Source: an uncultured Clostridia bacterium (GTDB lineage Bacteria > Bacillota > Clostridia > Lachnospirales > Lachnospiraceae). From it: a DNA stretch of 64,000 bases. This document shows positions 1 to 64,000 of this stretch, one piece after another. Each line of letters starts with the position of its first letter. Within the stretch, counting starts at the first letter, position 1. Both the position numbers and the translations under genes were made by a program. The notes beneath the pieces are model-generated. The model was not told the DNA's origin and did no database searches. It saw nothing but the letters and a program-made list of their open reading frames with translations. Where the stretch lies: positions 17,209 to 81,208 of the forward strand of contig CANRWA010000012.1 in assembly GCA_947643415.1 (NCBI GenBank), in the 5' to 3' direction.

Positions 1-144
1 TGTCTTGCCTGATGGTGAAGTAGCTGTAACCTTTTTCACTTTAACTTTGGCAGATGCTGTCTTTGGTGCCGCTGCAAGCGTTACACCGAAAACCATAGCC
101 AGCGATAATGCACCTGCTAAAGCCTTTGCTGCAAATTTCTTCAT
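1..144 (-). CDS. N-terminus of a secreted protein, cut by the window edge
   Basis: Only the first 48 codons are present; the gene runs off the left edge. The translation begins MKKFAAKALAGALSLAMVF, a clear signal peptide: lysines, then a hydrophobic core, then an Ala-rich cleavage region around AAAPKTASA. A lysine/valine-rich stretch (KVKVKKVTATSPSG) follows. In clostridia such starts often lead into Ig-like or other surface proteins, but the rest is not visible and I do not assign a function. A purine-rich ribosome site (AAGGGAGGG) lies just upstream of the ATG. The upstream region is AT-rich and is shared divergently with the DUF2752 gene. Confidence 0.75.
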   Translation of the reverse strand, partial: MKKFAAKALAGALSLAMVFGVTLAAAPKTASAKVKVKKVTATSPSGKT

Positions 145-337
145 AGAAATAAGCCCTCCCTTTTATAGTTTTGATATGAATTTAAAATTCATTTTATAAC
201 TGTAACACACTTTTTTAATATTCTCAATATAATAGTACTATATTTCACATTTTTCCACATTTTTCACAACAGCATATCTTGTATTCTTCTATTTTTCGTA
301 ATAAAATACATAGTATTAATCTGTATATGAGATAACT

Positions 338-775
338 ATGATAGAGGGTGAGATTTTGAGATCAATTGACAAAGCTTTCTTTATTATATGTCTTGTCCTG
401 ATGGGCGGACTTGCTGTCCTGGCTGTACTGCAGTCCACAGGCACTTTACTTCTGACGGATCTGGGATTTCCCTGTTCTTTCCGTCTTGTCAGTGGATATT
501 ACTGCCCCGGCTGCGGTGGCACTCATGCTGTGTGCGCCCTTGCCGCCGGTGACCTTATCACCTGTGCAAAGGAGCACGCTTTTGTACTGTATGCCACGTT
601 TGGCATCTTTATCTTCCTCCTGTGGAATACTTTCAGCACGGCCTATAACAAAAAAACAGGCAGTGCAAAAATACCTGTGATGCATTTTCACACTGCCTAC
701 ATATATGTCGGCATTGCCATTATATTCATTCAGTGGATCATAAAGAATGCATTTTTAATAATACATTCTTCCTGA
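338..775 (+). CDS. DUF2752 family membrane protein
   Basis: A 145-residue protein with the DUF2752 hallmark: a hydrophobic first helix, then GFPCSFR...GYYCPGCGGTHA, a Cys-rich turn. Two further hydrophobic segments (about residues 80-97 and 118-138) give roughly three membrane helices. The family's function is unknown. The start is ambiguous: ATG at 338 has little ribosome site, while a TTG at 356 is preceded by GAGGGTGAG and would make the protein six residues shorter. The 3' end overlaps the convergent neighbour by 21 bp. Confidence 0.8.
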   Translation: MIEGEILRSIDKAFFIICLVLMGGLAVLAVLQSTGTLLLTDLGFPCSFRLVSGYYCPGCGGTHAVCALAAGDLITCAKEHAFVLYATFGIFIFLLWNTFSTAYNKKTGSAKIPVMHFHTAYIYVGIAIIFIQWIIKNAFLIIHSS

Positions 776-1228
776 GATATCTTCATTAAAGAACTGCTGC
801 ATCCATTCCATTACCTGGCGCCTGTCTTCCGGATCAATATATTTGAAAGATTCCAGATTTTCCATCGTCAGATTATCCCAGTTAATGATGGCAATGTAGC
901 CCACCAGCATAAACAGGCTCAGACCAATGCCAATAATACCAAGTCCCATACCAATACCACCCATGATCTTCACGCTCTTATCCCTGCCGCCGATCAATGC
1001 GATAAGACCGAAAACCGCAGCGATCAATGCCGGAACAATGGCAATAACATAGATCCAGCAGCAACAAAGCGATATACCGCCCAGTGCCAGAGAGGCGATC
1101 GCCAGTGCCTTATGTTTCTTTTTCCTGCCATCCGGCGGGTTCGTTGAAAGATCATACTGGGGCTGATACTGAACTGGCTGCGGTGTACCGAAACGATTTG
1201 GTTCCTGATTCTGATTTTCGTTATCCAT
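755..1228 (-). CDS. Small membrane protein, DUF4190-like
   Basis: A 157-residue protein: a polar, Gln/Asn/Pro-rich N-terminal 35 residues, a basic patch (GRKKKHKALAI), two Gly/Ala/Ile-rich membrane segments (about 40-75 and 85-112), then an acidic tail. A proline-rich head before a small hydrophobic pair with a CCCW turn resembles DUF4190-type proteins of Firmicutes, whose role is unknown. It lies 16 bp downstream of a smaller protein of the same type and probably shares its transcript, and that of thrS. Confidence 0.65.
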   Translation of the reverse strand: MDNENQNQEPNRFGTPQPVQYQPQYDLSTNPPDGRKKKHKALAIASLALGGISLCCCWIYVIAIVPALIAAVFGLIALIGGRDKSVKIMGGIGMGLGIIGIGLSLFMLVGYIAIINWDNLTMENLESFKYIDPEDRRQVMEWMQQFFNEDISGRMYY

Positions 1229-1244
1229 TATAACCCTCCATTCC

Positions 1245-1547
1245 TTATATCATGCTGCCGATGCCAAGAGCTGCTGTCGTGGCAGTTCCGGAAACTCCTG
1301 ACAGGATCATTATATACATTACCGCCACGGATACCGCCAGGGCAAATCCTACTGCCCCTACCACGATCCCGGCGATGGCAGCATCTTTTTGGTTCGGATT
1401 ATTTGACCGCAGTCCCAATACTCCCAGTACGACGGCAACGATGCCCATAACCAGAGATATATACCAGATACAGCAGCATATGATAGATAATATCGACAAG
1501 ATCAGCGATATGATCGCTGGAATATTGGTTTTATGGTTCTCCTGCAT
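1245..1547 (-). CDS. Small membrane protein, DUF4190-like (paralogue of the next gene)
   Basis: A 100-residue protein with two membrane segments separated by a short polar loop (RSNNPNQKDAAIAGI), the usual DUF4190 layout. The ORF track extends it to 1652, but that part lies inside thrS. I place the start at the ATG at 1547 because GGGGG sits about eight bases upstream and the predicted gene then begins right at the thrS stop (1549). That tight spacing suggests co-transcription with thrS. Function unknown. Confidence 0.7.
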   Translation of the reverse strand: MQENHKTNIPAIISLILSILSIICCCIWYISLVMGIVAVVLGVLGLRSNNPNQKDAAIAGIVVGAVGFALAVSVAVMYIMILSGVSGTATTAALGIGSMI

Positions 1548-1548
1548 C

Positions 1549-3513
1549 TTATTTTCCCCCTTCCATTTCCTGTTCTGCTTTACGGATCTCCTTTGTACGG
1601 ATCTCCCGGCAGATATTATCGATAAATGCGGACAGTGGCATCTGTCCTTCATCCCCCTTAAAACGGCTGCGCACAGAGATCACGCCCTCTTCTTCTTCCT
1701 TCTGTCCCACAACGACCATGTAAGGAACCTTCTTTAAACGCGCCTCGCGGATCTTATAGCCAATCTTTTCAGACCGCCTGTCTGTCTCAACACGGATTCC
1801 ATTCGACTTCAGTTCCTCTTCAACCTTCCGGGCATAGTCCAGATACTTTTCAGAAATAGGAAGCACCCTTACCTGTTCCGGCGCCAGCCAGGTTGGGAAA
1901 GCTCCGGCATATTTCTCAATCAGCCAGGCAAGTGTCCTCTCATAACAGCCCATGGAAGTCCTGTGGATAATATAAGGACGGACCTTATTACCATTTTCAT
2001 CAATATAATACATATCAAACTGTTCAGCAAGCAGGGCATCCCACTGGATCGTGATCATAGTATCTTCTTTGCCATACACATTCCGGGCGTTAATATCCAC
2101 CTTGGGCCCATAAAAGGCAGCTTCGCCTACATCCTCTGTAAATGGTATTTCCAATTCCAGCAGGATATTCCGGATATCACCCTCTGTCTTCTCCCAGACT
2201 TCCGGCTCACCGATATATTTTTCCCTGTTATCCGGATCCCATTTGGACAGATGGTAGGTCACATCCTCTTCCACCCCTAACGTCTGCAGGCAATACTGCG
2301 CCAGTGCAATACAGTCTTTAAACTCTTTCACCATCTGGTCTGGCCGCACGATGAGGTGTCCCTCTGAGATGGTAAACTGCCTTACCCTCGTCAGACCATG
2401 CATCTCACCGGAATCCTCATTCCGGAACAGGGTTGATGTCTCACCATAACGGCAGGGCAGGTCGCGGTAGGACTTCTGGCTCGCCTTATATACATAATAT
2501 TGGAACGGACAGGTCATGGGGCGCAGGGCAAATACTTCCTTGTCCTTCTCCTCATCACCCAGTACAAACATTCCCTCTTTATAGTGATCCCAGTGCCCGG
2601 AAAGCTTATAAAGGTCTGATTTGGCCATCAACGGCGTCTTCGTCCTCATATACCCCCGTTTTTCTTCCTCGTCCTCGATCCATCTCTGCAGTGTCTGGAT
2701 GATCTGTACACCCTTTGGCATGAGAAGCGGAAGTCCCTGCCCGATAACATCCACTGTCGTAAAGAGTTCCAGTTCTCTGCCCAGTTTATTGTGATCACGT
2801 TTCTTGATGTCCTCCAGATGCGCAAGATAGGCATCCAGGTCTGCCTTCTTCGTATAGGCCGTTCCATATATACGTGTCAGCATTTTATTTTTTTCATTGC
2901 CTCTCCAGTACGCCCCAGAGGATGAGATTAGTTTAACCGCTTTCAAAGGTTTCGTGCTCATCAGATGTGGCCCTGCACAGAGATCGATAAAATCTCCCTG
3001 CTGGTAGAAGGAGATCTCTGCATCCTCCGGCAGGTCCTCAATAAGTTCCACCTTATATGGTTCCTGGCGCTCCTGCATGAGTTTGACTGCCTCTTCCCTT
3101 GGCAGCGTAAACCGCTCCAGAGAGGCACCCTCCTTAATCACCTTCTTCATTTCTTTCTCAATCTTATCCAGTGCTTCCCGGTCCAGTGGTTCCATGTCAA
3201 AATCATAATAAAATCCATCCTCGATAGAGGGACCGATGGCACACTTTGCCTCTGGATACAGTCTCTTCACTGCCTGTGCCAGCACATGGGATGCCGTATG
3301 GCGGTATGCGGCCTTTCCCGCATCACTGTCAAATGTGAGAAGATTCAGTTCGTGTTCCCCATCCGCCACTGTCCGGAGATCCACCACTTCACCATCTAAT
3401 TGCGCTACACATGCCACCCGCGCCAACCCTTCGCTGATGTCTTTCGCGATATCAATGATGGGCATCGCCTGTGGGTATTCTTTGCATGAGCCATCCTTTA
3501 ATGTCACTTTCAT
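1549..3513 (-). CDS. thrS: Threonine--tRNA ligase
   Basis: Class II synthetase that charges tRNA-Thr. The 654 residues show the full family layout. A TGS domain comes first (MKVTLKDGSCKEYP...). The editing domain follows, with HTASHVLAQ and later CAGPH supplying the His/Cys set. The catalytic core has MTCPFQYYVYK (zinc Cys) and FRNEDSGEMHGLTRVRQF (motif 2). The C-terminal anticodon-binding domain starts near APEQVRVLPI. The track ORF starts 37 codons earlier, inside the T-box leader; the ATG at 3513 has AAGGAAGG upstream and matches the family start. Transcription is controlled by the upstream T-box. Confidence 0.97.
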   Translation of the reverse strand: MKVTLKDGSCKEYPQAMPIIDIAKDISEGLARVACVAQLDGEVVDLRTVADGEHELNLLTFDSDAGKAAYRHTASHVLAQAVKRLYPEAKCAIGPSIEDGFYYDFDMEPLDREALDKIEKEMKKVIKEGASLERFTLPREEAVKLMQERQEPYKVELIEDLPEDAEISFYQQGDFIDLCAGPHLMSTKPLKAVKLISSSGAYWRGNEKNKMLTRIYGTAYTKKADLDAYLAHLEDIKKRDHNKLGRELELFTTVDVIGQGLPLLMPKGVQIIQTLQRWIEDEEEKRGYMRTKTPLMAKSDLYKLSGHWDHYKEGMFVLGDEEKDKEVFALRPMTCPFQYYVYKASQKSYRDLPCRYGETSTLFRNEDSGEMHGLTRVRQFTISEGHLIVRPDQMVKEFKDCIALAQYCLQTLGVEEDVTYHLSKWDPDNREKYIGEPEVWEKTEGDIRNILLELEIPFTEDVGEAAFYGPKVDINARNVYGKEDTMITIQWDALLAEQFDMYYIDENGNKVRPYIIHRTSMGCYERTLAWLIEKYAGAFPTWLAPEQVRVLPISEKYLDYARKVEEELKSNGIRVETDRRSEKIGYKIREARLKKVPYMVVVGQKEEEEGVISVRSRFKGDEGQMPLSAFIDNICREIRTKEIRKAEQEMEGGK

Positions 3514-3539
3514 TGCCTGCTTCCTTCCTTTCTCTATAA

Positions 3540-3790
3540 TAATAAAGTCCCGTCCCCCTACACGCTCTGTGTAAGAAGGGACGAGACTGTAAAAATCTCG
3601 CGGTTCCACCCTTATTGGTGCCATTCATAACATCAGCACCCGGCTTCATTCTGACGGTAACGGCGTCCACCGGACCGGATTAGGGCCACTCCGAGGTAGT
3701 GTTCAAACGTTTCCCATGAAAGCACTTCCAGCATCTGTGCCTCTCTCTGGCATGTTCCGCGTCCTACTCGTCTCATCTGCGTGTTATTGC
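3540..3790 (-). promoter_or_regulatory. T-box leader of thrS
   Basis: On the minus strand the leader carries the canonical T-box sequence AGGGTGGAACCGCG (3599-3612). A long stem I region with GATGCTGGAAGTGC lies upstream. A terminator hairpin follows (GTCCC...GGGAC then TTTATT, about 3546-3583). An ACC triplet in GAACACTACC sits where a threonine specifier is expected. Uncharged tRNA-Thr should stabilise the antiterminator and allow thrS transcription. The specifier assignment is by eye; the T-box itself is clear. Confidence 0.92.
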
Positions 3791-3791
3791 T

Positions 3792-3820
3792 ATTATAGTA
3801 TCTGGACCGTGAAAAGTCAA
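3792..3820 (-). promoter_or_regulatory. Sigma-A promoter of the thrS T-box transcript
   Basis: On the minus strand TTGACT (3815-3820) and TATAAT (3792-3797) are separated by 17 bp, a near-consensus housekeeping promoter. Transcription would begin near 3785, just upstream of T-box stem I. Confidence 0.85.
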
Positions 3821-3873
3821 CTGCCAGATTTCCCTATTTCATCATTGCACAACTTTTCTTTTTACGTTATACT

Positions 3874-3900
3874 TAGCTCAACGGCGGGTCCGAATTGACG
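3874..3900. repeat. Short palindromic repeat (TAGCTCAACGGC family), half copy a
   Basis: TAGCTCAACGGCGGGTCCGAATTGACG matches one arm of the repeats at 19333-19366 and 42198-42253; the second arm is missing. It lies just upstream of the SUFU gene. Confidence 0.5.
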
Positions 3901-3939
3901 ATCCCATTAACAACAATTACATGCTATAAGGAGAACTAC

Positions 3940-4611
3940 ATGAAAGAAAACAATTTGCCAGAAATGTATGAAAAAGATGATGTGGAAGCCATAGATAGAC
4001 ATATCACAAAATATTTTGGGAAATACGACAGTGTATTCCATGAAATCGCCTCCCCTGATATTCATGTGGATATCTGCATCATCCCTCCCCATGATGATCA
4101 GGATTACTACATTCTGACTACAATGGGGATGGGAGCACATCAGATGAATGTACCGGAAGAGCTCGCAGAGTACCATTTGGAACGGGCAGAGCTTATGATC
4201 GCCCTGCCTTCTTACTGGAAGCTGGATCAGGAATCTATGCAGGATGAGCGGTGGTATTGGCCCATCCGCCTGCTGAAAAGCACTGCCCGCCTGCCTGGGG
4301 AATACGATACCTGGCTGGGCTGGGGACATACTGTGGCAGCGAGTGAAGGCGAAACCTATGCAGATAATACCGATCTCTGCGGCGTGCTGCTTCTGGATCA
4401 GATCCCTGGCGGCGAAGATGCCAGTGTCTGCAGGCTCTCTGGTGGCGATGAAGTAAATTTTTACCAGTTAATCCCACTGTACGGCGAAGAGATGGACTAT
4501 AAATGTGATAATAATGCGGAAGCCCTGCTGGATCTGTTCGATGGCCTCAGTTTTGTTGTTGATATCAACCGCCCAAATGTAATAGAGCAAAAAAATGGAG
4601 GATTAACATGA
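3940..4611 (+). CDS. Suppressor-of-fused (SUFU) domain protein
   Basis: A 223-residue soluble protein matching the bacterial SUFU-like family: HIDVCIIPP-type segment (HVDICIIPPHDDQDYYILTTMGMGAHQMNVP), then ERAELMIALPSYW, PIRLLKSTARLP and GEEMDYK. Bacterial members are often single housekeeping-like genes or immunity proteins of polymorphic toxins; no toxin is nearby. The track start at 3895 lacks a ribosome site; ATG at 3940 follows AAGGAG at good spacing. The stop overlaps the thyX ATG by 4 bp, so the two are translationally coupled. Confidence 0.85.
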   Translation: MKENNLPEMYEKDDVEAIDRHITKYFGKYDSVFHEIASPDIHVDICIIPPHDDQDYYILTTMGMGAHQMNVPEELAEYHLERAELMIALPSYWKLDQESMQDERWYWPIRLLKSTARLPGEYDTWLGWGHTVAASEGETYADNTDLCGVLLLDQIPGGEDASVCRLSGGDEVNFYQLIPLYGEEMDYKCDNNAEALLDLFDGLSFVVDINRPNVIEQKNGGLT

Positions 4612-5246
4612 ACATTATTAAACCAAGCGTAGAGATCATTGATATGGATGACTACGGCAATATCATTAAGAAAATAGAAAAGATCGGACGTGTCTGTTAC
4701 AAGAGTGAGTCAAACATCTCTGACGGTTCTGCAGAACGTTTTATCTCGAATATCCTGAAACGGGGACATGAATCGGTGATCGAGCATGAATCCATCACCG
4801 TCCGGATGGTCTGTGACCGCGGCATCACACATGAGATCGTCCGCCACAGGATCGCCAGTTACAGCCAGGAAAGTACCCGTTACTGCAACTACACAAATGA
4901 CAAGTTTGGTAACCAGATCACAGTGATCGATCTCGCCAGCGGCTTTCAATATAATCTGGATGATGACAAAGACCTCGCACTCTACAAGGTATGGACCGAA
5001 GCCATGGAAAATGCCGAAAAGTCTTACTTTAAGATGCTGGAGCTGGGAGCCACGCCACAGGAAGCACGGTCCGTCCTCCCCAACAGCCTGAAGACAGAGA
5101 TCATTGTCACCATGAATCTTCGCTCCTGGAGGAATTTCTTCCGTCTGCGCTGTGATTCCCACGCACATCCCCAGATGCGCGAAGTGGCAGGAATCGCCCT
5201 GGAAGTATTTAAGGAGCGGCTGCCAATATTTTTCTCCGACCTTTGA
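4608..5246 (+). CDS. thyX: FAD-dependent thymidylate synthase
   Basis: ThyX makes dTMP from dUMP using FAD and methylenetetrahydrofolate, replacing ThyA. The 212-residue protein has the signature RHRIASYSQESTRY (residues 79-92), the family's RHRxxSxxxxSxRY motif, and the later LPNSLKTEI and MNLRSWRNFFRLR segments that bind dUMP and FAD. Length is typical. It starts inside the stop of the SUFU gene (ATGA overlap) and is followed by a terminator hairpin. Confidence 0.96.
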   Translation: MNIIKPSVEIIDMDDYGNIIKKIEKIGRVCYKSESNISDGSAERFISNILKRGHESVIEHESITVRMVCDRGITHEIVRHRIASYSQESTRYCNYTNDKFGNQITVIDLASGFQYNLDDDKDLALYKVWTEAMENAEKSYFKMLELGATPQEARSVLPNSLKTEIIVTMNLRSWRNFFRLRCDSHAHPQMREVAGIALEVFKERLPIFFSDL

Positions 5247-5286
5247 TCCGGCCGGTTCTGGTTTCAGGAAAGATTGTGTCTGTATA

Positions 5287-5310
5287 GGGCTGCACTGCAG
5301 CCCTTTTTAT
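5287..5310 (+). terminator. Terminator after thyX
   Basis: GGGCTGCA/TGCAGCCC forms a short stable stem followed by TTTTTAT. It ends at the 3' end of the convergent hydrogenase-like gene, so it may also limit antisense transcription. Confidence 0.75.
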
Positions 5311-6515
5311 ATCTCCCTTGTCAGGATTTGGCTATTCTTTACAAAATCTTCCACTGTCTCATATCCAAGCCTCTGGATCAGATCCATGGCATAGGGATTC
5401 TCACCCGGTGTCCGATATGGTGCCTCTTCTACATAATGGTCCACGCATTCTGTCCCCTTATCCTTATCAAGATTTCTTTTCGGACCGCCGACGCATCCGC
5501 CCTCACATGCCATTCCCTCAAAGAAATTCCCTCTCACATTTCCCTCCAGTATATCCTGCAGCATTGCTTTACAGTCCGGCACACCACAGGCACAGACTGG
5601 TTGAAGCGTCCGTTCTTCATCAATGCTATGAACACATTCACTCACCGCGCGGCTGACGCCGCCAGTCCGGGCATACATCCTTCCTGCTGCCGCTGAATGT
5701 TCATGTTCATCCTCTGACATGGCAGAAAAATCAATCTCCAATGCCTCCCATATATCCTGCAGTTCCTCAAAAGTCAGGACACAGTCAATGGCTCCCTCCA
5801 ATCCCGGCTCCCGGATCTCTGCTTTCTTCGCCATACATGGACCAACAAAGATAGTCTTACAGCCCTCATGCAGTTCTTTGGCGATCCGGCCGCAGGCAAT
5901 CATCGGCGACACGGATGCTGGGAGATGTCCGGCAATCTTCTGAAAATCTTTCCGTATCATAGAGATCCAGATGGGACAACAGCAGCTAGTGAGCTGAAAA
6001 CCATCCTCTGATTCTGTATTGGAACAGAATTCCAGTGCTTCTTTTAGTGTCAGGATATCCGCAAAGGCTGCCACCTCGATCATCCCAGCCGCCCCCAGTC
6101 CCTTCAGGGCATCCCTCAGCCGTCCCGGCGTGGCTGCTTCACCAAACTGCCCGATATAGGCCGGAGCCATCAACACATAGACCGGCGTCTCCGAATTTTT
6201 CAGAAGATCCACTGCCTTAACTGCATCCTTGCTGAAAGTCAGGTTCTTGTTCTCGCATGCCTCAATGCAGGCGGCACATCCAGTACAGCGCTCTGGATTG
6301 AGAACCGCTTTCCCATCCTTCACTTCCAGTGCCTGGAACATACATGCCGCCACACATCTGGCATCGGTACAGTCACAGGGGTCATCCTTCCAGACCAGGG
6401 GATATTTCTCCGGATGCAGCAGGCAGTCCAGCTTCTTTCTTGATGATATGTCTTTTGTTTTCTTCCCCTTCAGTTTATCCTTCAAAACGTGTTTATATAG
6501 TTCTTCAAAAGTCAT
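5307..6515 (-). CDS. [FeFe]-hydrogenase-like iron-sulfur protein with altered H-cluster motifs
   Basis: A 402-residue protein related to the large subunit of iron-only hydrogenases. Residues 47-88 carry two ferredoxin-type clusters (CDCTDARCVAAC and CTGCAACIEAC). The H-cluster loops follow: L1 as TSCCCPIW (176-183), L2 as GPCMAKKAE (225-233) and L3 as MACEGGCVGG (335-344). Known active enzymes usually read TSCCPxW and MPCxxKxxE, so L1 has Cys where Ser is usual and L2 has Gly for Met. It may be a sensory or atypical hydrogenase rather than a bulk H2 enzyme. The chosen ATG (6515) has GGAGG five bases upstream; the track start four codons earlier overlaps that site. It stands alone; hydE is 53 kb away in this window. 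Confidence 0.8.
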   Translation of the reverse strand: MTFEELYKHVLKDKLKGKKTKDISSRKKLDCLLHPEKYPLVWKDDPCDCTDARCVAACMFQALEVKDGKAVLNPERCTGCAACIEACENKNLTFSKDAVKAVDLLKNSETPVYVLMAPAYIGQFGEAATPGRLRDALKGLGAAGMIEVAAFADILTLKEALEFCSNTESEDGFQLTSCCCPIWISMIRKDFQKIAGHLPASVSPMIACGRIAKELHEGCKTIFVGPCMAKKAEIREPGLEGAIDCVLTFEELQDIWEALEIDFSAMSEDEHEHSAAAGRMYARTGGVSRAVSECVHSIDEERTLQPVCACGVPDCKAMLQDILEGNVRGNFFEGMACEGGCVGGPKRNLDKDKGTECVDHYVEEAPYRTPGENPYAMDLIQRLGYETVEDFVKNSQILTREI

Positions 6516-6580
6516 AGTTTCCTCCATTCATATCCACATTTACATGCCACTATATGAAAGTATGGAGAAAAACAGACATT

Positions 6581-7975
6581 TTATGCAAAATATTCCAGAA
6601 GTTCCCTTATATGTCTCACGCCGATCAGCTTCATTCCACTCACATCAAGATTCCCGGCTTTCAATATAGAACGCTGGTTACTCTCTGGCAGGATACAGGT
6701 ATCATACCCCGTTTTGACAGCCTCTGCCACCCGGCGTTCTGCCTGTGATACTGCCCTGACTTCTCCCACCAGCCCTACTTCACCAAAAAGAACCGTCCTG
6801 CTCCCCAGCACCCTGCCATGATGGCTGGAAAACAATGCCGCCACCAGGGCCAGATCCAGAGCCGGTTCTACCACACGCATCCCGCCTGCCACATTGACAT
6901 AGGCATCACAGTCCCCCAGCCGGATTCCAAGACGTTTTTCCAGCACTGCCATCAAAAGGTTTACCCTGTTATAATCAGTGCCCACGGCAGTCCTCCTCGG
7001 CATAGGGAAACTGGTCTGGCAGACAAGGGCCTGCACTTCAATGAGAAATGGCCTTGATCCCTCCATCGTACAGACAACGACAGAGCCCGCCTCATTTTCC
7101 AGCCTTCCCTGCATCATATATTCCGATGGATTCGGCACCTCCACCAGTCCCCTTCCCCGCATCTCAAAAACACCTACTTCATTTGTAGACCCAAAACGGT
7201 TCTTCACCCCCCGGAGCATACGGTACATCGCCGTCTTATCCCCCTCAAAGTAAAGCACTGTATCCACCATATGTTCCAGCATTCGGGGGCCTGCCACATT
7301 CCCCTCTTTCGTCACATGTCCCACGATAAATATTGTAATATTTCTGTTCTTCGCCAGATGCAGCAAGGTCCCGGTGATCTCCCTCACCTGGCTGACACTC
7401 CCCGGTGCTGCATCCACATTTTCATCATATACGGTCTGGATGGAATCTACGATCATAACTTCCGGCGACAGTTGCCCTACAGCGTCCAATATCGTACCCA
7501 TACATGTCTCTGAATACAGATACAGATCGTCGGTAAAGGTGCCAATACGCTCTGCCCGCATCTTGATCTGTCTGGCAGATTCTTCCCCCGACACATACAG
7601 GACTTTCATTTTCTTCGCTGCCAGAAGCTGGCAGGTCTGCAGCAGCAGCGTGGACTTGCCGATACCCGGATCTCCCCCCACAAGGATCAGTGATCCAGGT
7701 ACGATTCCTCCCCCCAACACACGGTCCAGCTCCTTCATCCCAGTCTCATGGCGGCACTCCTCCTGAGTCTCGATCTCATTGATCTTCGCAGGGGCAGTTG
7801 TTCCCGTTATGGTACTCCCACCCCTTGTAAATGCTGCTTTCGCTCTCTTCCCCTTTCCGCCTGACGGTGCTTCCACCAGTGTGTTCCATTCATGGCAGCC
7901 AGGACACTGCCCCTGCCATTTGGACATCTCATAACCACATTCCCTGCAGAAAAATAATGTTTTTTCTTTTGCCAC
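6581..7975 (-). CDS. radA: DNA repair protein RadA
   Basis: RadA is a RecA-like ATPase that helps branch migration during recombination. The 464 residues show an N-terminal zinc finger (CRECGYEMSKWQGQCPGC), Walker A GGDPGIGKST, the RadA-specific KNRFGS motif, and a C-terminal Lon-protease-like domain (VNVAGGMRV...). Length is typical. It appears to be a single-gene unit; the 159-bp foldback element lies directly upstream. Confidence 0.96.
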   Translation of the reverse strand: MAKEKTLFFCRECGYEMSKWQGQCPGCHEWNTLVEAPSGGKGKRAKAAFTRGGSTITGTTAPAKINEIETQEECRHETGMKELDRVLGGGIVPGSLILVGGDPGIGKSTLLLQTCQLLAAKKMKVLYVSGEESARQIKMRAERIGTFTDDLYLYSETCMGTILDAVGQLSPEVMIVDSIQTVYDENVDAAPGSVSQVREITGTLLHLAKNRNITIFIVGHVTKEGNVAGPRMLEHMVDTVLYFEGDKTAMYRMLRGVKNRFGSTNEVGVFEMRGRGLVEVPNPSEYMMQGRLENEAGSVVVCTMEGSRPFLIEVQALVCQTSFPMPRRTAVGTDYNRVNLLMAVLEKRLGIRLGDCDAYVNVAGGMRVVEPALDLALVAALFSSHHGRVLGSRTVLFGEVGLVGEVRAVSQAERRVAEAVKTGYDTCILPESNQRSILKAGNLDVSGMKLIGVRHIRELLEYFA

Positions 7976-7997
7976 AATATCCCTCTTTTCTATTCTT

Positions 7998-8156
7998 AGG
8001 AACTGTAAATAAATAACTTTTAAATAGTGCGCAGGATTTTTCTTCGAGAGTGTTACTCAAAAATCAGGCGCATAGTGGGCTATGTAACTGATTTTTGGGT
8101 AGCACTGTTCGGAGAAAAAGACAAGCAGTATTAAAAGTTATTTATTTACAGTTCCT
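7998..8156. repeat. 159-bp foldback element (MITE-like), 26-bp perfect terminal inverted repeats
   Basis: The ends are perfect 26-bp inverted repeats (7998-8023 and 8131-8156, beginning AGGAACTGTAAATAAAT). Inside them the complementarity continues imperfectly to a centre at CATAGTGGGCTATG, so either strand can fold into a single hairpin of about 75 bp. There is no ORF. It fills most of the gap between radA and the ECF sigma gene. I see no second full copy in the window and no clear target duplication. A non-autonomous mobile element is my preferred reading; a structured RNA or strong bidirectional terminator is the alternative. Confidence 0.75.
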
Positions 8157-8318
8157 TAATATAAACTCCTCTGCCAGACTGCTATGGAAACAATATTAGA
8201 ATAGATTTGGCATAAAAGCAACATAAAGAGGAAAAATATTTCTTTCTTATGTGATTTTTTCCCCCGCCCATCTGTTAATATAATAGAAAGGCCTTTCAGA
8301 AAAAAGGGGGATAACACC

Positions 8319-8810
8319 GTGGAACAATCTGTTTATATAAGGGCAGTGGATACTTATGCCAATACCCTGTACCGCATTGCCTGCACATACTGCCGGCACC
8401 ACGCAGATGCAGAGGATATCGTGCAGACTGCCTTTATGAAATTATATCAGACTGACACAACGTTTCAGGATGAGGAACATATGAAAAAATGGCTGATCCG
8501 GGTGACTGCCAATGAAGCAAAGAATCTATGTACCTCATTCTGGAAGAAGAACGTGGTTCCGCTGGAAACCTCTATGACAGACCAGCCTTATGATTTTCCC
8601 ATTCCTGAGAGCAGTGATCTGTATGATGCCGTGATGAAACTGCCAGATAAGTACAAGATCGTAATACATCTGTATTACTATGAAGATTATTCTGTAAAAG
8701 AGATCGCAGAGATCCTGCAGTTAAAGGAGACGACCGTACAAACCCAGCTTATGCGGGCAAGGAAAAAGTTAAAGACAAGATTAAAGGAGGTTTGGCAGGA
8801 TGGACAGTAA
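8319..8810 (+). CDS. ECF RNA polymerase sigma factor (sigma-70 family)
   Basis: A 163-residue extracytoplasmic-function sigma factor. Region 2 is near residues 10-75 (RIACTYCRHHADAEDIVQTAFMKLYQ), and region 4 near 105-155 (LPDKYKIVIHLYYYEDYSVKEIAEIL, then KETTVQTQLMRARKKLK), the HTH that reads the -35 element. The start is GTG with AAGGGGG upstream. The 3' end overlaps the next gene by 11 bp, the usual arrangement for sigma and its membrane anti-sigma. The signal and regulon cannot be read here; such pairs usually activate their own promoter. Confidence 0.92.
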   Translation: MEQSVYIRAVDTYANTLYRIACTYCRHHADAEDIVQTAFMKLYQTDTTFQDEEHMKKWLIRVTANEAKNLCTSFWKKNVVPLETSMTDQPYDFPIPESSDLYDAVMKLPDKYKIVIHLYYYEDYSVKEIAEILQLKETTVQTQLMRARKKLKTRLKEVWQDGQ

Positions 8811-9435
8811 ACAATTTTATAAAGAGACATTTGACTCCATACAGATGTCCGAAGAGTCAATAAGAAAGGTGAAGAATATGAGTGAAAATAATAAGAAAAA
8901 AAGACGATTAAAAAATGGTTTCCGCGCTGCCATCGCAGCAGCATCCCTGGCGGCAGTGTTTGCCATCGGAAATGCCGCTGTATATGCCGCTACCGGAAGC
9001 TCCCTTGTAGAAAAAGCAGCAGAAAAGATCTCTGTCTATATCAATGGTGAAAAGGCAGATGTGGACAGTATCACCAAAGGGAAAGATGAAAACGGCAATG
9101 ATTATTACGAAATCAAACTGGATGAAAACAAGGATCATTCTGCCGAGATCCAGGTCGAAGAAAATATGACGGGAGAACTGAAAAATAATTCTTCCGGCAT
9201 GGATATTCCCAGCACCAGATTGCAAAAAGACGGCAAAAAAACCTATCTTCTTGTCGGTGGTGAGGAGGAAGATAAAAATATAGTGGATATCACAAAAGAC
9301 TTTCAGGATGGTAAAGCAGAGGGGAGTGTCATATATAATGGGATCCCTTATCTCTACAAGGTATCCGGAACAGCAGAAAAACATAACATAACCATCGAAA
9401 CCCTTCCTGTTGGATATACCGAAAAAAAGGGCTGA
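8800..9435 (+). CDS. Probable membrane anti-sigma factor
   Basis: A 211-residue protein with a cytoplasmic N-terminus (about 40 residues, basic KNMSENNKKKRRLK), one membrane helix (about 42-63, AAIAAASLAAVFAIGNAAVYAA), and an external acidic domain. Topology and the 11-bp overlap with the ECF sigma gene point to an anti-sigma factor. I see no zinc HxxxCxxC motif, so it is not a ZAS-type protein. A strong AAGGAGG site lies inside the sigma gene. Its last codons run into copy 1 of the double-hairpin repeat, which supplies the TGA stop. Confidence 0.72.
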   Translation: MDSKQFYKETFDSIQMSEESIRKVKNMSENNKKKRRLKNGFRAAIAAASLAAVFAIGNAAVYAATGSSLVEKAAEKISVYINGEKADVDSITKGKDENGNDYYEIKLDENKDHSAEIQVEENMTGELKNNSSGMDIPSTRLQKDGKKTYLLVGGEEEDKNIVDITKDFQDGKAEGSVIYNGIPYLYKVSGTAEKHNITIETLPVGYTEKKG

Positions 9436-9493
9436 CTGAGAACCGCAGCCCTCCAAGAATTGCTTATGGCAATTCTTGCTCCGCACATGGCGA
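9429..9493 (+). repeat. Double-hairpin repeat, copy 1
   Basis: Two adjacent hairpins: GGGCTG...CAGCCC, then AAGAATTGC-ttat-GCAATTCTT, followed by TGCTCCGCACA. Two more copies lie at 54.0-54.2 kb. In this copy the second stem has a different sequence but still pairs perfectly. It begins within the end of the anti-sigma gene. Confidence 0.7.
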
Positions 9494-9515
9494 ACTTTCC
9501 TATAAGATGAAAACA

Positions 9516-9543
9516 GGGGAGACGTCCTCAGGACGCCTCCCCC
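9516..9543 (-). terminator. Terminator of the first diguanylate cyclase gene
   Basis: On the minus strand GGGGAGGCGTCC-tga-GGACGTCTCCCC forms a strong stem followed by TGTTTTCAT. It overlaps the last codons of the GGDEF gene. Confidence 0.6.
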
Positions 9544-11138
9544 GCTTTCATCCTCTTCTTATTCTCATACATCATAACATCTGCGCGGTTTCTTGTATCC
9601 ATCAGGGATCCATCCTGACTTTCATCAAACCACGCATATCCATATGCGATAGCGATCTGTTCGATAGAACTGTTCTGATTGTATTCCTTCTCCAGTTCTC
9701 TCAATTCATCAAAGAAACTCTGCTCTATGTCTGTTTCTTCTGATTTCATCACAGAACAGAATTCATCTCCTCCAATGCGGTAACATTTTCCCTTGTCCTG
9801 AAATACTGTGCCTATCATTCTGGCAGCATTCTTAATATAACGGTCTCCTGCATCATGTCCCAGCGTATCATTACATTTCTTCAGGTCATTCAGGTCCATC
9901 ATAATGATCAGGGTTGATTCTTTCTCTTCCCAGAGCCTTTCCAGGTCTTCCTCAAAGGCTGTCCTGTTAAAGAGCTCTGTCAGTTGGTCACGGTAAGCCA
10001 GCCGCTCATAGATCGCCGCCTCACGGCCTTTCTTCATTAAGGCGGTGGATTCTTTCGAAGCAGACCAGCCCAGCAGGATAATATGTGTAACAAATGCCAT
10101 CCTGCCAAAGAGGTTACTGTCAAACTCACGCGACAGGAAATAGTAATTCAGAATATCCGCTGTCAACCCGGCAATATCAAGAAAAATACAAAAAATATTG
10201 ATCTTAACACGGCGGTCCACATCCCCCCGGCAGATCCTACGGACTGTATAATAAATAAGAACGGCCACTGTTATTCCCATTACAATATGTGAGAAACTCA
10301 GCATAAGATACATATCCCGGATTCGGAATATCTGAAGGATAATCCCCACCACTGTATTGACCAGTGCCAGAAATATGGCAGTATTCCATGCCCAGTCCCT
10401 CTTATCCTCGTACAGGCTTCTTACAAAAAGCAGAAATGGAACTGGCAGAAGCATCAATGTAGTAAAAGCAAGATAACTGATGACAACATGATTCTGCAGG
10501 ACCAGGACATTGATTGGTACTTCATTCAGTGACCAGACCCCAAGAAGGAATGAAAACATGCCAAGATACAGCATATCTGGCTTAATGTATGTACTGTGAT
10601 GGATATAACACCAGTAACCCATCATGATAATGCCAAGTATAACTGCAATAATACAAATGGAATATGAAAAAATATTTTCTCTGATGATCATCATGAGAAG
10701 GGAAGGTTTACTTCCTATATATACCGTTGGGATCTCAGGAGTCCTGCCATATACCGATTTAATCTGAATCGTCACAGGCATATTGGCATAACGGGTCCGC
10801 AGGTTTATAAAATTCCATACCTGCCCTGTCGTGCTGCCAAAAGCATTTGGTCCCCTGTTTAATGCATAAGCGAGTCCCCCTGCCGCATAAACCCTCACTT
10901 CCTCATGACAGGACAGAAATCCCAGGCAAACATTCCCCAGATCCTGTTCTGGAAATACACCATGAAGTACAAGTGTATCCTCCGTCTGTTTTGTCACTTC
11001 CAGTCCGGTAAATTTCTTTACAGAATATTCTTCCTTCTCCTGATATATATTCGTCGTAAATCTCACACGAATAAACAACAGAAACATCAAGGCGAGTACA
11101 ATAACAACACCATACCCCTTAATAAGATTTTTCGTCAC
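9528..11138 (-). CDS. Membrane diguanylate cyclase (7TM sensor, GGDEF)
   Basis: A 536-residue protein that should make cyclic-di-GMP. One helix (about 10-27) is followed by an external sensor domain to about residue 160. A block of about seven membrane helices (about 165-365) follows, then a C-terminal GGDEF domain opening with YRDQLTELFNRTAFEEDL and containing IGGDEFC. The external part plus seven helices resembles 7TMR-DISM receptors. The active-site GGDEF is intact, so enzyme activity is expected. It appears monocistronic; another GGDEF gene lies just upstream on the same strand. Confidence 0.9.
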   Translation of the reverse strand: MTKNLIKGYGVVIVLALMFLLFIRVRFTTNIYQEKEEYSVKKFTGLEVTKQTEDTLVLHGVFPEQDLGNVCLGFLSCHEEVRVYAAGGLAYALNRGPNAFGSTTGQVWNFINLRTRYANMPVTIQIKSVYGRTPEIPTVYIGSKPSLLMMIIRENIFSYSICIIAVILGIIMMGYWCYIHHSTYIKPDMLYLGMFSFLLGVWSLNEVPINVLVLQNHVVISYLAFTTLMLLPVPFLLFVRSLYEDKRDWAWNTAIFLALVNTVVGIILQIFRIRDMYLMLSFSHIVMGITVAVLIYYTVRRICRGDVDRRVKINIFCIFLDIAGLTADILNYYFLSREFDSNLFGRMAFVTHIILLGWSASKESTALMKKGREAAIYERLAYRDQLTELFNRTAFEEDLERLWEEKESTLIIMMDLNDLKKCNDTLGHDAGDRYIKNAARMIGTVFQDKGKCYRIGGDEFCSVMKSEETDIEQSFFDELRELEKEYNQNSSIEQIAIAYGYAWFDESQDGSLMDTRNRADVMMYENKKRMKAGEAS

Positions 11139-11296
11139 TTCTGCATCTCCCCCAATAGTTCCACTTCATGTAATCTAACGTAAACACCGTACATATATTA
11201 TAGTTTATTGTATCATAAGATCACCGACTATTCAACGGTTCAATGACGAAAAAAATATAGGACACTAAACTGGTTACTGTTCACTCAGTCAGCTAT

Positions 11297-13249
11297 TTAA
11301 TCGTGGGGGCAGGGCAGCGGATTCTGTACTGTCTCTTGCTGGTATTCCCTATACCTTCCTTTTGTCTCATTCTTCACTTCATATAATGCCTCATCTGCAT
11401 GGTTAAGAAGTACCGTTATGCTCTGTTGTGTTCCATCTGCACAGGCAAACCCGGCAGATGCACTGATCACTATATTGTTTGTCTCCGACAATATAACAGG
11501 ACATTCATTGAGCACTTTATAAAATTCATTCACATATCCTCTTACCTCTGGCACATCATGGCAATGGAAGATGAACATACAAAATTCGTCGCCGGAACGC
11601 CGTGCTGTAATGTAATGTTCTTCCGGCATAGATAACATTACCTTTGCGAAGCTTTCCAGATACTTGTCTCCTATATCATGGCCATATGTGTCATTGATGG
11701 TCTTAAACGAATCCAGGTCCATCATGACAGCAGCACATATTTCATCTTCTGGCAAGCTTTGCAGGATCTCTGATGCCAGATCTTTAAAATATGGGAATTT
11801 ATACAATCCAGTAAGGGGATCATGAGTATTTTCATACTGCATCTGTATCTTCTGTATCACCTGGTCGCTGACATCTGTAATAACCCCAAGATTTCCACGG
11901 GAGGATTCTGCCATATGGATGCAGACATATTGAGAGTCACTTACCCGATAGATATCTTCTTCTCCTTTCAGCGGCACCTTTGTAATATTATGGATGTATT
12001 CATCAAACAAATCTGGATCACAGTAAAGTTCCTCTGCCGTCTGTTCTGGGATATCAAGAAGCTGTCTTAATCCAGGCGTAGCAAAGACATAACCTGCCCC
12101 TGTTTCATATTCAAATGCTGCCAGTGGAATCCCGCTGATCTTAATAATAGAAGAAATCCGGTCAGAAAGGCTTACAATACTTTTTACCATCGCATTGATT
12201 CCATTACTTAACTTCTTAAATTCCGGATTGCCACTTTCTTCCACAGCAGTATCCAGATTTCCCGCTGTTATGGCTTCAAGCTTTCCAATAATGCGGTGTA
12301 TCCCTCCTACCACTTTTTGCCTGACAAGATAATTTAGCAAAAGCAGAACGGCCACTTCTATCAGCAGTAAACATATAAATGTAGTAAGCACATTGCTCCA
12401 TAATTTATGAAAAATCTGATGCCTTGGTACAGTGCCACAGATCATTACATTGCCATACTGCTGAGCCGCCACATACATAACCCTGCCATTTTCCCCTTCT
12501 TTGTAGGCTCCCCCCGTGCATTCCTTCAGTTCGTCCAACTGATAATACTCTGCCGAAAACTGTCTGTCCATTCCATCGGAATGTCCTAATATTTTTCCTG
12601 TTGTACAATCAACAGCAAAAAGTTCCTCTCCCACATCTGTAGGAAATTTAGAAAAGATATATTCATATGTATTCCTTGACTGAGCCTCCATCTGCCTGAC
12701 AGGCTCAAAACCAACCTGAACAAATCCCTTCTGCCCCTTTCGGGCAACTCCAATGTATTTCATAACCTTGCCTTCTGCCGCATTTGGCTGTGGCTCCTGA
12801 ATTAGATACGCATCCTCATCTTTATTTTCGAGCAACGAAAGAAACTCCCTCGTCTGCTCATGATCATCCATGTCAATTCCAATATATTGTGACACAGAAG
12901 CAGAAACAATCATACCATTCTCATCTATCACATGAAGTTCATCTACATTAAGAAGTTCAGCCAGGTACTGCATCTGCTGCACATCCATGGATATCTCTTT
13001 ATGATGATCCATGACATAGGTTGCTGCCCTCGCTCTTGTGAGGTAATCCGTATCCAGGCTTTTGTTAAGCTCAGCAAGCTCATCACTATTATTTTCCATT
13101 ATATGCATAACCTGTCCTGATTTTGTGAGAAATGTACTAAACTGTTGGCTTTCCAGTGACTGCAGCATAAACAAAAAATTAATGAATAAAATGAGCAAAA
13201 TAGCAGACGTAATAATGGCAGCTGTATATTTAACAAAGGTCTTCTGCAT
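11297..13249 (-). CDS. Membrane diguanylate cyclase with dCache-like sensor, SGDEF active site
   Basis: A 650-residue protein: helix 1 (about 10-30), a large external sensor of the Cache type (contains MHLVDENGMIV-like VIDENGMIVSASVSQYIG), helix 2 (near residue 290), a HAMP-like linker, a PAS-like segment and a C-terminal GGDEF domain (DPLTGLYKFPYFK...). The active site reads RRSGDEFCMF, Ser replacing the first Gly; variants of this kind can still be active, so I expect function but less surely. The track start at 13282 lacks a ribosome site; ATG at 13249 has GGGAGG nine bases upstream. Confidence 0.88.
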   Translation of the reverse strand: MQKTFVKYTAAIITSAILLILFINFLFMLQSLESQQFSTFLTKSGQVMHIMENNSDELAELNKSLDTDYLTRARAATYVMDHHKEISMDVQQMQYLAELLNVDELHVIDENGMIVSASVSQYIGIDMDDHEQTREFLSLLENKDEDAYLIQEPQPNAAEGKVMKYIGVARKGQKGFVQVGFEPVRQMEAQSRNTYEYIFSKFPTDVGEELFAVDCTTGKILGHSDGMDRQFSAEYYQLDELKECTGGAYKEGENGRVMYVAAQQYGNVMICGTVPRHQIFHKLWSNVLTTFICLLLIEVAVLLLLNYLVRQKVVGGIHRIIGKLEAITAGNLDTAVEESGNPEFKKLSNGINAMVKSIVSLSDRISSIIKISGIPLAAFEYETGAGYVFATPGLRQLLDIPEQTAEELYCDPDLFDEYIHNITKVPLKGEEDIYRVSDSQYVCIHMAESSRGNLGVITDVSDQVIQKIQMQYENTHDPLTGLYKFPYFKDLASEILQSLPEDEICAAVMMDLDSFKTINDTYGHDIGDKYLESFAKVMLSMPEEHYITARRSGDEFCMFIFHCHDVPEVRGYVNEFYKVLNECPVILSETNNIVISASAGFACADGTQQSITVLLNHADEALYEVKNETKGRYREYQQETVQNPLPCPHD

Positions 13250-13287
13250 TCGGATTACCTCCCTGATAAATGGTCTGACCAATGTTA

Positions 13288-14628
13288 TTATAACCTATTT
13301 TCGCACTTTCCTTCTTCCCTTTTTTGCAAAAAATCCCCCTGAAATTTCGCATGCATCATAATATGAAATACTCCATCCTCGCAATAGCAGACAAAACTGC
13401 CCCCGATCTTTTCTGAAAATGCCTGTGCCCCCTGCATCCCGAAACCGTGGTCCCTGCCTCTGTTACTCTTTGGCAGCCCACTGACAGGATCAAATTCTAT
13501 CTCCTCCCCATACTGATTTTCCATCTGGATCAAAAAATAATCTTCTGTACAATGAAGCTTAATTACGACATATCTTTTTTTGCCATCCAGTTCCTTTACA
13601 CAATTCAGGGCATTTTCAAACAAATTGGCAATGACGGCCGCCAGCTCATATGAATTCACTTTAATGTCCCTTCCCACCCGTATATCATGATCCACATGAA
13701 CCTTCATGGCATGGGCGCGTTCCATCCAGCTCGTAAAGATCGTATTAATCACCAGGTTGCTGCAATACTCTGTCACTTTATTTTCTTCTGCTGCCTTGCT
13801 GATATACTCTACAGTCTTCCGAATCTCATCATATTCTCCCTGGTCCAACAGGGAATTTATCATACCTGAATAGTGCCGCATGTCATGGCGCAGTATCTTC
13901 ATGTTCTGTTCTGACTGTTCCATCAGGTGATACTGGTCTTCCAGAGCGCCGATATAAGACTCATAGAGAACATTCTTCCAGTAAATATTTATCCTCCTGG
14001 ATTCACTTTCCATATAGCGCAGTGCAACAATATAAGATACAAACATCGTTATGATAAAGACCATTGTGCCGAGTATGCTGTCTGGATTATCATATAATGA
14101 ATAGGGAAAGAAAATAAGACAGGAAAACCCACAGTAAAAAAATACAGGAATCAGGCATAATTCCCATTTATCTGACAGATATTCTTTCTCAAGATATTGA
14201 AACCATATCTTCCTGATCCGAAAGATGAGGAGAAGGAGAATAATAAGATGAACCGCTAAACTGCCTAAAAGTGACACAGGAACATTCCCAGTCCATATAT
14301 ACAGGACAGGGGCTGTGATGCTCCCAGCGATGACATAGTTAGAAGAACTGAGCCCCATAAACAACGCCTTACTGTTCCTTCTGGCAGAGATTAGGACCGC
14401 CGTAAACTGCGTGACAAATATCTGAATCACTGTTACGATAAAATAACAGACACTGCTATCGGGATATAAGATCAATTTCACCAGGTCCAACAGGCATAAT
14501 GCCATAAAAGAACTAAAGCAGATAAGAACTGTTCTGCCTTTTGAATAACGGTGTGCAGTGAAAAGATAGATAAATAACAGCAGGAAAATATGGCTAAGCA
14601 TATAAGATATATTAGAAAAGTAATTCAT
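13288..14628 (-). CDS. GHKL sensor histidine kinase
   Basis: A 446-residue kinase of the AgrC/VirS-like type. About six membrane helices (residues 1-220) are followed by a cytoplasmic kinase region. The phospho-acceptor is in LRHDMRHYSGMINSLL, the N box is NLFENALNCV, and the G box is DHGFGMQGA. The start at 14628 follows GGGAGG; the track's earlier start lacks a site. It lies just downstream of a LytTR regulator on the same strand and is very probably its partner. The ligand is unknown; no peptide precursor is obvious next to it. Confidence 0.9.
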   Translation of the reverse strand: MNYFSNISYMLSHIFLLLFIYLFTAHRYSKGRTVLICFSSFMALCLLDLVKLILYPDSSVCYFIVTVIQIFVTQFTAVLISARRNSKALFMGLSSSNYVIAGSITAPVLYIWTGNVPVSLLGSLAVHLIILLLLIFRIRKIWFQYLEKEYLSDKWELCLIPVFFYCGFSCLIFFPYSLYDNPDSILGTMVFIITMFVSYIVALRYMESESRRINIYWKNVLYESYIGALEDQYHLMEQSEQNMKILRHDMRHYSGMINSLLDQGEYDEIRKTVEYISKAAEENKVTEYCSNLVINTIFTSWMERAHAMKVHVDHDIRVGRDIKVNSYELAAVIANLFENALNCVKELDGKKRYVVIKLHCTEDYFLIQMENQYGEEIEFDPVSGLPKSNRGRDHGFGMQGAQAFSEKIGGSFVCYCEDGVFHIMMHAKFQGDFLQKREEGKCENRL

Positions 14629-14700
14629 TCTGTCTGTCCTCCCAGCCTGACGCCGCCAATCCAAATACTCCCCGTAGAGCTTTCGATTGGCAGCGTTGAG

Positions 14701-15435
14701 CTATCTGTACTGATCTGAGATATAGGTAAGGTATTCCTTTTTTACGTCGGCTGCCCTTTTTCTGCTTATCGGTATACTGCTGCCGCTCTCTAACAAAATA
14801 CTGTCCCGGTCCAGCTGTCTCACATACCGCATATTTACCAGAAAAGACTTGTGAACATGCAGAAAACTACTGTCACTGGCCAATTCCCGGATCTCTTCAT
14901 CAAAGGAACCCCGGATAAAGATACTCTTTATGACTTCCCCATTCACCAGATGGACTGCCAGCATCCGGGAAGAATTTTCAATATATTCAATCTGGGAATA
15001 CAACACCGAAACCAAGCCTCCCTTGGTCCGCACCAGATACCGTGATCCGTTCGCAGGCTCTGAATAAGAAAAAGCACAGTCAAGCGCCTCAAACAGCTGG
15101 TCCTCCCGAAGCGGTTTCAGCAAATACCGGATCGCATGTACATCGTAGGCTTCCATGGCAAACTCATTGGAAGAAGTAATATAGATAATTGTCTTTTCAC
15201 TTCCACATCTGCGGAGCTTATTCCCCAGAGCAATTCCTGATTTTTCTGGCATGATCATGTCCAGAATATACAGGTCCGCTATCTCTTTCGCCTGTATCTT
15301 CCCATACAGCTGCAGGGCATCGGAGAACTTCTCCACCTCAAAAGATACTTTAGGATTTCTTTCACAATATTTTAGCAATACACTCTCAATTGTCATTAAA
15401 TCCTCAATGCTGTCATCGCAAATCGCCACTTTCAT
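14701..15435 (-). CDS. LytTR response regulator
   Basis: A 244-residue regulator: a receiver domain (residues 1-120) with acidic pocket CDDS, phospho-acceptor Asp in LYILDMIMPEKSG and conserved Lys in LLKPLREDQ, followed by a LytTR DNA-binding domain (about 140-240; VRTKGGLVSVLYSQIEYIENSSR, FLHVHKSFLVNMRYV). It is upstream of and probably co-transcribed with the GHKL kinase. LytTR proteins bind paired short repeats about two helical turns apart; I did not find an obvious pair in this stretch. Confidence 0.92.
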   Translation of the reverse strand: MKVAICDDSIEDLMTIESVLLKYCERNPKVSFEVEKFSDALQLYGKIQAKEIADLYILDMIMPEKSGIALGNKLRRCGSEKTIIYITSSNEFAMEAYDVHAIRYLLKPLREDQLFEALDCAFSYSEPANGSRYLVRTKGGLVSVLYSQIEYIENSSRMLAVHLVNGEVIKSIFIRGSFDEEIRELASDSSFLHVHKSFLVNMRYVRQLDRDSILLESGSSIPISRKRAADVKKEYLTYISDQYR

Positions 15436-15458
15436 GAATTTCCTCCTATTAGGATACC

Positions 15459-16799
15459 TTATAATAAATCCCCCACACGCTTTGCCCAGAAAGGAACTCC
15501 ATCCTTAGACATTCCACAGAGTGCGATAGTGGGCTGGTTTCTCTCATGATCCCATACGGCATTTACAAATGCGGTTTCCTCATGGGGACCATAAGTGATC
15601 GTCATCCTGCCGTCTTTATAGTGCCATTTTCCCTGAATGGAACAGCACTCATAATAATCATTCTTATTTTTCAGTTTCATTCCCACTGCTGTCTGGATTC
15701 CCTGTGGCAAAGTACTGATGAGGTTGATTCTCTCATACCGCCCCTGCAGTGCTTCCTTCGGAATCTCCTGATCCACCTCTCCGCTGTATCGTTCAGCGCT
15801 CACCACCGGCCAGCCTTCTTCTGTCCAATACATCTTACGGACCTGCATAGTAGATGGCTCACCTTTTGTGATATAATTTTTTTCCCGTACATGATATATG
15901 ATGTACCAGCTTCCGTCTCTGTCGTGAAGAACGGAATTATGCCCCGGCGCCATATAAGAAGTTCCATCACTCCAACAGTAGCCACAGACCTGCATCAGCC
16001 CGATGCTGTTATCCGGATCTGTGATATCTGTCAATTCACGGCCATGAAAATCCAGAAAAGGTCCCAATATAGAACGGCTTCTTCCCACACGAACCTGATA
16101 ATCCATTTTTAATGAACCATAAGATACGAACAGGTAATAATATCCTGTCTCTTCATTATAGATCATATAGGGTCCCTCGACACCAGTGCTGAGCCATGCG
16201 GGACGACGTGCCAGACAGGTTCCGATCCCCTCTTCTGCAGCAAGACCAGTCTCCTTGTCCAGTCTCAGGACATGGCAGCCGCCCCAGAAAGAACCATATA
16301 CCATATACATATCGCCGTTTTCCACATCCGTTATAATGTTCGCATCAATGGCATTCACACTCAGCCGGTCACTGGTTTTCAGCACGATCCCACGGGGCCG
16401 AAATGGTCCCTCCGGAGAATCGGCAACAGCCAGAAAGATACAGGACTGCTGAACCCCAAAAGTCGAATTGGAACAGTATAGACGGTACTCGTCTCCCACC
16501 TTCACGATGTCCGGTGCCCAGATATCTTTTCCTCCCGTCCAGTCTGAGGCTTCTTTCGGCGGTTTCTCCACTACCTTTCCCACCTTCTCCCAATGGATCA
16601 GGTCTTTCGATCTCTGGCAGACTGCACCTGTGCCATATATGTAATAATTGCCGGAAACCTCATCCTGATAGATCGCCGGGTCATGAGTCAGCCATAGACC
16701 GATGGGGCTGTCCATTGTTATTTTCCCCTCCAGTTCTTTCAGGATTGATTTTGGCGGCTCTTTGGGCGGTTCCTTTGGATATCTTATATTTGCAATCAT
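15459..16799 (-). CDS. Glycoside hydrolase family 43 (probable arabinan endo-1,5-alpha-L-arabinosidase)
   Basis: A 446-residue enzyme with the GH43 five-bladed propeller signatures: THDPAIY (general base Asp), NAIDANIITD (pKa-tuning Asp) and STGVEGPYMIY (acid Glu). A C-terminal beta domain (about 330-446) resembles the extra domain of arabinanases. There is no signal peptide, so it probably acts inside the cell on imported arabino-oligosaccharides. ATG at 16799 has GGAG upstream; the track start six codons earlier overlaps that site. It lies downstream of araA on the same strand, which fits arabinan use. Confidence 0.88.
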   Translation of the reverse strand: MIANIRYPKEPPKEPPKSILKELEGKITMDSPIGLWLTHDPAIYQDEVSGNYYIYGTGAVCQRSKDLIHWEKVGKVVEKPPKEASDWTGGKDIWAPDIVKVGDEYRLYCSNSTFGVQQSCIFLAVADSPEGPFRPRGIVLKTSDRLSVNAIDANIITDVENGDMYMVYGSFWGGCHVLRLDKETGLAAEEGIGTCLARRPAWLSTGVEGPYMIYNEETGYYYLFVSYGSLKMDYQVRVGRSRSILGPFLDFHGRELTDITDPDNSIGLMQVCGYCWSDGTSYMAPGHNSVLHDRDGSWYIIYHVREKNYITKGEPSTMQVRKMYWTEEGWPVVSAERYSGEVDQEIPKEALQGRYERINLISTLPQGIQTAVGMKLKNKNDYYECCSIQGKWHYKDGRMTITYGPHEETAFVNAVWDHERNQPTIALCGMSKDGVPFWAKRVGDLL

Positions 16800-16837
16800 T
16801 CTTCTATCTCCATTCATAAGCTATAAAAGATAAAGCA

Positions 16838-16897
16838 GAGAGGCGTGGGAACATAACGTTCCTACGCCTCTCCAAAACGGCGTATCCCACGCCGCCC
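16838..16897 (-). terminator. Two hairpins between araA and GH43
   Basis: On the minus strand a hairpin CGGCGT-gggat-ACGCCG (about 16878-16894) is followed by a stronger one, GAGAGGCGT..ACGCCTCTC (16838-16875), leading into a T-rich run. It may end the araA transcript or lower read-through into GH43. Confidence 0.55.
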
Positions 16898-16909
16898 TAC
16901 AAATCTGGT

Positions 16910-18406
16910 TTAGCGGTAAAATACCTCGCCAAGCATAAGATCACGCTTAAAGTCACGAATCTTTGTATCTTTATCAATATATACTGCCTCAATTCCCATA
17001 GCAGAAGCCCAGTCTCCCATCTGCTCTGCAGTGAGGTCATAAGAAAATGCGGTATGATGGGCACCACCTGCAAGAATCCATGCCTCAGCTCCTGTATACA
17101 GATCTGGCTCTGGTGTCCAGAAAGCAGTTGCAACTGGAAGTTTCGGCATATCCTTCTCTGTCTTCTTGCATTCTACATCATTGATGATCAGGCGGAAACG
17201 ATTACCAAGATCAATCAGGGAAGTAGCAATACCATGCCCCTCTTTCGCAGTAAATACGAGACGGGTTGGATCTTCTCTGTCACCCATGGACAATGGCTGG
17301 CACTTAATACTGATCGGACCATCCGCAATACTTGGACAGATCTCAAGCATATGAGCCTGAAGGATACCCTCTTTTCCTTTCACCATATTGTATGTATAGT
17401 CCTCCAGCATGGAAGTACCCTTTGCATCTTTCATTCCCGCTGTCATGATCTTCATCAGGCGCACCATAGCAGCGACTTTCCAGTCACCCTCTGCCCCAAA
17501 GCCATAACCTTTCTCTTCCAAACGCTGGATCGCAAGTCCCGGAAGCTGTTTCAGGGCACCAAGATCACCAAAATGGGTTACAATCGCCTGATAATTCTTT
17601 TCCTGCAGGAAACGCTCGAAACCAATTTCGATCTGTGCTTGTACGGCAACATGTTTCTTGAATTCCTCCGGATCCCTTCCCTCTAAAAGAATATCATACT
17701 TCTCATAATACTCATCCACCAGTGCATTGGTATCAGAAGCGGATACAGAGGCAACACAATCTGCGATCTCATTGACAGGATATGCATCGATCTCCCATCC
17801 GAATTTAATCTGCGCTTCTACCTTATCCCCCTCTGTCACCGCTACATTACGCATATTGTCAGCAACACGCATAACGCGGATATGGCTGCTCTCCATAATA
17901 CCAACTGCAGTGCGCATCCAGGAAGCGATCTTATTCTGAACGATCGGATCAGACCAGTGGCCAACTACAACTTTGCGCTCAATGCGCATACGGCTTACAA
18001 TGTGGCCATACTCACGGTCTCCATGGGCTGCCTGGTTCTCATTCATGAAATCCATATCAATGGTATCATATGGAAGTTCCTCATTAAACTGCGTATGTAA
18101 ATGCAGAAGCGGCTTTCTGTATTCCTGAAGACCGAGAATCCATGATTTTGCCGGAGAGAATGTGTGCATCCAGGTAATAACCCCTGCACAGTTGTCGTCC
18201 GAATTTGCTTCATTAAATGTCTTACGGATCAGCTCATTTGTGATCAAAGTTGGTTTCCAGACCACCTCATAAGGCAGTAACCCCGACTGATTCAGCGCCT
18301 CCACCATCTTCTTGGAATGCTCTGCTACATTAGCGAGGCATTCATCACCGTATAAATCCTGTGAACCGGTGCAAAACCAAAATTTGTAGTCTTTTGATAA
18401 TAACAT
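16910..18406 (-). CDS. araA: L-arabinose isomerase
   Basis: AraA converts L-arabinose to L-ribulose in the cytoplasm. The 498-residue sequence fits the family throughout: FWFCTGSQDLYG at the N-terminus, the metal-binding Glu/His set in FGAEGDWKVAAMVRL, MLEDYTYN and the C-terminal GGAHHTAFSY. Length is typical. The start at 18406 follows AAAAGGAGG; the track's upstream start is weaker. araB and araD are not in the window, so the pathway is split. Confidence 0.96.
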   Translation of the reverse strand: MLLSKDYKFWFCTGSQDLYGDECLANVAEHSKKMVEALNQSGLLPYEVVWKPTLITNELIRKTFNEANSDDNCAGVITWMHTFSPAKSWILGLQEYRKPLLHLHTQFNEELPYDTIDMDFMNENQAAHGDREYGHIVSRMRIERKVVVGHWSDPIVQNKIASWMRTAVGIMESSHIRVMRVADNMRNVAVTEGDKVEAQIKFGWEIDAYPVNEIADCVASVSASDTNALVDEYYEKYDILLEGRDPEEFKKHVAVQAQIEIGFERFLQEKNYQAIVTHFGDLGALKQLPGLAIQRLEEKGYGFGAEGDWKVAAMVRLMKIMTAGMKDAKGTSMLEDYTYNMVKGKEGILQAHMLEICPSIADGPISIKCQPLSMGDREDPTRLVFTAKEGHGIATSLIDLGNRFRLIINDVECKKTEKDMPKLPVATAFWTPEPDLYTGAEAWILAGGAHHTAFSYDLTAEQMGDWASAMGIEAVYIDKDTKIRDFKRDLMLGEVFYR

Positions 18407-18538
18407 TTCGTACCTCCTTTTAACCAGGATAATCATATCCCCTATGAATCCTGTCTTAATTTGATTCTATTATACATCTTATATAGGGGTCATTACAAGT
18501 GATTTTTTTGAAAATATTGCTGCCTGAAGCAACAACAA

Positions 18539-19081
18539 GTTACTTTTATATCCCAGCCAGCTTTTTGATCATTCGGGCAGCGGTTTTGTACTGTCTGCTG
18601 CCCGATATACCACGCCCAGCGAAAAATAGCATGTTTCCTCCGGTTGCAAAAGCATTACGCTGCCTTTCGCAAAACTCGCTGTCTGCCGCCGTTTTCCTGC
18701 CTTTTTGCGGCATAGCCGCCCGCCGGTCCTTATGCACCACCTTTGGTTCCTTATCCCTGCGGGCAGCACCAAAGGTGCTGATCCATGAAAGGAGCATGCC
18801 AAAAATAAATATATTTATTTTCTGGCATCTCCTTTCCATGGACAGATGCCCTGCATCTGCCCGCAGTATAAATAGGCCTGGCTTCGGTGGTGCATTAGTA
18901 CCGTTGCGTGGCGGCTTCTAGTGCAAACGTGCTGCAAGAAGGCAGAAAAACGGCGGCAGACATCTCAGACAATGCTCCGGCAGCGTATCTGCAACTGGAG
19001 GAAACAATATTTTTCGGGGTGTGGTATAAGGACAGCAGACAGTACAAGACCCGCTGCTCTGGCTGAAGAGTGAAAAGTAAC
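18539..19081. repeat. Giant imperfect palindrome (about 543 bp), non-coding
   Basis: The whole interval is an imperfect inverted repeat centred at 18811/18812, where AAATAAATA meets TATTTATTT. The left arm and the reverse complement of the right arm share long blocks in order: GTTACTTTT, CAGCCAG, TTGTACTGTCTGCTG, TATACCAC, CGAAAAATA, GTTTCCTCC, GTCTGCCGCCGTTTT, CTGCCTT, TGCACCACC, CTGCGGGCAG and GGAG-ATGCC. No ORF here looks real. It fills nearly all of the 720-bp gap between araA and the small unknown gene. It could be a foldback mobile element or two inverted decayed copies of one sequence. Confidence 0.75.
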
Positions 19082-19082
19082 A

Positions 19083-19117
19083 ACAAAAACGGGGGATGCC
19101 ATAAACTGCATTCCCCC
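19083..19117 (-). terminator. Terminator of the small unknown gene
   Basis: On the minus strand GGGGGAATGC-loop-GCATCCCCC is followed by GTTTTTGTTG, a good intrinsic terminator eight bases after the gene's stop. It touches the outer end of the giant palindrome. Confidence 0.75.
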
Positions 19118-19124
19118 ATAGCCC

Positions 19125-19310
19125 TTATTCTTTCTCCCTCACAAAAGGCGGTTCATAATCATACACATCCTGATAGGATTCCCGCTCAGCCTCACTCACC
19201 GGAGCTCTGTACATAATGCCAGTACAGTCCGTCGTTGAACAGGAACTCAGATTCTCTATACCTTCACCAAACTCAAACTCATGGTAATCAATCTTTTTAT
19301 CTTTCTCCAT
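19125..19310 (-). CDS. Small acidic protein of unknown function
   Basis: A 61-residue acidic protein beginning MEKDKKIDYHEFEFGEG and containing CSTTDCTG in the middle, then a Glu/Tyr-rich stretch and EPPFV near the end. ATG at 19310 has GGAGGT seven bases upstream, and a terminator follows immediately, so it is a real transcription unit. I do not recognise a named family. Two cysteines four residues apart and an acidic leader-like first half could suit a modified-peptide precursor or a metal-binding peptide, but no modifying enzyme is adjacent. It lies about 200 bp downstream of the alarmone synthetase operon. Confidence 0.65.
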   Translation of the reverse strand: MEKDKKIDYHEFEFGEGIENLSSCSTTDCTGIMYRAPVSEAERESYQDVYDYEPPFVREKE

Positions 19311-19332
19311 GATACTACCTCCATTCATGTTT

Positions 19333-19366
19333 TAGCTCAACGGCATCAATTTGAACCCGCCGTTCA
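19333..19366. repeat. Short palindromic repeat (TAGCTCAACGGC family), copy b
   Basis: TAGCTCAACGGC...GAACCCGCCGTT; it matches part of similar sequences at 3874-3900 and 42198-42253. The next 130 bp up to the alarmone synthetase gene has unusual GC-rich blocks (CGCGCGGAGG, CCCGCGGGG) and no ORF. Confidence 0.55.
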
Positions 19367-19514
19367 GTTACAGTTAGTATCGGCAGAGAAGAATTTTATT
19401 ATTCAGATTTATTTATTCGCGCGGAGGCAAAGTGAGGATGATGCCAATAAATCTGCACCATCTGAGCGTACCCGCGGGGTATTTGACTAACAGTTCCTTA
19501 CCATTCATATCCCG

Positions 19515-20201
19515 CTATTCATCCAATTCGCCCCGGATCGCCTGCATACGCATGTCAAGGAGTGCACTGACCTCGGCACATTCTCTCAGCTCCGCCCGGA
19601 GCCTGGCATTATTCTGTCCTTTTTTATAATAAATGCGGTGTTCCAGGCTTGCCCAGAAATCCATGGCAATGGTGCGCAGCTGTACTTCCACTTTCATCAT
19701 CCTTTTTTCATTATGCAGATAGATCGGCGTCTGCACAATGAGATGAAGGCTGCGGTATCCATTCTCCTTTGGGTTTTCGATGTAATCTTTTTTCTTGAGC
19801 AGGGTAATGTCATCCTGTCCAAGCAGATAATCACTGAGAAGATAAATGTCATCTGCAAATGCACAGACCACCCTGACACCTGCGATATCGTTCAATTCTT
19901 CCTCAATCACAGCTGCACTAAACGGCAGGTTTTTGCGCTGCAGTTTCTCAATGATGCTTTCCGGGGACTTCAGCCTTGATTTGATGGTCTGGATCGGATT
20001 GCGGTCATAGGTAAGGGAAAATTCCTTATTCAGTACATTGAACTTTGTCTCCACTTCCATGATCGCACAGCGATAATATGTCATAAGGGCACGGAAAGCC
20101 TCTCCCTCCTCCAGGATCATTCCCACAGCATCGTTGCCGAGAAGCCGCTCTACAAAGCTTTCATCCAGATGAATTCCATCATTTGCATTTTCCCTTTCCA
20201 C
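19515..20201 (-). CDS. Small alarmone synthetase, RelA/SpoT domain (RelP/RelQ-like)
   Basis: A single-domain (p)ppGpp synthetase of 228 residues. The visible motifs are KSRLKSPESIIEKLQRK (substrate binding), DIAGVRVVC, ENPKENGYRSLH and VEVQLRTIAMDFWASLEH. There is no HD hydrolase, TGS or ACT domain, so it is a synthetase only. The EVQLRTIAMDFWASLEH block matches housekeeping RelP/RelQ enzymes rather than known toxic SAS proteins. It starts 14 bp after the AbiEi-like gene, so the two are almost certainly one transcript. Confidence 0.9.
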   Translation of the reverse strand: MERENANDGIHLDESFVERLLGNDAVGMILEEGEAFRALMTYYRCAIMEVETKFNVLNKEFSLTYDRNPIQTIKSRLKSPESIIEKLQRKNLPFSAAVIEEELNDIAGVRVVCAFADDIYLLSDYLLGQDDITLLKKKDYIENPKENGYRSLHLIVQTPIYLHNEKRMMKVEVQLRTIAMDFWASLEHRIYYKKGQNNARLRAELRECAEVSALLDMRMQAIRGELDE

Positions 20202-20215
20202 AACTCTCCCTCCTG

Positions 20216-20821
20216 TTACTCTTCCACATACTCTCTGGCAATCTTTCCAAAGCGCATACGGTCTGCATATTCCAAAAGATGTTTTGGTTTCTTTTTCTTT
20301 GAATTTTTGTAACTATCTACCACAAGCTGCACCATATCATGGCCGATCTCTTTCTCCAGGCGAATACAGTCGCAGACACTCCGGTCCAGGTCATATACGC
20401 GGATGATTCCGGATGGCGTCCTTTTCTCAACGATATCATCCGAAAATGCATGTACAGAGAAATAGTGACGGGACACCGGGAATGTGAGTTTCATGCCACC
20501 ACGGTCTGTCCGCGCTGTAGCGATGTAAAGCTTATCCGGTTCTTCTGTTATCAGTCCATGATAATAACAGGCACTGAGTGCACAGATCACCGCCTTGGGA
20601 TTTGTCATGCATGCCTCGATCATCTTATAATGTTTTGGCTTTTTCCGTCCTGTCATAAGATTCCAGTAATTTCCATGGGACACTCTTTCAATCTTCCCAT
20701 CCTGAAGCATGGAACGGATCTGTATCGTTGTGATCTTATTTGCAAGAAGTTCCCTGGCAGGGAGATAACCGCCCGCCTCCTCAAACAGCTCATTTACTTT
20801 GTCATATGTTCTCTTTAACAT
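20216..20821 (-). CDS. AbiEi-like (type IV antitoxin family) HTH protein
   Basis: A 201-residue protein resembling the AbiEi antitoxin family. An N-terminal winged-helix segment (AGGYLPARELLANKITTIQIRSMLQDGKIERVSHGNYW) is followed by the typical middle region (ICALSACYYHGLITEEP, YIATARTDR) and DLDRSVCDCIRLEKEIG. Classical AbiEi sits beside the AbiEii nucleotidyltransferase toxin; none follows here, and an alarmone synthetase takes that position instead. It may be a stand-alone transcription factor. RBS AAGGAGG overlaps the upstream intergenic region. Confidence 0.8.
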   Translation of the reverse strand: MLKRTYDKVNELFEEAGGYLPARELLANKITTIQIRSMLQDGKIERVSHGNYWNLMTGRKKPKHYKMIEACMTNPKAVICALSACYYHGLITEEPDKLYIATARTDRGGMKLTFPVSRHYFSVHAFSDDIVEKRTPSGIIRVYDLDRSVCDCIRLEKEIGHDMVQLVVDSYKNSKKKKPKHLLEYADRMRFGKIAREYVEE

Positions 20822-20831
20822 GTTGTCCTCC

Positions 20832-23303
20832 TTATAATACCATTATATACATATAATAAAGTTTTTTCATTATCTTTGCATCATCATAGGCTTTCCGCCG
20901 AATGGCATCAAACTGCATCCGGAATTCAGCAAGTTCCGCCTCTGTGATATCATCTGGCCCAAAGCGGGCGTGGTAAACCAGGCTGACATACTGTATGATC
21001 TGGTCCGCAGGCATATTCACCGCTTCTGAGATCGCTGCGGCATAAACGGCAACAGGCTGTCCTTTATAAGCAGCCCCCCTGGCGTTAAACAATGGCATCA
21101 GGTGCCTGTGTGCCATCCGTATCCGCCTCTTTATGCGAAGGCTCTGCAGGCTCTTCCTGAAGAGATAACTACGAATCCTCCTCTCACCCTCCAGCACGAC
21201 AACGATAAGCACCAGCACAGCAAGAATCTCAAGAATAAGCCGGATCACTTTAGAAGAAGTACTTTCTGAGGCAGGAAGCCCTCCCTGCTCCCCATTCGGG
21301 TCCGTATCTTTTTGAATATCATCAAAGGTCATATTCTCTTCTGGTACCTGTGTTACCGCCGGGGTCGGAGTCGCCAGTTCCGGTTCCTCCTGAGGGGGGT
21401 CCTCTGGCGTATCCTGTTTGTCCGGTTCAGAATCCTTCTGCTGGTCATCAGAAGAATTATTCCCCTGCTGACTGAAATTATCTTCTCCGATTCCCGGTGT
21501 CACCTCAAGAGGTACAAATCCATATTTATCTGTATACACCTCAATCCATGCATGGGCATCACTGTCCGGAACAAGGATCTCAGCATTCTTTTCCGTTCCC
21601 GCTGTCAGCTCTTCCGGGGAGATGTACATCCCTTCCACATACCGCGTTGGGATACCCACACTTCTGAGCAGCATGGCTGCTGTTGTAGCATAATAAGTAC
21701 AATATCCCTTCTTTCCCTCATTCAAGAAATATTCTACGGTATCCCTGTCTGACGGCGTTCTTCCCGGCGCCAGGGTATATTCTGTATTCTTTGCAATATA
21801 CGTCCGTGTCAGTCTCAGGACCGCCTCCGTCTGGTCTATCCCATTCTGAAGCTGCTCATACTTGCCTCCATTGTCATCCAGGTATTTTTTATAATCATCA
21901 CAGACTCCTGCCAGCGTGTCTGGCACCTGCAGGTAATATTTCTTTGCGAAATCCGTCATAAGCCTACGCTGCGTCAATGTATTGTACCAGAATACATCAT
22001 CCAGCATCGAAAAATTCTGTGCCAGGAGGTCCCGGCGCATTACCGCAGGAGATGTAAGATAATAATCCACTGTATAATCAATCCCGCCAGTCTCTATCGT
22101 TGTCTTCCCATCTGAATCTGACTGAAACGGTACTGTCGGCAAATAAGGAACCAGATAATTCCCATAACCAAATGCCAGATTGCGGATACGGAGGGTTCCC
22201 TGTGCCCACTTATCCCTTGACCTGTCTTTTACCCCGTTATCCAACTGTATATGCCATGCATCCGGTGCCACCCCCTGCTGTTCCAGGGCAGCCAGATCCG
22301 ACATATATCCCTCGTCTTTCTGCAGGGATGACCACTCATTATTCTCATAATGGTCACCCACATACCCTTTCAGATACAGACCATAGTTATTGTTTACTGT
22401 GCCGGATATCTTCAGCATGGTCTCTCCTGTATAATCCACCTCCTGTTTTCCGCCAATCTCGCCATAATCAATCGCATCTCCGTTAAAATGTGCCTTTACC
22501 CATGAGAAAACATCTTCGCCGCTCCAGGCCATCAATGCCACAACAGAATTCTTTGTCTCGGTGATATCATCCTTATGTGCATCATAACGTGAGGGCGGCA
22601 TAAAAAGGTATGTAATCCCGCCGACAGACAGTCCGATCAGCATAAGCAGAACAGATAGCTTCTGGCGCATCCTCCGGTCTGTGGCATCTGTTTTGAGATG
22701 GCGTGTGCCGATAATGGACACCGCCACGATAAGATAAGTAAAAAGATTAGAAAAATATCCCAGCCTTCCGACCACCAGGGGAAGGATCACAAAAGGCACC
22801 GTAGCTGCGAGAAAAACGGCAGAACGGCGGCGACGGTAAAAAAAACCGCTGATGACCACGATAAGATATACTCCAAGAAGGATCAGGACAAATGAAGTAC
22901 AGAACCGGACACTGGCACTTTCCCTCTCCGGATCATAGGCGAGAAGCGTCAGTTTACTCCCTGAATAACTCATAAATCCTTTCAGAAAACCATTTACGAT
23001 CAGCACAAATCCTTTCTGGACCTGGCTTCGGAAATAGAATATGATCATAGCAAAAAAAACCGTGATGCCGGCAATACCATATATTTTCCCATTATGGAAT
23101 GTCTCCAGCACAGTGAAAAGACCATAGAAAAGAAAGGCGGCCAGCAACATGACAAGCGTGCATACTCCCCTGCTGAATGACAGCTCCAGACTGGTGGCAG
23201 TACACATGACCGCTGAATAAACACCCAGAAACACCAGGATCACCTGGCTGATTTCCAATATGAAATTGATCAGTTTATTGTTTCTAGACTTCAAATCTTT
23301 CAC
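20832..23303 (-). CDS. Transglutaminase-like membrane protein (TgpA/DUF3488-like)
   Basis: An 823-residue protein with about seven N-terminal membrane helices (residues 12-235) and a large external region. The transglutaminase core has the catalytic Cys in GYCTYYATTAAMLLRSVGIPTRYVEG and His in SDAHAWIEVY. A Pro/Glu/Gln-rich linker, a further helix (about 700-720) and a cytoplasmic tail follow. It is the third gene of a MoxR-DUF58-transglutaminase operon, overlapping DUF58 by 20 bp. Such operons are thought to act in envelope or secreted-protein processing; the substrate is unknown. Confidence 0.9.
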   Translation of the reverse strand: MKDLKSRNNKLINFILEISQVILVFLGVYSAVMCTATSLELSFSRGVCTLVMLLAAFLFYGLFTVLETFHNGKIYGIAGITVFFAMIIFYFRSQVQKGFVLIVNGFLKGFMSYSGSKLTLLAYDPERESASVRFCTSFVLILLGVYLIVVISGFFYRRRRSAVFLAATVPFVILPLVVGRLGYFSNLFTYLIVAVSIIGTRHLKTDATDRRMRQKLSVLLMLIGLSVGGITYLFMPPSRYDAHKDDITETKNSVVALMAWSGEDVFSWVKAHFNGDAIDYGEIGGKQEVDYTGETMLKISGTVNNNYGLYLKGYVGDHYENNEWSSLQKDEGYMSDLAALEQQGVAPDAWHIQLDNGVKDRSRDKWAQGTLRIRNLAFGYGNYLVPYLPTVPFQSDSDGKTTIETGGIDYTVDYYLTSPAVMRRDLLAQNFSMLDDVFWYNTLTQRRLMTDFAKKYYLQVPDTLAGVCDDYKKYLDDNGGKYEQLQNGIDQTEAVLRLTRTYIAKNTEYTLAPGRTPSDRDTVEYFLNEGKKGYCTYYATTAAMLLRSVGIPTRYVEGMYISPEELTAGTEKNAEILVPDSDAHAWIEVYTDKYGFVPLEVTPGIGEDNFSQQGNNSSDDQQKDSEPDKQDTPEDPPQEEPELATPTPAVTQVPEENMTFDDIQKDTDPNGEQGGLPASESTSSKVIRLILEILAVLVLIVVVLEGERRIRSYLFRKSLQSLRIKRRIRMAHRHLMPLFNARGAAYKGQPVAVYAAAISEAVNMPADQIIQYVSLVYHARFGPDDITEAELAEFRMQFDAIRRKAYDDAKIMKKLYYMYIMVL

Positions 23304-24408
23304 CTCGTAAATCCATCACTTCCAGGCGGTCGCGGACCAGCCCCATGGACTCCAGTTCTGTGTGCCCGGCGACCGTCAGGTACATTGCTGATTCCAGCGG
23401 CCTGCCTTCTTCCCAGGCAAGGTATGTCTGCACCAGCTCATCTGCATCCTTTGTAATGCGGCATTTAAACAGATCCTGAAACATCCACAGAAGTTCCTCC
23501 TCATGCTCCACAATACGCTCCTGTATCACCTCATTTTCCCTGTCATACCATATATATTTCTGTGGAATGGCATTCTCGATCATGTACATTGACACAGAAT
23601 AGATCCCCTGTACAAGCAGATTACTGTTTTTATGCCTCTGCTCCGCATTTTCTCCAACCACACATAGATCCACAAATATATTGATTACCTTAGTCAGTGG
23701 AAGGCTGCCCTCTTTTACCATAAGGCTGCCTGTCTTCCCACTGAGTTTCCAGTGTATTGTCTGAATCTTGTCCCCATCTGCAAATTCCCTGACATTGAAG
23801 ATCTCTGATGGGTCATCCCCTTTTTTATAAAGGGAAAAACGGTCACTGTCTTCCTCCGTCTCGTTGTACCATCCGTCCCTGTCCAGATACATCTCCCTCA
23901 GTGGCGGAAGAACCAGTACATTCTGCGTCTCAAAATTTTTGCCCACTGTCCAGGCAAATATGTTCAGATAATCATATATCCTTACTTTCTCAACCTTAAT
24001 CGCTACATTTCCACAGTTCTGCATTACCACCGGAATCCTTCGGTCACGTTTTCTTCCTGAATCCACAGAAAAACGCACTTTCATCTTCCCCTTTTCCCCA
24101 GAGAAAAGATTTTCATACCGCACCTGTGCGATTCCCTTTGTCACCGGGAGAATCCGGTTGCCATTTTCCACAGACAAAGTAATAGACGCCCGGGCAGGTT
24201 TCTCCATCGCCTCTTTCTCTGTCACAGGATTCTTCGAATCCACAGATACTGTTATCCGCAATCTCTGCAGGATCAGAAGCGCCAGCATGACCATCGGCAT
24301 GATAATAAGCATCCCCATTATCGCCACTGTACCAAATTCCATATAGAAAATCGAGATGAACAATCCCAGTAGAAAAAGAAATACATAAAGAAGTGTTCCT
24401 ATCGTCAT
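23284..24408 (-). CDS. DUF58 family membrane-anchored protein
   Basis: A 374-residue protein with two N-terminal membrane helices (about 5-45), an external beta-rich stretch, and the DUF58 core FADGDKIQTIHWKLSGKTGSLMVKE, followed by a vWA-like region starting INIFVDLCV. It follows the MoxR ATPase by about 12 bp and overlaps the transglutaminase gene. MoxR proteins act with vWA/DUF58 partners as chaperone-like complexes. GGAGGAG precedes the ATG. Confidence 0.9.
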   Translation of the reverse strand: MTIGTLLYVFLFLLGLFISIFYMEFGTVAIMGMLIIMPMVMLALLILQRLRITVSVDSKNPVTEKEAMEKPARASITLSVENGNRILPVTKGIAQVRYENLFSGEKGKMKVRFSVDSGRKRDRRIPVVMQNCGNVAIKVEKVRIYDYLNIFAWTVGKNFETQNVLVLPPLREMYLDRDGWYNETEEDSDRFSLYKKGDDPSEIFNVREFADGDKIQTIHWKLSGKTGSLMVKEGSLPLTKVINIFVDLCVVGENAEQRHKNSNLLVQGIYSVSMYMIENAIPQKYIWYDRENEVIQERIVEHEEELLWMFQDLFKCRITKDADELVQTYLAWEEGRPLESAMYLTVAGHTELESMGLVRDRLEVMDLRGERFEV

Positions 24409-24420
24409 CGACGTCTCCTC

Positions 24421-25347
24421 CTACAATTTCGGTACCGGTACTTTATTTACGATCTCCTCTACCACATCCTGCTCTGTAATATGTGCCATACGGGCTTTAC
24501 CATTCAGCAGGAGACGGTGTGCCAGTACAGCAGATGCCACTCCCTGTATATCTTCCGGCAGTACAAAAGTACGTCCTTTCACGAAAGCACGTCCCTTTGA
24601 CATATCCATAAACGCCAGTGTCCCACGCGGGCTGACACCCAGTGAGATCATGGCATGTTTCCTCGTCCCATCCACAATGCGTGACAGGTATTTGAGCACC
24701 TTATCATCAACATAGATCTGCTTCACCTGATCCTGCATCTGAAGCAGCTCTCTCTTGGAAATGATCTCCTGTATAAAATCCAGCGGGTTGATATCCTGCC
24801 GCTCCTTGATCAGGCGCATCTCTTCTTCCATCGTAGGATATCCCATAGACAGGCGGATCATAAAACGGTCAAGCTGGGATTCCGGCAGCATCTGTGTTCC
24901 GGCAGAGCCAACCGGATTCTGTGTTGCCACAACGACAAAAGGATTGGGAAGCTGTCTGGTAACACCGTCTACTGTTACCTGTCCCTCTTCCATAACCTCC
25001 AGAAGGGCAGACTGGGTCTTCGTTGATGTACGGTTAATCTCATCGGCAAGCATCAGGTTGCAGAGGATCGCCCCCGGCTTATACTGAAATTCACCATCTG
25101 CCCCGATCATATTAAATCCCACAACATCGCTGGGAAGTACATCCGGAGTAAACTGCAGACGCCGTTCGGTCAGTTCCATAGCGCGTGAAAAAGCCACCGC
25201 CAGCGTCGTCTTCCCCACCCCTGGTACATCCTCGATCAAAATATGTCCCTTGGCAAGAATCGCTGTCATCACCAGTTCAATCGCTTCGTCTTTCCCCCGG
25301 ATCACTTTGCCAACCTCATTTAGTATCGCTTCAATCTTTTCGTTCAC
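24421..25347 (-). CDS. MoxR family AAA+ ATPase
   Basis: A 308-residue ATPase: Walker A DVPGVGKTTLA, Walker B MLADEINRTS, sensor VVATQNPVGSAGTQMLPESQLDRFMIR, the usual MoxR sequence. I place the start at GTG 25347 (VNEKIEAIL) because AAAGGAG lies eight bases upstream; the track's ATG at 25383 has no site. It is the first gene of the MoxR-DUF58-transglutaminase operon. Confidence 0.92.
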   Translation of the reverse strand: MNEKIEAILNEVGKVIRGKDEAIELVMTAILAKGHILIEDVPGVGKTTLAVAFSRAMELTERRLQFTPDVLPSDVVGFNMIGADGEFQYKPGAILCNLMLADEINRTSTKTQSALLEVMEEGQVTVDGVTRQLPNPFVVVATQNPVGSAGTQMLPESQLDRFMIRLSMGYPTMEEEMRLIKERQDINPLDFIQEIISKRELLQMQDQVKQIYVDDKVLKYLSRIVDGTRKHAMISLGVSPRGTLAFMDMSKGRAFVKGRTFVLPEDIQGVASAVLAHRLLLNGKARMAHITEQDVVEEIVNKVPVPKL

Positions 25348-25469
25348 CTTATCTTCTCCTTTCCTGTTCCGCAGACAGGGCATCCCCTATGTTATGAAAG
25401 AAAACGCCGTTTCTGTCCGGCGTTCCCTGTCCGGCAAGATACCGGTATATATCTCATTTCCGTAATACA

Positions 25470-26768
25470 CTAGGATACTTTCATTTTAAATTTGCGGACA
25501 GCACGTTCATCCTCTGCATCTATTTTATCTATATTGCCGCCAATCCCCCGGATCTTTTCTTCGAAATTCTCATATCCGCGCTCAATGTAATGTATATGGT
25601 CTATGCTGGTAAATCCCTCTGCTGCCAGCCCCGCCATAACAAGTGCTGCTCCTGCCCGAAGATCCGGTGCACTCACAGCAGCTCCGGAGAATCCATCTAC
25701 TCCCGTGATAAAAGCTGCATTTCCTTCTACCGTGATATTTGCCCCCATACGGCGCAATTCACCCACATATTTCAGCCGCGTCTCAAAGATGGTCTCTGTG
25801 ACAATACTGGTTCCCTCTGACAGGGCAAGGAGTGTCGTCATCTGTGGCTGCATATCAGTGGGAAAACCCGGATATGGCATTGTCTTAACGTTGGCATAAG
25901 ACAGCCTGTGATCTGCCACAACATGGACACAGTCATCAAATTCTTCCACCCTGGCACCAATCTCTACCAGCTTCGCAGTAATGGCCTCCAAATGCTTGGG
26001 AATCACATTTTTTATATATACATCCCCGCCAGTGGCTGCCACTGCAAGCATGTATGTCCCCGCCTCGATCTGATCCGGGATAATGGAATATTCACTGCCA
26101 TGCAGGGATTCCACACCACGGATACGGATGGCATCCGTTCCGGCACCCCTGATATTCGCTCCCATACTGTTCAGGAAGTTCGCCACATCTACAATATGAG
26201 GTTCTTTTGCAGGATTTTCAATGATCGTCCTGCCCTCTGCCATACAGGCTGCCATCATAATATTAATGGTTGCCCCGACACTGGGGCAGTCCAGATAAAT
26301 ATGTTCCCCTGCCAGACGCTCCGCCCTGGCATCAATCTTTCCATGATGGATCGTTACCTCAGCGCCAAGCTGCTCAAATCCTTTGATATGCTGGTCAATA
26401 GGACGACTTCCGATCTGGCATCCGCCCGGGAGTGCCACAAGCGCTTTCTTATATTTCCCCAAAAGTGCTCCGACAAGGTAATAAGAACCACGTATCTTAC
26501 GGATCGCATCCTCATCTACACTCATATTATTGATCAAAGCTCCATTTATTTTCACGGTGTGTGTATCCATTCTCTCTACAATGGCACCGATTCCTTCTAT
26601 CGCATCCAATAATACATGGACATCATCCACATCTGGAAGATTCTCAATCGTCACCGGCTCATTCGCCATAATCGCCGCAACAATGATCCCCAGGGCAGCA
26701 TTCTTCGCACCACCTATGGTCACTTCTCCCCTTAATGGCGTTCCACCTTTAATAATGTATTGTTTCAT
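25470..26768 (-). CDS. murA: UDP-N-acetylglucosamine 1-carboxyvinyltransferase
   Basis: MurA transfers enolpyruvate to UDP-GlcNAc, the first committed step of peptidoglycan synthesis. The 432-residue protein has GGAKNAALG at the N-terminus, and PGGCQIGSRPIDQHIKGFEQLG, which holds the catalytic Cys that fosfomycin attacks, so the enzyme should be of the drug-sensitive type. ATG at 26768 has GGAGG upstream. Clostridia often carry two murA-type genes; I cannot tell which this is. Confidence 0.95.
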   Translation of the reverse strand: MKQYIIKGGTPLRGEVTIGGAKNAALGIIVAAIMANEPVTIENLPDVDDVHVLLDAIEGIGAIVERMDTHTVKINGALINNMSVDEDAIRKIRGSYYLVGALLGKYKKALVALPGGCQIGSRPIDQHIKGFEQLGAEVTIHHGKIDARAERLAGEHIYLDCPSVGATINIMMAACMAEGRTIIENPAKEPHIVDVANFLNSMGANIRGAGTDAIRIRGVESLHGSEYSIIPDQIEAGTYMLAVAATGGDVYIKNVIPKHLEAITAKLVEIGARVEEFDDCVHVVADHRLSYANVKTMPYPGFPTDMQPQMTTLLALSEGTSIVTETIFETRLKYVGELRRMGANITVEGNAAFITGVDGFSGAAVSAPDLRAGAALVMAGLAAEGFTSIDHIHYIERGYENFEEKIRGIGGNIDKIDAEDERAVRKFKMKVS

Positions 26769-26884
26769 TATTACCTCCACAGATAGAAACGTAATCTGGT
26801 CTAACTATTTCCATACATCATTGTAATAGTATAACACAAATTTGACATTTGTAAAACGGCAATTTGAATACTTTTCACAAAAAA

Positions 26885-27457
26885 TTAGTGCTGCTTTTTC
26901 ACAGAATAACCAAATTTTCCGATTTTCCTGCCCAATTCAAAATATTCTCCATGGGAATATGTAACAAGCCCAGTATCATTTAATTTGAATTTGCCACTGT
27001 CGTCCATATATTTCTCACTGATCTGCACTGCCACTACCTCTGCCAGGAACATATGATGGCTTCCCAGCTCCATCACTTCCCTCACCCTGCATTCCAGGCT
27101 CAGCGGGCTCTCTGCTATGACAGGTGCATATTCCAGTTCCCTCGCAGGCGCAGCAGTGAGGTTCATACTGGCAAATTTATCTACATCCCTCCCTGACTTC
27201 ACGCCACACCAGTCTGTGGCATAGGTAAGCTCTTTGGTAGTCAGGTTAATGGCAAATTCACCCGTCTCACGGATCAGCCCGTAAGAATACCGCTCCGGCC
27301 TCACGGAGATGGATACCATCACCGGATCCGAACAGACCGTCCCGGTCCAGGCAATAGTGACAATATTTTTCTTCCCATCCCGTCCGGCACAGCTCACCAT
27401 CACTGCAGGAACCGGATAAAGCATATTGCCAGGTTTCCACAACTGTTTTTTGTCCAT
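26885..27457 (-). CDS. Flavin reductase family protein (FMN-binding split barrel)
   Basis: A 190-residue protein of the flavin-reductase/split-barrel type: LYPVPAVMVSCAG, NIVTIAWTGTVCSDPVMVSISVRPERYSYGLI and a conserved ESPLSLECRV turn. Such proteins bind FMN and may reduce it for a partner enzyme; no partner is adjacent. The start at 27457 has GGGGAG upstream. It is separated from the TPR gene by about 38 bp and may be its last cistron. Confidence 0.85.
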   Translation of the reverse strand: MDKKQLWKPGNMLYPVPAVMVSCAGRDGKKNIVTIAWTGTVCSDPVMVSISVRPERYSYGLIRETGEFAINLTTKELTYATDWCGVKSGRDVDKFASMNLTAAPARELEYAPVIAESPLSLECRVREVMELGSHHMFLAEVVAVQISEKYMDDSGKFKLNDTGLVTYSHGEYFELGRKIGKFGYSVKKQH

Positions 27458-27495
27458 ACTTACTATCTCCCCTCTCCAAAGCATTCAAAAGTATC

Positions 27496-29046
27496 CTACA
27501 TACGTATCTTATAGGTCAGCTTTTCAGACAATTCCCCATACATCGCGAGAAAGCAGTCCACTTCATCAAAAGGCCCTGACAACATCACGATCACCCTGTC
27601 CCCGTTCTCCTCCATCATGGCAAGAAGGTCCTTCACTGTCTTTTCTGTCATCTCCGGTGCATTTGTAACCAACATGCAGGTTCCTGACAATTTCTCCACC
27701 TGTTCAGAAAGTTCCAGCTGGTTCAGCTTATCCGCAGCGATCTTTGCGATCTTTCTCATGGGCATCTGTGGCTGCCGGCGGTGCAGCTCTTTCGTAATGC
27801 GCTTTGCCACAGCAAGTACGATCCTCTCTTCCCCGCCGGCAAAGACGAAATGTGCCTCTCCGCCATCTCTGCGCAGATGTGCAATGGTACTTTTCAGCGT
27901 GCGGTATGAGACACCCCTTGCCGAGATGTCCTCTGGATCATCTTCCAGTTCCTCGTCTGGATCAAACATCGGGGCCTGTCCCTGAAGTGCGTTCTCTCTC
28001 TTAACTACAACTGGTTCTGACACATAATCCCCTGTATACCCTGCCATCTCATCTTCCGATGCCGGCTCTTCCCGCATAGTTCTCTCCTGTGCACTCTCTT
28101 CCTGTGCAATCTCTTCCGGTAAGGCCCTTTCCTGTACAGTCTCTTCCGGAACAACAGCCTCTTTCACTGTTACTTTGGACATAGTTACTTCCGATGTCCT
28201 TACCTCTGACACGGATTCCTCCAGTCCCTCATCTTCTCCCACTGCTACATTTTCAACCAGCTCATCCTGCACCCTGTCTTCCGGCTCTGCTTCCGGAATC
28301 ATTTTCTTAGCTGGCTTTTTCGGTTTTTCTTTCTTTTTATTTTTATATGGAGCAGATACCGTCTCTTCCTCCAGATCTGTAATATCTGCCGTCGGTGCAG
28401 CATAAGATATAAACTCTGTCCGTTCCGGTTCTTCCGGCTCTGGAATCTCTACATCTTTCGGCGGCTGCCAGTCGGGCGCTTCACAGCGCCGCATCAGCTC
28501 CATCGCCTTTTCCACGATCCTTCCCTCGCCAAACCACAGCTTCAGGTCTCTGCACTCCTGAATACACTCTTCCCGCATCCCCTCCATCTCATACAGAAGA
28601 GCAAGCTGGTATCCCCACTCCTCTGTATATTCTTCTTTTTTCAACTCCTCCAGAATATTGATCAGGGTCGTCCGGGAATCCCCCTGGGCTTTCGCCAGCA
28701 GATACCGAAGTTCATAAGTATCCAGTGTGGCCTCCCCGGCAAATTCATAGGCAAGGAAAAGTTCCCTTGCCTCATCCATATTTCCCATCCGGATCACCAG
28801 GCGGAGCAGCCGGTTCAGTATATAACGGGAATGTGTTCTATTATATATGATAAAAAAAATTTCTTTTTTTTCATTCAGTCTCTCTGCTTTTTCGTAAAGA
28901 TCTGCAAAAAGGTACAGATCCTCCAGAGATTCTACCTCTGTCAGTGGGAGCGTATCAATCATTTCCAAAGCCTGTACGTATTTTCTTTCCTGTACAAGGT
29001 CACGTATCTGCGCACATCTGCGCACCATATCATGTCTTTTCCCCAT
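27496..29046 (-). CDS. TPR-like repeat protein with a long acidic linker, unknown function
   Basis: A 516-residue protein. Residues 1-190 form helical repeats of TPR type (QALEMIDTLPL, LFADLYEKAERL, EARELFLAYEFAG). A low-complexity Glu/Pro/Lys stretch (about 205-385) has short repeats such as EEIAQEES. The C-terminal 130 residues look like a compact domain (FVFAGGEERIVLAVAKRITKELHRR, ...VIVMLSGPFDEVD) that may be an AAA-like or receptor-like fold; I do not recognise it. The track start at 29145 has no site; ATG at 29046 has AAGGAG upstream. The gene's promoter region is shared with the SRP RNA 3' end. Confidence 0.7.
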   Translation of the reverse strand: MGKRHDMVRRCAQIRDLVQERKYVQALEMIDTLPLTEVESLEDLYLFADLYEKAERLNEKKEIFFIIYNRTHSRYILNRLLRLVIRMGNMDEARELFLAYEFAGEATLDTYELRYLLAKAQGDSRTTLINILEELKKEEYTEEWGYQLALLYEMEGMREECIQECRDLKLWFGEGRIVEKAMELMRRCEAPDWQPPKDVEIPEPEEPERTEFISYAAPTADITDLEEETVSAPYKNKKKEKPKKPAKKMIPEAEPEDRVQDELVENVAVGEDEGLEESVSEVRTSEVTMSKVTVKEAVVPEETVQERALPEEIAQEESAQERTMREEPASEDEMAGYTGDYVSEPVVVKRENALQGQAPMFDPDEELEDDPEDISARGVSYRTLKSTIAHLRRDGGEAHFVFAGGEERIVLAVAKRITKELHRRQPQMPMRKIAKIAADKLNQLELSEQVEKLSGTCMLVTNAPEMTEKTVKDLLAMMEENGDRVIVMLSGPFDEVDCFLAMYGELSEKLTYKIRM

Positions 29047-29130
29047 TCGTATCCTGCTCCTTACTGACAAAAAAACCTCCAATATTGTATCTTGCTTGCA
29101 ATAGGAGGTATTTTTCATTTTTATTCTAAA

Positions 29131-29396
29131 ATCCGTGCGCCCCACGTCGAATCATATTCTGAAGACGTTACCGGAACAGCCAGCTCAGTCCAGGCACCCT
29201 CACGTCACACAGAAAGCATTGCTTAGTGCTGCTTCATTCCTGACCTGACACGGTTCACAAGTTCCTGTTGCGCAAGACCCAGACGTCAACGCCGCTTATC
29301 CCGGGCGGCTCTCCGTTATAAGACCCTCGGTGGGACAACACCCCTGCTTTAGCGGATTGCAGGTACAGGGCACCGCTATCTCCCCGGCTGCACGGA
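29131..29396 (-). ncRNA. ffs: Signal recognition particle RNA, large bacterial type
   Basis: On the minus strand the 5' end (TCCGTGCAGCC) pairs with the 3' end (GCGCACGGA). The S domain carries the conserved apical loop as GTCAGGTCAGGAATGAAGCAGC, close to the standard GGAAGGAAGCAGC form. The 5' part with GGTGTTGTCCC and TGGGTCTTGCGCAAC fits the Alu domain found in Firmicutes. Length about 266 nt is normal. It guides SRP (Ffh) to nascent membrane proteins. A T-run (TTTTAG) follows the 3' end. Confidence 0.95.
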
Positions 29397-29420
29397 AATA
29401 TTAACAATCACATATTGATG

Positions 29421-29449
29421 ATTATATCTTTTTTTCGGGTTCCTGTCAA
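29421..29449 (-). promoter_or_regulatory. Sigma-A promoter of the SRP RNA
   Basis: TTGACA (29444-29449) and TATAAT (29421-29426) on the minus strand, 17 bp apart: a perfect consensus promoter, as expected for a strong stable RNA gene. Confidence 0.93.
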
Positions 29450-29500
29450 TATGATAAAAATTTGAGTTTTCCCCCCTCTTCACTGCATCAGTATGAAAAG

Positions 29501-30931
29501 TTATTCCTGAACAGTTCCCAAATCAATGACCGTACCGTCAATCGCATTTACTACACATATTCCCTCTGCCTGCCACACAGGTACATAGCTGTAATACCCT
29601 TCCCGCGATGGATCTTTCAGACGGAAATACCCCAGCTTCATCCTGCTTACTTTTACATCACGCACCTCTTGTTTCGCTTTCTCCCTCTCTTTTTTATCAT
29701 CAGGGACATAATAAAGTGCATCCACACATTTTCCCATCGACTCCCGGACCGCGTTTTTTATATCATCGAATGGAAGAAGCTGCACATTGGATGTCACAGA
29801 GGTGGTTATAATGGGATATGTCCACTCTGCACTGACTACGCCGGCATCTGTCACATCAAGCTCAATCTGTGTATATCCCGGATATTCATTATCTGAATCT
29901 TTACTCCAGCTATATTCATTTATGGCACCAGGAGTCCGGAATGTCATGCCATCTACCCCTGTCACATAAATAAACCGGTACCCCATCTGCACTACTTTTT
30001 TTGTTTCCTGTTCAGAACGCCCGGAAGATGTCCCCTCCCAGAGAAGAAGGTCACTGCTGCTGCACAGGGTATCGGAAAATCCTGCTTTTTTCAGAAAATC
30101 CTCTGCCGCCTTCTGTGCCTTATCCAGATCCTCTCCTTCCTCCGGCTTGCGGGAACTGGTACTTTTTTCCACCGTATCCATCTCTTTTAATTCCTCCGGC
30201 CAGACATCCTTCTCTCTTCTGGGGGCAAACAAGATCTTTCTTCCCTCCCCTTCTCCATTTACCACTTCTTCCTCTTCAAAGTCCAGAAGATACTCTACCC
30301 CATTCTGTTCCCCGGTATAATGATCCGACTGATATTCTCCTGCAGGCTCACGGGCGAAGTCCTCCCCCGCACTTCCACTTTCCAGAAGTTCTGTCAGCCT
30401 TTTTACTTCTTTTCTTTCTATTTCAACATCCTCTGCTATCTTCCCCGGATCTGAAAAGGCATCTGGATTCCGCTCGGATTCTCTCTTCTCCCTCTCAGCA
30501 CCCTCCAGTGAGATTTTTGCCTCTTCCAGCCTCCTTTCCAACATGTCCTTCGGCAGATTCCTCTCATCATAGGAAGATACACTGCTGCCAAATATTCCCT
30601 GGGCAACCATCTGTATATTTTCCTTATCAAAAGTAAATTCCTTTACCTCTGCCACAGACATCCTCTCAACGGCAGGAACGATCACCAACGCATCCACTCG
30701 GACAGCGATCTTCGCATAATAAGAGCTTTCAGCCTCCCAGGTTTCCGTCCAGACCGTTCCTCCAATATCATCATACTGTGTGAGCTTCTGGCCCTCTTCC
30801 TTCCGCTGGCCGCCAGTATCTGCATCCCCGCCTTTCTTCTGTCTACATCCTACCGAAAACATCAGCAGGACTGCCATAAAAAGAACCAGGTATCTTTTGT
30901 TTTTCCTTTGTCTGCCATCATATGCCACCAT
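29501..30931 (-). CDS. Lipoprotein, DUF6034-like
   Basis: A 476-residue protein with an N-terminal signal ending in LLMFSVGC, a plausible though imperfect lipobox, then a charged region. The middle is coiled-coil-prone and Glu/Arg-rich (about 125-190). The C-terminal half holds blocks such as FIYVTGVDGMTFRTPG, TYPIITTSVTSNVQLLPFDDI and YVPVWQAEG, the last typical of secreted proteins with a YycI/PepSY-like fold. I recall this layout as DUF6034 but cannot check. It should sit on the outer face of the membrane. No operon partner. Confidence 0.65.
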   Translation of the reverse strand: MVAYDGRQRKNKRYLVLFMAVLLMFSVGCRQKKGGDADTGGQRKEEGQKLTQYDDIGGTVWTETWEAESSYYAKIAVRVDALVIVPAVERMSVAEVKEFTFDKENIQMVAQGIFGSSVSSYDERNLPKDMLERRLEEAKISLEGAEREKRESERNPDAFSDPGKIAEDVEIERKEVKRLTELLESGSAGEDFAREPAGEYQSDHYTGEQNGVEYLLDFEEEEVVNGEGEGRKILFAPRREKDVWPEELKEMDTVEKSTSSRKPEEGEDLDKAQKAAEDFLKKAGFSDTLCSSSDLLLWEGTSSGRSEQETKKVVQMGYRFIYVTGVDGMTFRTPGAINEYSWSKDSDNEYPGYTQIELDVTDAGVVSAEWTYPIITTSVTSNVQLLPFDDIKNAVRESMGKCVDALYYVPDDKKEREKAKQEVRDVKVSRMKLGYFRLKDPSREGYYSYVPVWQAEGICVVNAIDGTVIDLGTVQE

Positions 30932-31004
30932 ATTATTCCACCCTCTTTTTCTATTTATATAATGCTATTGTAAAAGGAAGATGTAAATAAAATGTAAGCA
31001 AATT

Positions 31005-33701
31005 CTAATAGTTTTCTTCTTTCAGTGTCTCCACCACATTATCTTTCCGTATCTTAGACATAGAATACAGCATAGTGGCAAACACTACCAGGAACACACT
31101 GCCCACAGCAATGGCAACACTGTACCATGGAATATAAAACTCCATGGCAATCTCAGAATTCATCGCCTTCCATATAAGCGCTGTGACCCCTATCGCCACC
31201 GGAAGTCCATACATTAATCCCTTCGCCCCATATAGCAGGCACTCAAAATCTGACATTTTGCGAAAGCTTTTCTGAGTCATGCCTACGGACCGCAGCATGG
31301 CAAATTCCCTCCGTCTCAGAAGTACATTGGTAGATATGGTATTAAATACATTTGCCACAGCGATCAGGGAGATCAAAACGATAAATCCAAAAGAGAAAAT
31401 ATTGAGTATCAGCATCAGGGCACGGCTCATCCGGATCTCTTCTGCGATATTATACAGATATCCTTCACTGTTGTTTGCATCATCCAGGATATCCTGCATC
31501 TCCTCGGCGCTCTTACTTGGATTATCAGAACAGAACGCCATTGCATAGTCCACGGCAACCTCTTTCCGCACCTTCGCTGGACAGATCTTCTCCAGGGCGC
31601 CTGCCGGATACATGACTAACACGCCTGACTGGCTCTCCTGATCCAGTCCTGATGGGATCTCTTCCCGGATCTCCCCAATGGTAATCTTCGTCCTGCCAAT
31701 TATCTCTGGCTTTACTTCCTCATCTTCAGTGATAATCTCATCCTCATCCAATTCCTCGGATGGCCATTTCTCAAACCAAAGTTCAACTGTCCCCGGATTA
31801 GTCTCGAATGTATGAACATTTTCATACCGTTGCCCATCAGGATTGTATTGAGTATTTTTATCATAAACGATAGCCACTGGATTCTCTGTATTCATATACC
31901 GTTCCACATCCAGATGATTCGTCTCCAGATATTTCCTGTATACTTCGTCCTGCACAAAGCAGACAATCACATTCTGCATATCCACAGCCTTTTTCAATTC
32001 TGCTTTATCCTCTGGTTTGGCATCCCCGGTACTATTGCGGTATGAAGCATCGGACAAATATTCCCCTGCACAGGAAAGTACACTATCATTCCATAAATTA
32101 TAGTTATAGTATGATTCTGTTACACCGCTGGCCTGCGCAAGCTTCTGGTATAATTTCTCACTCTTCTTATCATTTTTTTCCGTTCCGGATAAGGTAGTGC
32201 TGTAGTGCAGGTCATAGGAATAATTATTGATAATATCATTCAGCCCGCTGGAAAGGTAATCACTAAAGCTGCTTGCTGATATAAACAGCACAACACTGAT
32301 AAACAAGGAAAATACCGTAGCCCTGTATTTTCTTTTGTTCCGTTTATAATTCTTAGAAGCAAGCACCCCTTCCAGCCCAAACAATTTCACAGTAAGGCGG
32401 GATGTTTTCAATTTCCTTGGCTTTATAACAATATCTGTCGTCTGACGGATCGCATCAATGGCATTGATCTTCAATGCCTTCCGCACCGGAAGATATGCTG
32501 AGATCAGCACTGTGACAAAACCTACCACTGCTGCCAGGAGCACAGACCACAAAGCAGCCGAAACATGAATGCTCAGATCTCCTGTATTAAGAAATACGGC
32601 AAAGGTATCCCTCAGACAGTAAAATGTCACTGCCATGCCGCCGATCCCTGCCAACACCCCCAATGGAACCCCGATCAGGCTCACCACCACTGCCTCAAAA
32701 AGGACACTCTTCTTTAGCTGTTTTCTGGTAGCGCCAATAGAGGACAGCAGGCCATATTGTTTCTTCCTCTCATTTACCGAGATGGCAAAGGAGTTGTAGA
32801 TCAGCGATATGGAGCCAAACATAATGATCCCAATGAGGACCGCCATAAGTCCTGCCAGCATTCCCGCCACGCTTTCACCGAGATTACTTCCCATCATTCT
32901 TAGATAGAAGCGGTTTATATTGATGGTATAATCTTGTCCGTATTTTTTCTGCAGCCCTTCCATAAAACCATTTGCCTTATCCGGATCTTTCATGGTCATA
33001 TACACCATCTGCCTGCCCCGAACCACAGCATTGTCATCCAGCCGGGTCAGTGCCGGATATCCCGGCAGCCCCTGAAAATAACCCCAGTAACCAAACTGGG
33101 CACTTTCATAAAAGCCTACGATCTCATACTGGTCTTTCGCATCTGGCACAAAAGTCTCTGAATTTTCTGCCATATTAAAAGAGTAGTCTTCCCACATCAG
33201 TTCCCCATCACTATTATCTTTGCGGGTCCCAATCTCCAGGTCAGCCTTCTGCCCCACTTTATAGTCAATCCCTGACTTCTCCGCCATATCTGATGGAAGG
33301 ATCAGTTCATGAGAATTCTCTGGCAGACGTCCCTCTGTTATATGCACAGAAAGAAATTCCGGGAATTTTTCTGAGAAACCTCCGATATACAGATATGGTG
33401 TGCGCTCTTTCTTTACTGTCTCCAATCTAGCATATCCGATATCAGCATATGTGGCACTCTCCTCCACCTCTTCTTTTGCCAGTACATCCTTAATTTCGTC
33501 CTTCTTATTTTCTACAAAATCAACATGCCAACAACCATCACTCTGAACTGTCGCCTCCAGCATAAAATTCTGGATACTGCTGACTGTGGTTGTCACCGCC
33601 GTAATCATCGCCACGGACAAAATAATGCCTATAATGGTAACAAGCGTACGTGTCCGGTTCTGCCACAATGACTTTAGCGTATACCGCCTAAAGATATTCA
33701 T
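31005..33701 (-). CDS. ABC transporter permease, FtsX/MacB type
   Basis: An 898-residue permease. It opens MNIFRRYTLKSLWQNRTRT, has a helix at about 20-40, an external domain, three helices (about 285-415) with the FtsX core (GIIMFGSISLIYNSFAISVNERKKQYGLLSSIGATRKQLKKSVLFEA), a second helix and external domain, and a second FtsX core (FNTISTNVLLRRREFAMLRSVGMTQKSFRKM) at the C-terminus. Duplicated FtsX cores are typical of peptide-antibiotic detoxifying or signalling transporters. It overlaps the ATPase gene by 4 bp. A close paralogue lies at 44465-47131. Confidence 0.92.
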   Translation of the reverse strand: MNIFRRYTLKSLWQNRTRTLVTIIGIILSVAMITAVTTTVSSIQNFMLEATVQSDGCWHVDFVENKKDEIKDVLAKEEVEESATYADIGYARLETVKKERTPYLYIGGFSEKFPEFLSVHITEGRLPENSHELILPSDMAEKSGIDYKVGQKADLEIGTRKDNSDGELMWEDYSFNMAENSETFVPDAKDQYEIVGFYESAQFGYWGYFQGLPGYPALTRLDDNAVVRGRQMVYMTMKDPDKANGFMEGLQKKYGQDYTININRFYLRMMGSNLGESVAGMLAGLMAVLIGIIMFGSISLIYNSFAISVNERKKQYGLLSSIGATRKQLKKSVLFEAVVVSLIGVPLGVLAGIGGMAVTFYCLRDTFAVFLNTGDLSIHVSAALWSVLLAAVVGFVTVLISAYLPVRKALKINAIDAIRQTTDIVIKPRKLKTSRLTVKLFGLEGVLASKNYKRNKRKYRATVFSLFISVVLFISASSFSDYLSSGLNDIINNYSYDLHYSTTLSGTEKNDKKSEKLYQKLAQASGVTESYYNYNLWNDSVLSCAGEYLSDASYRNSTGDAKPEDKAELKKAVDMQNVIVCFVQDEVYRKYLETNHLDVERYMNTENPVAIVYDKNTQYNPDGQRYENVHTFETNPGTVELWFEKWPSEELDEDEIITEDEEVKPEIIGRTKITIGEIREEIPSGLDQESQSGVLVMYPAGALEKICPAKVRKEVAVDYAMAFCSDNPSKSAEEMQDILDDANNSEGYLYNIAEEIRMSRALMLILNIFSFGFIVLISLIAVANVFNTISTNVLLRRREFAMLRSVGMTQKSFRKMSDFECLLYGAKGLMYGLPVAIGVTALIWKAMNSEIAMEFYIPWYSVAIAVGSVFLVVFATMLYSMSKIRKDNVVETLKEENY

Positions 33702-34381
33702 GACCGGATCACCTCGTCCCTCACGATCTTTCCATCTTCAATAGCAATGATCCTGTCAGCCTGCAGGGCGATCTGTTCATCATGTGTAATGACAATCAGT
33801 GTCTGGTTATATTTCTTATTGGAAGTCTTCAAAAGTTCCACAATCTCCTGGCTGTTCTTCGAATCCAGGTTTCCGGTCGGCTCATCTGCCAGCACCACCG
33901 CCGGAGAAGTCATAAGGGCGCGCCCGATGGATACCCTCTGCTGCTGTCCCCCGGACAACTGGTTTGGAAGATTCTTCTCCCTTCCCCGAAGTCCCAGGAT
34001 ATCCAGCAATTCCCCCAGATATTCCTCATCCACTTTCCTTCCATCCATCTGAATCGGCAATGTCATATTCTCAGTCACGTTGAGGATTGGAATAAGGTTG
34101 TAGAACTGATAGATCAGCCCCACCTGCCTCCGTCGAAAGATCGCTAACTGTTCCTCATTCTGCTGATACACATCCTGCCCATTCATAAAAACTTTTCCGC
34201 CTGACGGACGGTCTACTCCCCCCAGAATGTGCAGCAGCGTTGATTTTCCCGAACCACTTGGTCCAATGATCGCCACAAATTCTCCCTTCTTCACAGAAAA
34301 GGACACATCATTCAGTGCCATTACCTGATTTTCATCTGATCCGTAAATCTTTGAAAGATGTTCTACCTTTAAAATCTCCAT
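33698..34381 (-). CDS. ABC transporter ATP-binding protein
   Basis: A 227-residue ATPase of the MacB/LolD type: Walker A GPSGSGKST, Q loop YQFYNLIPILNVTENM, signature LSGGQQQR, Walker B VVLADEPTGNLDSKNS and the H-loop THDEQIA. It is translated just before its permease (4-bp overlap). Its promoter holds the 39-bp motif shared with the second permease, which has no ATPase of its own in the window, so this subunit may serve both. Confidence 0.95.
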   Translation of the reverse strand: MEILKVEHLSKIYGSDENQVMALNDVSFSVKKGEFVAIIGPSGSGKSTLLHILGGVDRPSGGKVFMNGQDVYQQNEEQLAIFRRRQVGLIYQFYNLIPILNVTENMTLPIQMDGRKVDEEYLGELLDILGLRGREKNLPNQLSGGQQQRVSIGRALMTSPAVVLADEPTGNLDSKNSQEIVELLKTSNKKYNQTLIVITHDEQIALQADRIIAIEDGKIVRDEVIRS

Positions 34382-34456
34382 TGTTTCCCTCTTTTCTACG
34401 CCATCGCGTGTTTCTTGCTATTCAATCTTGCTTTCGGGCTTTATCTTATCATATCC

Positions 34457-34495
34457 AAGTGACAGGTGCATGACTCTAATGTGACAGAATTGTAA
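34457..34495 (-). promoter_or_regulatory. 39-bp motif shared by the two ABC loci, copy 1
   Basis: Sits 76 bp upstream of the ATPase start. It matches 47193-47231 at 32 of 39 positions, including an unbroken 18-bp block (ATGACTCTAATGTGACAG). On the minus strand it contains two GTCAC words, as expected of a response-regulator site. The regulator is unknown. Confidence 0.6.
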
Positions 34496-34499
34496 GGTT

Positions 34500-34705
34500 G
34501 GGGGAGATTTCATATAGATTTTTTTAAATGGTTTTGTATTTTTGGGGTGATCCTGTGTAAAAGCGGTGTGCCGAAGTATGTGAGTAGAAATGTTCGGCAA
34601 CAGTTCCGGTTCGGTGTCTATCTTAATGGCGTTCGCAATCTTTCTTGCATTGCACTCATACACAATATGATGAATCAATAGGTTCAGTCCCCCAGCATTG
34701 AGCAA
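34500..34705 (-). pseudogene. Tyrosine recombinase/integrase remnant
   Basis: The reading frame 34418-34705 contains RKIANAIKIDTEPELLPNISTHILRHTAF. LP.IS.H.LRHT is the catalytic His-x-x-Arg region of Tn916-like tyrosine integrases. The sequence loses similarity soon after. The upstream catalytic Arg and most of the gene are missing, so this is a relic. The rest of the 345-bp gap up to the ATPase gene is the transporter promoter. Confidence 0.65.
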
Positions 34706-34727
34706 CTGTCCGTATAGTCCTAAAGCA

Positions 34728-35201
34728 TTAAGCAGATATCAAACGTATTAAAGCCTGCATCTGCTCATAGGCATCCCTTTTTGTCATTTCAATTTCATCC
34801 TCATCCGTTAATCCCAAGAAATCCGCTATATCTTTAGGTCCTGCATGATCAGGAGATGCAAACTTGCCTGCAATCTTTTCTTTCATCTCCTGCACAAGTT
34901 TATTATTAGCATTTGATTGAAATTCCTTTGCTAATTCTTTTACGCCACCCTTGTAATGCTTGATCAAAAAATAGATATCATAGGAATCCTTTGCCTTTCC
35001 ACGTCCCATTGCTGCTGTTTTCATAATCAAATAAGGAACCACCGCAATTACACTAACATTTGCAACATCAATTGCCCCATCTGGTCTTTTAGCCTCCAAA
35101 GAGATTTTCTGTGAAGGATAATCAAATGCAAAATTGCCACCAGTAGCTTTTAATGCCTTCATTCCCTGTACGTGTTGACTCCGTTTCTTCTCCAGTGTCC
35201 A
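34728..35201 (-). pseudogene. AbiEii-type nucleotidyltransferase toxin, C-terminal remnant
   Basis: The frame reads WTLEKKRSQHVQGMKALKATGG... and goes on with SVIAVVPYLIMKTAAMGRGKAKDSYDIYFLIKHYKG, the C-terminal half of AbiEii/AbiGii nucleotidyltransferases. The N-terminal catalytic GSxxxD region is absent. It begins directly after, and in the same frame as, the stop codon of the helicase gene, which suggests a deletion joined the two. The ATG at 35162 has only GGGA upstream. No AbiEi partner is next to it. Confidence 0.65.
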
Positions 35202-38068
35202 TTATTTATTCTGACAATAAAAACGGAAATCACAGTTCTTACAGGTCTGTGGATTATCAGAACAATGGTTAAACTCTTTCCGTAATATTTTATGTACCGT
35301 GTCATCAAAAGCGGCTACTGTTCCTTCTATCGCACTCTTTGTATAGGGGAAAGAAATCATCGGATTCCCATTCTCCTCCCCCGTATAATAAAGATGCATT
35401 TTGCTGACTTTCTGTCCGGTACGCTGCTCAATCAGATATGCATAAATCTGAAGCTGTCTCCGATAATGCTCTAAACGCTGTCTCATTCGCTCCATATCCG
35501 GTTTTCGTTCAGACTTAAAATCAACAATTTCAACGGTACCGTCCATACCCTTTACCAAATCTATTTTACCTTCAATAATATAATCTGTCTGCACCAGACT
35601 TACATCAACCTCTGCCTGCTTTATCGTATCCCATTTGCCAGACTGCCTTTTTGCATATCGCAACACCTGATTCAACGCTGCCATTCGTTGCGGCTCTGCG
35701 AGGTAGGTATGCTCTGACTTAATTAGCGAAGTATAGTTATTTTCAAACCACTGTGTAATATTGTCGGTTGTAATCAAGTATTCCTCACTGCGAATCGCTG
35801 CACGATGGATATCCTCTATGGTTTCATGTACAAGAGTACCAAATACCATAGCATTTTCCCTGACAGGCATAAATTCTAATTCTTTGTAGAACTTATACTG
35901 TAACGCACAGGTTTCATAAACCGTTATATGCGACGTAAAGGAGAATGTATCCTTTAGGTTCACTCTCTTAACAGTTTTGAAATCAAATTCCCTTAAATCA
36001 AAGACAGGACTCTCTATACTTTGCAGTTCCTCATATACTTCCGAAAAATATTTACTTGGCGTTCTCTTATTTTCATCACAAGTCAAAACCAATAAATCCT
36101 GCGCCCTCGAAAACGCCGTATAATAAAGTCTCCAAAAATCAAAGAATTTAGTGTTCTCATATGGTTCAAAGGCAGGACGATGAAAATATTTATCTTCGAC
36201 CTCATTCATCAATTCCTTATAAGACTTCCTTGGAACATTGCCAAGCGAATCCACAAATACAATCGGGAACTCCATTCCCTTGGATTGATGAATCGTGAGG
36301 AAAGACACACAACCGCTTGGAGCATATTCTGCATCATCCTCATATTCAGAGATGCCACCATCATACAGCAACCGCAAATACAGATTGAATAATCGTTCTG
36401 TATTTATATGGATATATGTACCGTTAAATACATCAACCCTGTGGAGATATTCAAACTTACCAATAATCTGTGTCAACAACGCAAGATTCCTAGTGGGTCT
36501 GATATCTACCACTCCAGCACTCATATCTGCGTCAAGCATCGTGCGAAACGGCTGAAACATAAAAAGCTGATAGAGCAGTCCCGAATACACATAGTCTGTA
36601 GTTCCAGTGAGTCCAGCGTGGTCTTTACCATGTCTTTTAATAAATTTCAGCAAATCCTTATTTTCTGGTTTCGTAACAAACTGATTCGCTAAAACAATAC
36701 AATCACGATAATAAAAATAATGCTCATTTTGTAAAAAAATATATTCCCCATTTTCCAAACCCTTTACATATACCGGAAACATCAGCATAAGGCATCCTAA
36801 TGTCAGCATAATCTCATCCCGTTTGAAAAACATATCCGAACGAGGTGAATATACATTGATTCCGTTGTTTTCCAAAAAATTTGCCAGAGAAGTAACACGA
36901 GAATGTTTAACAGAACTGAATAAAAAAGCTAATTGATTATAATCTGTTATTTTTCCAGACTCTTTTAATTGATTAATAAATTCAAGGATCCGTTCATGCC
37001 ATTCATCCATATCTTCCGAACTTGATAATTTTACCACTGATGGACTATTTCGTGTAGTTTTTACATGAGAATCTATGCGTTTCGCATAGCGATACCTTCC
37101 CCACTCAAATTTAAACTTTGAGCCTTCTGTTGTTGACATCCACTTATTGTAAAAATCAACGATATCACTATTTGAACGATAATTCACTGTCAATGAGATA
37201 ATTTTACATTCCCCTTTTGAAAACTTCTGTGGAAATTCAAGGATATTTCGTATCGTCGCACCCCGAAATCGATAGAGTCCCTGGTCATCATCACCCACTA
37301 CACATATATTTTCATGCTTCCCACCAAGTAGAAAGACTATCTGCTCCTGTATATAATTGGTGTCCTGATATTCATCTATCATCAGATATTGAATTTTATC
37401 TCTCAATTCCTGCAATATTTCTGGGCATTCCACTAGTAATCTGTAACACTCTGTCTGAATAGCTGCAAAGTCAAGAAGATTCCCATCTTGCAAAAGATCC
37501 TGATAAGCCTGCAACATACACCCCAAAGCACTGATTTCGGGATCGCTGTCAGCGATAAGTTGCTCTGCATTAACCAATTCTTCTGAAAGATGATTCACAT
37601 AAGTGCATATTTCCTCTGAACATCTCCATGCGCCCCTATTAGGAAAAATCAATTCAAAACCATCAATTTCTCTGAATTTTTTAATATTCCGAAATACCAG
37701 ATATTTCTGGTCGAAAGTTTCAAGTAGCCGATAGTTTTTTTCAGACATGTATACTCTAAATGTTCCTTAATAATTCTCAAGCACAGTGAATGAAAAGTTC
37801 CCACATACATCTCATTCACATTTACAGAGATCTTCCTTGATGCTAATTCATTTGTAATACGAGTGACGATTTCTTTAGCAGCCTTATCCGTAAAGGTTGC
37901 CATCATAATTTGTTCCGGTAAAACTCCACATTCCTGTATAATATAAATAGCACGTTGCACAAGAGTGAAAGTTTTTCCCGTTCCTGGTCCTGCCGTGATA
38001 AGTACAGGACCATTTGTAGTCGATATCGCCTCTCTTTGTGCCTCATTCGCATCCTTAAAATCAAACAT
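35202..38068 (-). pseudogene. UvrD-type helicase fused to a Cas4/AddB-like nuclease, split by a frameshift
   Basis: Two overlapping frames (37649-38068 and 35202-37748) make one gene of about 955 codons. Frame 1 has NEAQREAI and Walker A AGPGTGKT. Frame 2 holds motif II MIDEYQDTN, VVGDDDQGLYRFRGA, LTIHQSKGMEFPIVFVDS and YYTAFSRAQDLLVLT. A C-terminal PD-(D/E)xK nuclease follows (GKIDLV...VEIVDFKS), with a Cys set (ETCALQYKFY and CKNCDFRFYC) fit for a 4Fe-4S cluster. The join is a run of seven A's (37735-37741); a -1 shift there restores KKNYRLLETFDQ. Either a mutation, an assembly error, or slippage-controlled expression. Probably a defence or element-borne helicase. Confidence 0.8.
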
Positions 38069-38750
38069 AAATCTTTACCTCTATTTTTTCCTTTGAACTG
38101 CAACTAAGAAACAATTTCTTAAATTACTCAAAATAAATCAAAGCATGATGTAGTTCTCTCGCCCAGTAACTGTTATCATCTGCAATCCAGCGTTAAGTTC
38201 TTCATTCTACATATCTTGATTTCATGTTTGGGATTCAAGACATATAGTTTATTGTAACATAAAAATGTTTCAAATAAAACATCTAACCCTAGTCAATTCT
38301 TCTTTTTATCTGTTCCTCCTCTCTTTCCATCCAGCTTAAGATAATTTTCGCGCCAGATACGCATTTTGTATCACAAAATGCTACTGGTTAGGGGAACACC
38401 CCTAAAATCCCGAAATATTTGTTTATAAGTATAGAAACAAAAAAACTTTCAGAGGATTTTATTCCAAAAAAATAGTTAGTATCACACAAGTGGTGCTTTC
38501 AATGCATCTCTATTCTGATTCGAAAAAGAATCCTCTAGCTCTACAAAATTTGTTCATGCCTGAAGGCATGTCTTTATAAACGAACTAATCTCTTCCAAAT
38601 AAATATATTTACGCTATTGACAGTTTATAAGATAGTTACTAATCTTCCTTGCAGGTTGTTCAGAAAATTTCAGATCATATATTTTTAATAGGCAATTTAA
38701 TTATCTTATGTTATAATATTAAAAATTCATAAACGAAAAGGAGTGACATA
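38069..38750. other. AT-rich gap with an oriT-like hairpin
   Basis: About 680 bp with no convincing ORF. At 38361-38381 a perfect-looking hairpin (GCATTTTGT..ACAAAATGC) is flanked by CGCGCCAGATAC and by GGTTAGGGGAACACCCCTA. A hairpin next to a GC-rich nick-like sequence resembles transfer origins of mobilisable elements in clostridia, but no relaxase is near. A small hairpin ATGCCT-ga-AGGCAT is at about 38563-38577. Confidence 0.3.
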
Positions 38751-40137
38751 ATGCAACATAGATATGTTTCAGACAAAGAATATTTTTGCTTAAACAAATG
38801 ATTTATACTTGTTAAAAACCTATAACATTTATTATATATACTATGAAGAACTTTCGGTTATTGGTTTTGAGGGGCGTCAAGAATTGCCACCTTTAGGTAC
38901 ATTGTTTTTTGCTGCTGCTTTACATGAAGTTGGTATTCAAGTAAGAGTTATTCCATTTACCGATGAATATTGTCTTTTTGATTTTGACAAAAATACTGAT
39001 TTTATAGGATATTCCATTACCTCTTCCATTGTTTATCCGCATTATAAAAAGTTAAGTGAGAAAATTAAAATTTATTGTCCACATGCAATTACTTTAGCTG
39101 GGAACACTCATGCAAATTTATTTCCTAAAGAAGTTCTAACAAATCTTGAAGTAGATGGCGTATTATGTGGTGAAAGTGAATATAGTATCCTAGTTCTTTT
39201 GCATAATTATTTATTAAAACCTCATAAATTTCTTTTTTATAAAGTTCCTGGTTCATATGCATCCCAACAATATCACTCTGATATCCAACATAGTATTAGA
39301 GTGAACAATATATCATTAATATACCACACCCTTACCGTGAAGCACTTGCTGATGAGTATATTGTCTTAAATAATCGTATTAAAAGTAATTGGTAGTGAAA
39401 ATGTGAAAACAGTAACATTCATTACATCCAGAGGTTGTCCATACAATTGCTATTTCTGTGCAAATTTAAATAATGGCTCTGTGAGATTCCGTACAAAAGA
39501 AGATCTGGATACAGAAATTCAATCAATAAAACAGAGATCCCCTACTGTTGGTGGGATTATAATAATGGATGAAACCGCTACACTAAATGTGGCACATGTA
39601 AAAAATTGGACTCAAGTAATGTTAAATAATTCAATGCAATATGTACTCAGTACACGTGGTGATGCTATTAACTATGAAATCGTTTCATATTTAGCAACAT
39701 CTGGATGTAAAGAAATCAAATTCGGTTTAGAAAGCGGGAGCCAAAAACTATTAACTTCTATGAATAAAAAATTAAATCTTGACAAATTTGAAGAAACAAT
39801 ATCGCTCACAAAACAGTTCGGAATTAACAATAAAGTATTTCTGATGCATGGCTTTCCTGGTGAAAATAAAGAAACCACATGCGAAACCATATCATTTCTC
39901 AACAAAAACAAGCAATTTATTGACAGAGCAGTGCTTTTTCAATTTACGCCATTACCTGGATCTTATGTCTATAATACACCAGAAAAGTTTAATATTAGAC
40001 GTGATTTACTTACTACAAACAACTTTACAATTTATAATAATATGGCGCATTGTTGGGGAACTCAATATGACTATGATGAAATGATGACAGCCTACAGCGA
40101 ATTGAAAAAGTTTGTAGAAACAACTTTTCAAAGATAG
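38751..40137 (+). pseudogene. B12-binding-type radical SAM protein, decayed
   Basis: The apparent original start is ATG 38751 after AAGGAG, but that frame stops after 16 codons. The next frame (38809-39369) has the Rossmann-like cobalamin-binding half (RQELPPLGTLFFAAALHEVGIQVRV). The radical SAM half (39403-40137) has the cluster motif CPYNCYFC and GLESGSQKLLTSMNKK. Between them PHPYREALADEYIVLNN appears in another frame before TAG. At least three frame breaks are needed, so it is a pseudogene, unless the radical SAM half alone (GTG 39403) still works. Very AT-rich compared with neighbours. Confidence 0.75.
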
Positions 40138-40295
40138 TTTTAAACTTTTATAATCTTTTACCCACCTTATCAAAGTTAATTCATAATATAGGATTATAAG
40201 TTATTATCATATTTATTCTATTTTCTGCATATTTTCCTCCATCTTTACAGATAAAAAAAGAGCAAACTCTTTTTTTCTGTCCCAACATCATTTTA

Positions 40296-40446
40296 CAAAT
40301 TATATCGTATCAAAGCTCTTCCCAACCTGTGTAATTCCTGTGTGAATTTCCGTCCCCAATCTCTCCCAACCCCCGCAAACAAGCCTTTCCCCCTCCATTC
40401 AACCACTTACAGAATTGTAAGAATTAGGGGGATTTTATATAGATTT
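40296..40446. repeat. 150-bp repeat, copy 1
   Basis: Nearly the same as 41601-41750: both run from an ATATCGTAT-like start through GTAATTCCTGTGTGA and CCACTTACAGAATTGTAA to ATATAGATTT. Both hold a CTTACA-n4-TGTAAG palindrome (40406-40421). The last 40 bp also resembles 34485-34526 upstream of the ABC ATPase. No ORF. It fills most of the gap between the radical SAM pseudogene and the helicase remnant. Confidence 0.7.
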
Positions 40447-40449
40447 ATC

Positions 40450-40681
40450 TCTCTCAAAACGTCAGAATATTCCGGGAATCACTTCCCCGAAACTGATATA
40501 TGGTCTGGTAATCATCCCCCACCACACACAGATTAGCACCAAACTCTTTTATTTTCTGAATCAGACGTTCCTGCACCGGATTAATATCCCGATACTCATC
40601 TATGGCCAAATATTTCACCTTATTTTTTAAATGCTGTTTTCGTAGTATCATTCCATTTATCCCGCTCAAACCAATTTTCAT
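40450..40681 (-). pseudogene. Second UvrD-type helicase, internal remnant
   Basis: About 58 codons read LKNKVKYLAIDEYRDINPVQERL and LCVVGDDYQTIYQFRGSDSRNILTF, helicase motifs II and III of a UvrD/PcrA protein distinct from the one at 35.2-38.1 kb. Motif II has Arg for the usual Gln (DEYRD). Both ends are cut off. Upstream (about 40620-40799) another frame holds an unrecognised stretch (SDLDLKKYVETGLF) ending in TAA; the rest of the gap to the toxin gene holds its terminator only. Confidence 0.7.
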
Positions 40682-40950
40682 TGAATATATTTATTACACT
40701 GATAAACAAACCAGTCTCAACATATTTCTTCAAGTCAAGGTCGCTCATGCCGCATTCATCGTAATACCTCTCAACAAATAATTTCGTATGTATCTCATTT
40801 ATTCATAATGTTTTACGCAACTTCACCGTATGTTTCACGATTTTTGCAAATTCATTTCCAAGTTGGTAACAAGTTGCTTCCAATTACCCAAACAGTGTTT
40901 GGGACTTTTCAATAACGAAAAGGCTAAACACCGTTTCGCTTTTTAGACAA

Positions 40951-40990
40951 TAAAAACCGCTGCAAATAATATTTTCATATCATTTGCAGC
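40951..40990 (-). terminator. Terminator of the toxin-antitoxin pair
   Basis: On the minus strand GCTGCAAAT-loop-ATTTGCAGC is followed by GGTTTTTATT, just after the toxin gene stop. Confidence 0.75.
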
Positions 40991-41008
40991 AATCAAACCA
41001 TTCCCATA

Positions 41009-41332
41009 TCACTTCTTTATCAAAATTTCTTTCCAATTTCTACGATTATATCCAACTCTTAAGATAATTACAGTATCCATTGTCTCCTCTATTACATAAA
41101 AAACATAATAGTTTTTATATGGCATACAATGAATTCCCTGAGTAGAAAGAACCCGATCATCAATTAAAGCAAATCTATTAGGCAATTTCCGCAAAGTTGA
41201 AATAGCACTACGCAAACCTGTCACAAAACGATATGCTGTTTCCGGCTCCAGTAATGTATACGATATATAATCACCAATATCTATAATATCATTTTTCGCT
41301 CTTCTGGTTAAAACTACATCATACTCCTTCAA
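41009..41332 (-). CDS. RelE/ParE family toxin
   Basis: A 107-residue protein of the ParE/RelE fold: VVLTRRAKNDIIDIGDYIS, a helical pair with AISTLRKLPNRF, then the beta core MPYKNYYVFYVIEETMDTVIILRVGYNRRNW. Toxins of this family cleave mRNA at the ribosome or block gyrase; ParE-like is closer in sequence. The start is TTG overlapping the antitoxin's end by 14 bp. It appears intact, unlike its neighbours, as expected if loss of the pair is selected against. Confidence 0.82.
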   Translation of the reverse strand: MKEYDVVLTRRAKNDIIDIGDYISYTLLEPETAYRFVTGLRSAISTLRKLPNRFALIDDRVLSTQGIHCMPYKNYYVFYVIEETMDTVIILRVGYNRRNWKEILIKK

Positions 41333-41483
41333 CCTTGTACCTACTTTCTAATGCATCAAACGCTTCATCAAAGTCGTAAATAGCATTTTCCTGAACATCC
41401 TTCAACCCTTCGTTTACATAACTACGTATTTCCTGTCTCGCCTGTTCTTCTGGTGAATATAAAATTTTTACTGCGGCTTCCAT
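41319..41483 (-). CDS. Short antitoxin partner of the ParE-like toxin
   Basis: A 54-residue ORF too short for the supplied track: starts MEAAVKILYSPEEQARQEI and ends ESRYKVEGV. ATG at 41483 has GGAGGT seven bases upstream; the end overlaps the toxin start, so the two are coupled. It is acidic and helical and has no visible DNA-binding N-terminus, so it may be the toxin-binding half only. Identified as antitoxin from position and size, not from a known family motif. Confidence 0.7.
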   Translation of the reverse strand: MEAAVKILYSPEEQARQEIRSYVNEGLKDVQENAIYDFDEAFDALESRYKVEGV

Positions 41484-41600
41484 AAGATGCACCTCCAATC
41501 TGTTCTATCATTAAATATAGTATAAGTGATTTTTCATATAATAACAAGCCTAACTTACACATCCATTTTTTTCAAGTCAAATGAGCCATGAAACTTATAT

Positions 41601-41750
41601 AAAATATTATCGTATTGAAGCCCTTCCCATCCTGCGTAATTCCTGTGTGAGTCTCTGTCCCCAATCCCCACAAACCACCGAAAACAAGGTTTTCTCCATT
41701 CCTCCAACCACTTACAGAATTGTAAAGTTGTGGGAGTTGGATATAGATTT
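41601..41750. repeat. 150-bp repeat, copy 2
   Basis: Second copy of the repeat at 40296-40446, same orientation, with the palindrome-like CTTACAGAATTGTAAA at 41711-41726. It sits between the antitoxin promoter and the PIN remnant. Confidence 0.7.
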
Positions 41751-41769
41751 TGTTTCTTTTCAGAACTTG

Positions 41770-41990
41770 CTAAATCAGTAAATCCTTATATCCTTCAAGA
41801 GTTGTGATTACTTTTAAACCCTTCACTGTCTTTACATTGATAATATGCTTAAAATTCCACGAAATAATAACATCGCACCCTGCAAGTATTGTAGCAGCTA
41901 TATACTGGCAATCATCAAAACCTTTTTTCTTTAGCATGACAAAATCTATAAACTTTCCTAGAATTGGAGTTTCTCAAAGCCAATATTGAC
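41770..41990 (-). pseudogene. PIN-domain protein, C-terminal remnant
   Basis: From 41937 down the frame reads MLKKKGFDDCQYIAATILAGCDVIISWNFKHI and ends ITTLEGYKDLLI, the C-terminal half of a PIN-domain (VapC-like) protein: the acidic D and the CDVIISWNFKHI block are typical. Upstream TPILGKFIDFV and GFEK appear in different frames, so a frameshift separates them. No N-terminal catalytic half is seen. Confidence 0.65.
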
Positions 41991-42197
41991 ATTATTCTTT
42001 TCCGCCATTTCATACACCGTCCTTTATCTGCCTTATTATTATCACAATTTATATCATCATAACAATCCTTACCATAATTATCCACAATAACTTTATTTTT
42101 TCAAAAGATCACCCACCAGTCCAAGACATCGCCTCTGTATCTGGAACCCTTTGTATTGTCAAATTAAATTGTAATTTACTCATTGCGGTTCTGCAAG

Positions 42198-42253
42198 GTA
42201 CCTCAACGGCGCCAATTTGAACCCGTTTCAAATTGGTGCCATTGAGCTAGGTA
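42198..42253. repeat. Palindromic repeat (TAGCTCAACGGC family), copy c
   Basis: CTCAACGGCGCCAATTTGAA and its near-complement (TTTCAAATTGGTGCCATTGAG) around a four-base loop form a long hairpin of about 21 bp. Related halves are at 3874-3900 and 19333-19366. No T-run follows, so a terminator role is not obvious. Confidence 0.6.
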
Positions 42254-42315
42254 TGCCCTAACTAGAACACTTAGACAAGTGAATAATTTTCGTTGTACTA
42301 GCAACAGCCTGTTTC

Positions 42316-42344
42316 TTGGTTTTCTGAAACATCCATGCTATAAT
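42316..42344 (+). promoter_or_regulatory. Probable promoter of the XRE/zinc-ribbon gene
   Basis: TTGGTT (42316-42321), 17 bp, then TATAAT (42339-42344), a few bases before the GGAGGTGAG ribosome site. Confidence 0.55.
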
Positions 42345-42366
42345 TCCTATAGGAGGTGAGAATTTT

Positions 42367-42813
42367 ATGGAAACAAAAAATATTATATTTGAGTTGCGAA
42401 CCAAAAACAAATTATCCCAAAATGATCTTGCTGAAAAACTTCATGTAACCCGGCAAGCCGTATCCCGGTGGGAAACTGGTGAAACTATGCCAAATACAGA
42501 AACTCTGAAACTGCTTTCAAAGCTGTTTGATGTTTCTATCAATACACTTCTTGGTTCTCCAAGGCAACTGATCTGCCAATGCTGTGGCATGCCACTGGAA
42601 GATTCTTCTATCAGCAGAGAAATGGATGGAACATTTAATGAAGAGTATTGTAAATGGTGCTATACGGATGGAAAATTCGTTTACTCAAGTTTGGAAGAAT
42701 TGACAGATTTTCTTGTAGAGCATATGTCAAATGAAGACTGGTCCCCCGTACAGGCGCGAGCCTATTTTGAAACCCAGCTTCCAAAACTTAATTACTGGAA
42801 ACAAGTAAAATGA
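42367..42813 (+). CDS. XRE-type HTH regulator with C-terminal zinc ribbon
   Basis: A 148-residue protein. Residues 5-62 are an XRE helix-turn-helix (KLSQNDLAEKLHVTRQAVSRWETG). Residues about 68-148 match the putative zinc-ribbon domain usually seen alone: CQCCGMPLEDSS...DGTFNEEYCKWCYTDGKF, with four cysteines in CxxC pairs, and then SPVQARAYFETQLPKL. RBS AGGAGGTGAG is strong. Targets unknown. Confidence 0.88.
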   Translation: METKNIIFELRTKNKLSQNDLAEKLHVTRQAVSRWETGETMPNTETLKLLSKLFDVSINTLLGSPRQLICQCCGMPLEDSSISREMDGTFNEEYCKWCYTDGKFVYSSLEELTDFLVEHMSNEDWSPVQARAYFETQLPKLNYWKQVK

Positions 42814-42890
42814 AAATGCACCTTCCAGTACAACGAATATTGTCTTAATGCAGGCGTCGAACTGCCTGAAGGTCTTTCGGATCATCTGCC

Positions 42891-43331
42891 TCACTCATCA
42901 TGCGCACGGTTATACACATCCTGTATCTCTTCCGGCAGATGATCTGGAAGCATTTCATTCAGGCGGTCCTCATTTCCATCCTTTACAGCCTGTTCATAAT
43001 ACCAGCATTTATAACGGATCATATCCAGCACTTTCTCCATCTTCCGTATCTCATTCTCCACAACTTCTTTCTGGTTCTGGAAAAATTCTTTTCTCTTGAT
43101 ATAAGTACTGCTGCCCTCCCGGCACCATTCCATAAACACTTTAATATCTTTAATCTCCACACCGGATTTTTTCAAACACTCAATAACCCGCAGTGCCTCA
43201 ATTTCTCTTTCGCCAAACCTCCGTATCCCAGAGACACGTTCCATTTCCGGAAACAAGCCTTCTTTGTCATAATAACGGAGAGTTGATACCGGCAGGTGGA
43301 ACATTTCTGATATCTGTCCTATTGTATACAT
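42891..43331 (-). CDS. MerR family transcriptional regulator
   Basis: A 146-residue MerR protein: HTH MYTIGQISEMFHLPVSTLRYYDKEGLFPEM, wing RRFGEREIEALRVIECLKKSGVEIKDIKVF, then a coiled-coil and a C-terminal effector part. It lacks metal-binding cysteine patterns, so it is more like the stress/aldehyde type. ATG at 43331 is the family start; the track adds eight codons. It is divergent from the hydrolase gene, and the intergenic promoter has the MerR-type 19-bp spacer. Confidence 0.92.
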   Translation of the reverse strand: MYTIGQISEMFHLPVSTLRYYDKEGLFPEMERVSGIRRFGEREIEALRVIECLKKSGVEIKDIKVFMEWCREGSSTYIKRKEFFQNQKEVVENEIRKMEKVLDMIRYKCWYYEQAVKDGNEDRLNEMLPDHLPEEIQDVYNRAHDE

Positions 43332-43362
43332 AAAATATTTATCCCTTCTTCCCAAAAATCAC

Positions 43363-43393
43363 TTGACCTAAAGTCAGGTTTAGGTATTAAAAT
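43363..43393 (+). promoter_or_regulatory. MerR-type promoter/operator with 19-bp spacer
   Basis: TTGACC (-35), 19 bp, TAAAAT (-10). The spacer holds the inverted repeat CCTAAA-N6-TTTAGG. A too-long spacer with a dyad is the signature of promoters that MerR proteins untwist to activate; it drives the hydrolase gene. Confidence 0.8.
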
Positions 43394-43445
43394 AATGCTA
43401 TCACAGGCTGGCAATAATGTCAACTGACCTTAAGGAGGTTTTAAA

Positions 43446-44420
43446 ATGGAAGAAAAGTTAGATCTGACAACAGAATGGGACAAAACTTTCCCAAAAAGTG
43501 ACAAGGTAAATCATCGCAAGATCACGTTTCATAACCGCTATGGGATCACCCTGGCTGGCGACTTATACGAGCCGAAAAACATAGAAGAAAAACAGCCTGC
43601 CCTGGCAGTATGTGGTCCTTTTGGGGCAGTCAAAGAACAGGCGGCAGGACTTTACGCACAGACAATGGCAGAAAGAGGATTTATCACTATCGCCTTTGAT
43701 CCCTCTTTTACTGGTGAGAGCGGAGGAAGCCCGCGATATGTCGCCTCTCCCGATATCAACACCGAAGACTTTTCCGCAGCAGTGGATTTTCTCTCTGTAC
43801 AGGATACTGTTGATCCTGAGAAGATCGGCATCATCGGCATATGCGGCTGGGGCGGCATGGCACTGAACGCAGCCGCCATGGATACAAGGATCAAGGCGAC
43901 AGTTGCCTCCACCATGTATGATATGACACGGGTAAATGCCAAAGGATACTTTGACGCCGAAGACAGCGAAGAAGCCCGCTATGAACTGCGAAGACAGCTA
44001 AATGCACAGCGGATCACGGACTACAGAAATGGCAGTTATGCAAGAGGCGGCGGTGTTGTGGATCCTCTGCCAGAAGATGCTCCCTTCTTTGTAAAAGACT
44101 ACTATGATTATTACAAAACAGACCGCGGCTACCACAATCGTTCCCTGAATTCCAATGATGGCTGGAATATTACTTCTTCTCTCTCTTTTATCAATATGCC
44201 GATCCTGCAGTACGCTTCCGAGATCCGCAATGCCGTTCTGTTGATCCATGGAGAGAAAGCACATTCCTGCTATTTCAGTAAAGATGCCTATGAAAAACTG
44301 ACGGGGGATAACAAGGAGTTGCTTATCATCCCAGGTGCAGTCCATACAGACCTGTATGATCAGGCTGATATGATCCCTTTTGATAAAATGACAGCCTTTT
44401 TCCATACATATCTGAACTGA
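43446..44420 (+). CDS. Alpha/beta hydrolase (dienelactone-hydrolase-like)
   Basis: A 324-residue soluble hydrolase. After KITFHNRYGITLAGDLYEP comes the core with the nucleophile-elbow-like GIIGICGWGGMALNAAAMD, where Cys replaces the more common Ser in GxSxG (GxCxG), as in dienelactone hydrolases. Later HGEKAHSCYFSKDAYEKL and PGAVHTDLYD supply Asp/His candidates. RBS AAGGAGG. It is divergent from MerR and probably induced by it. Substrate unknown. Confidence 0.85.
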   Translation: MEEKLDLTTEWDKTFPKSDKVNHRKITFHNRYGITLAGDLYEPKNIEEKQPALAVCGPFGAVKEQAAGLYAQTMAERGFITIAFDPSFTGESGGSPRYVASPDINTEDFSAAVDFLSVQDTVDPEKIGIIGICGWGGMALNAAAMDTRIKATVASTMYDMTRVNAKGYFDAEDSEEARYELRRQLNAQRITDYRNGSYARGGGVVDPLPEDAPFFVKDYYDYYKTDRGYHNRSLNSNDGWNITSSLSFINMPILQYASEIRNAVLLIHGEKAHSCYFSKDAYEKLTGDNKELLIIPGAVHTDLYDQADMIPFDKMTAFFHTYLN

Positions 44421-44423
44421 CAT

Positions 44424-44465
44424 AAAGAACCCACACAGGCACACCTCTCCTGTGTGGGTTTCTTT
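44424..44465. terminator. Bidirectional terminator between the hydrolase and the second permease
   Basis: AACCCACACAGG-loop-CCTGTGTGGGTT with A-run before and T-run after works on both strands for these convergent genes. Confidence 0.85.
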
Positions 44466-47131
44466 CAAAAGTTCTCTTCTTTTAATGTCTCAATCACATT
44501 ATCTTTGCGGACCTTGGAGGTGGAATAAAGCATGGTGGCAAACACCACCAAAAATACACTGCCCACTGCGATCACGATACTATACCATGGCACATAGAAA
44601 TTACTCAGGAGCAGGGAATTTGTAGTATACCAGATAAGCCCTGTCACACCGATTGCCACTGGCAGCCCATATGCCAGGCCTTTTATGCCATAGAGCAGAC
44701 ATTCGAAATTCGCCATTTTATGAAAGCTCTTTTGTGTCATTCCCACAGAACGCAGCATAGCAAACTCTCTCTTCCTCAAAAATACATTTGTTGATATTGT
44801 GTTAAATACATTTGCCACGGCGATCAATGAGATCAGCAGGATAAATCCATAGGAAAAAATATTCAGCACAGTTATCAGGGCACGGTTTGACCTGACACTT
44901 GCCGCGATATTGTACAGATCACCGGAATCCCCATTATCATCCATAATGTCCTGCATCTCATCATAAGTTTTTTCCGAAGCATTAGAATGAAATGTCATCA
45001 CATATTCGGGAGTGATCTCTTTCCGAACCTCCTCCGGCCAGATAACACCCATTGCACTCTTTGGATACATGAGAAGAAACCCATATTGGCTCTCGAAATC
45101 AAGGCCGGCCGGCAGATCCTCCTGTACCTCACCTATCGTGATTTTCTGTTTCCCTATAAGCTGGATATCCTCCAGATCTCCCCCATCTGGCCACAGTTCG
45201 TATGCTAACTGGATCTCTCCCGGATTCTCCTCAAACACACGGCTGATGGCATAGCGTTCTTTCTCTGTGTCCCATACGATCGTCTTGTCATAAGCAACGG
45301 CAGCCGGGTTTTCTGCATTCATAAAGCGGTTCGTATCCAGATGATTTGCTTTCAGATATTCTTCATAGACAGAATCCTCAATAAAAATGAGCACACCATT
45401 GCTGATTGAAATTTCCTTTTCCAATTCCTTTTCATCTGCCGGTTTGCTATATCCCACATCGTTCCGGTAAATATTAGCAGATAAATATTTACCGGCAAGG
45501 GTAATATGCGGATTCCATAACACATAATGATGTTCCGCCTGTGTTACACCGCTGCTCTGCTCCATTTTCTTATATAACTGCTCAAACTCCCCGGTATCTA
45601 CCGTCTTTTCCAGTTCCTTATCATCTGAATTTTTATAACGCAGGTCACAATTATATGTCTGGATCAGTTCACTCATACTGGAAGACAGATAATCGCTGAA
45701 ACTGCTTGCGGATATGAAAAGTACTACACTGATAAACAGGGAAAATACGGTTGCCCTGTATTTCCTCTTGTTCCGTTTATAGTTTTTGGATGCAAGCACT
45801 CCCTCCAGGCCAAATAATCTTGATGTCAGACGGGAAGTTTTGAGCCCGCCAGCTTTCATCACAATATCTGTTGTCTGCCGGACTGCCTCAATGGCATTTA
45901 TCTTCAGGGCCTTTCTCGCCGGAAGCCAGGCTGAGATCAGCACAGTGGCAAATCCCACCACCGCCGACAGCACAACCGCCCACAAAGCTGCCGACATATG
46001 AATACTCAAATCACCTGAATTTACAAATTGGGAGAAAGTATCCCTCAGACAATAAAATGTCACTGCCATGCCGCCGATTCCTGCCAGTACCCCCAGAGGG
46101 ATCCCAATGCCGCTGAGCACCAGAGCCTCAAAGAGAACGCTCTTCTTCAACTGCTTCCTGGTGGCACCTACAGAAGACAACAGGCCATACTGCTTCTTTC
46201 TCTCATTCAGGGAAATGGCAAAAGAATTGTAGATCAATGAGATAGAGCCAAACATAATGATCCCAATCAGTATTAGCATAAATCCTACCATCATCTGTGT
46301 TGCATTTTCGCTAAGAGTACTTCCCTGCATTTTCAGATAAAAAGAGTTTATACTTATATTCTCTTCCCCATACTTTTCACCCAGCTCTTTGGCAACTCCC
46401 TCTGCCATATCCGTGTCTTTCAGCGTCATATATGCCATTCTTCGTCCACCTATGGCAGCATTATCGTCCAGCCTGGTAAGAGCCGTATATCCCGGTGCGC
46501 CGGAAAAGGGAGCCCAATAGCCAAACTGTGCACTTTCATAAATACCTACAACCTGAAAAGTCTGTCTTCCACTGCTGACAAATGTCTCCCTGTCCTCACC
46601 CGGCGTGACCGGATAGTCCTGCCAGATCACCTCATTGCTCTCATTTTCTTTTCGCAGCCCTGTCTCCAGTGTAACCTTCTCTCCCACTTTATAATCGAGC
46701 CCTGACCGCTCTGCCATATCCGCCGGAAGGATCAGCTCCTTTGAATTTTCTGGCAGCCCCCCCTCTTTCAGGCGAACGGTCAATAACTTCTCAAAATCTC
46801 CCGAAACCCCTCCAATGAACAAATATGGAATCCGTTCCCTCTTGACTTTCTCCAGCTTTGCATAAGTGATATCCGCATAAACGGCATTCTCATCCACTTC
46901 CTCCTTCTCCAGTGCCTCTTTGACCGGTTCCTCCTGATCCGCTGTCAGATTCACATGCCAGCAGCCATCATTCTGAACTGTCGCCTCCAACATAAAATTC
47001 TGAATGCTGCTGACCGTCGTTGTCACCGCAGTGATCATTGCCACAGACAAAATAATGCCAATAACCGTCACAACCGTCCTTGTCCTGTTCTGCCGTAACG
47101 ATTTCAGCGTATAATTTCTAAATATGTTCAT
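44465..47131 (-). CDS. ABC transporter permease, FtsX/MacB type (paralogue without an ATPase)
   Basis: An 888-residue permease closely similar along its length to the one at 31005-33701: it opens MNIFRNYTLKSLRQNRTRT, shares the first FtsX core (SISLIYNSFAISLNERKKQYGLLSSVGATRKQLKKSVLFEA) and the C-terminal core (FNTISTNVFLRKREFAMLRSVGMTQKSFHKM). The external domains differ more. Unlike its paralogue there is no ATP-binding gene beside it, so it must borrow one. It carries the shared 39-bp motif 62 bp upstream, and is divergent from a GHKL kinase gene. Confidence 0.92.
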   Translation of the reverse strand: MNIFRNYTLKSLRQNRTRTVVTVIGIILSVAMITAVTTTVSSIQNFMLEATVQNDGCWHVNLTADQEEPVKEALEKEEVDENAVYADITYAKLEKVKRERIPYLFIGGVSGDFEKLLTVRLKEGGLPENSKELILPADMAERSGLDYKVGEKVTLETGLRKENESNEVIWQDYPVTPGEDRETFVSSGRQTFQVVGIYESAQFGYWAPFSGAPGYTALTRLDDNAAIGGRRMAYMTLKDTDMAEGVAKELGEKYGEENISINSFYLKMQGSTLSENATQMMVGFMLILIGIIMFGSISLIYNSFAISLNERKKQYGLLSSVGATRKQLKKSVLFEALVLSGIGIPLGVLAGIGGMAVTFYCLRDTFSQFVNSGDLSIHMSAALWAVVLSAVVGFATVLISAWLPARKALKINAIEAVRQTTDIVMKAGGLKTSRLTSRLFGLEGVLASKNYKRNKRKYRATVFSLFISVVLFISASSFSDYLSSSMSELIQTYNCDLRYKNSDDKELEKTVDTGEFEQLYKKMEQSSGVTQAEHHYVLWNPHITLAGKYLSANIYRNDVGYSKPADEKELEKEISISNGVLIFIEDSVYEEYLKANHLDTNRFMNAENPAAVAYDKTIVWDTEKERYAISRVFEENPGEIQLAYELWPDGGDLEDIQLIGKQKITIGEVQEDLPAGLDFESQYGFLLMYPKSAMGVIWPEEVRKEITPEYVMTFHSNASEKTYDEMQDIMDDNGDSGDLYNIAASVRSNRALITVLNIFSYGFILLISLIAVANVFNTISTNVFLRKREFAMLRSVGMTQKSFHKMANFECLLYGIKGLAYGLPVAIGVTGLIWYTTNSLLLSNFYVPWYSIVIAVGSVFLVVFATMLYSTSKVRKDNVIETLKEENF

Positions 47132-47192
47132 TACGTCCTCCTTCCGCCTATTATAGATATTACCTGCATTACAATAATATCATAACATGAAT

Positions 47193-47231
47193 AAGTGACG
47201 CCAGAATGACTCTAATGTGACAGTTTTGTAA
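47193..47231 (-). promoter_or_regulatory. 39-bp motif shared by the two ABC loci, copy 2
   Basis: Copy upstream of the second permease; 32 of 39 positions equal the copy at 34457-34495. Lies in the divergent region with the GHKL kinase, so it could act on both genes. Confidence 0.6.
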
Positions 47232-47301
47232 CTATTTGAAAAAAGAAACAATTTATGGTATAAATGTACTTGACCGAACAGCCAGAGAGGAGGGGGCGAA
47301 C

Positions 47302-48621
47302 ATGGATACCACCCGGTTTATATCAATTTTACCTCGATTTCTAATCTTAATCCCAGCGGCATTATCCTGCTATTTTGCTGTGCATAACCAGATGAAATAT
47401 ACACCACTTAAGACTGCCGCCCTGTGTCTGACGGTGCTGTTCCCCTACTCATTTCTGGGGGCATGGTCCGCCGCACTCTTACATCTTGATGTAAATATCA
47501 TCCTCCTGCCATCCCTTGTGCCTTTCTTTTTCTTATACCGCCAGACTGTCCTGACTGATCTGCCGAGATGCCTCGCCATCTACATTGGTGTCTGTGCTGT
47601 ACAGAGCTTCCCCGCACAGTTCGCCTATGCCTATGATGCCTTCCTGCACCCGGCATCCGGAGCTGCCGGCTTTTCTGTAGAAGCTGCTTTTTTCCAGCTC
47701 GGACTCTCCTGCCTGGTCGTAGCGGCTTTCGCCTATCCTTCCATCCACTGGTTTGCACCGACAGTAGAATGTCTGAATTTCCCGACAATATGGTATTCTA
47801 CGGTCTTTCTGTCATCCATCTTTCTTATCTTCAATATACTGGCTATCCCGCTGTCCTACAGCACTCTGCATACCGGGCGGTTATTTTACCTCTTCCCCCT
47901 TTGGGAATGCTGTGCGCTAATCCTTCTTGTGATATTCTATGTCCTTTTCTATCAGGGTGCCATAATTATATTAAAACACGCTGAACTCAAGGAGCGCTCC
48001 CAACTTCTTGAGATGCAGTCCCATCAATACCAGACACTTAAGGAACACATGCGTCAGACAGCAAGGCTGCGCCATGACTTCCGGCATTCCGTGCGGCTGT
48101 TATCCTCCCTGGCCCAAAAACAGGATATCCAAAGCATACAAAAGCATCTGGCCGAATATGAGACCAGTCTTGCCGAAAACGAGTCCCCGGATTTCTGCGC
48201 CAATACCGCACTAAATGCCCTGTTTGGCTATTACTATGGAATTGCTGTATCTGCAGGGATCCACACCGTCTGGCAAATCCAGCTGCCAGAGCATCTCGCT
48301 GCCGCCGAATCTGACCTGGCATCCCTTTTCGGGAACCTGATCGAGAATGCCATTGACGGATGTCTGACCATGCCAGAAGGGAAACGGTATTTCTGCCTTT
48401 CTATAGAGCTTCGGCACGAAAACCAGTTATATGTCGTCTCCACCAACAGCTTTAACGGAACGTGCCGAAAAGAGAAAGACGGCTACCACTCAACAAAACA
48501 TAATGGAAAAGGAATCGGGCTTGCCTCCATCACTGCAGTCGCAGAAAAGTACGGTGGAGCGGCACATATCTCCCATAATGACAGTGAATTTTTCACGGAC
48601 ATTTTCCTTAGCTTAGCCTGA
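47302..48621 (+). CDS. GHKL sensor histidine kinase
   Basis: A 439-residue kinase with about six membrane helices (residues 8-225), then a coiled linker and the H box TARLRHDFRHSVRLLSS, the N box FGNLIENAIDGC and the G box GKGIGLASITAVAEKYGG. It is of the AgrC-like class. The track start at 47236 has no site; ATG at 47302 follows GGAGGGGG. The likely partner regulator is the LytTR gene that follows, oddly on the opposite strand. Confidence 0.9.
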   Translation: MDTTRFISILPRFLILIPAALSCYFAVHNQMKYTPLKTAALCLTVLFPYSFLGAWSAALLHLDVNIILLPSLVPFFFLYRQTVLTDLPRCLAIYIGVCAVQSFPAQFAYAYDAFLHPASGAAGFSVEAAFFQLGLSCLVVAAFAYPSIHWFAPTVECLNFPTIWYSTVFLSSIFLIFNILAIPLSYSTLHTGRLFYLFPLWECCALILLVIFYVLFYQGAIIILKHAELKERSQLLEMQSHQYQTLKEHMRQTARLRHDFRHSVRLLSSLAQKQDIQSIQKHLAEYETSLAENESPDFCANTALNALFGYYYGIAVSAGIHTVWQIQLPEHLAAAESDLASLFGNLIENAIDGCLTMPEGKRYFCLSIELRHENQLYVVSTNSFNGTCRKEKDGYHSTKHNGKGIGLASITAVAEKYGGAAHISHNDSEFFTDIFLSLA

Positions 48622-48660
48622 CATTGTCAGGCTAACAGAGTCAGTTTGGGTAAATCCCAT

Positions 48661-49437
48661 TTACATTAGATTATTCTGGTTTATAAATCCTCTCTGCTTC
48701 TTGCGGATTCTGCTGAATACGTAATTCCGCCAGATCTGTTCAATCTTTTTCGCATTCCGGACATTTACCGGAAAACTAATATCCCCTGACAAATGACAGG
48801 TCCCCTTATCAAAATTTTCAATATACTCCATATTGACCAGAATGCCCCGCAAGAGCTGCAGGAAACGGTTATCCCCGCCGAACTTTTCCTTTATGGAAGA
48901 AAATGTCATCCGTGTCTTATAAATATTTCCGGTTTTGTCCATAATCCCAAGGTAATTTGCCTCTGCACGGACGAATACGATATCTGAATAGGGAATACTG
49001 TAATCTCTGCGGCCACTGGTAAAGATAAGCTTCGGGGAATTCGATACCGCAGTACGGCATTTTAAGATATCATCCATCACGGCAAAAAGCCGTTCTTTGT
49101 CCGCGGGCTTTCTGATATAGTCGTAGGCATGATACCGAAATGCATCCGGCATATGCTCTTCGCTGGTAGTGAGAAAGATAATCAGTGTATCACTGTCAAC
49201 GGCACGGATCTGTTCCACAGCATCCATGCCTGTCAATCCTTCCATAAAGATATCCATAAAGATAGCAGTAAACCCAAAAGGCTGATAACTGGCAAGAAAC
49301 TCCTCTGCACTATGAAAAAAGTGTATGGTGAGTTCAAGCTGGTTTATGGCGGCATAATCATTTAATACGTTATTGAGGTTATCAAGCTCCGCCTGTATAT
49401 CATCTACAATGGCAATATTCAGATGGGACATATCCAT
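48661..49437 (-). CDS. LytTR response regulator
   Basis: A 258-residue regulator: receiver with VDD pocket, phospho-acceptor in IFMDIFMEGLTG, and Lys in YIRKPADKERL, followed by LytTR (about 140-240; FTSGRRDYSIPYSDIVFVRAEANYL, FLQLLRGILVNMEYI). AAGGAGG precedes ATG 49437. It faces the GHKL kinase tail to tail and shares a divergent promoter region with the big secreted protein, whose upstream direct repeat is a good LytTR site. Confidence 0.92.
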   Translation of the reverse strand: MDMSHLNIAIVDDIQAELDNLNNVLNDYAAINQLELTIHFFHSAEEFLASYQPFGFTAIFMDIFMEGLTGMDAVEQIRAVDSDTLIIFLTTSEEHMPDAFRYHAYDYIRKPADKERLFAVMDDILKCRTAVSNSPKLIFTSGRRDYSIPYSDIVFVRAEANYLGIMDKTGNIYKTRMTFSSIKEKFGGDNRFLQLLRGILVNMEYIENFDKGTCHLSGDISFPVNVRNAKKIEQIWRNYVFSRIRKKQRGFINQNNLM

Positions 49438-49506
49438 GGCAACTATCCTCCTTCATGAAATCTGATACAAGTATAACATAACCCGAAACGGATCCCCATT
49501 AAAAAA

Positions 49507-49541
49507 ATTGCGGTTTATCCCACCTCATTGCGGTTTATCCC
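49507..49541 (+). promoter_or_regulatory. Direct repeat, probable LytTR binding site
   Basis: ATTGCGGTTTATCCC occurs twice, starting at 49507 and 49527, a 20-bp period (two helical turns). LytTR proteins bind such paired repeats. It lies between the divergent LytTR gene and the secreted protein, at a suitable distance upstream of the latter's promoter (AT-rich TATTATACA near 49585). Confidence 0.65.
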
Positions 49542-49612
49542 TCTTTTATTGAATTATCCGTAAAATGAATCTACAATTGTGAAATATTATACAATTTAAG
49601 GAGATTCATGAT

Positions 49613-52471
49613 ATGAAACAAAAACGAAATCTATACAAAATACTGGCATTGTTCTCCGGAATTTCCCTGTTCTTTACCCTCCCAGGACTGCCCATAAGCA
49701 CCTGTCTGGTAAATACAGGTACCACGGAAGCAGCATCCCGTTCACTGGATACAAGGACGGTCAACCTGAATATAGCACAGGAAGACGGCAGCTATACCAT
49801 AGCTGGAATCAGTGACCCTGGCCAGCCTGCCAATTCACAATTGGAGGCGAAAGTATCCAGAACCAATAATTGGGGCGAGGAAAAAGATTCCGACGGCAAT
49901 GTGGTAAAACATGGAAGTTATGTTTACTATGGCTGCTATCAACAAAGTTCGGATGGAAACGGCGGCTACCACACGGAACCGCTTAAGTGGCGTGTCCTGG
50001 ATGCGGACACCCAAGATTTCAATGAAGGAAATGAACCACCCCACACTATGTTTCTCATGGCTGACAAGGTACTGGAACAGGTGAAGTTTAATGAAAATAA
50101 AGACGATGGCGGTATCTATTCCACCTGTAATCTCAGAAAATGGCTGAATTCTGAAACCTTTCAGGGACCGTACCCGGAGGGCGGTTTTCTAAACAATGCC
50201 TTCAGCGTCCCTGAGCGGGCAGGAATCGCAGTCAGCAGCAAGAGAGCAAACGATGAAATCGAAATAGAGACATTGATAAAGGATAATAGCGGATTGTCAC
50301 AGAATGGCCTGATCGATAAAATATTTGTCCTCAGTGCAGAAGAGGCAAACAGCAATGCTTTCGGATTTTATTATTTAAAGGGCTATGGTTCCAGCAATTC
50401 AAGGTTATTTACAGCCACAGATTATGCAAAAGATAAGGGAATATGTTCCACAACATCAGAGCAGAAGGACTATTGGCTGCGGTCACGGATCACAGACAGC
50501 AACTTTAGCGCTGCCATCGCTGACTGCACCGGCTGGCTGTGGGCAGCTAATGTAGATGGCATATACTCAGATGGATCCTCCTCCCTGGTCGGTGTTGCGC
50601 CATCCTTTAATCTTGATCTGTCAGCAGTGAGCTTTACATCCGCCACTGGAATGGGCAAATCCTCTTTTGCCCTGACATCTGCCAGCGACAGTGCGGAATG
50701 GAATCTTACTATGGCTGGTGGCAGCGGTTTTACGGCAGCAAGGCACAGCAATGAATCGGGACCGGTAAATCCAGGCGGTGAGATTACCGTGGACATTACG
50801 GACATCGGCACTCCCAACAGCGGTGTTTCTTATTCACAGATCTCTGCTATACTGGCCGACGAAAACAATATTGTACTCGCTTACGGCAAGATTGCCGGTT
50901 TAGATAAACCACAAGCTGCTATTACCATCCCGGCAGAAATACCAGCGGGGAACTACACACTAAAAATCTTTGCGGAAGACGTAAATTCTTCCTCTGGGCA
51001 AAATTTGACGGACTTTGCCAGCAATATGGCAGATATTCCCATTATAATAGGAAATACCAGCATTGTCACTATTACTAATCCCACAGGCAGCCATATTACC
51101 TATTCGTCAGAGGAAGGCAATGGAACGGAAAAACAAGGCGTCCTGAAAGATGGCGGCAGCTATACTCCGGTCACATATATAGCAGACAATGGATATTATT
51201 TCCCTGAAAACTATAGTATACCAGAAACAAATGGGATCAAGGTAACAAGAAACAGTGTCCACCAGATCACAATATCCGGAATCCCCACCAAAGATGCAAG
51301 CCTGACTCTGGCAGCGGCAACAGAAAAAGCCGGACAGCCGGCACCCGAAGGACTCGGTGAGACAGAAGGAAAAATTACAGGTACCGATACAGCTATGGAA
51401 TACCGGGCAAAACCGACAGATGGCAGCGCCGCTGATACAGAATGGGCGGACTGTATCAAGGGAAGTACAACAGTGGCACCCGGAATCTGGCAGATACGTT
51501 ATAAAGAAACAGATACAAAAAAGGCGGGAGCAGTAGAAGAGATCACCGTATATGCAAGATATACTGTCCTCCTCACAAATCCGGCGGACAGCCATATCCT
51601 CCTCTCCGAAACATCCGGCAGTGGTACAGAACAACAGAAAGTTGCAGCAGGCAAAGCAATTATGGCAATCAAGTACACGGCAGAGGAAGGGTTCTACTTC
51701 CCGGATGATTATACGACTGCGGGGCAAAACGGCATCACAGTAATAAGGGACAGCGAAAACCAGCTCACAGTATCTGGAACTCCTACCGGAGATGTAAACA
51801 TTACCCTGTCAGCGGCGGCTCAGAAACCGGAACCGACCCCTGTGCCAAAACCGTCACCTGAGCCAGCCCCCGGACAACAACAATCCTCTTCACCAACTCC
51901 AGGGCAAAAGCCGTCTCTCACACCGTCCTCTGCAACACAAAATCCAAATGGCGCCATAGAAGAAGGGTATGATATTTTTGCTGCTCCCTGTGGGAAGAAG
52001 CTAAACAGCCGCTCACTCATCATGACAGGAAAGAAAAGGAGCACTTTTACCACACTGATAAAAAGAGCTGCAAAAAAAATGACTGGCAGGAAAAACTATA
52101 AGATAAAGATAAAAGCCTATAAGCTGGTAAACGGCAGGAAGGTCTACCTGCAAAGCAGTCCAACTTACCATGTCGCAGGGGCAAAAAATAAAACTTATAC
52201 CAATGCAAAAAAAATATCCTTTTCCAGGAAAACAATCATCCTGAAAAAGGGAGCTTCCCACCTGATCAAAGCGAAAATTATAAAAAACTCGAAAAAGAAG
52301 AAACTGCTCCCAAAATCACATGGTCCCTCTCTCCGTTACAAATCGACGGATAAGAAAATTGCTGCAGTATCATCTAATGGAAAAATAAGGGCAAAGAAAA
52401 AGGGGGTCTGTTATGTCTATATCACTGCATTAAATGGTGTGACAGCCAAAATAAAAGTAAAGGTGAAATAA
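49613..52471 (+). CDS. Large secreted protein: DUF6273-like domain, two tandem repeats, Ig-like C-terminus
   Basis: A 952-residue protein with a signal peptide (residues 1-about 40). Residues about 85-335 match the DUF6273 pattern (PLKWRVLDADT, STCNLRKWLN, DYWLRSRI). Two related repeats of about 85 residues follow near 483 and 653 (ITNPTGSHITYSSEEGNGTEKQ and LTNPADSHILLSETSGSGTEQQ). A Pro-rich linker (about 740-785) leads to a very Lys-rich region and a C-terminal group-2 Ig-like domain (LRYKSTDKKIAAVSSNGKIRAKKKG). No LPxTG is seen; the basic tail may bind the wall. Probably controlled by the adjacent LytTR regulator. Confidence 0.85.
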   Translation: MKQKRNLYKILALFSGISLFFTLPGLPISTCLVNTGTTEAASRSLDTRTVNLNIAQEDGSYTIAGISDPGQPANSQLEAKVSRTNNWGEEKDSDGNVVKHGSYVYYGCYQQSSDGNGGYHTEPLKWRVLDADTQDFNEGNEPPHTMFLMADKVLEQVKFNENKDDGGIYSTCNLRKWLNSETFQGPYPEGGFLNNAFSVPERAGIAVSSKRANDEIEIETLIKDNSGLSQNGLIDKIFVLSAEEANSNAFGFYYLKGYGSSNSRLFTATDYAKDKGICSTTSEQKDYWLRSRITDSNFSAAIADCTGWLWAANVDGIYSDGSSSLVGVAPSFNLDLSAVSFTSATGMGKSSFALTSASDSAEWNLTMAGGSGFTAARHSNESGPVNPGGEITVDITDIGTPNSGVSYSQISAILADENNIVLAYGKIAGLDKPQAAITIPAEIPAGNYTLKIFAEDVNSSSGQNLTDFASNMADIPIIIGNTSIVTITNPTGSHITYSSEEGNGTEKQGVLKDGGSYTPVTYIADNGYYFPENYSIPETNGIKVTRNSVHQITISGIPTKDASLTLAAATEKAGQPAPEGLGETEGKITGTDTAMEYRAKPTDGSAADTEWADCIKGSTTVAPGIWQIRYKETDTKKAGAVEEITVYARYTVLLTNPADSHILLSETSGSGTEQQKVAAGKAIMAIKYTAEEGFYFPDDYTTAGQNGITVIRDSENQLTVSGTPTGDVNITLSAAAQKPEPTPVPKPSPEPAPGQQQSSSPTPGQKPSLTPSSATQNPNGAIEEGYDIFAAPCGKKLNSRSLIMTGKKRSTFTTLIKRAAKKMTGRKNYKIKIKAYKLVNGRKVYLQSSPTYHVAGAKNKTYTNAKKISFSRKTIILKKGASHLIKAKIIKNSKKKKLLPKSHGPSLRYKSTDKKIAAVSSNGKIRAKKKGVCYVYITALNGVTAKIKVKVK

Positions 52472-52485
52472 AGCAGCATGTCAAA

Positions 52486-52523
52486 GGCTGCAGAAGGTGG
52501 CTATCTTCTGCAGCCCTTTATAA
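52486..52523 (+). terminator. Terminator of the large secreted protein
   Basis: GGCTGCAGAAG-loop-CTTCTGCAGCC followed by CTTTATAA, shortly after the stop codon. Confidence 0.8.
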
Positions 52524-52555
52524 ATTCCCATCATATTCTTCGTTTTCCAGCTAAA

Positions 52556-53032
52556 TCACATCCCCTTCTTCCTCTCCCGCAACTCCCTAAAGAAAGAAGT
52601 CATGAGCCGGCTGCACTCCTCCCCAAGAACACCAGTAGTTAGTTCCACCTGATGGTTAAAGCCAGAGACCTGCAGGAGGTTCATTACCGACCCCGCACAC
52701 CCTGCCTTTGGATTCATGCTGCCCACCACCACTCTTGGTATCCGTGCCTGGACAATGGCTCCGGCACACATGGGGCAGGGTTCCAGCGTCACATACATTG
52801 TACAGCCCTCAAGACGCCAGTCCCCCAGCACCCTGCTTGCCTTATTGATGGCAAGGATCTCCGCATGTGCCAGCGTATTCTTCTTCCAGTTTCTCTTATT
52901 ATACCCCCTTGCGATAATCTTGTCCTCAAATACAATAACACAGCCGATGGGTGTCTCCTCCCGCAGATACGCCCTCTTCGCCTGAGTTATCGCCGCTTTC
53001 ATATATTTCTCATCTGCCGTCATCTTCTGCAT
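52556..53032 (-). CDS. tadA: tRNA adenosine(34) deaminase
   Basis: TadA deaminates A34 to inosine in tRNA-Arg. The 158 residues include the zinc/catalytic HAE in NTLAHAEILAIN and PCPMCAGAIVQARIPRVVVG, and FFRELRERKK at the end. Length is typical. It sits just downstream of an unknown DUF6128-like gene and may share its transcript. Confidence 0.95.
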   Translation of the reverse strand: MQKMTADEKYMKAAITQAKRAYLREETPIGCVIVFEDKIIARGYNKRNWKKNTLAHAEILAINKASRVLGDWRLEGCTMYVTLEPCPMCAGAIVQARIPRVVVGSMNPKAGCAGSVMNLLQVSGFNHQVELTTGVLGEECSRLMTSFFRELRERKKGM

Positions 53033-53042
53033 TTTCCCTTCC

Positions 53043-53939
53043 TTATAACTCTCTCAGCCAGTAACCATAATCTCCCATTGATAATTTCTTCCGGCGGACC
53101 TGCTTAAACAGATGGAAACCAAACCTCGCTGCAAGATATTGTTCTTTTCGGATATATTGCCCCGGCACTCCTACGTAGTTCTTTCCTTTAGTATGAGCAT
53201 ACACCAAATGACGGTAATTGTAAAACCCCTGGAGCAAAAAACTGTTTTTTGCATAATGCCAGTACTCCATCGGAAACTGGTTAAAATCTTCCGGACGCAT
53301 CTGCAGGCACCACTCTATCTCATCGTCTTCAAAAGGATACATCTCTGACAGCCCTTTTAGAAAAGAATCCCTTTTCAGGGCTGGCTCTGGTTCCGGCTCT
53401 GATTCAGCACCTATATCAACCTCCGGCTCTGATTCTTCCCGCTTTTCTTCCTCTTCTTTCTGAACCTCCGGCTCCGTATGTGGCACGGGCCCTGCCTGGT
53501 CTTCCGATTCTTGTTTCACAGCCTCATTTAACGCTGGCTCCTGTTCTGGTTCCGATTTCATTTCTGCTGCAAACTCCACCTGATCATACAAGAGGCTTCC
53601 CGGATACTCCGGACACAGTCCTGACAGATACTGTTCCCTGGTTCCCAATAATATGCCACAGATCTTCCCTAAAATCAATCCTTCCGGCAGATCCCCTAAC
53701 GGGATACGGAAGTCCCAATTATCCGTCTGTCCTGCTGACCCAATCCGGAATGCCTTATAAATGCCTGTCTCCTCACAGACTATGTATACGGGATTGTCGC
53801 CCGGAAGCGAGATGTCATGTATGGAGAGATGGAGCGAGAGATTATCCCCTCTCTTTTCCAAGCGGGCAAATCCCTGTCCCTGCATCATAATGTCATTCTC
53901 TCTTTTCTTCAGGTATATTACTTTTCTCATATAATCCAT
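53043..53939 (-). CDS. Protein of unknown function, DUF6128-like C-terminus
   Basis: A 298-residue protein. Residues 1-115 are a beta-rich domain (FARLEKRGDNLSLHLSIHDIS, CGILLGTREQYLSG). A Glu/Pro-rich low-complexity linker (about 125-195) follows. The C-terminal 100 residues form a compact conserved-looking domain (YPFEDDEIEWCLQMRPEDFNQFPMEYWHYAKNSFLLQGFYNYRHL). I recall this C-terminus as DUF6128 but cannot confirm. RBS GAGGGGG precedes ATG 53939. Confidence 0.65.
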   Translation of the reverse strand: MDYMRKVIYLKKRENDIMMQGQGFARLEKRGDNLSLHLSIHDISLPGDNPVYIVCEETGIYKAFRIGSAGQTDNWDFRIPLGDLPEGLILGKICGILLGTREQYLSGLCPEYPGSLLYDQVEFAAEMKSEPEQEPALNEAVKQESEDQAGPVPHTEPEVQKEEEEKREESEPEVDIGAESEPEPEPALKRDSFLKGLSEMYPFEDDEIEWCLQMRPEDFNQFPMEYWHYAKNSFLLQGFYNYRHLVYAHTKGKNYVGVPGQYIRKEQYLAARFGFHLFKQVRRKKLSMGDYGYWLREL

Positions 53940-54033
53940 ATCAACTTTCCCCCTCTCCTATTACTATACGCCTGCCAGTCCCATCTTATGCCTATCTTGA
54001 CAATTTCAGCAAATAACATTAAAATGGTAAAAA

Positions 54034-54098
54034 GGGCTGGCTGAGAACCGCAGCCCTTTAAGAACGGACATAGTCCGTTCTTGCTCCGCACATGACGG
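54034..54098 (+). repeat. Double-hairpin repeat, copy 2
   Basis: GGGCTG..CAGCCC then AAGAACGGAC-ata-GTCCGTTCTT and TGCTCCGCACA; 86 bp before copy 3 in the trpS upstream region. Confidence 0.75.
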
Positions 54099-54119
54099 AA
54101 TCACCTGTAAAGTTAAAAA

Positions 54120-54186
54120 GGGCTGGCTGAGAACCGCAGCCCTTCAAGAACGGACATAGTCCGTTCTTGCTCCGCACACTGTGGAG
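54120..54186 (+). repeat. Double-hairpin repeat, copy 3
   Basis: Almost the same as copy 2. The two tandem copies occupy most of the 320-bp gap before trpS; no T-box is seen there. Confidence 0.75.
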
Positions 54187-54259
54187 TTTCCCATAAAATG
54201 CAAAAGGTGCCTGGGAAAAATACATATACTGGCACTGGATTGGAGGAACTGTAAACGAT

Positions 54260-55303
54260 ATGAAAAAGATTATACTAACCGGCGACCGTCCTACCGGCAG
54301 GCTTCATGTAGGACACTATGCCGGTTCTCTCAAACGCCGGGTCGAACTTCAAGAGTCTGGCGAATATGATGCCATTTATATTATGATCGCAGATGCCCAG
54401 GCTTTGACGGATAATGCAGACAATCCCGAGAAGGTACGCAGTAATATTTCAGAGGTAGCCCTTGACTATATGTCCTGTGGGCTGGATCCTGAGAAATCAA
54501 CCCTTTTTGTTCAGTCCTATGTACCCGAGCTGACAGAACTGACTTTCTACTACAGCAACCTGGTTACCGTTTCCCGGTTAAAGAGAAATCCTACTGTCAA
54601 ATCAGAGATCCAGCTACGGGGTTTTAATACGAGCATACCAGTTGGATTCTTTACCTATCCGATCAGCCAGGCGGCAGATATCACTGCGTTTAAAGCAACC
54701 ACAGTCCCTGTAGGGGATGACCAGCTTCCGATGATCGAACAGGCCAGGGAAATCGTGCGTAGTTTCAACTCCACCTATGATGAAGTACTGATAGAACCAG
54801 ATGCCCTGCTCCCGGAAAATACTGTCTGTATGCGGCTTCCGGGTACTGACGGAAAGGCAAAGATGAGCAAATCCCTTGGCAACTGCATTTACCTGTCTGA
54901 TGATCCGAAGGAGATAAAGAAAAAGATAATGAGCATGTTTACCGATCCTGACCACATCCGCATTGAAGATCCCGGCAAACTGGAAGGAAATACGGTATTT
55001 ACTTATCTGGATGCTTTCTGTAAAGACGAATTGTTCGCTGAGTATCTGCCGGAATACAACTGCCTTCAGGAGCTAAAGGATCACTATACACGCGGTGGGC
55101 TGGGGGATGTAAAAGTAAAGAAATTCTTATATTCTGTACTTATGGAAGAACTTTCACCGATCCAGGCAAGAAGAAAAGAACTGGAGAAAGATATCCCCGC
55201 TGTCATGGAGATCCTCCATCAGGGCAGTATCCAGGCACAAAAAGTAGCTGCCCAGACATTGGACGAAGTAAAACATGCTATGAAGATCGATTACTTTAAA
55301 TAA
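54260..55303 (+). CDS. trpS: Tryptophan--tRNA ligase
   Basis: Class I synthetase, 347 residues: HIGH-like [22 protein letters not shown], and the KMSKS loop as [11 protein letters not shown]. The Trp pocket region YPISQAADI is present. Length is a little above the usual 330. ATG follows GGAGG by a rather long gap (about 12 bases). It is preceded by two copies of the double-hairpin repeat and followed by a terminator. Confidence 0.95.
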
Positions 55304-55305
55304 TT

Positions 55306-55352
55306 ATAAGAGCTGCCGAAATGACCATGTATCAATCCGGCAGCTCTTATTA
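55306..55352 (+). terminator. Terminator after trpS
   Basis: AAGAGCTGCCG-loop-CGGCAGCTCTT with flanking A and T tracts; works in both directions, between trpS and the convergent PBP gene. Confidence 0.85.
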
Positions 55353-55390
55353 TCTTTCCTTTCCTGTTTTCCAGCACCATTTTCATCCGG

Positions 55391-58288
55391 TTATGGAACC
55401 GGAGCAGGGGCAGGTGTCGGTGATGGCATCGGCGATGGAGTCGGTACACCCGTATTATCCTGATATTTATCAGGGTCTACCTCCTGATTATCATAACCTG
55501 ACTGAGGCGGTGATGTATCTTCTGGCTGTTCTGGCAGTTCCTCTGCCCTCTTCACAGCAGCTTCCCATTTCTTCTTCAGATCATCATATTCGGAATACCC
55601 TTTTGTCCTCTTTAATGCCTTCTTTCCATCCTTGATCAGCAGTTTCGTGACATCGGTATAATAGGACCGTTTATTCAGTGTATCAATATACCATTGAATC
55701 TTCTTAATACGGTTCTTCTTCAGTGTCTCTTTCGCCTTCTTCAAGGAATCCTCGGCATCCACTTTCTGCTGTTTCTGAGCCTGCTCAACCTGGTCAACCT
55801 GATATTCACTGATGGCATCCTGCCATTTGTCCATTACATCTTTATTCAGTGATGTAAACTTTTTGGCAGCGCGTTCTTTATAAGATTCCTGCTGGTACTC
55901 ATCTGGTATCTCTTCTATGACCGCCAGTGTTTCATTATATTTTTTCTCAAATGCCATTGCTGTTTTGACACTGGTTACCTTATACTTCTCAAAATTACTT
56001 ACTGCACTCTCTGCCTCTTTCTTCGATGCCTCCAGTCTGTAATTCACTTCCCACTCCGAAGTCCTCTCCTGATTCAGCGTGGAATAATAGTCATATCCAG
56101 AAGGCCGCTGTGTATAATAGCGGGAGGAAGATTTATAATCAATCTCTTTCTTGCTCTCTGTCAGTTTTCCTCCTGATACTTTCCTTAGTTCCAGAGATGC
56201 AGGGATGTCAAAATCCTTTTTTTTCTTATTTTTGTGAATGTCATTCATAAAACCAGACCAAATCCGCAGCGGATATGTCCCACCATACATACCAGGCATC
56301 TCCCTCGGTGTATCATATCCAATCCAGACAGCAGTCGTGTAATAGGCACTGAACCCGCAGAACCAGGCATCCTTGTTGCTGCTGGTAGTACCAGTCTTGC
56401 CCGCATAGATCTGCTTGTCTGTATTGGCAGAACGTCCCGTTCCATACCCTTCCGCAAAAGTACCCTGCAGCATATCCTTCATAATATAAGCTGTATCCGC
56501 AGAATATACCTCACTCTCACTGTCGGCCTTCTCTGGCGCCGTATACAATGTACCCTTCGTTTCATGCTCTACTTTTGTCAGGCAGGTACGGGAACTGAGC
56601 TGTCCTCCGTTTTCCAGAGTGGCATACGCCCGGCACATATCATTGATGGTAACTCCATATGTAAAACCACCAAGGGAAATCGCCGGAGCAGAGTTGTCGG
56701 CATAAGACAGGGAGGAAAATCCGAGTTTATCAAGATATCCTATAGAAGTCTCAATCCCTGTCTTCTTAAATACCTGGAATGCAACCGTATTCAAGCTCCG
56801 CGCCAGCCCTTCCCTTGCTGTGACCTTTCCATGGTAGCCGCCTCCACTGTTCTTTGGACTATAGCTCTTCTTATCACTGCTGTCCCAGTACACCTTGCTG
56901 TCATTGATAATGGTAGAGCCATTGATCACACCATTATCAATAGCAGGCGCATAATCCAGTATCGGCTTAATAGTGGAGCCCGGCTGACGCACTGCCAGAA
57001 ATGCCCTGTTGTACTGGTCATTCTTCGTCCGTCCCCCCACTACAGCCACAACATACTGGGTATCATTATCAACACACATCGCTGCACCCTGCAGGGCATA
57101 CTTCTTTGTCTTCTTATCCTTCTCTGTAAAGTTTGATAATGTGTCTGTCACTGACTTCTGCAGCTTTTTCTGGATCTTTGTATCAAAAGAGGTATAGATC
57201 CTATATCCGCCAGCGCGGATCTCGGCAGATTTTTCCCGGTAAGCCTCGGTGTATTTCTCTTTATATTTCTTCTGTTCTGATGCATCGTCAAATGTATATT
57301 TAAAGGCAAATCCCTCATCCTTCATCATCTGCTGCGCCGCACAGTCCACGGCATAACTCACCAGATAGTTTTCCGAACTGGATTCTTCATCCATGCCTAC
57401 CACTTTTACCTTCTCTTTGATGGCAGCATCGTACTCTTTTTTTGTGATATATCCTGCCTCCAGCATATTGTCAAGCACCTGTTTTTCCTTCTGTACCGCC
57501 AGATCCTTGCTGGCAATGGGGTTATAATTGTTAGGACTGTTGGAAATACCGCATAACATAGCTGCCTGTGCCAGTGACACATCCTTCGCCGAACAGCCAA
57601 AATAGAACTGTGACGCCGTCTCTACCCCATAACACTGGTTGCCATAATAATTACTGTTGCAGTAAAACTCCATAATCTCAGCTTTATTAAATTTCTTCTC
57701 AATGGCCGGTGCCAGCAGCATCTCTGTGAGCTTACGGTTGTAGGTCTGCTTCTGTGTCAGCAGATTGTTCTTGATGAGCTGCTGGGTAATCGTACTGCCC
57801 CCCTGGGTGATCTCTCCCTTATTTGCCACCAGGGCAATACCTGCACGCGTCAGTGACTGCAGGTCAATCCCGGCATGTTCCTTAAAACGCTTATCCTCTG
57901 TCGCGATATAACCGTTCTGGATATACATGGAAATATCTTTTACCTTTACATACTGATATGTACCACTGTTGATCTCTCCGATCTGCTTTCCATTTTTGTC
58001 ATATACCTTCGTATTGGATAAAATATGAAAATTGCTGGCATCCAGATTCGTCAGCTTCTCATATGCCTCATCACATGCCTGCTCATACATTGGCAGGACA
58101 CGGGCATAGATGATTCCCCCGGCAAGTACCAGTACAAGGAGAACGATCAGGCATACATTCATAATGACCTTGGAAAAATTCATGACAAATGTAATAATCT
58201 TATAGATCAGCCAGAACGGAAAGACAACTACCCTTACAATCCACTCTGCCCAGCGGTGATCCTGGATAAATTCCTTTATCTTATTCAT
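55391..58288 (-). CDS. Class A penicillin-binding protein (transglycosylase/transpeptidase)
   Basis: A 965-residue bifunctional wall enzyme. It has a long cytoplasmic lead with a helix (about 35-60), and a GT51 transglycosylase (ATEDKRFKEHAGID, GGSTITQQLIKN, RKLTEMLLA). The transpeptidase follows with the active Ser in RQPGSTIKPI, the SxN motif ARSLNTV, and KTGTT (YAGKTGTTSSNKDAWF). The last 250 residues are an extra, highly charged helical extension and a Pro-rich tail (TPSPMPSPTPAPAP). Overlaps the next gene by 8 bp. Confidence 0.95.
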   Translation of the reverse strand: MNKIKEFIQDHRWAEWIVRVVVFPFWLIYKIITFVMNFSKVIMNVCLIVLLVLVLAGGIIYARVLPMYEQACDEAYEKLTNLDASNFHILSNTKVYDKNGKQIGEINSGTYQYVKVKDISMYIQNGYIATEDKRFKEHAGIDLQSLTRAGIALVANKGEITQGGSTITQQLIKNNLLTQKQTYNRKLTEMLLAPAIEKKFNKAEIMEFYCNSNYYGNQCYGVETASQFYFGCSAKDVSLAQAAMLCGISNSPNNYNPIASKDLAVQKEKQVLDNMLEAGYITKKEYDAAIKEKVKVVGMDEESSSENYLVSYAVDCAAQQMMKDEGFAFKYTFDDASEQKKYKEKYTEAYREKSAEIRAGGYRIYTSFDTKIQKKLQKSVTDTLSNFTEKDKKTKKYALQGAAMCVDNDTQYVVAVVGGRTKNDQYNRAFLAVRQPGSTIKPILDYAPAIDNGVINGSTIINDSKVYWDSSDKKSYSPKNSGGGYHGKVTAREGLARSLNTVAFQVFKKTGIETSIGYLDKLGFSSLSYADNSAPAISLGGFTYGVTINDMCRAYATLENGGQLSSRTCLTKVEHETKGTLYTAPEKADSESEVYSADTAYIMKDMLQGTFAEGYGTGRSANTDKQIYAGKTGTTSSNKDAWFCGFSAYYTTAVWIGYDTPREMPGMYGGTYPLRIWSGFMNDIHKNKKKKDFDIPASLELRKVSGGKLTESKKEIDYKSSSRYYTQRPSGYDYYSTLNQERTSEWEVNYRLEASKKEAESAVSNFEKYKVTSVKTAMAFEKKYNETLAVIEEIPDEYQQESYKERAAKKFTSLNKDVMDKWQDAISEYQVDQVEQAQKQQKVDAEDSLKKAKETLKKNRIKKIQWYIDTLNKRSYYTDVTKLLIKDGKKALKRTKGYSEYDDLKKKWEAAVKRAEELPEQPEDTSPPQSGYDNQEVDPDKYQDNTGVPTPSPMPSPTPAPAPVP

Positions 58289-58793
58289 CCTTATTTCCTC
58301 CTGTTCCCTGACTTCTTTTCATCCTTCTCTGCAAGCGGCGCTTTTTCCGATTCCTGAACCCCTGCCGGATCCGCCGGACCAAAAGTGATACAAACACACC
58401 ACCAAATAATAATAGAATCCAGTTAACGACATTTCTGAAAAAATTTTCTTTCAGCAGACTATGTCCGGGCGCCGCTTTGTTTACATATATTTCCAGTTCA
58501 CTTCCTTCTTCTTTTGTAAGTCCGAACAACGGTGCCAGGACATAATACTTCTTGTCCTCATAGGTTGTCCCCTGATAATCGTACTGTATCCTCACCATCG
58601 GTATCAGCATAGTCAGCGGATCTGACGTATTCTGTACCAGAGTAGCTGTCACACATTCATAACTGCTTCGATTAAATAAATGACAGAACGATTGAAAATT
58701 CACCAGAAAGAGCACTACCACAAGAAACAAGGTCATAACAACCGGTGTCATGATCTTGCTGATCGTCACCCTCTGTTCCTTTTTCGCTTTCAT
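58281..58793 (-). CDS. DUF3592-like membrane protein
   Basis: A 170-residue protein with a basic N-terminus, a membrane helix (about 15-35), an external beta domain (VTATLVQNTS..MVRIQYDYQGTTYEDKKYY, typical of DUF3592), a second helix (about 115-135) and a very basic tail. ATG at 58793 follows AAAGGGGTG; the track start is earlier and has no site. It is translated just before the PBP gene and may act with it. Confidence 0.75.
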   Translation of the reverse strand: MKAKKEQRVTISKIMTPVVMTLFLVVVLFLVNFQSFCHLFNRSSYECVTATLVQNTSDPLTMLIPMVRIQYDYQGTTYEDKKYYVLAPLFGLTKEEGSELEIYVNKAAPGHSLLKENFFRNVVNWILLLFGGVFVSLLVRRIRQGFRNRKKRRLQRRMKRSQGTGGNKDE

Positions 58794-58846
58794 CACTATG
58801 TCACCCCTTTGTATCTTATTATAATACCATGACATAGCAGAGAGCG

Positions 58847-59932
58847 TCAAGTTTTGTGTGGTATGCGGCCTTGGCTAGGATTTGAAAAGTAATCCCTGCA
58901 GTCCCCACGGTCTGTCACAATCCGATACCCCACGGACTCCACTCTGCGGCTCAGGCAGTCCCTGCACTGCGCCGACTCCTCTCCTGTACATATTTTGTTA
59001 TCATATAGTTCATATTTCTTCCGTACACCGACCGGAGACAGGTTTGGCATCAGTACATTGGCGCCGGCCAGCAGGCCACGCTCCCTGCCATCCGGTGCAA
59101 TAGTACCAAGGGCTGTTGTGGCCGGAAGCAGGACTCCCGGAAACATCAGGCGCAAGATCCCCAGCAATATCAGTGTCTGTTCATAAGAACCATCCGTCTC
59201 TCCGGCAAATGGGGTATCTTTATGGGCAAGGAAAGGCCCGATCCCAATCATATGCGGTCTCAATTCCTGTAAAAAACGAAGGTCTGATATAAGGTTGTCC
59301 ACTGTCTGTCCAGGGGAACCCACCATAAATCCTGCCCCTGTCTGATAACCAATATCCCTCAGAATATACAGGCATTCCTTACGGCTCTGCAGGCTCATCT
59401 GCGCTGGATGCAGTAACTGGTAATGACTCTCATCTGCTGTCTCATGGCGGAGCAGATACCGATCTGCCCCAGCTTCATACCAGCACATATACTCCTCCCT
59501 TGTGCGCTCTCCCACAGAGAGCGTAACCGCACAATCCGGAAAATCCTTTTTTATCATTCGGATCACATCAGCAAGACGGTCCTTTGTATACCAGGCATCC
59601 TCTCCTCCCTGTAGGACAAAAGTGCGAAAACCCAGGCCATATCCCTCTCTGGCACAGCCTAGGATCTCTTCTGGTGACAGGCGGTATCGGTCCACTTTTG
59701 TATTACTTTTCCGTATCCCACAATAAAAACAGTCATTCCGGCAAATATTGGTAAATTCGATCAGTCCCCGCACAAATACTGCCTTTCCATATTCCCTCTC
59801 CCGGATATCCCTAGCTCTTGCAAACAGAAATTCCCTGTCCTCCTGAGTCAGGTCATGAAGAAGTTGATGAAAACCGGTATCCGTCAGATCCCTCTCTTTC
59901 TCCAGTTCTATGATCAATTCCCTGTTTGTCAT
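58847..59932 (-). CDS. hydE: [FeFe]-hydrogenase maturase HydE (radical SAM)
   Basis: HydE helps build the H-cluster. The 361-residue protein has the radical SAM motif CRNDCFYCGIRKSN, QGGEDAWYTKDRL, and the HydE-type order GAGFMVGSPGQTVDNL, IGIGPFLAHKDTPFAG, TTALGTI and NVLMPNLSPVGVRKKYELYDNKIC. ATG at 59932 follows GGAGGAG. hydF and hydG are not in this window. It supports the presence of [FeFe]-hydrogenases, one candidate being at 5.3-6.5 kb. Confidence 0.92.
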   Translation of the reverse strand: MTNRELIIELEKERDLTDTGFHQLLHDLTQEDREFLFARARDIREREYGKAVFVRGLIEFTNICRNDCFYCGIRKSNTKVDRYRLSPEEILGCAREGYGLGFRTFVLQGGEDAWYTKDRLADVIRMIKKDFPDCAVTLSVGERTREEYMCWYEAGADRYLLRHETADESHYQLLHPAQMSLQSRKECLYILRDIGYQTGAGFMVGSPGQTVDNLISDLRFLQELRPHMIGIGPFLAHKDTPFAGETDGSYEQTLILLGILRLMFPGVLLPATTALGTIAPDGRERGLLAGANVLMPNLSPVGVRKKYELYDNKICTGEESAQCRDCLSRRVESVGYRIVTDRGDCRDYFSNPSQGRIPHKT

Positions 59933-60281
59933 GTTCTCCTCCATTCGTGCAGACTCTCTGTCCATGCAGTTTCCTGGCACGGTCAAATTTCAATATCTGT
60001 TTCCTCCTGACATTATCCCCCACCGTATTCCGATATTCCGCATTCACATACTTTAGGATCTCTGGCAATATTTCATCCACTCCCGGCACATCAGAATACA
60101 CAGCTACCACCACATAATTCATGGGACCAGTCTGGTACAACTGCAGATCTGCGAAAAATTCTTCATAGTGGCTCTTCAAATATGCATCGATGGTCTTTAC
60201 AAGCTGGCAATAACGGTCCTGCCAGCCCGGATTAACATACGACATACTGACATCATACAGATAACTACCCGCTCTTTTCAT
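59853..60281 (-). CDS. Unknown protein overlapping hydE
   Basis: A 142-residue soluble protein, not recognised. The first 105 residues look folded (YLYDVSMSYVNPGWQDRYCQLVKTIDAYLKSHYEEFFADLQLYQTG, VVVAVYSDVPGVDEILPEIL). The last 27 codons overlap the hydE start region by 80 bp and look like out-of-frame translation (Gly/Glu/Arg/Ser-rich), so an ancestral stop may have been lost. It lies directly upstream of hydE and probably shares its transcript. ATG 60281 has a weak site. Confidence 0.6.
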   Translation of the reverse strand: MKRAGSYLYDVSMSYVNPGWQDRYCQLVKTIDAYLKSHYEEFFADLQLYQTGPMNYVVVAVYSDVPGVDEILPEILKYVNAEYRNTVGDNVRRKQILKFDRARKLHGQRVCTNGGEHDKQGIDHRTGEREGSDGYRFSSTSS

Positions 60282-60415
60282 AATATAGATACCCCGGCAA
60301 AATCGCTTTCACAATAGTATATGCGACTGCCGGGATCCATGCTACTGTTTCTTTAGGAGCTGTAAAAAATACCATTACAATATTACGCCGAATATGTCTT
60401 TTTCTTTACAGATCC

Positions 60416-61495
60416 TTACTCTACCAGTTTTTCAAATATATCTTTCACTTTCTTAAAGGATTCCATAAGTTTAGGTGAAAATGTACCACATTCACCATTT
60501 AATATCATTTGAAATGCCTTATCCTTTGGAAATGCTGCCTTGTACACCCGCTCGCACACAAGGGCATCATAGACATCTGCCACAGATACGATCTGCGCTG
60601 AGATCGGAATATCTTCACCTTTCAGCCCATCCGGATAACCTCTGCCATCATACCGCTCATGATGATGCCGGCAGATCTCATAGGATGTCTTCTGGTAATC
60701 ATCATCCCATATACCCTCGATCTGGGCCAGCAGGTCACTCCCCTGTGTCGTATGTGTCTTCATCAGCGCAAATTCCTCATCCGTAAGCCTGCCCGGTTTC
60801 AGCAGCACCTTATCCGGTATCGCGATCTTTCCCACATCATGTAGGGCACTCGCTGCTGCGATCATCTCCACCGTTTCCCCATCCAACCCATATTCCGGAT
60901 AATCCTCCATAATCTGATAGGCAAGGACTTTGGTAAAGTTCTTTACCCTCTTAACATGCTCACCGCTTTCCAGATTACGGCATTCCACCACTGTACCCAG
61001 TACCTCTATGATCCTCTCATTTGTCTCCTGCAGCCGTTCAGCCTGCATCGCCAGTGTCTGGTTCTGTTTGCGCAATTTCTCTGTCTGTGCCTGGACTTTC
61101 TGCTCCAGATGATTCTTATAAGCAAAGAGGTCAACCGAGTTTCTCACCCTGTTCTTCACAAGAGACGGTTCAAATGGTTTATGGATAAAATCAGCAACTC
61201 CCAATTCAAAGCACTTATTCTCCACATCTACCGCTCTCTCTGCACTAATGATCAGTATCGGAATACTTTTTATCCAATCGTTCTCACGCATTGCGTCGAT
61301 CACACCAAAGCCATCCAGCTTTGGCATCTGCAGATCCAGAAGGACAGCACTGATCTCATCTGCCATTTCCTTCATGACCGCCAACGCCCGCTCACCATCT
61401 TCTGCCATCTCCACCTCATATTCTGTCTCCAATATGGCACACAACAGCTCACGGTTCATTTCCGCATCGTCCACAACTAATACTTTGTTTCCCAT
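60416..61495 (-). CDS. Response regulator with HD-GYP domain (c-di-GMP phosphodiesterase type)
   Basis: A 359-residue protein: receiver (1-125) with phospho-acceptor in VLLDLQMPKLDG and Lys in FIHKPFEPS, a coiled-coil linker (about 130-175), then HD-GYP with HDVGKIAIPDKVLLKPGRL and HHHERYDGRGYPDGLKGE. HD-GYP proteins break c-di-GMP, and it could balance the two GGDEF proteins at 9.5-13.2 kb. ATG 61495 follows GGAGGG. No kinase is adjacent. Confidence 0.93.
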   Translation of the reverse strand: MGNKVLVVDDAEMNRELLCAILETEYEVEMAEDGERALAVMKEMADEISAVLLDLQMPKLDGFGVIDAMRENDWIKSIPILIISAERAVDVENKCFELGVADFIHKPFEPSLVKNRVRNSVDLFAYKNHLEQKVQAQTEKLRKQNQTLAMQAERLQETNERIIEVLGTVVECRNLESGEHVKRVKNFTKVLAYQIMEDYPEYGLDGETVEMIAAASALHDVGKIAIPDKVLLKPGRLTDEEFALMKTHTTQGSDLLAQIEGIWDDDYQKTSYEICRHHHERYDGRGYPDGLKGEDIPISAQIVSVADVYDALVCERVYKAAFPKDKAFQMILNGECGTFSPKLMESFKKVKDIFEKLVE

Positions 61496-61555
61496 AGTAT
61501 CCCTCCGTGTTCTCCTTTCGATCATATAAAGTTTCTTTCCCTGCTATCATACTAC

Positions 61556-61594
61556 AAAACCCATCTATAAGCAATACGGTATAGATGGGTTTTT
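61556..61594. terminator. Bidirectional-type terminator after the ferritin-like gene
   Basis: AACCCATCTATA-loop-TATAGATGGGTT with A and T tracts, between the ferritin-like gene (minus) and the HD-GYP gene start. Confidence 0.8.
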
Positions 61595-61608
61595 CGGTTG
61601 GATTACTC

Positions 61609-62157
61609 TTATAATTCCTTCAGCATCCACTGCAGCAGCATAATATGATATTCTTCATCCTTAATGATCCTTGCAAGGACAGCATTAACATATTCATCCT
61701 GAATCCGATCCATATGCATCTGGTATTGATGGGCTGCCGCCTTCTCCGCCTCAATATCTGCCATCAGCATCTTACTGACACTCTCAGGGATCGTAAGATA
61801 CTCAGGTGTCCACATACGGTTTCCTCCATTCTGGTATCGTGCCGTAAAGTCAATGCGCCCACCCAAAAGGCAGATCAGTTCCCCCAGCTTCTGCAGATGC
61901 ATCATCTCTGCCATGGCAATCCCAAGGATCGTCCTGGCGATGGGACATCTCTCATATGACAATCGGTTTTCATTGTTGATGTACTGTGTTATCGCACTCA
62001 GCTCAGACACCGAGCCACAATAATCAATGCTAAGCAGACTGGCATATGCCTGATTTCTCGCCTTTACCTGAAGTGGCGGATAAGGAAGGCCTGCCATGAT
62101 AGGCGTCACATTCATAAAATTGCAGGATGCTGTGATGGTATTTGTTTTCTCACTCAT
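61609..62157 (-). CDS. Ferritin-like di-iron-type protein
   Basis: A 182-residue four-helix protein of the ferritin/rubrerythrin superfamily: SVSELSAITQYINNE, AEMMHLQKLGELI, DIEAEKAAAHQY and DEEYHIMLLQW supply Glu and His pairs for a metal site. There is a short unstructured lead. ATG 62157 follows GGAGAG. Likely binds iron or manganese; the exact role (storage, peroxide detoxification, spore coat) cannot be told. Confidence 0.75.
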   Translation of the reverse strand: MSEKTNTITASCNFMNVTPIMAGLPYPPLQVKARNQAYASLLSIDYCGSVSELSAITQYINNENRLSYERCPIARTILGIAMAEMMHLQKLGELICLLGGRIDFTARYQNGGNRMWTPEYLTIPESVSKMLMADIEAEKAAAHQYQMHMDRIQDEYVNAVLARIIKDEEYHIMLLQWMLKEL

Positions 62158-62278
62158 GATACTCTCCATTCTATTCATAGTTTTTTATTATTGTTACCTA
62201 TGATAGTATATTGGAGAAATGGAGATGTATGACTGGTATAGTCAAACACATTTAGGAATAGCATATATGAGGCAAAAA

Positions 62279-62752
62279 TTATAAATCCCCTCTGATATCT
62301 CTATCATATTCCTGAATTTTACCAATAATCTCTGATAAATGATCCTCCTCTTTCTTGTTAAACAAATACTTTGTAATCATCTGTGGAACTACCATGAAAG
62401 TTCCTATCAATGCTGCTAAGGATGTTATTAAACCTGGTAATGTTTCATAAACTTCTACTATACCAAAAGCCAAGCAAAACAATGTTCCACACATAAATAG
62501 AATGGCCGTTGCAGGAACCCAGAACAACAAATATTTTGCAATTAGAAATAACTCCTTTTTGTTCTTTCTTTTTTCCTGTGTATTCAGTTTAAAGTCCAGT
62601 ACATATGCTTTCAACAATTCTGTGTATTGTTCATTATGTTCAGATAAACTTGATGTATCACTTTTATGTAATAATAAAAATGCATCATCTGATTCTATCT
62701 GTTGTGGATGCTCTATTAAGTTTTGACTAATTATATCCCTGTCACTGTTCAT
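62279..62752 (-). CDS. Two-TM membrane protein linked to an ImmA/IrrE peptidase
   Basis: A 157-residue protein, not a known family to me. A soluble helical N-terminus (about 70 residues) is followed by two membrane helices (about 73-97 and 105-125) and a charged helical tail (FNKKEEDHLSEIIGKIQEYD). The layout resembles two-TM effectors such as SLATT proteins, but the sequence match is not shown. Its start overlaps the end of the ImmA/IrrE gene by 11 bp, so the two are coupled. Confidence 0.7.
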   Translation of the reverse strand: MNSDRDIISQNLIEHPQQIESDDAFLLLHKSDTSSLSEHNEQYTELLKAYVLDFKLNTQEKRKNKKELFLIAKYLLFWVPATAILFMCGTLFCLAFGIVEVYETLPGLITSLAALIGTFMVVPQMITKYLFNKKEEDHLSEIIGKIQEYDRDIRGDL

Positions 62753-63383
62753 AACCCTCTATTCCTAATTCTTTAAATCTTTTTAATACAGCCGTAGGTG
62801 ATACAAGAAAGTATCGGCTCAATGTACTCACAATATCTGCCTTGCTTTGATTATTCTTATATTGTTCAAATTTTTTTTGAAATTCTCTTTCAGGCATTAG
62901 AAGATTCGCAGCGAAACAATTAGCACGCATTTCCTCTTCATTTTCTGACTCGCTTTCTGGAAAATAAGTATTATAATAACACAAATTTTCATCTCCATTA
63001 AAATCAAAAAGATAATGTGCCAATTCATGTGCCAAAGCAAATCTCTTATGACCAATATTACCTTTTGTATCAACGAATATAATTTTATTTGAGCCGTAAT
63101 ATTCTTCAAATGTCGGATCAACTGCTATATAAGCAGATAAACCATCAGGTTCTAAGTTACTCTGAAAAATCTTAAATCCAAGATTATTCAATATCTCTAC
63201 AATCGGAACTCCAGAAGTCAAATCATTAACCTCAAAATTCTTCAGCACACTTTCAGCCACTTTAGGCACTTCCTTAATATTGTTTTCCTTTTTTTGAATA
63301 TCTAATACAAAATTATTACTCATTTTGTCACCTTTTATATATTTATTACAACCAGTATTAGTAAATTGAATTAATTTCCTCAT
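62742..63383 (-). CDS. ImmA/IrrE family metallo-endopeptidase
   Basis: A 213-residue peptidase with the zinc motif HELAHYLFD and the downstream Glu in EEMRANCFAANLLMP. Such enzymes cleave repressors or act with toxin-like partners in mobile elements and defence loci. Two starts are possible: ATG 63383 with AAGGGG upstream, or ATG 63323 with AAAGGTGA. It shares an operon with the two-TM protein and lies just downstream of another ImmA/IrrE gene. Confidence 0.88.
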   Translation of the reverse strand: MRKLIQFTNTGCNKYIKGDKMSNNFVLDIQKKENNIKEVPKVAESVLKNFEVNDLTSGVPIVEILNNLGFKIFQSNLEPDGLSAYIAVDPTFEEYYGSNKIIFVDTKGNIGHKRFALAHELAHYLFDFNGDENLCYYNTYFPESESENEEEMRANCFAANLLMPEREFQKKFEQYKNNQSKADIVSTLSRYFLVSPTAVLKRFKELGIEGYEQ

Positions 63384-63444
63384 AAATCTTCCCCTTTCTT
63401 CTAATAATTATTATATTAATAGAGAAAAGAAGATTTTGTCAAAA

Positions 63445-63996
63445 TCACAATGGATTTTTTGTCTTTTTAAATACTTCTTCATACATTTTACTATTTAACA
63501 CTCTAGGAGCCAAATTTTTCCAGGGATATCCACGCATAATCTGAGGCATTAATAATATAGAAAAAACATTTGCCTCATATTCTTTTCTTATCTCCTCTGG
63601 AAAAAACTTATTCAATTCATCATTGTTCATTGCTGCCATCTGCCCATCATGCAAAAAATAATGCCCCAATTCATGTGCACATAAAATCCTTGCCCCATAA
63701 CTTTCATTACCGAATTTATCTGAAATATAAATTGTGTCTGATTTCAAATAAGAAGGCATAGCATCCATTTCAATTCTCACAAACATAAGTCTCAAACCAT
63801 AAAATTTCGCAACTTCAAAAGGAGTCGGCATATACGACACACCTTTAATAAATTCAAGCTCTTGATATAACTTGCCATAATAATCAGCTACTGGGGTTAT
63901 TATTTCATCTAGTTTTTCAATAATTTCACCTATACACTTCTCAGTATCCTCCCATAATAATCTTTGTTTTCCTCTTGTTAACTCGCTTTTTCTCAT
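63445..63996 (-). CDS. Second ImmA/IrrE family metallo-endopeptidase
   Basis: A 183-residue peptidase with HELGHYFLHDG and the later Glu in EYEANVFSILLMPQIM. ATG is at 63996 so the ribosome site is outside the window; the gene may extend further. It is not closely similar to its neighbour, so this is not a recent duplication. AT-rich, with the next gene, as in mobile or defence loci. Confidence 0.85.
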   Translation of the reverse strand: MRKSELTRGKQRLLWEDTEKCIGEIIEKLDEIITPVADYYGKLYQELEFIKGVSYMPTPFEVAKFYGLRLMFVRIEMDAMPSYLKSDTIYISDKFGNESYGARILCAHELGHYFLHDGQMAAMNNDELNKFFPEEIRKEYEANVFSILLMPQIMRGYPWKNLAPRVLNSKMYEEVFKKTKNPL

Positions 63997-64000
63997 TTTT

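Follow-up and report, generated by a model that had tools for sequence, protein, structure and literature searches.

A lineage-restricted family of probable foldback transposons inserted upstream of promoters in three related gut bacteria

A 543-bp palindrome within a 64,000-nucleotide stretch of DNA from an uncultured Clostridia bacterium (hereafter the window, with positions counted from its first letter) is very probably a copy of a foldback transposon that is non-autonomous, inserts in a promoter-targeted manner and belongs to a new family restricted to one lineage. The family is previously undescribed and protein-free, and is spread through three related gut bacteria. Its copies have common ends and target-site duplications, lie at fixed spacings from promoters and co-vary between their arms without strand bias, and the site occupied in the window is empty in relatives.

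The palindrome and its neighbourhood

The first-pass annotation of the window had described an imperfect palindrome of about 540 bp, and this proved to be real, in that alignment of the whole interval with its own reverse complement gave 71% identity over 520 columns (E = 5.5e-44). The outer limits given there, 18539 and 19081, are the exact ends of the element and coincide with its terminal repeats. The prediction that a transcript of either strand would form a long hairpin was borne out by RNA folding of 18539-19081, with -314.5 kcal/mol (z -21.7) for the + strand and -307.6 kcal/mol (z -18.9) for the - strand, no shuffle being as good in either case. As had been described, matching blocks follow in the same order along both arms as far out as GTTACTTTT/AAAAGTAAC, but the centre is a four-way junction with three hairpins and not a simple tip.

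The statement that the palindrome has no coding function holds in practice. Its stop-free frames had a median of 104 aa, against 75 aa in shuffles, a mild excess that was put down to the palindrome, which couples the frames, and gap runs were mostly 1-2 bases long; a coding function was thus rejected. The element does lie just past the terminator of a gene of 67 aa, the T tract of which forms the right target-site duplication. This gene is probably real, because the neighbourhood and the gene DNA are kept upstream of araA in two relatives, G037 and G021 (~82%).

Two terminal types, TIR1 and TIR2, enclose one hairpin core across the family, and the window copy is of type TIR2. Its features and neighbours are listed below; the consensus fold and mean column identities are those of 30 copies from three species, in which the paired arms have identities of 0.72-0.79.

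16910-18436, - strand: araA, L-arabinose isomerase (Pfam AraA_N, AraA_central, Arabinose_Iso_C), the gene behind the putatively targeted promoter
18469-18498, - strand: araA promoter by consensus match, with -35 TTGTAA at 18498-18493, spacer of 18 and -10 TATAAT at 18474-18469; the -35 is 40 bp from the left end of the element
18531-18538, no strand: left target-site duplication AACAACAA, 7/8 identical to the right copy; 8 bp is the rule for TIR2 copies
18539-18558, + strand: left terminal inverted repeat of type TIR2, GTTACTTTTATATCCCAGCC, from the alignment of own-genome copies and pattern matches
18559-18573, + strand: degenerate remnant of the older TIR1, AGCTTTTTGATCATT, aligning with TAGGGCAATCGCTTAATCATT, the outer end of the G002 and G003 copies
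18539-18756, + strand: left palindrome arm and linker, from self-complementarity and fold
18664-18680, + strand: conserved internal-loop strand CTTTCGCAAAACTCGCT, mean column identity ~0.91
18757-18866, no strand: apex, with stem CTGCGGGC/GCCCGCAG closing the four-way junction (consensus fold)
18765-18779, 18781-18842 and 18843-18859: three apex hairpins (consensus fold), of which 1 and 3 are nearly invariant and 2 is variable with compensatory changes
18867-19081, + strand: right palindrome arm and linker, from self-complementarity and fold
18916-18929, + strand: conserved one-sided bulge TTCTAGTGCAAACG, mean column identity ~0.89 though unpaired
18962-18977, + strand: conserved internal-loop strand ATCTCAGACAATGCTC, mean column identity ~0.90, facing 18664-18680 and not complementary to it
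19061-19081, - strand: right terminal inverted repeat of type TIR2, reading GTTACTTTTCACTCTTCAGCC on that strand, from the family alignment and pattern matches
19082-19089, no strand: right target-site duplication AACAAAAA, which doubles as the terminator T tract of the 67-aa gene
19125-19328, - strand: the 67-aa gene, without a Pfam match

Elsewhere in the window, at 11273-11345, a pattern scan retrieved a solitary left end of this family in a decayed state (GTTACTGTTCACTCAGTCAGC...GGGCAGCGGATTCTGTACTGT).

Copies, ends and insertion sites

Further copies, for which the first-pass annotation had proposed a search, were found in the source genome (G000) and in two congeners, G002 and G003. BLAST searches with 18539-19081 retrieved 69 matches from the source genome, ~14 of them near full length, the remainder being fragments, short versions and pieces at contig ends; this genome is a draft of 230 contigs, the shortest of 2.5 kb, and several element copies lie at contig ends. 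Only these three of 39 congeneric genomes carried the element, both by BLAST and by a covariance model built on the inner 201 positions. A near-exact motif scan of ~85,000 species genomes likewise identified, besides the source, only Lachnoclostridium sp. UBA3262 and UBA7215, which correspond to G002 and G003. No element match was found in plasmid and phage collections, and no convincing further host in a covariance-model search of 397 genomes of the bacterial family, where three extra hits to stretches of ~60 bases were treated as chance perfect hairpins.

The element thus has the characters of a MITE: it is multi-copy, has no transposase gene inside, and carries terminal inverted repeats flanked by a target-site duplication. 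The copies in G002 and G003, and some in G000, end in TIR1 (TAGGGCAATCGCTTAATCATT), whilst TIR2 (GTTACTTTTCACTCCCCAGCC), located immediately outside a degenerate TIR1, bounds the main G000 set, to which the window copy belongs. Identity between the flanks peaked at 9 bp for TIR1 (0.513, null maximum 0.375) and at 8 bp for TIR2 (0.38, null maximum 0.331). Perfect duplications include CCTCTGAAT, CCTTGTAAT, AGAAAGGCA, ATTAGTAT and TGGATACA, and the pair flanking the window copy, AACAACAA/AACAAAAA, is a near-perfect 8 bp. In G037 and G021, which encode an AraA 98% identical to that of the window, the orthologous region upstream of araA is continuous and free of the element, with the araA promoter sequence and the small gene retained; the window copy is therefore most simply explained as an insertion that followed the split from these lineages. 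The first-pass suggestion of a foldback mobile element was accordingly right, on the grounds of ends common to other copies, target duplications and the empty orthologous site.

Short forms of 67-82 bp consisting of the ends only share one internal junction at several sites (L088, L134 and L109), which indicates that the ends would suffice for movement. The smallest version seen was a perfect 38-bp palindrome of two TIR2 ends (L167, G000:C1:114946-114983). In four other copies (L106, L136, L140 and L089) the interior of the hairpin is inverted with respect to the outer arms, which recombination between the arms would be expected to produce. Two congeners that lack the hairpin core, G030 (L242, L243 and L244) and G034 (L245), have short TIR1-like palindromes or half ends, some of them directly upstream of promoter-like sites, which hints at a wider TIR1 family. 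Searches for TIR2 outside the source genome gave single chance-like matches only.

Promoter spacing, candidate transposases and related elements

Matches to a sigma-A-like consensus, scanned outward from every element end, were concentrated at two distances. An outward promoter-like site was located 17-19 bp from 24 of 70 TIR1 ends (shuffle mean 0.41, maximum 3, in 200 rounds), with the -35 at exactly 18 bp in 20 of the 70, and 37-40 bp from 15 of 60 TIR2 ends (shuffle mean 0.47, maximum 3). Either end of the element can face the promoter, and the two spacings differ by 21 bp, or two helical turns. At more than half of the ends, no promoter could be recognised at the distance predicted. Fourteen of 26 copies lay between divergent genes, against a proportion of 0.30 expected from intergenic sequence (p = 0.01), and one of 26 between convergent genes (0.18 expected, p = 0.07).

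A fixed distance upstream of the -35 is also a property of the p-MULT 3 elements (TnGBS ICEs and the ISLre2 family) and the ISKra4 subgroup of p-MULT 4, with which the present family shares duplications of 8 or 9 bp, terminal inverted repeats of ~20 bp and, as in members with near-perfect repeats, insertion in both orientations (Guerillot et al. 2014, PMC3942029). Unlike the p-MULT elements, it has no transposase gene and is nearly all palindrome. For p-MULT 3 the published position is 15-17 bp upstream of the -35 with duplications of 8 or 9 bp (PMC3942029); the duplications found here, 9 bp for TIR1 and 8 bp for TIR2, are of these lengths, and the TIR1 peak at 18 bp adjoins the published range, though few ends fall inside it. 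The excess of 1-3 bp may reflect how ends are counted. Given this likeness in spacing and duplications, TIR1 copies behave like p-MULT cargo. The peak of the TIR2 form, to which the window copy belongs, lies at 37-40 bp and so outside the range of 15-17 bp; insertion at this distance is absent from PMC3942029, and no report of it was found in the open-access papers searched. The inverted repeats of p-MULT elements are 18-39 bp long and have a cytosine conserved at the terminus (PMC3942029); the repeats of the element are within this range of lengths, TIR1 copies starting with T or C and TIR2 reading 5'-G...C-3'.

We consider it highly likely that the element is a giant MITE, that is, a non-autonomous foldback transposon mobilised in trans by promoter-seeking transposases. 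A transposase made elsewhere, presumably of the DDE class, would recognise the terminal repeats and insert the element upstream of a sigma-A promoter, at a constant distance from its -35 box, duplicating 8 or 9 bp of target. Insertion would probably proceed via docking on promoter-bound RNA polymerase, as suggested by the spacing and by analogy with the proposal for TnGBS. The older TIR1 form, with its 9-bp duplication 18 bp from the -35, would be cargo of Mutator-superfamily p-MULT transposases (ISLre2/TnGBS/ISKra4 type), and the TIR2 form, which has ~21 extra bp outside the degenerate TIR1, appears to use a different promoter-seeking transposase. Only tentatively do we propose that this second system inserts 37-40 bp upstream of the -35, two turns beyond the ISLre2/TnGBS position on the same face of the DNA, that the hairpin was passed between promoter-seeking transposases by acquiring new outer ends, and that the conserved branched apex and the loops form a structure in the DNA that the transposition complex or the host recognises.

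No autonomous element or transposase with TIR1 or TIR2 ends was found in the source genome or its congeners; as contigs below 2.5 kb are missing from the draft, an IS of 1.5 kb could be missed and this absence is weak evidence. Forty of the smallest contigs of the source genome contained no IS with either type of end, and the TIR1-like loci of G030 and G034 had no transposase. ISLre2 genes or fragments are present in all three host genomes, without matching ends. The sole ISLre2 transposase gene of the source genome (L130, G000:C185; 268 bits, over the cut-off), which lacked definable boundaries, was rejected as the driver on account of its non-matching ends, and is a candidate source of promoter-targeting activity.

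Among bacterial repeats, ERIC, NEMIS, RUP, BOX and REP are small and non-coding, occur in many copies and have terminal inverted repeats. The present element resembles these MITEs and palindromic repeats, Correia/NEMIS included, in all of these respects, and differs in being several times longer, with a branched apex, two swapped sets of ends and a precise promoter spacing. REP elements produce no target duplication, and a REP/REPIN identity with movement by RAYT, which acts on short palindromes of 20-40 bp, was rejected for an element of 540 bp with duplications of 8 or 9 bp. Correia elements also sit upstream of genes (reviewed in PMC10969869). Eukaryotic Foldback/Mutator-like elements, for example Tm1 (PMC3169594), are likewise transposons made largely of long inverted repeats and are assigned to the Mutator superfamily; the resemblance is one of plan only, the present element being bacterial and 0.5 kb.

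Upkeep of the palindrome and rival explanations

Double compensatory changes were found in 74 of the 141 consensus pairs of the 30-copy alignment, and double changes were 8-20 times the independent expectation at every distance. Variable pairs were Watson-Crick in 92.3% of cases within a copy, in 82.0% when the arms were taken from different copies of one genome, and in 73.0% when taken from different genomes; the arms therefore stay complementary within each copy, and the suggestion of two decayed inverted copies was mistaken. In an uncalibrated test, the 124 pairs that were found on both strands held 87 G-U and 88 C-A cells; the counts were 10 and 9 for mismatches shared by three or more copies, and 12 and 12 in the union set at five or more copies. 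Since selection on the RNA of one strand should favour G-U, this equality argues for upkeep at the DNA level. A structured RNA as the reason for the palindrome, also raised in the first-pass annotation, was left unsupported, with no notable Rfam match and no excess of G-U over C-A.

Upkeep is most likely through template-switch (quasipalindrome) correction between the arms during replication, which is a documented process (PMC8794818) and which we infer from the pattern of changes only; being a mutation process and not an element, it would account for changes that are paired between the arms and for the small number of intermediates. Clustering of double changes, examined as a signature of template switching, gave 24 adjacent couples against 10.9 expected, a weak signal since variable helices are clustered in any case. 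The co-variation of the arms would likewise be explained by selection for a DNA hairpin. The loops and bulges had identities of 0.89-0.99, against 0.72-0.79 in the arms, and since the internal-loop strands, the bulge and the apex hairpins are conserved though unpaired or non-complementary, something appears to keep them, which speaks against pure correction as the sole upkeep.

An mRNA-processing role has been proposed for ERIC or NEMIS, and the present hairpin could similarly be a functional structured RNA or mRNA-processing element, spread by transposition and kept for its RNA. Its very strong fold on both strands, the 74 co-varying pairs and the conserved unpaired motifs would all fit, but we give this reading little credence in view of the equal G-U and C-A counts at every threshold, the insertion upstream of promoters with under-representation between convergent genes, and the lack of any Rfam match near the gathering score. 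It is very improbable that the element is instead a regulatory module for the genes behind it (an insulator, cruciform switch or UP-like element), with a spacing set by selection and not by targeting. Selection should give a minimum distance, whereas a sharp peak is expected from targeting; two different spacings exist, close relatives do not share the window site, and almost the same spacing is seen for TnGBS and ISLre2 (PMC3942029), elements not known to have a hairpin of this kind, so that the fixed promoter distance and the conserved apex and loops, which such a module would accommodate, do not tip the balance.

A single transposase that moves both TIR1 and TIR2 copies and tolerates different ends is rather unlikely, given that the two terminal sequences are unrelated and their duplications differ in length (9 and 8 bp), even though both target promoters and their spacings are a whole two turns apart. 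As for chimeric inverted joins, the draft state of the genome (230 contigs), in which several copies sit at the end of a contig, might have raised them; the arms are only 71% alike and not identical, and three genomes that were assembled separately share the core at different sites, where it has target duplications and shows compensatory changes. This cross-genome evidence refuted an assembly artefact, to which we attach practically no probability.

For the promoter-targeted foldback transposon that we favour, the wider interest is that, in bacteria, only a few families are known to transpose in a promoter-directed manner, and that two natural sets of insertion sites with two sharp, different spacings allow the link proposed between transposase and RNA polymerase to be put to the test. 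The long stem, in which compensatory changes are abundant without a sign of RNA selection, also provides a clean natural case, and a caution that structured RNAs should not be called from co-variation alone.
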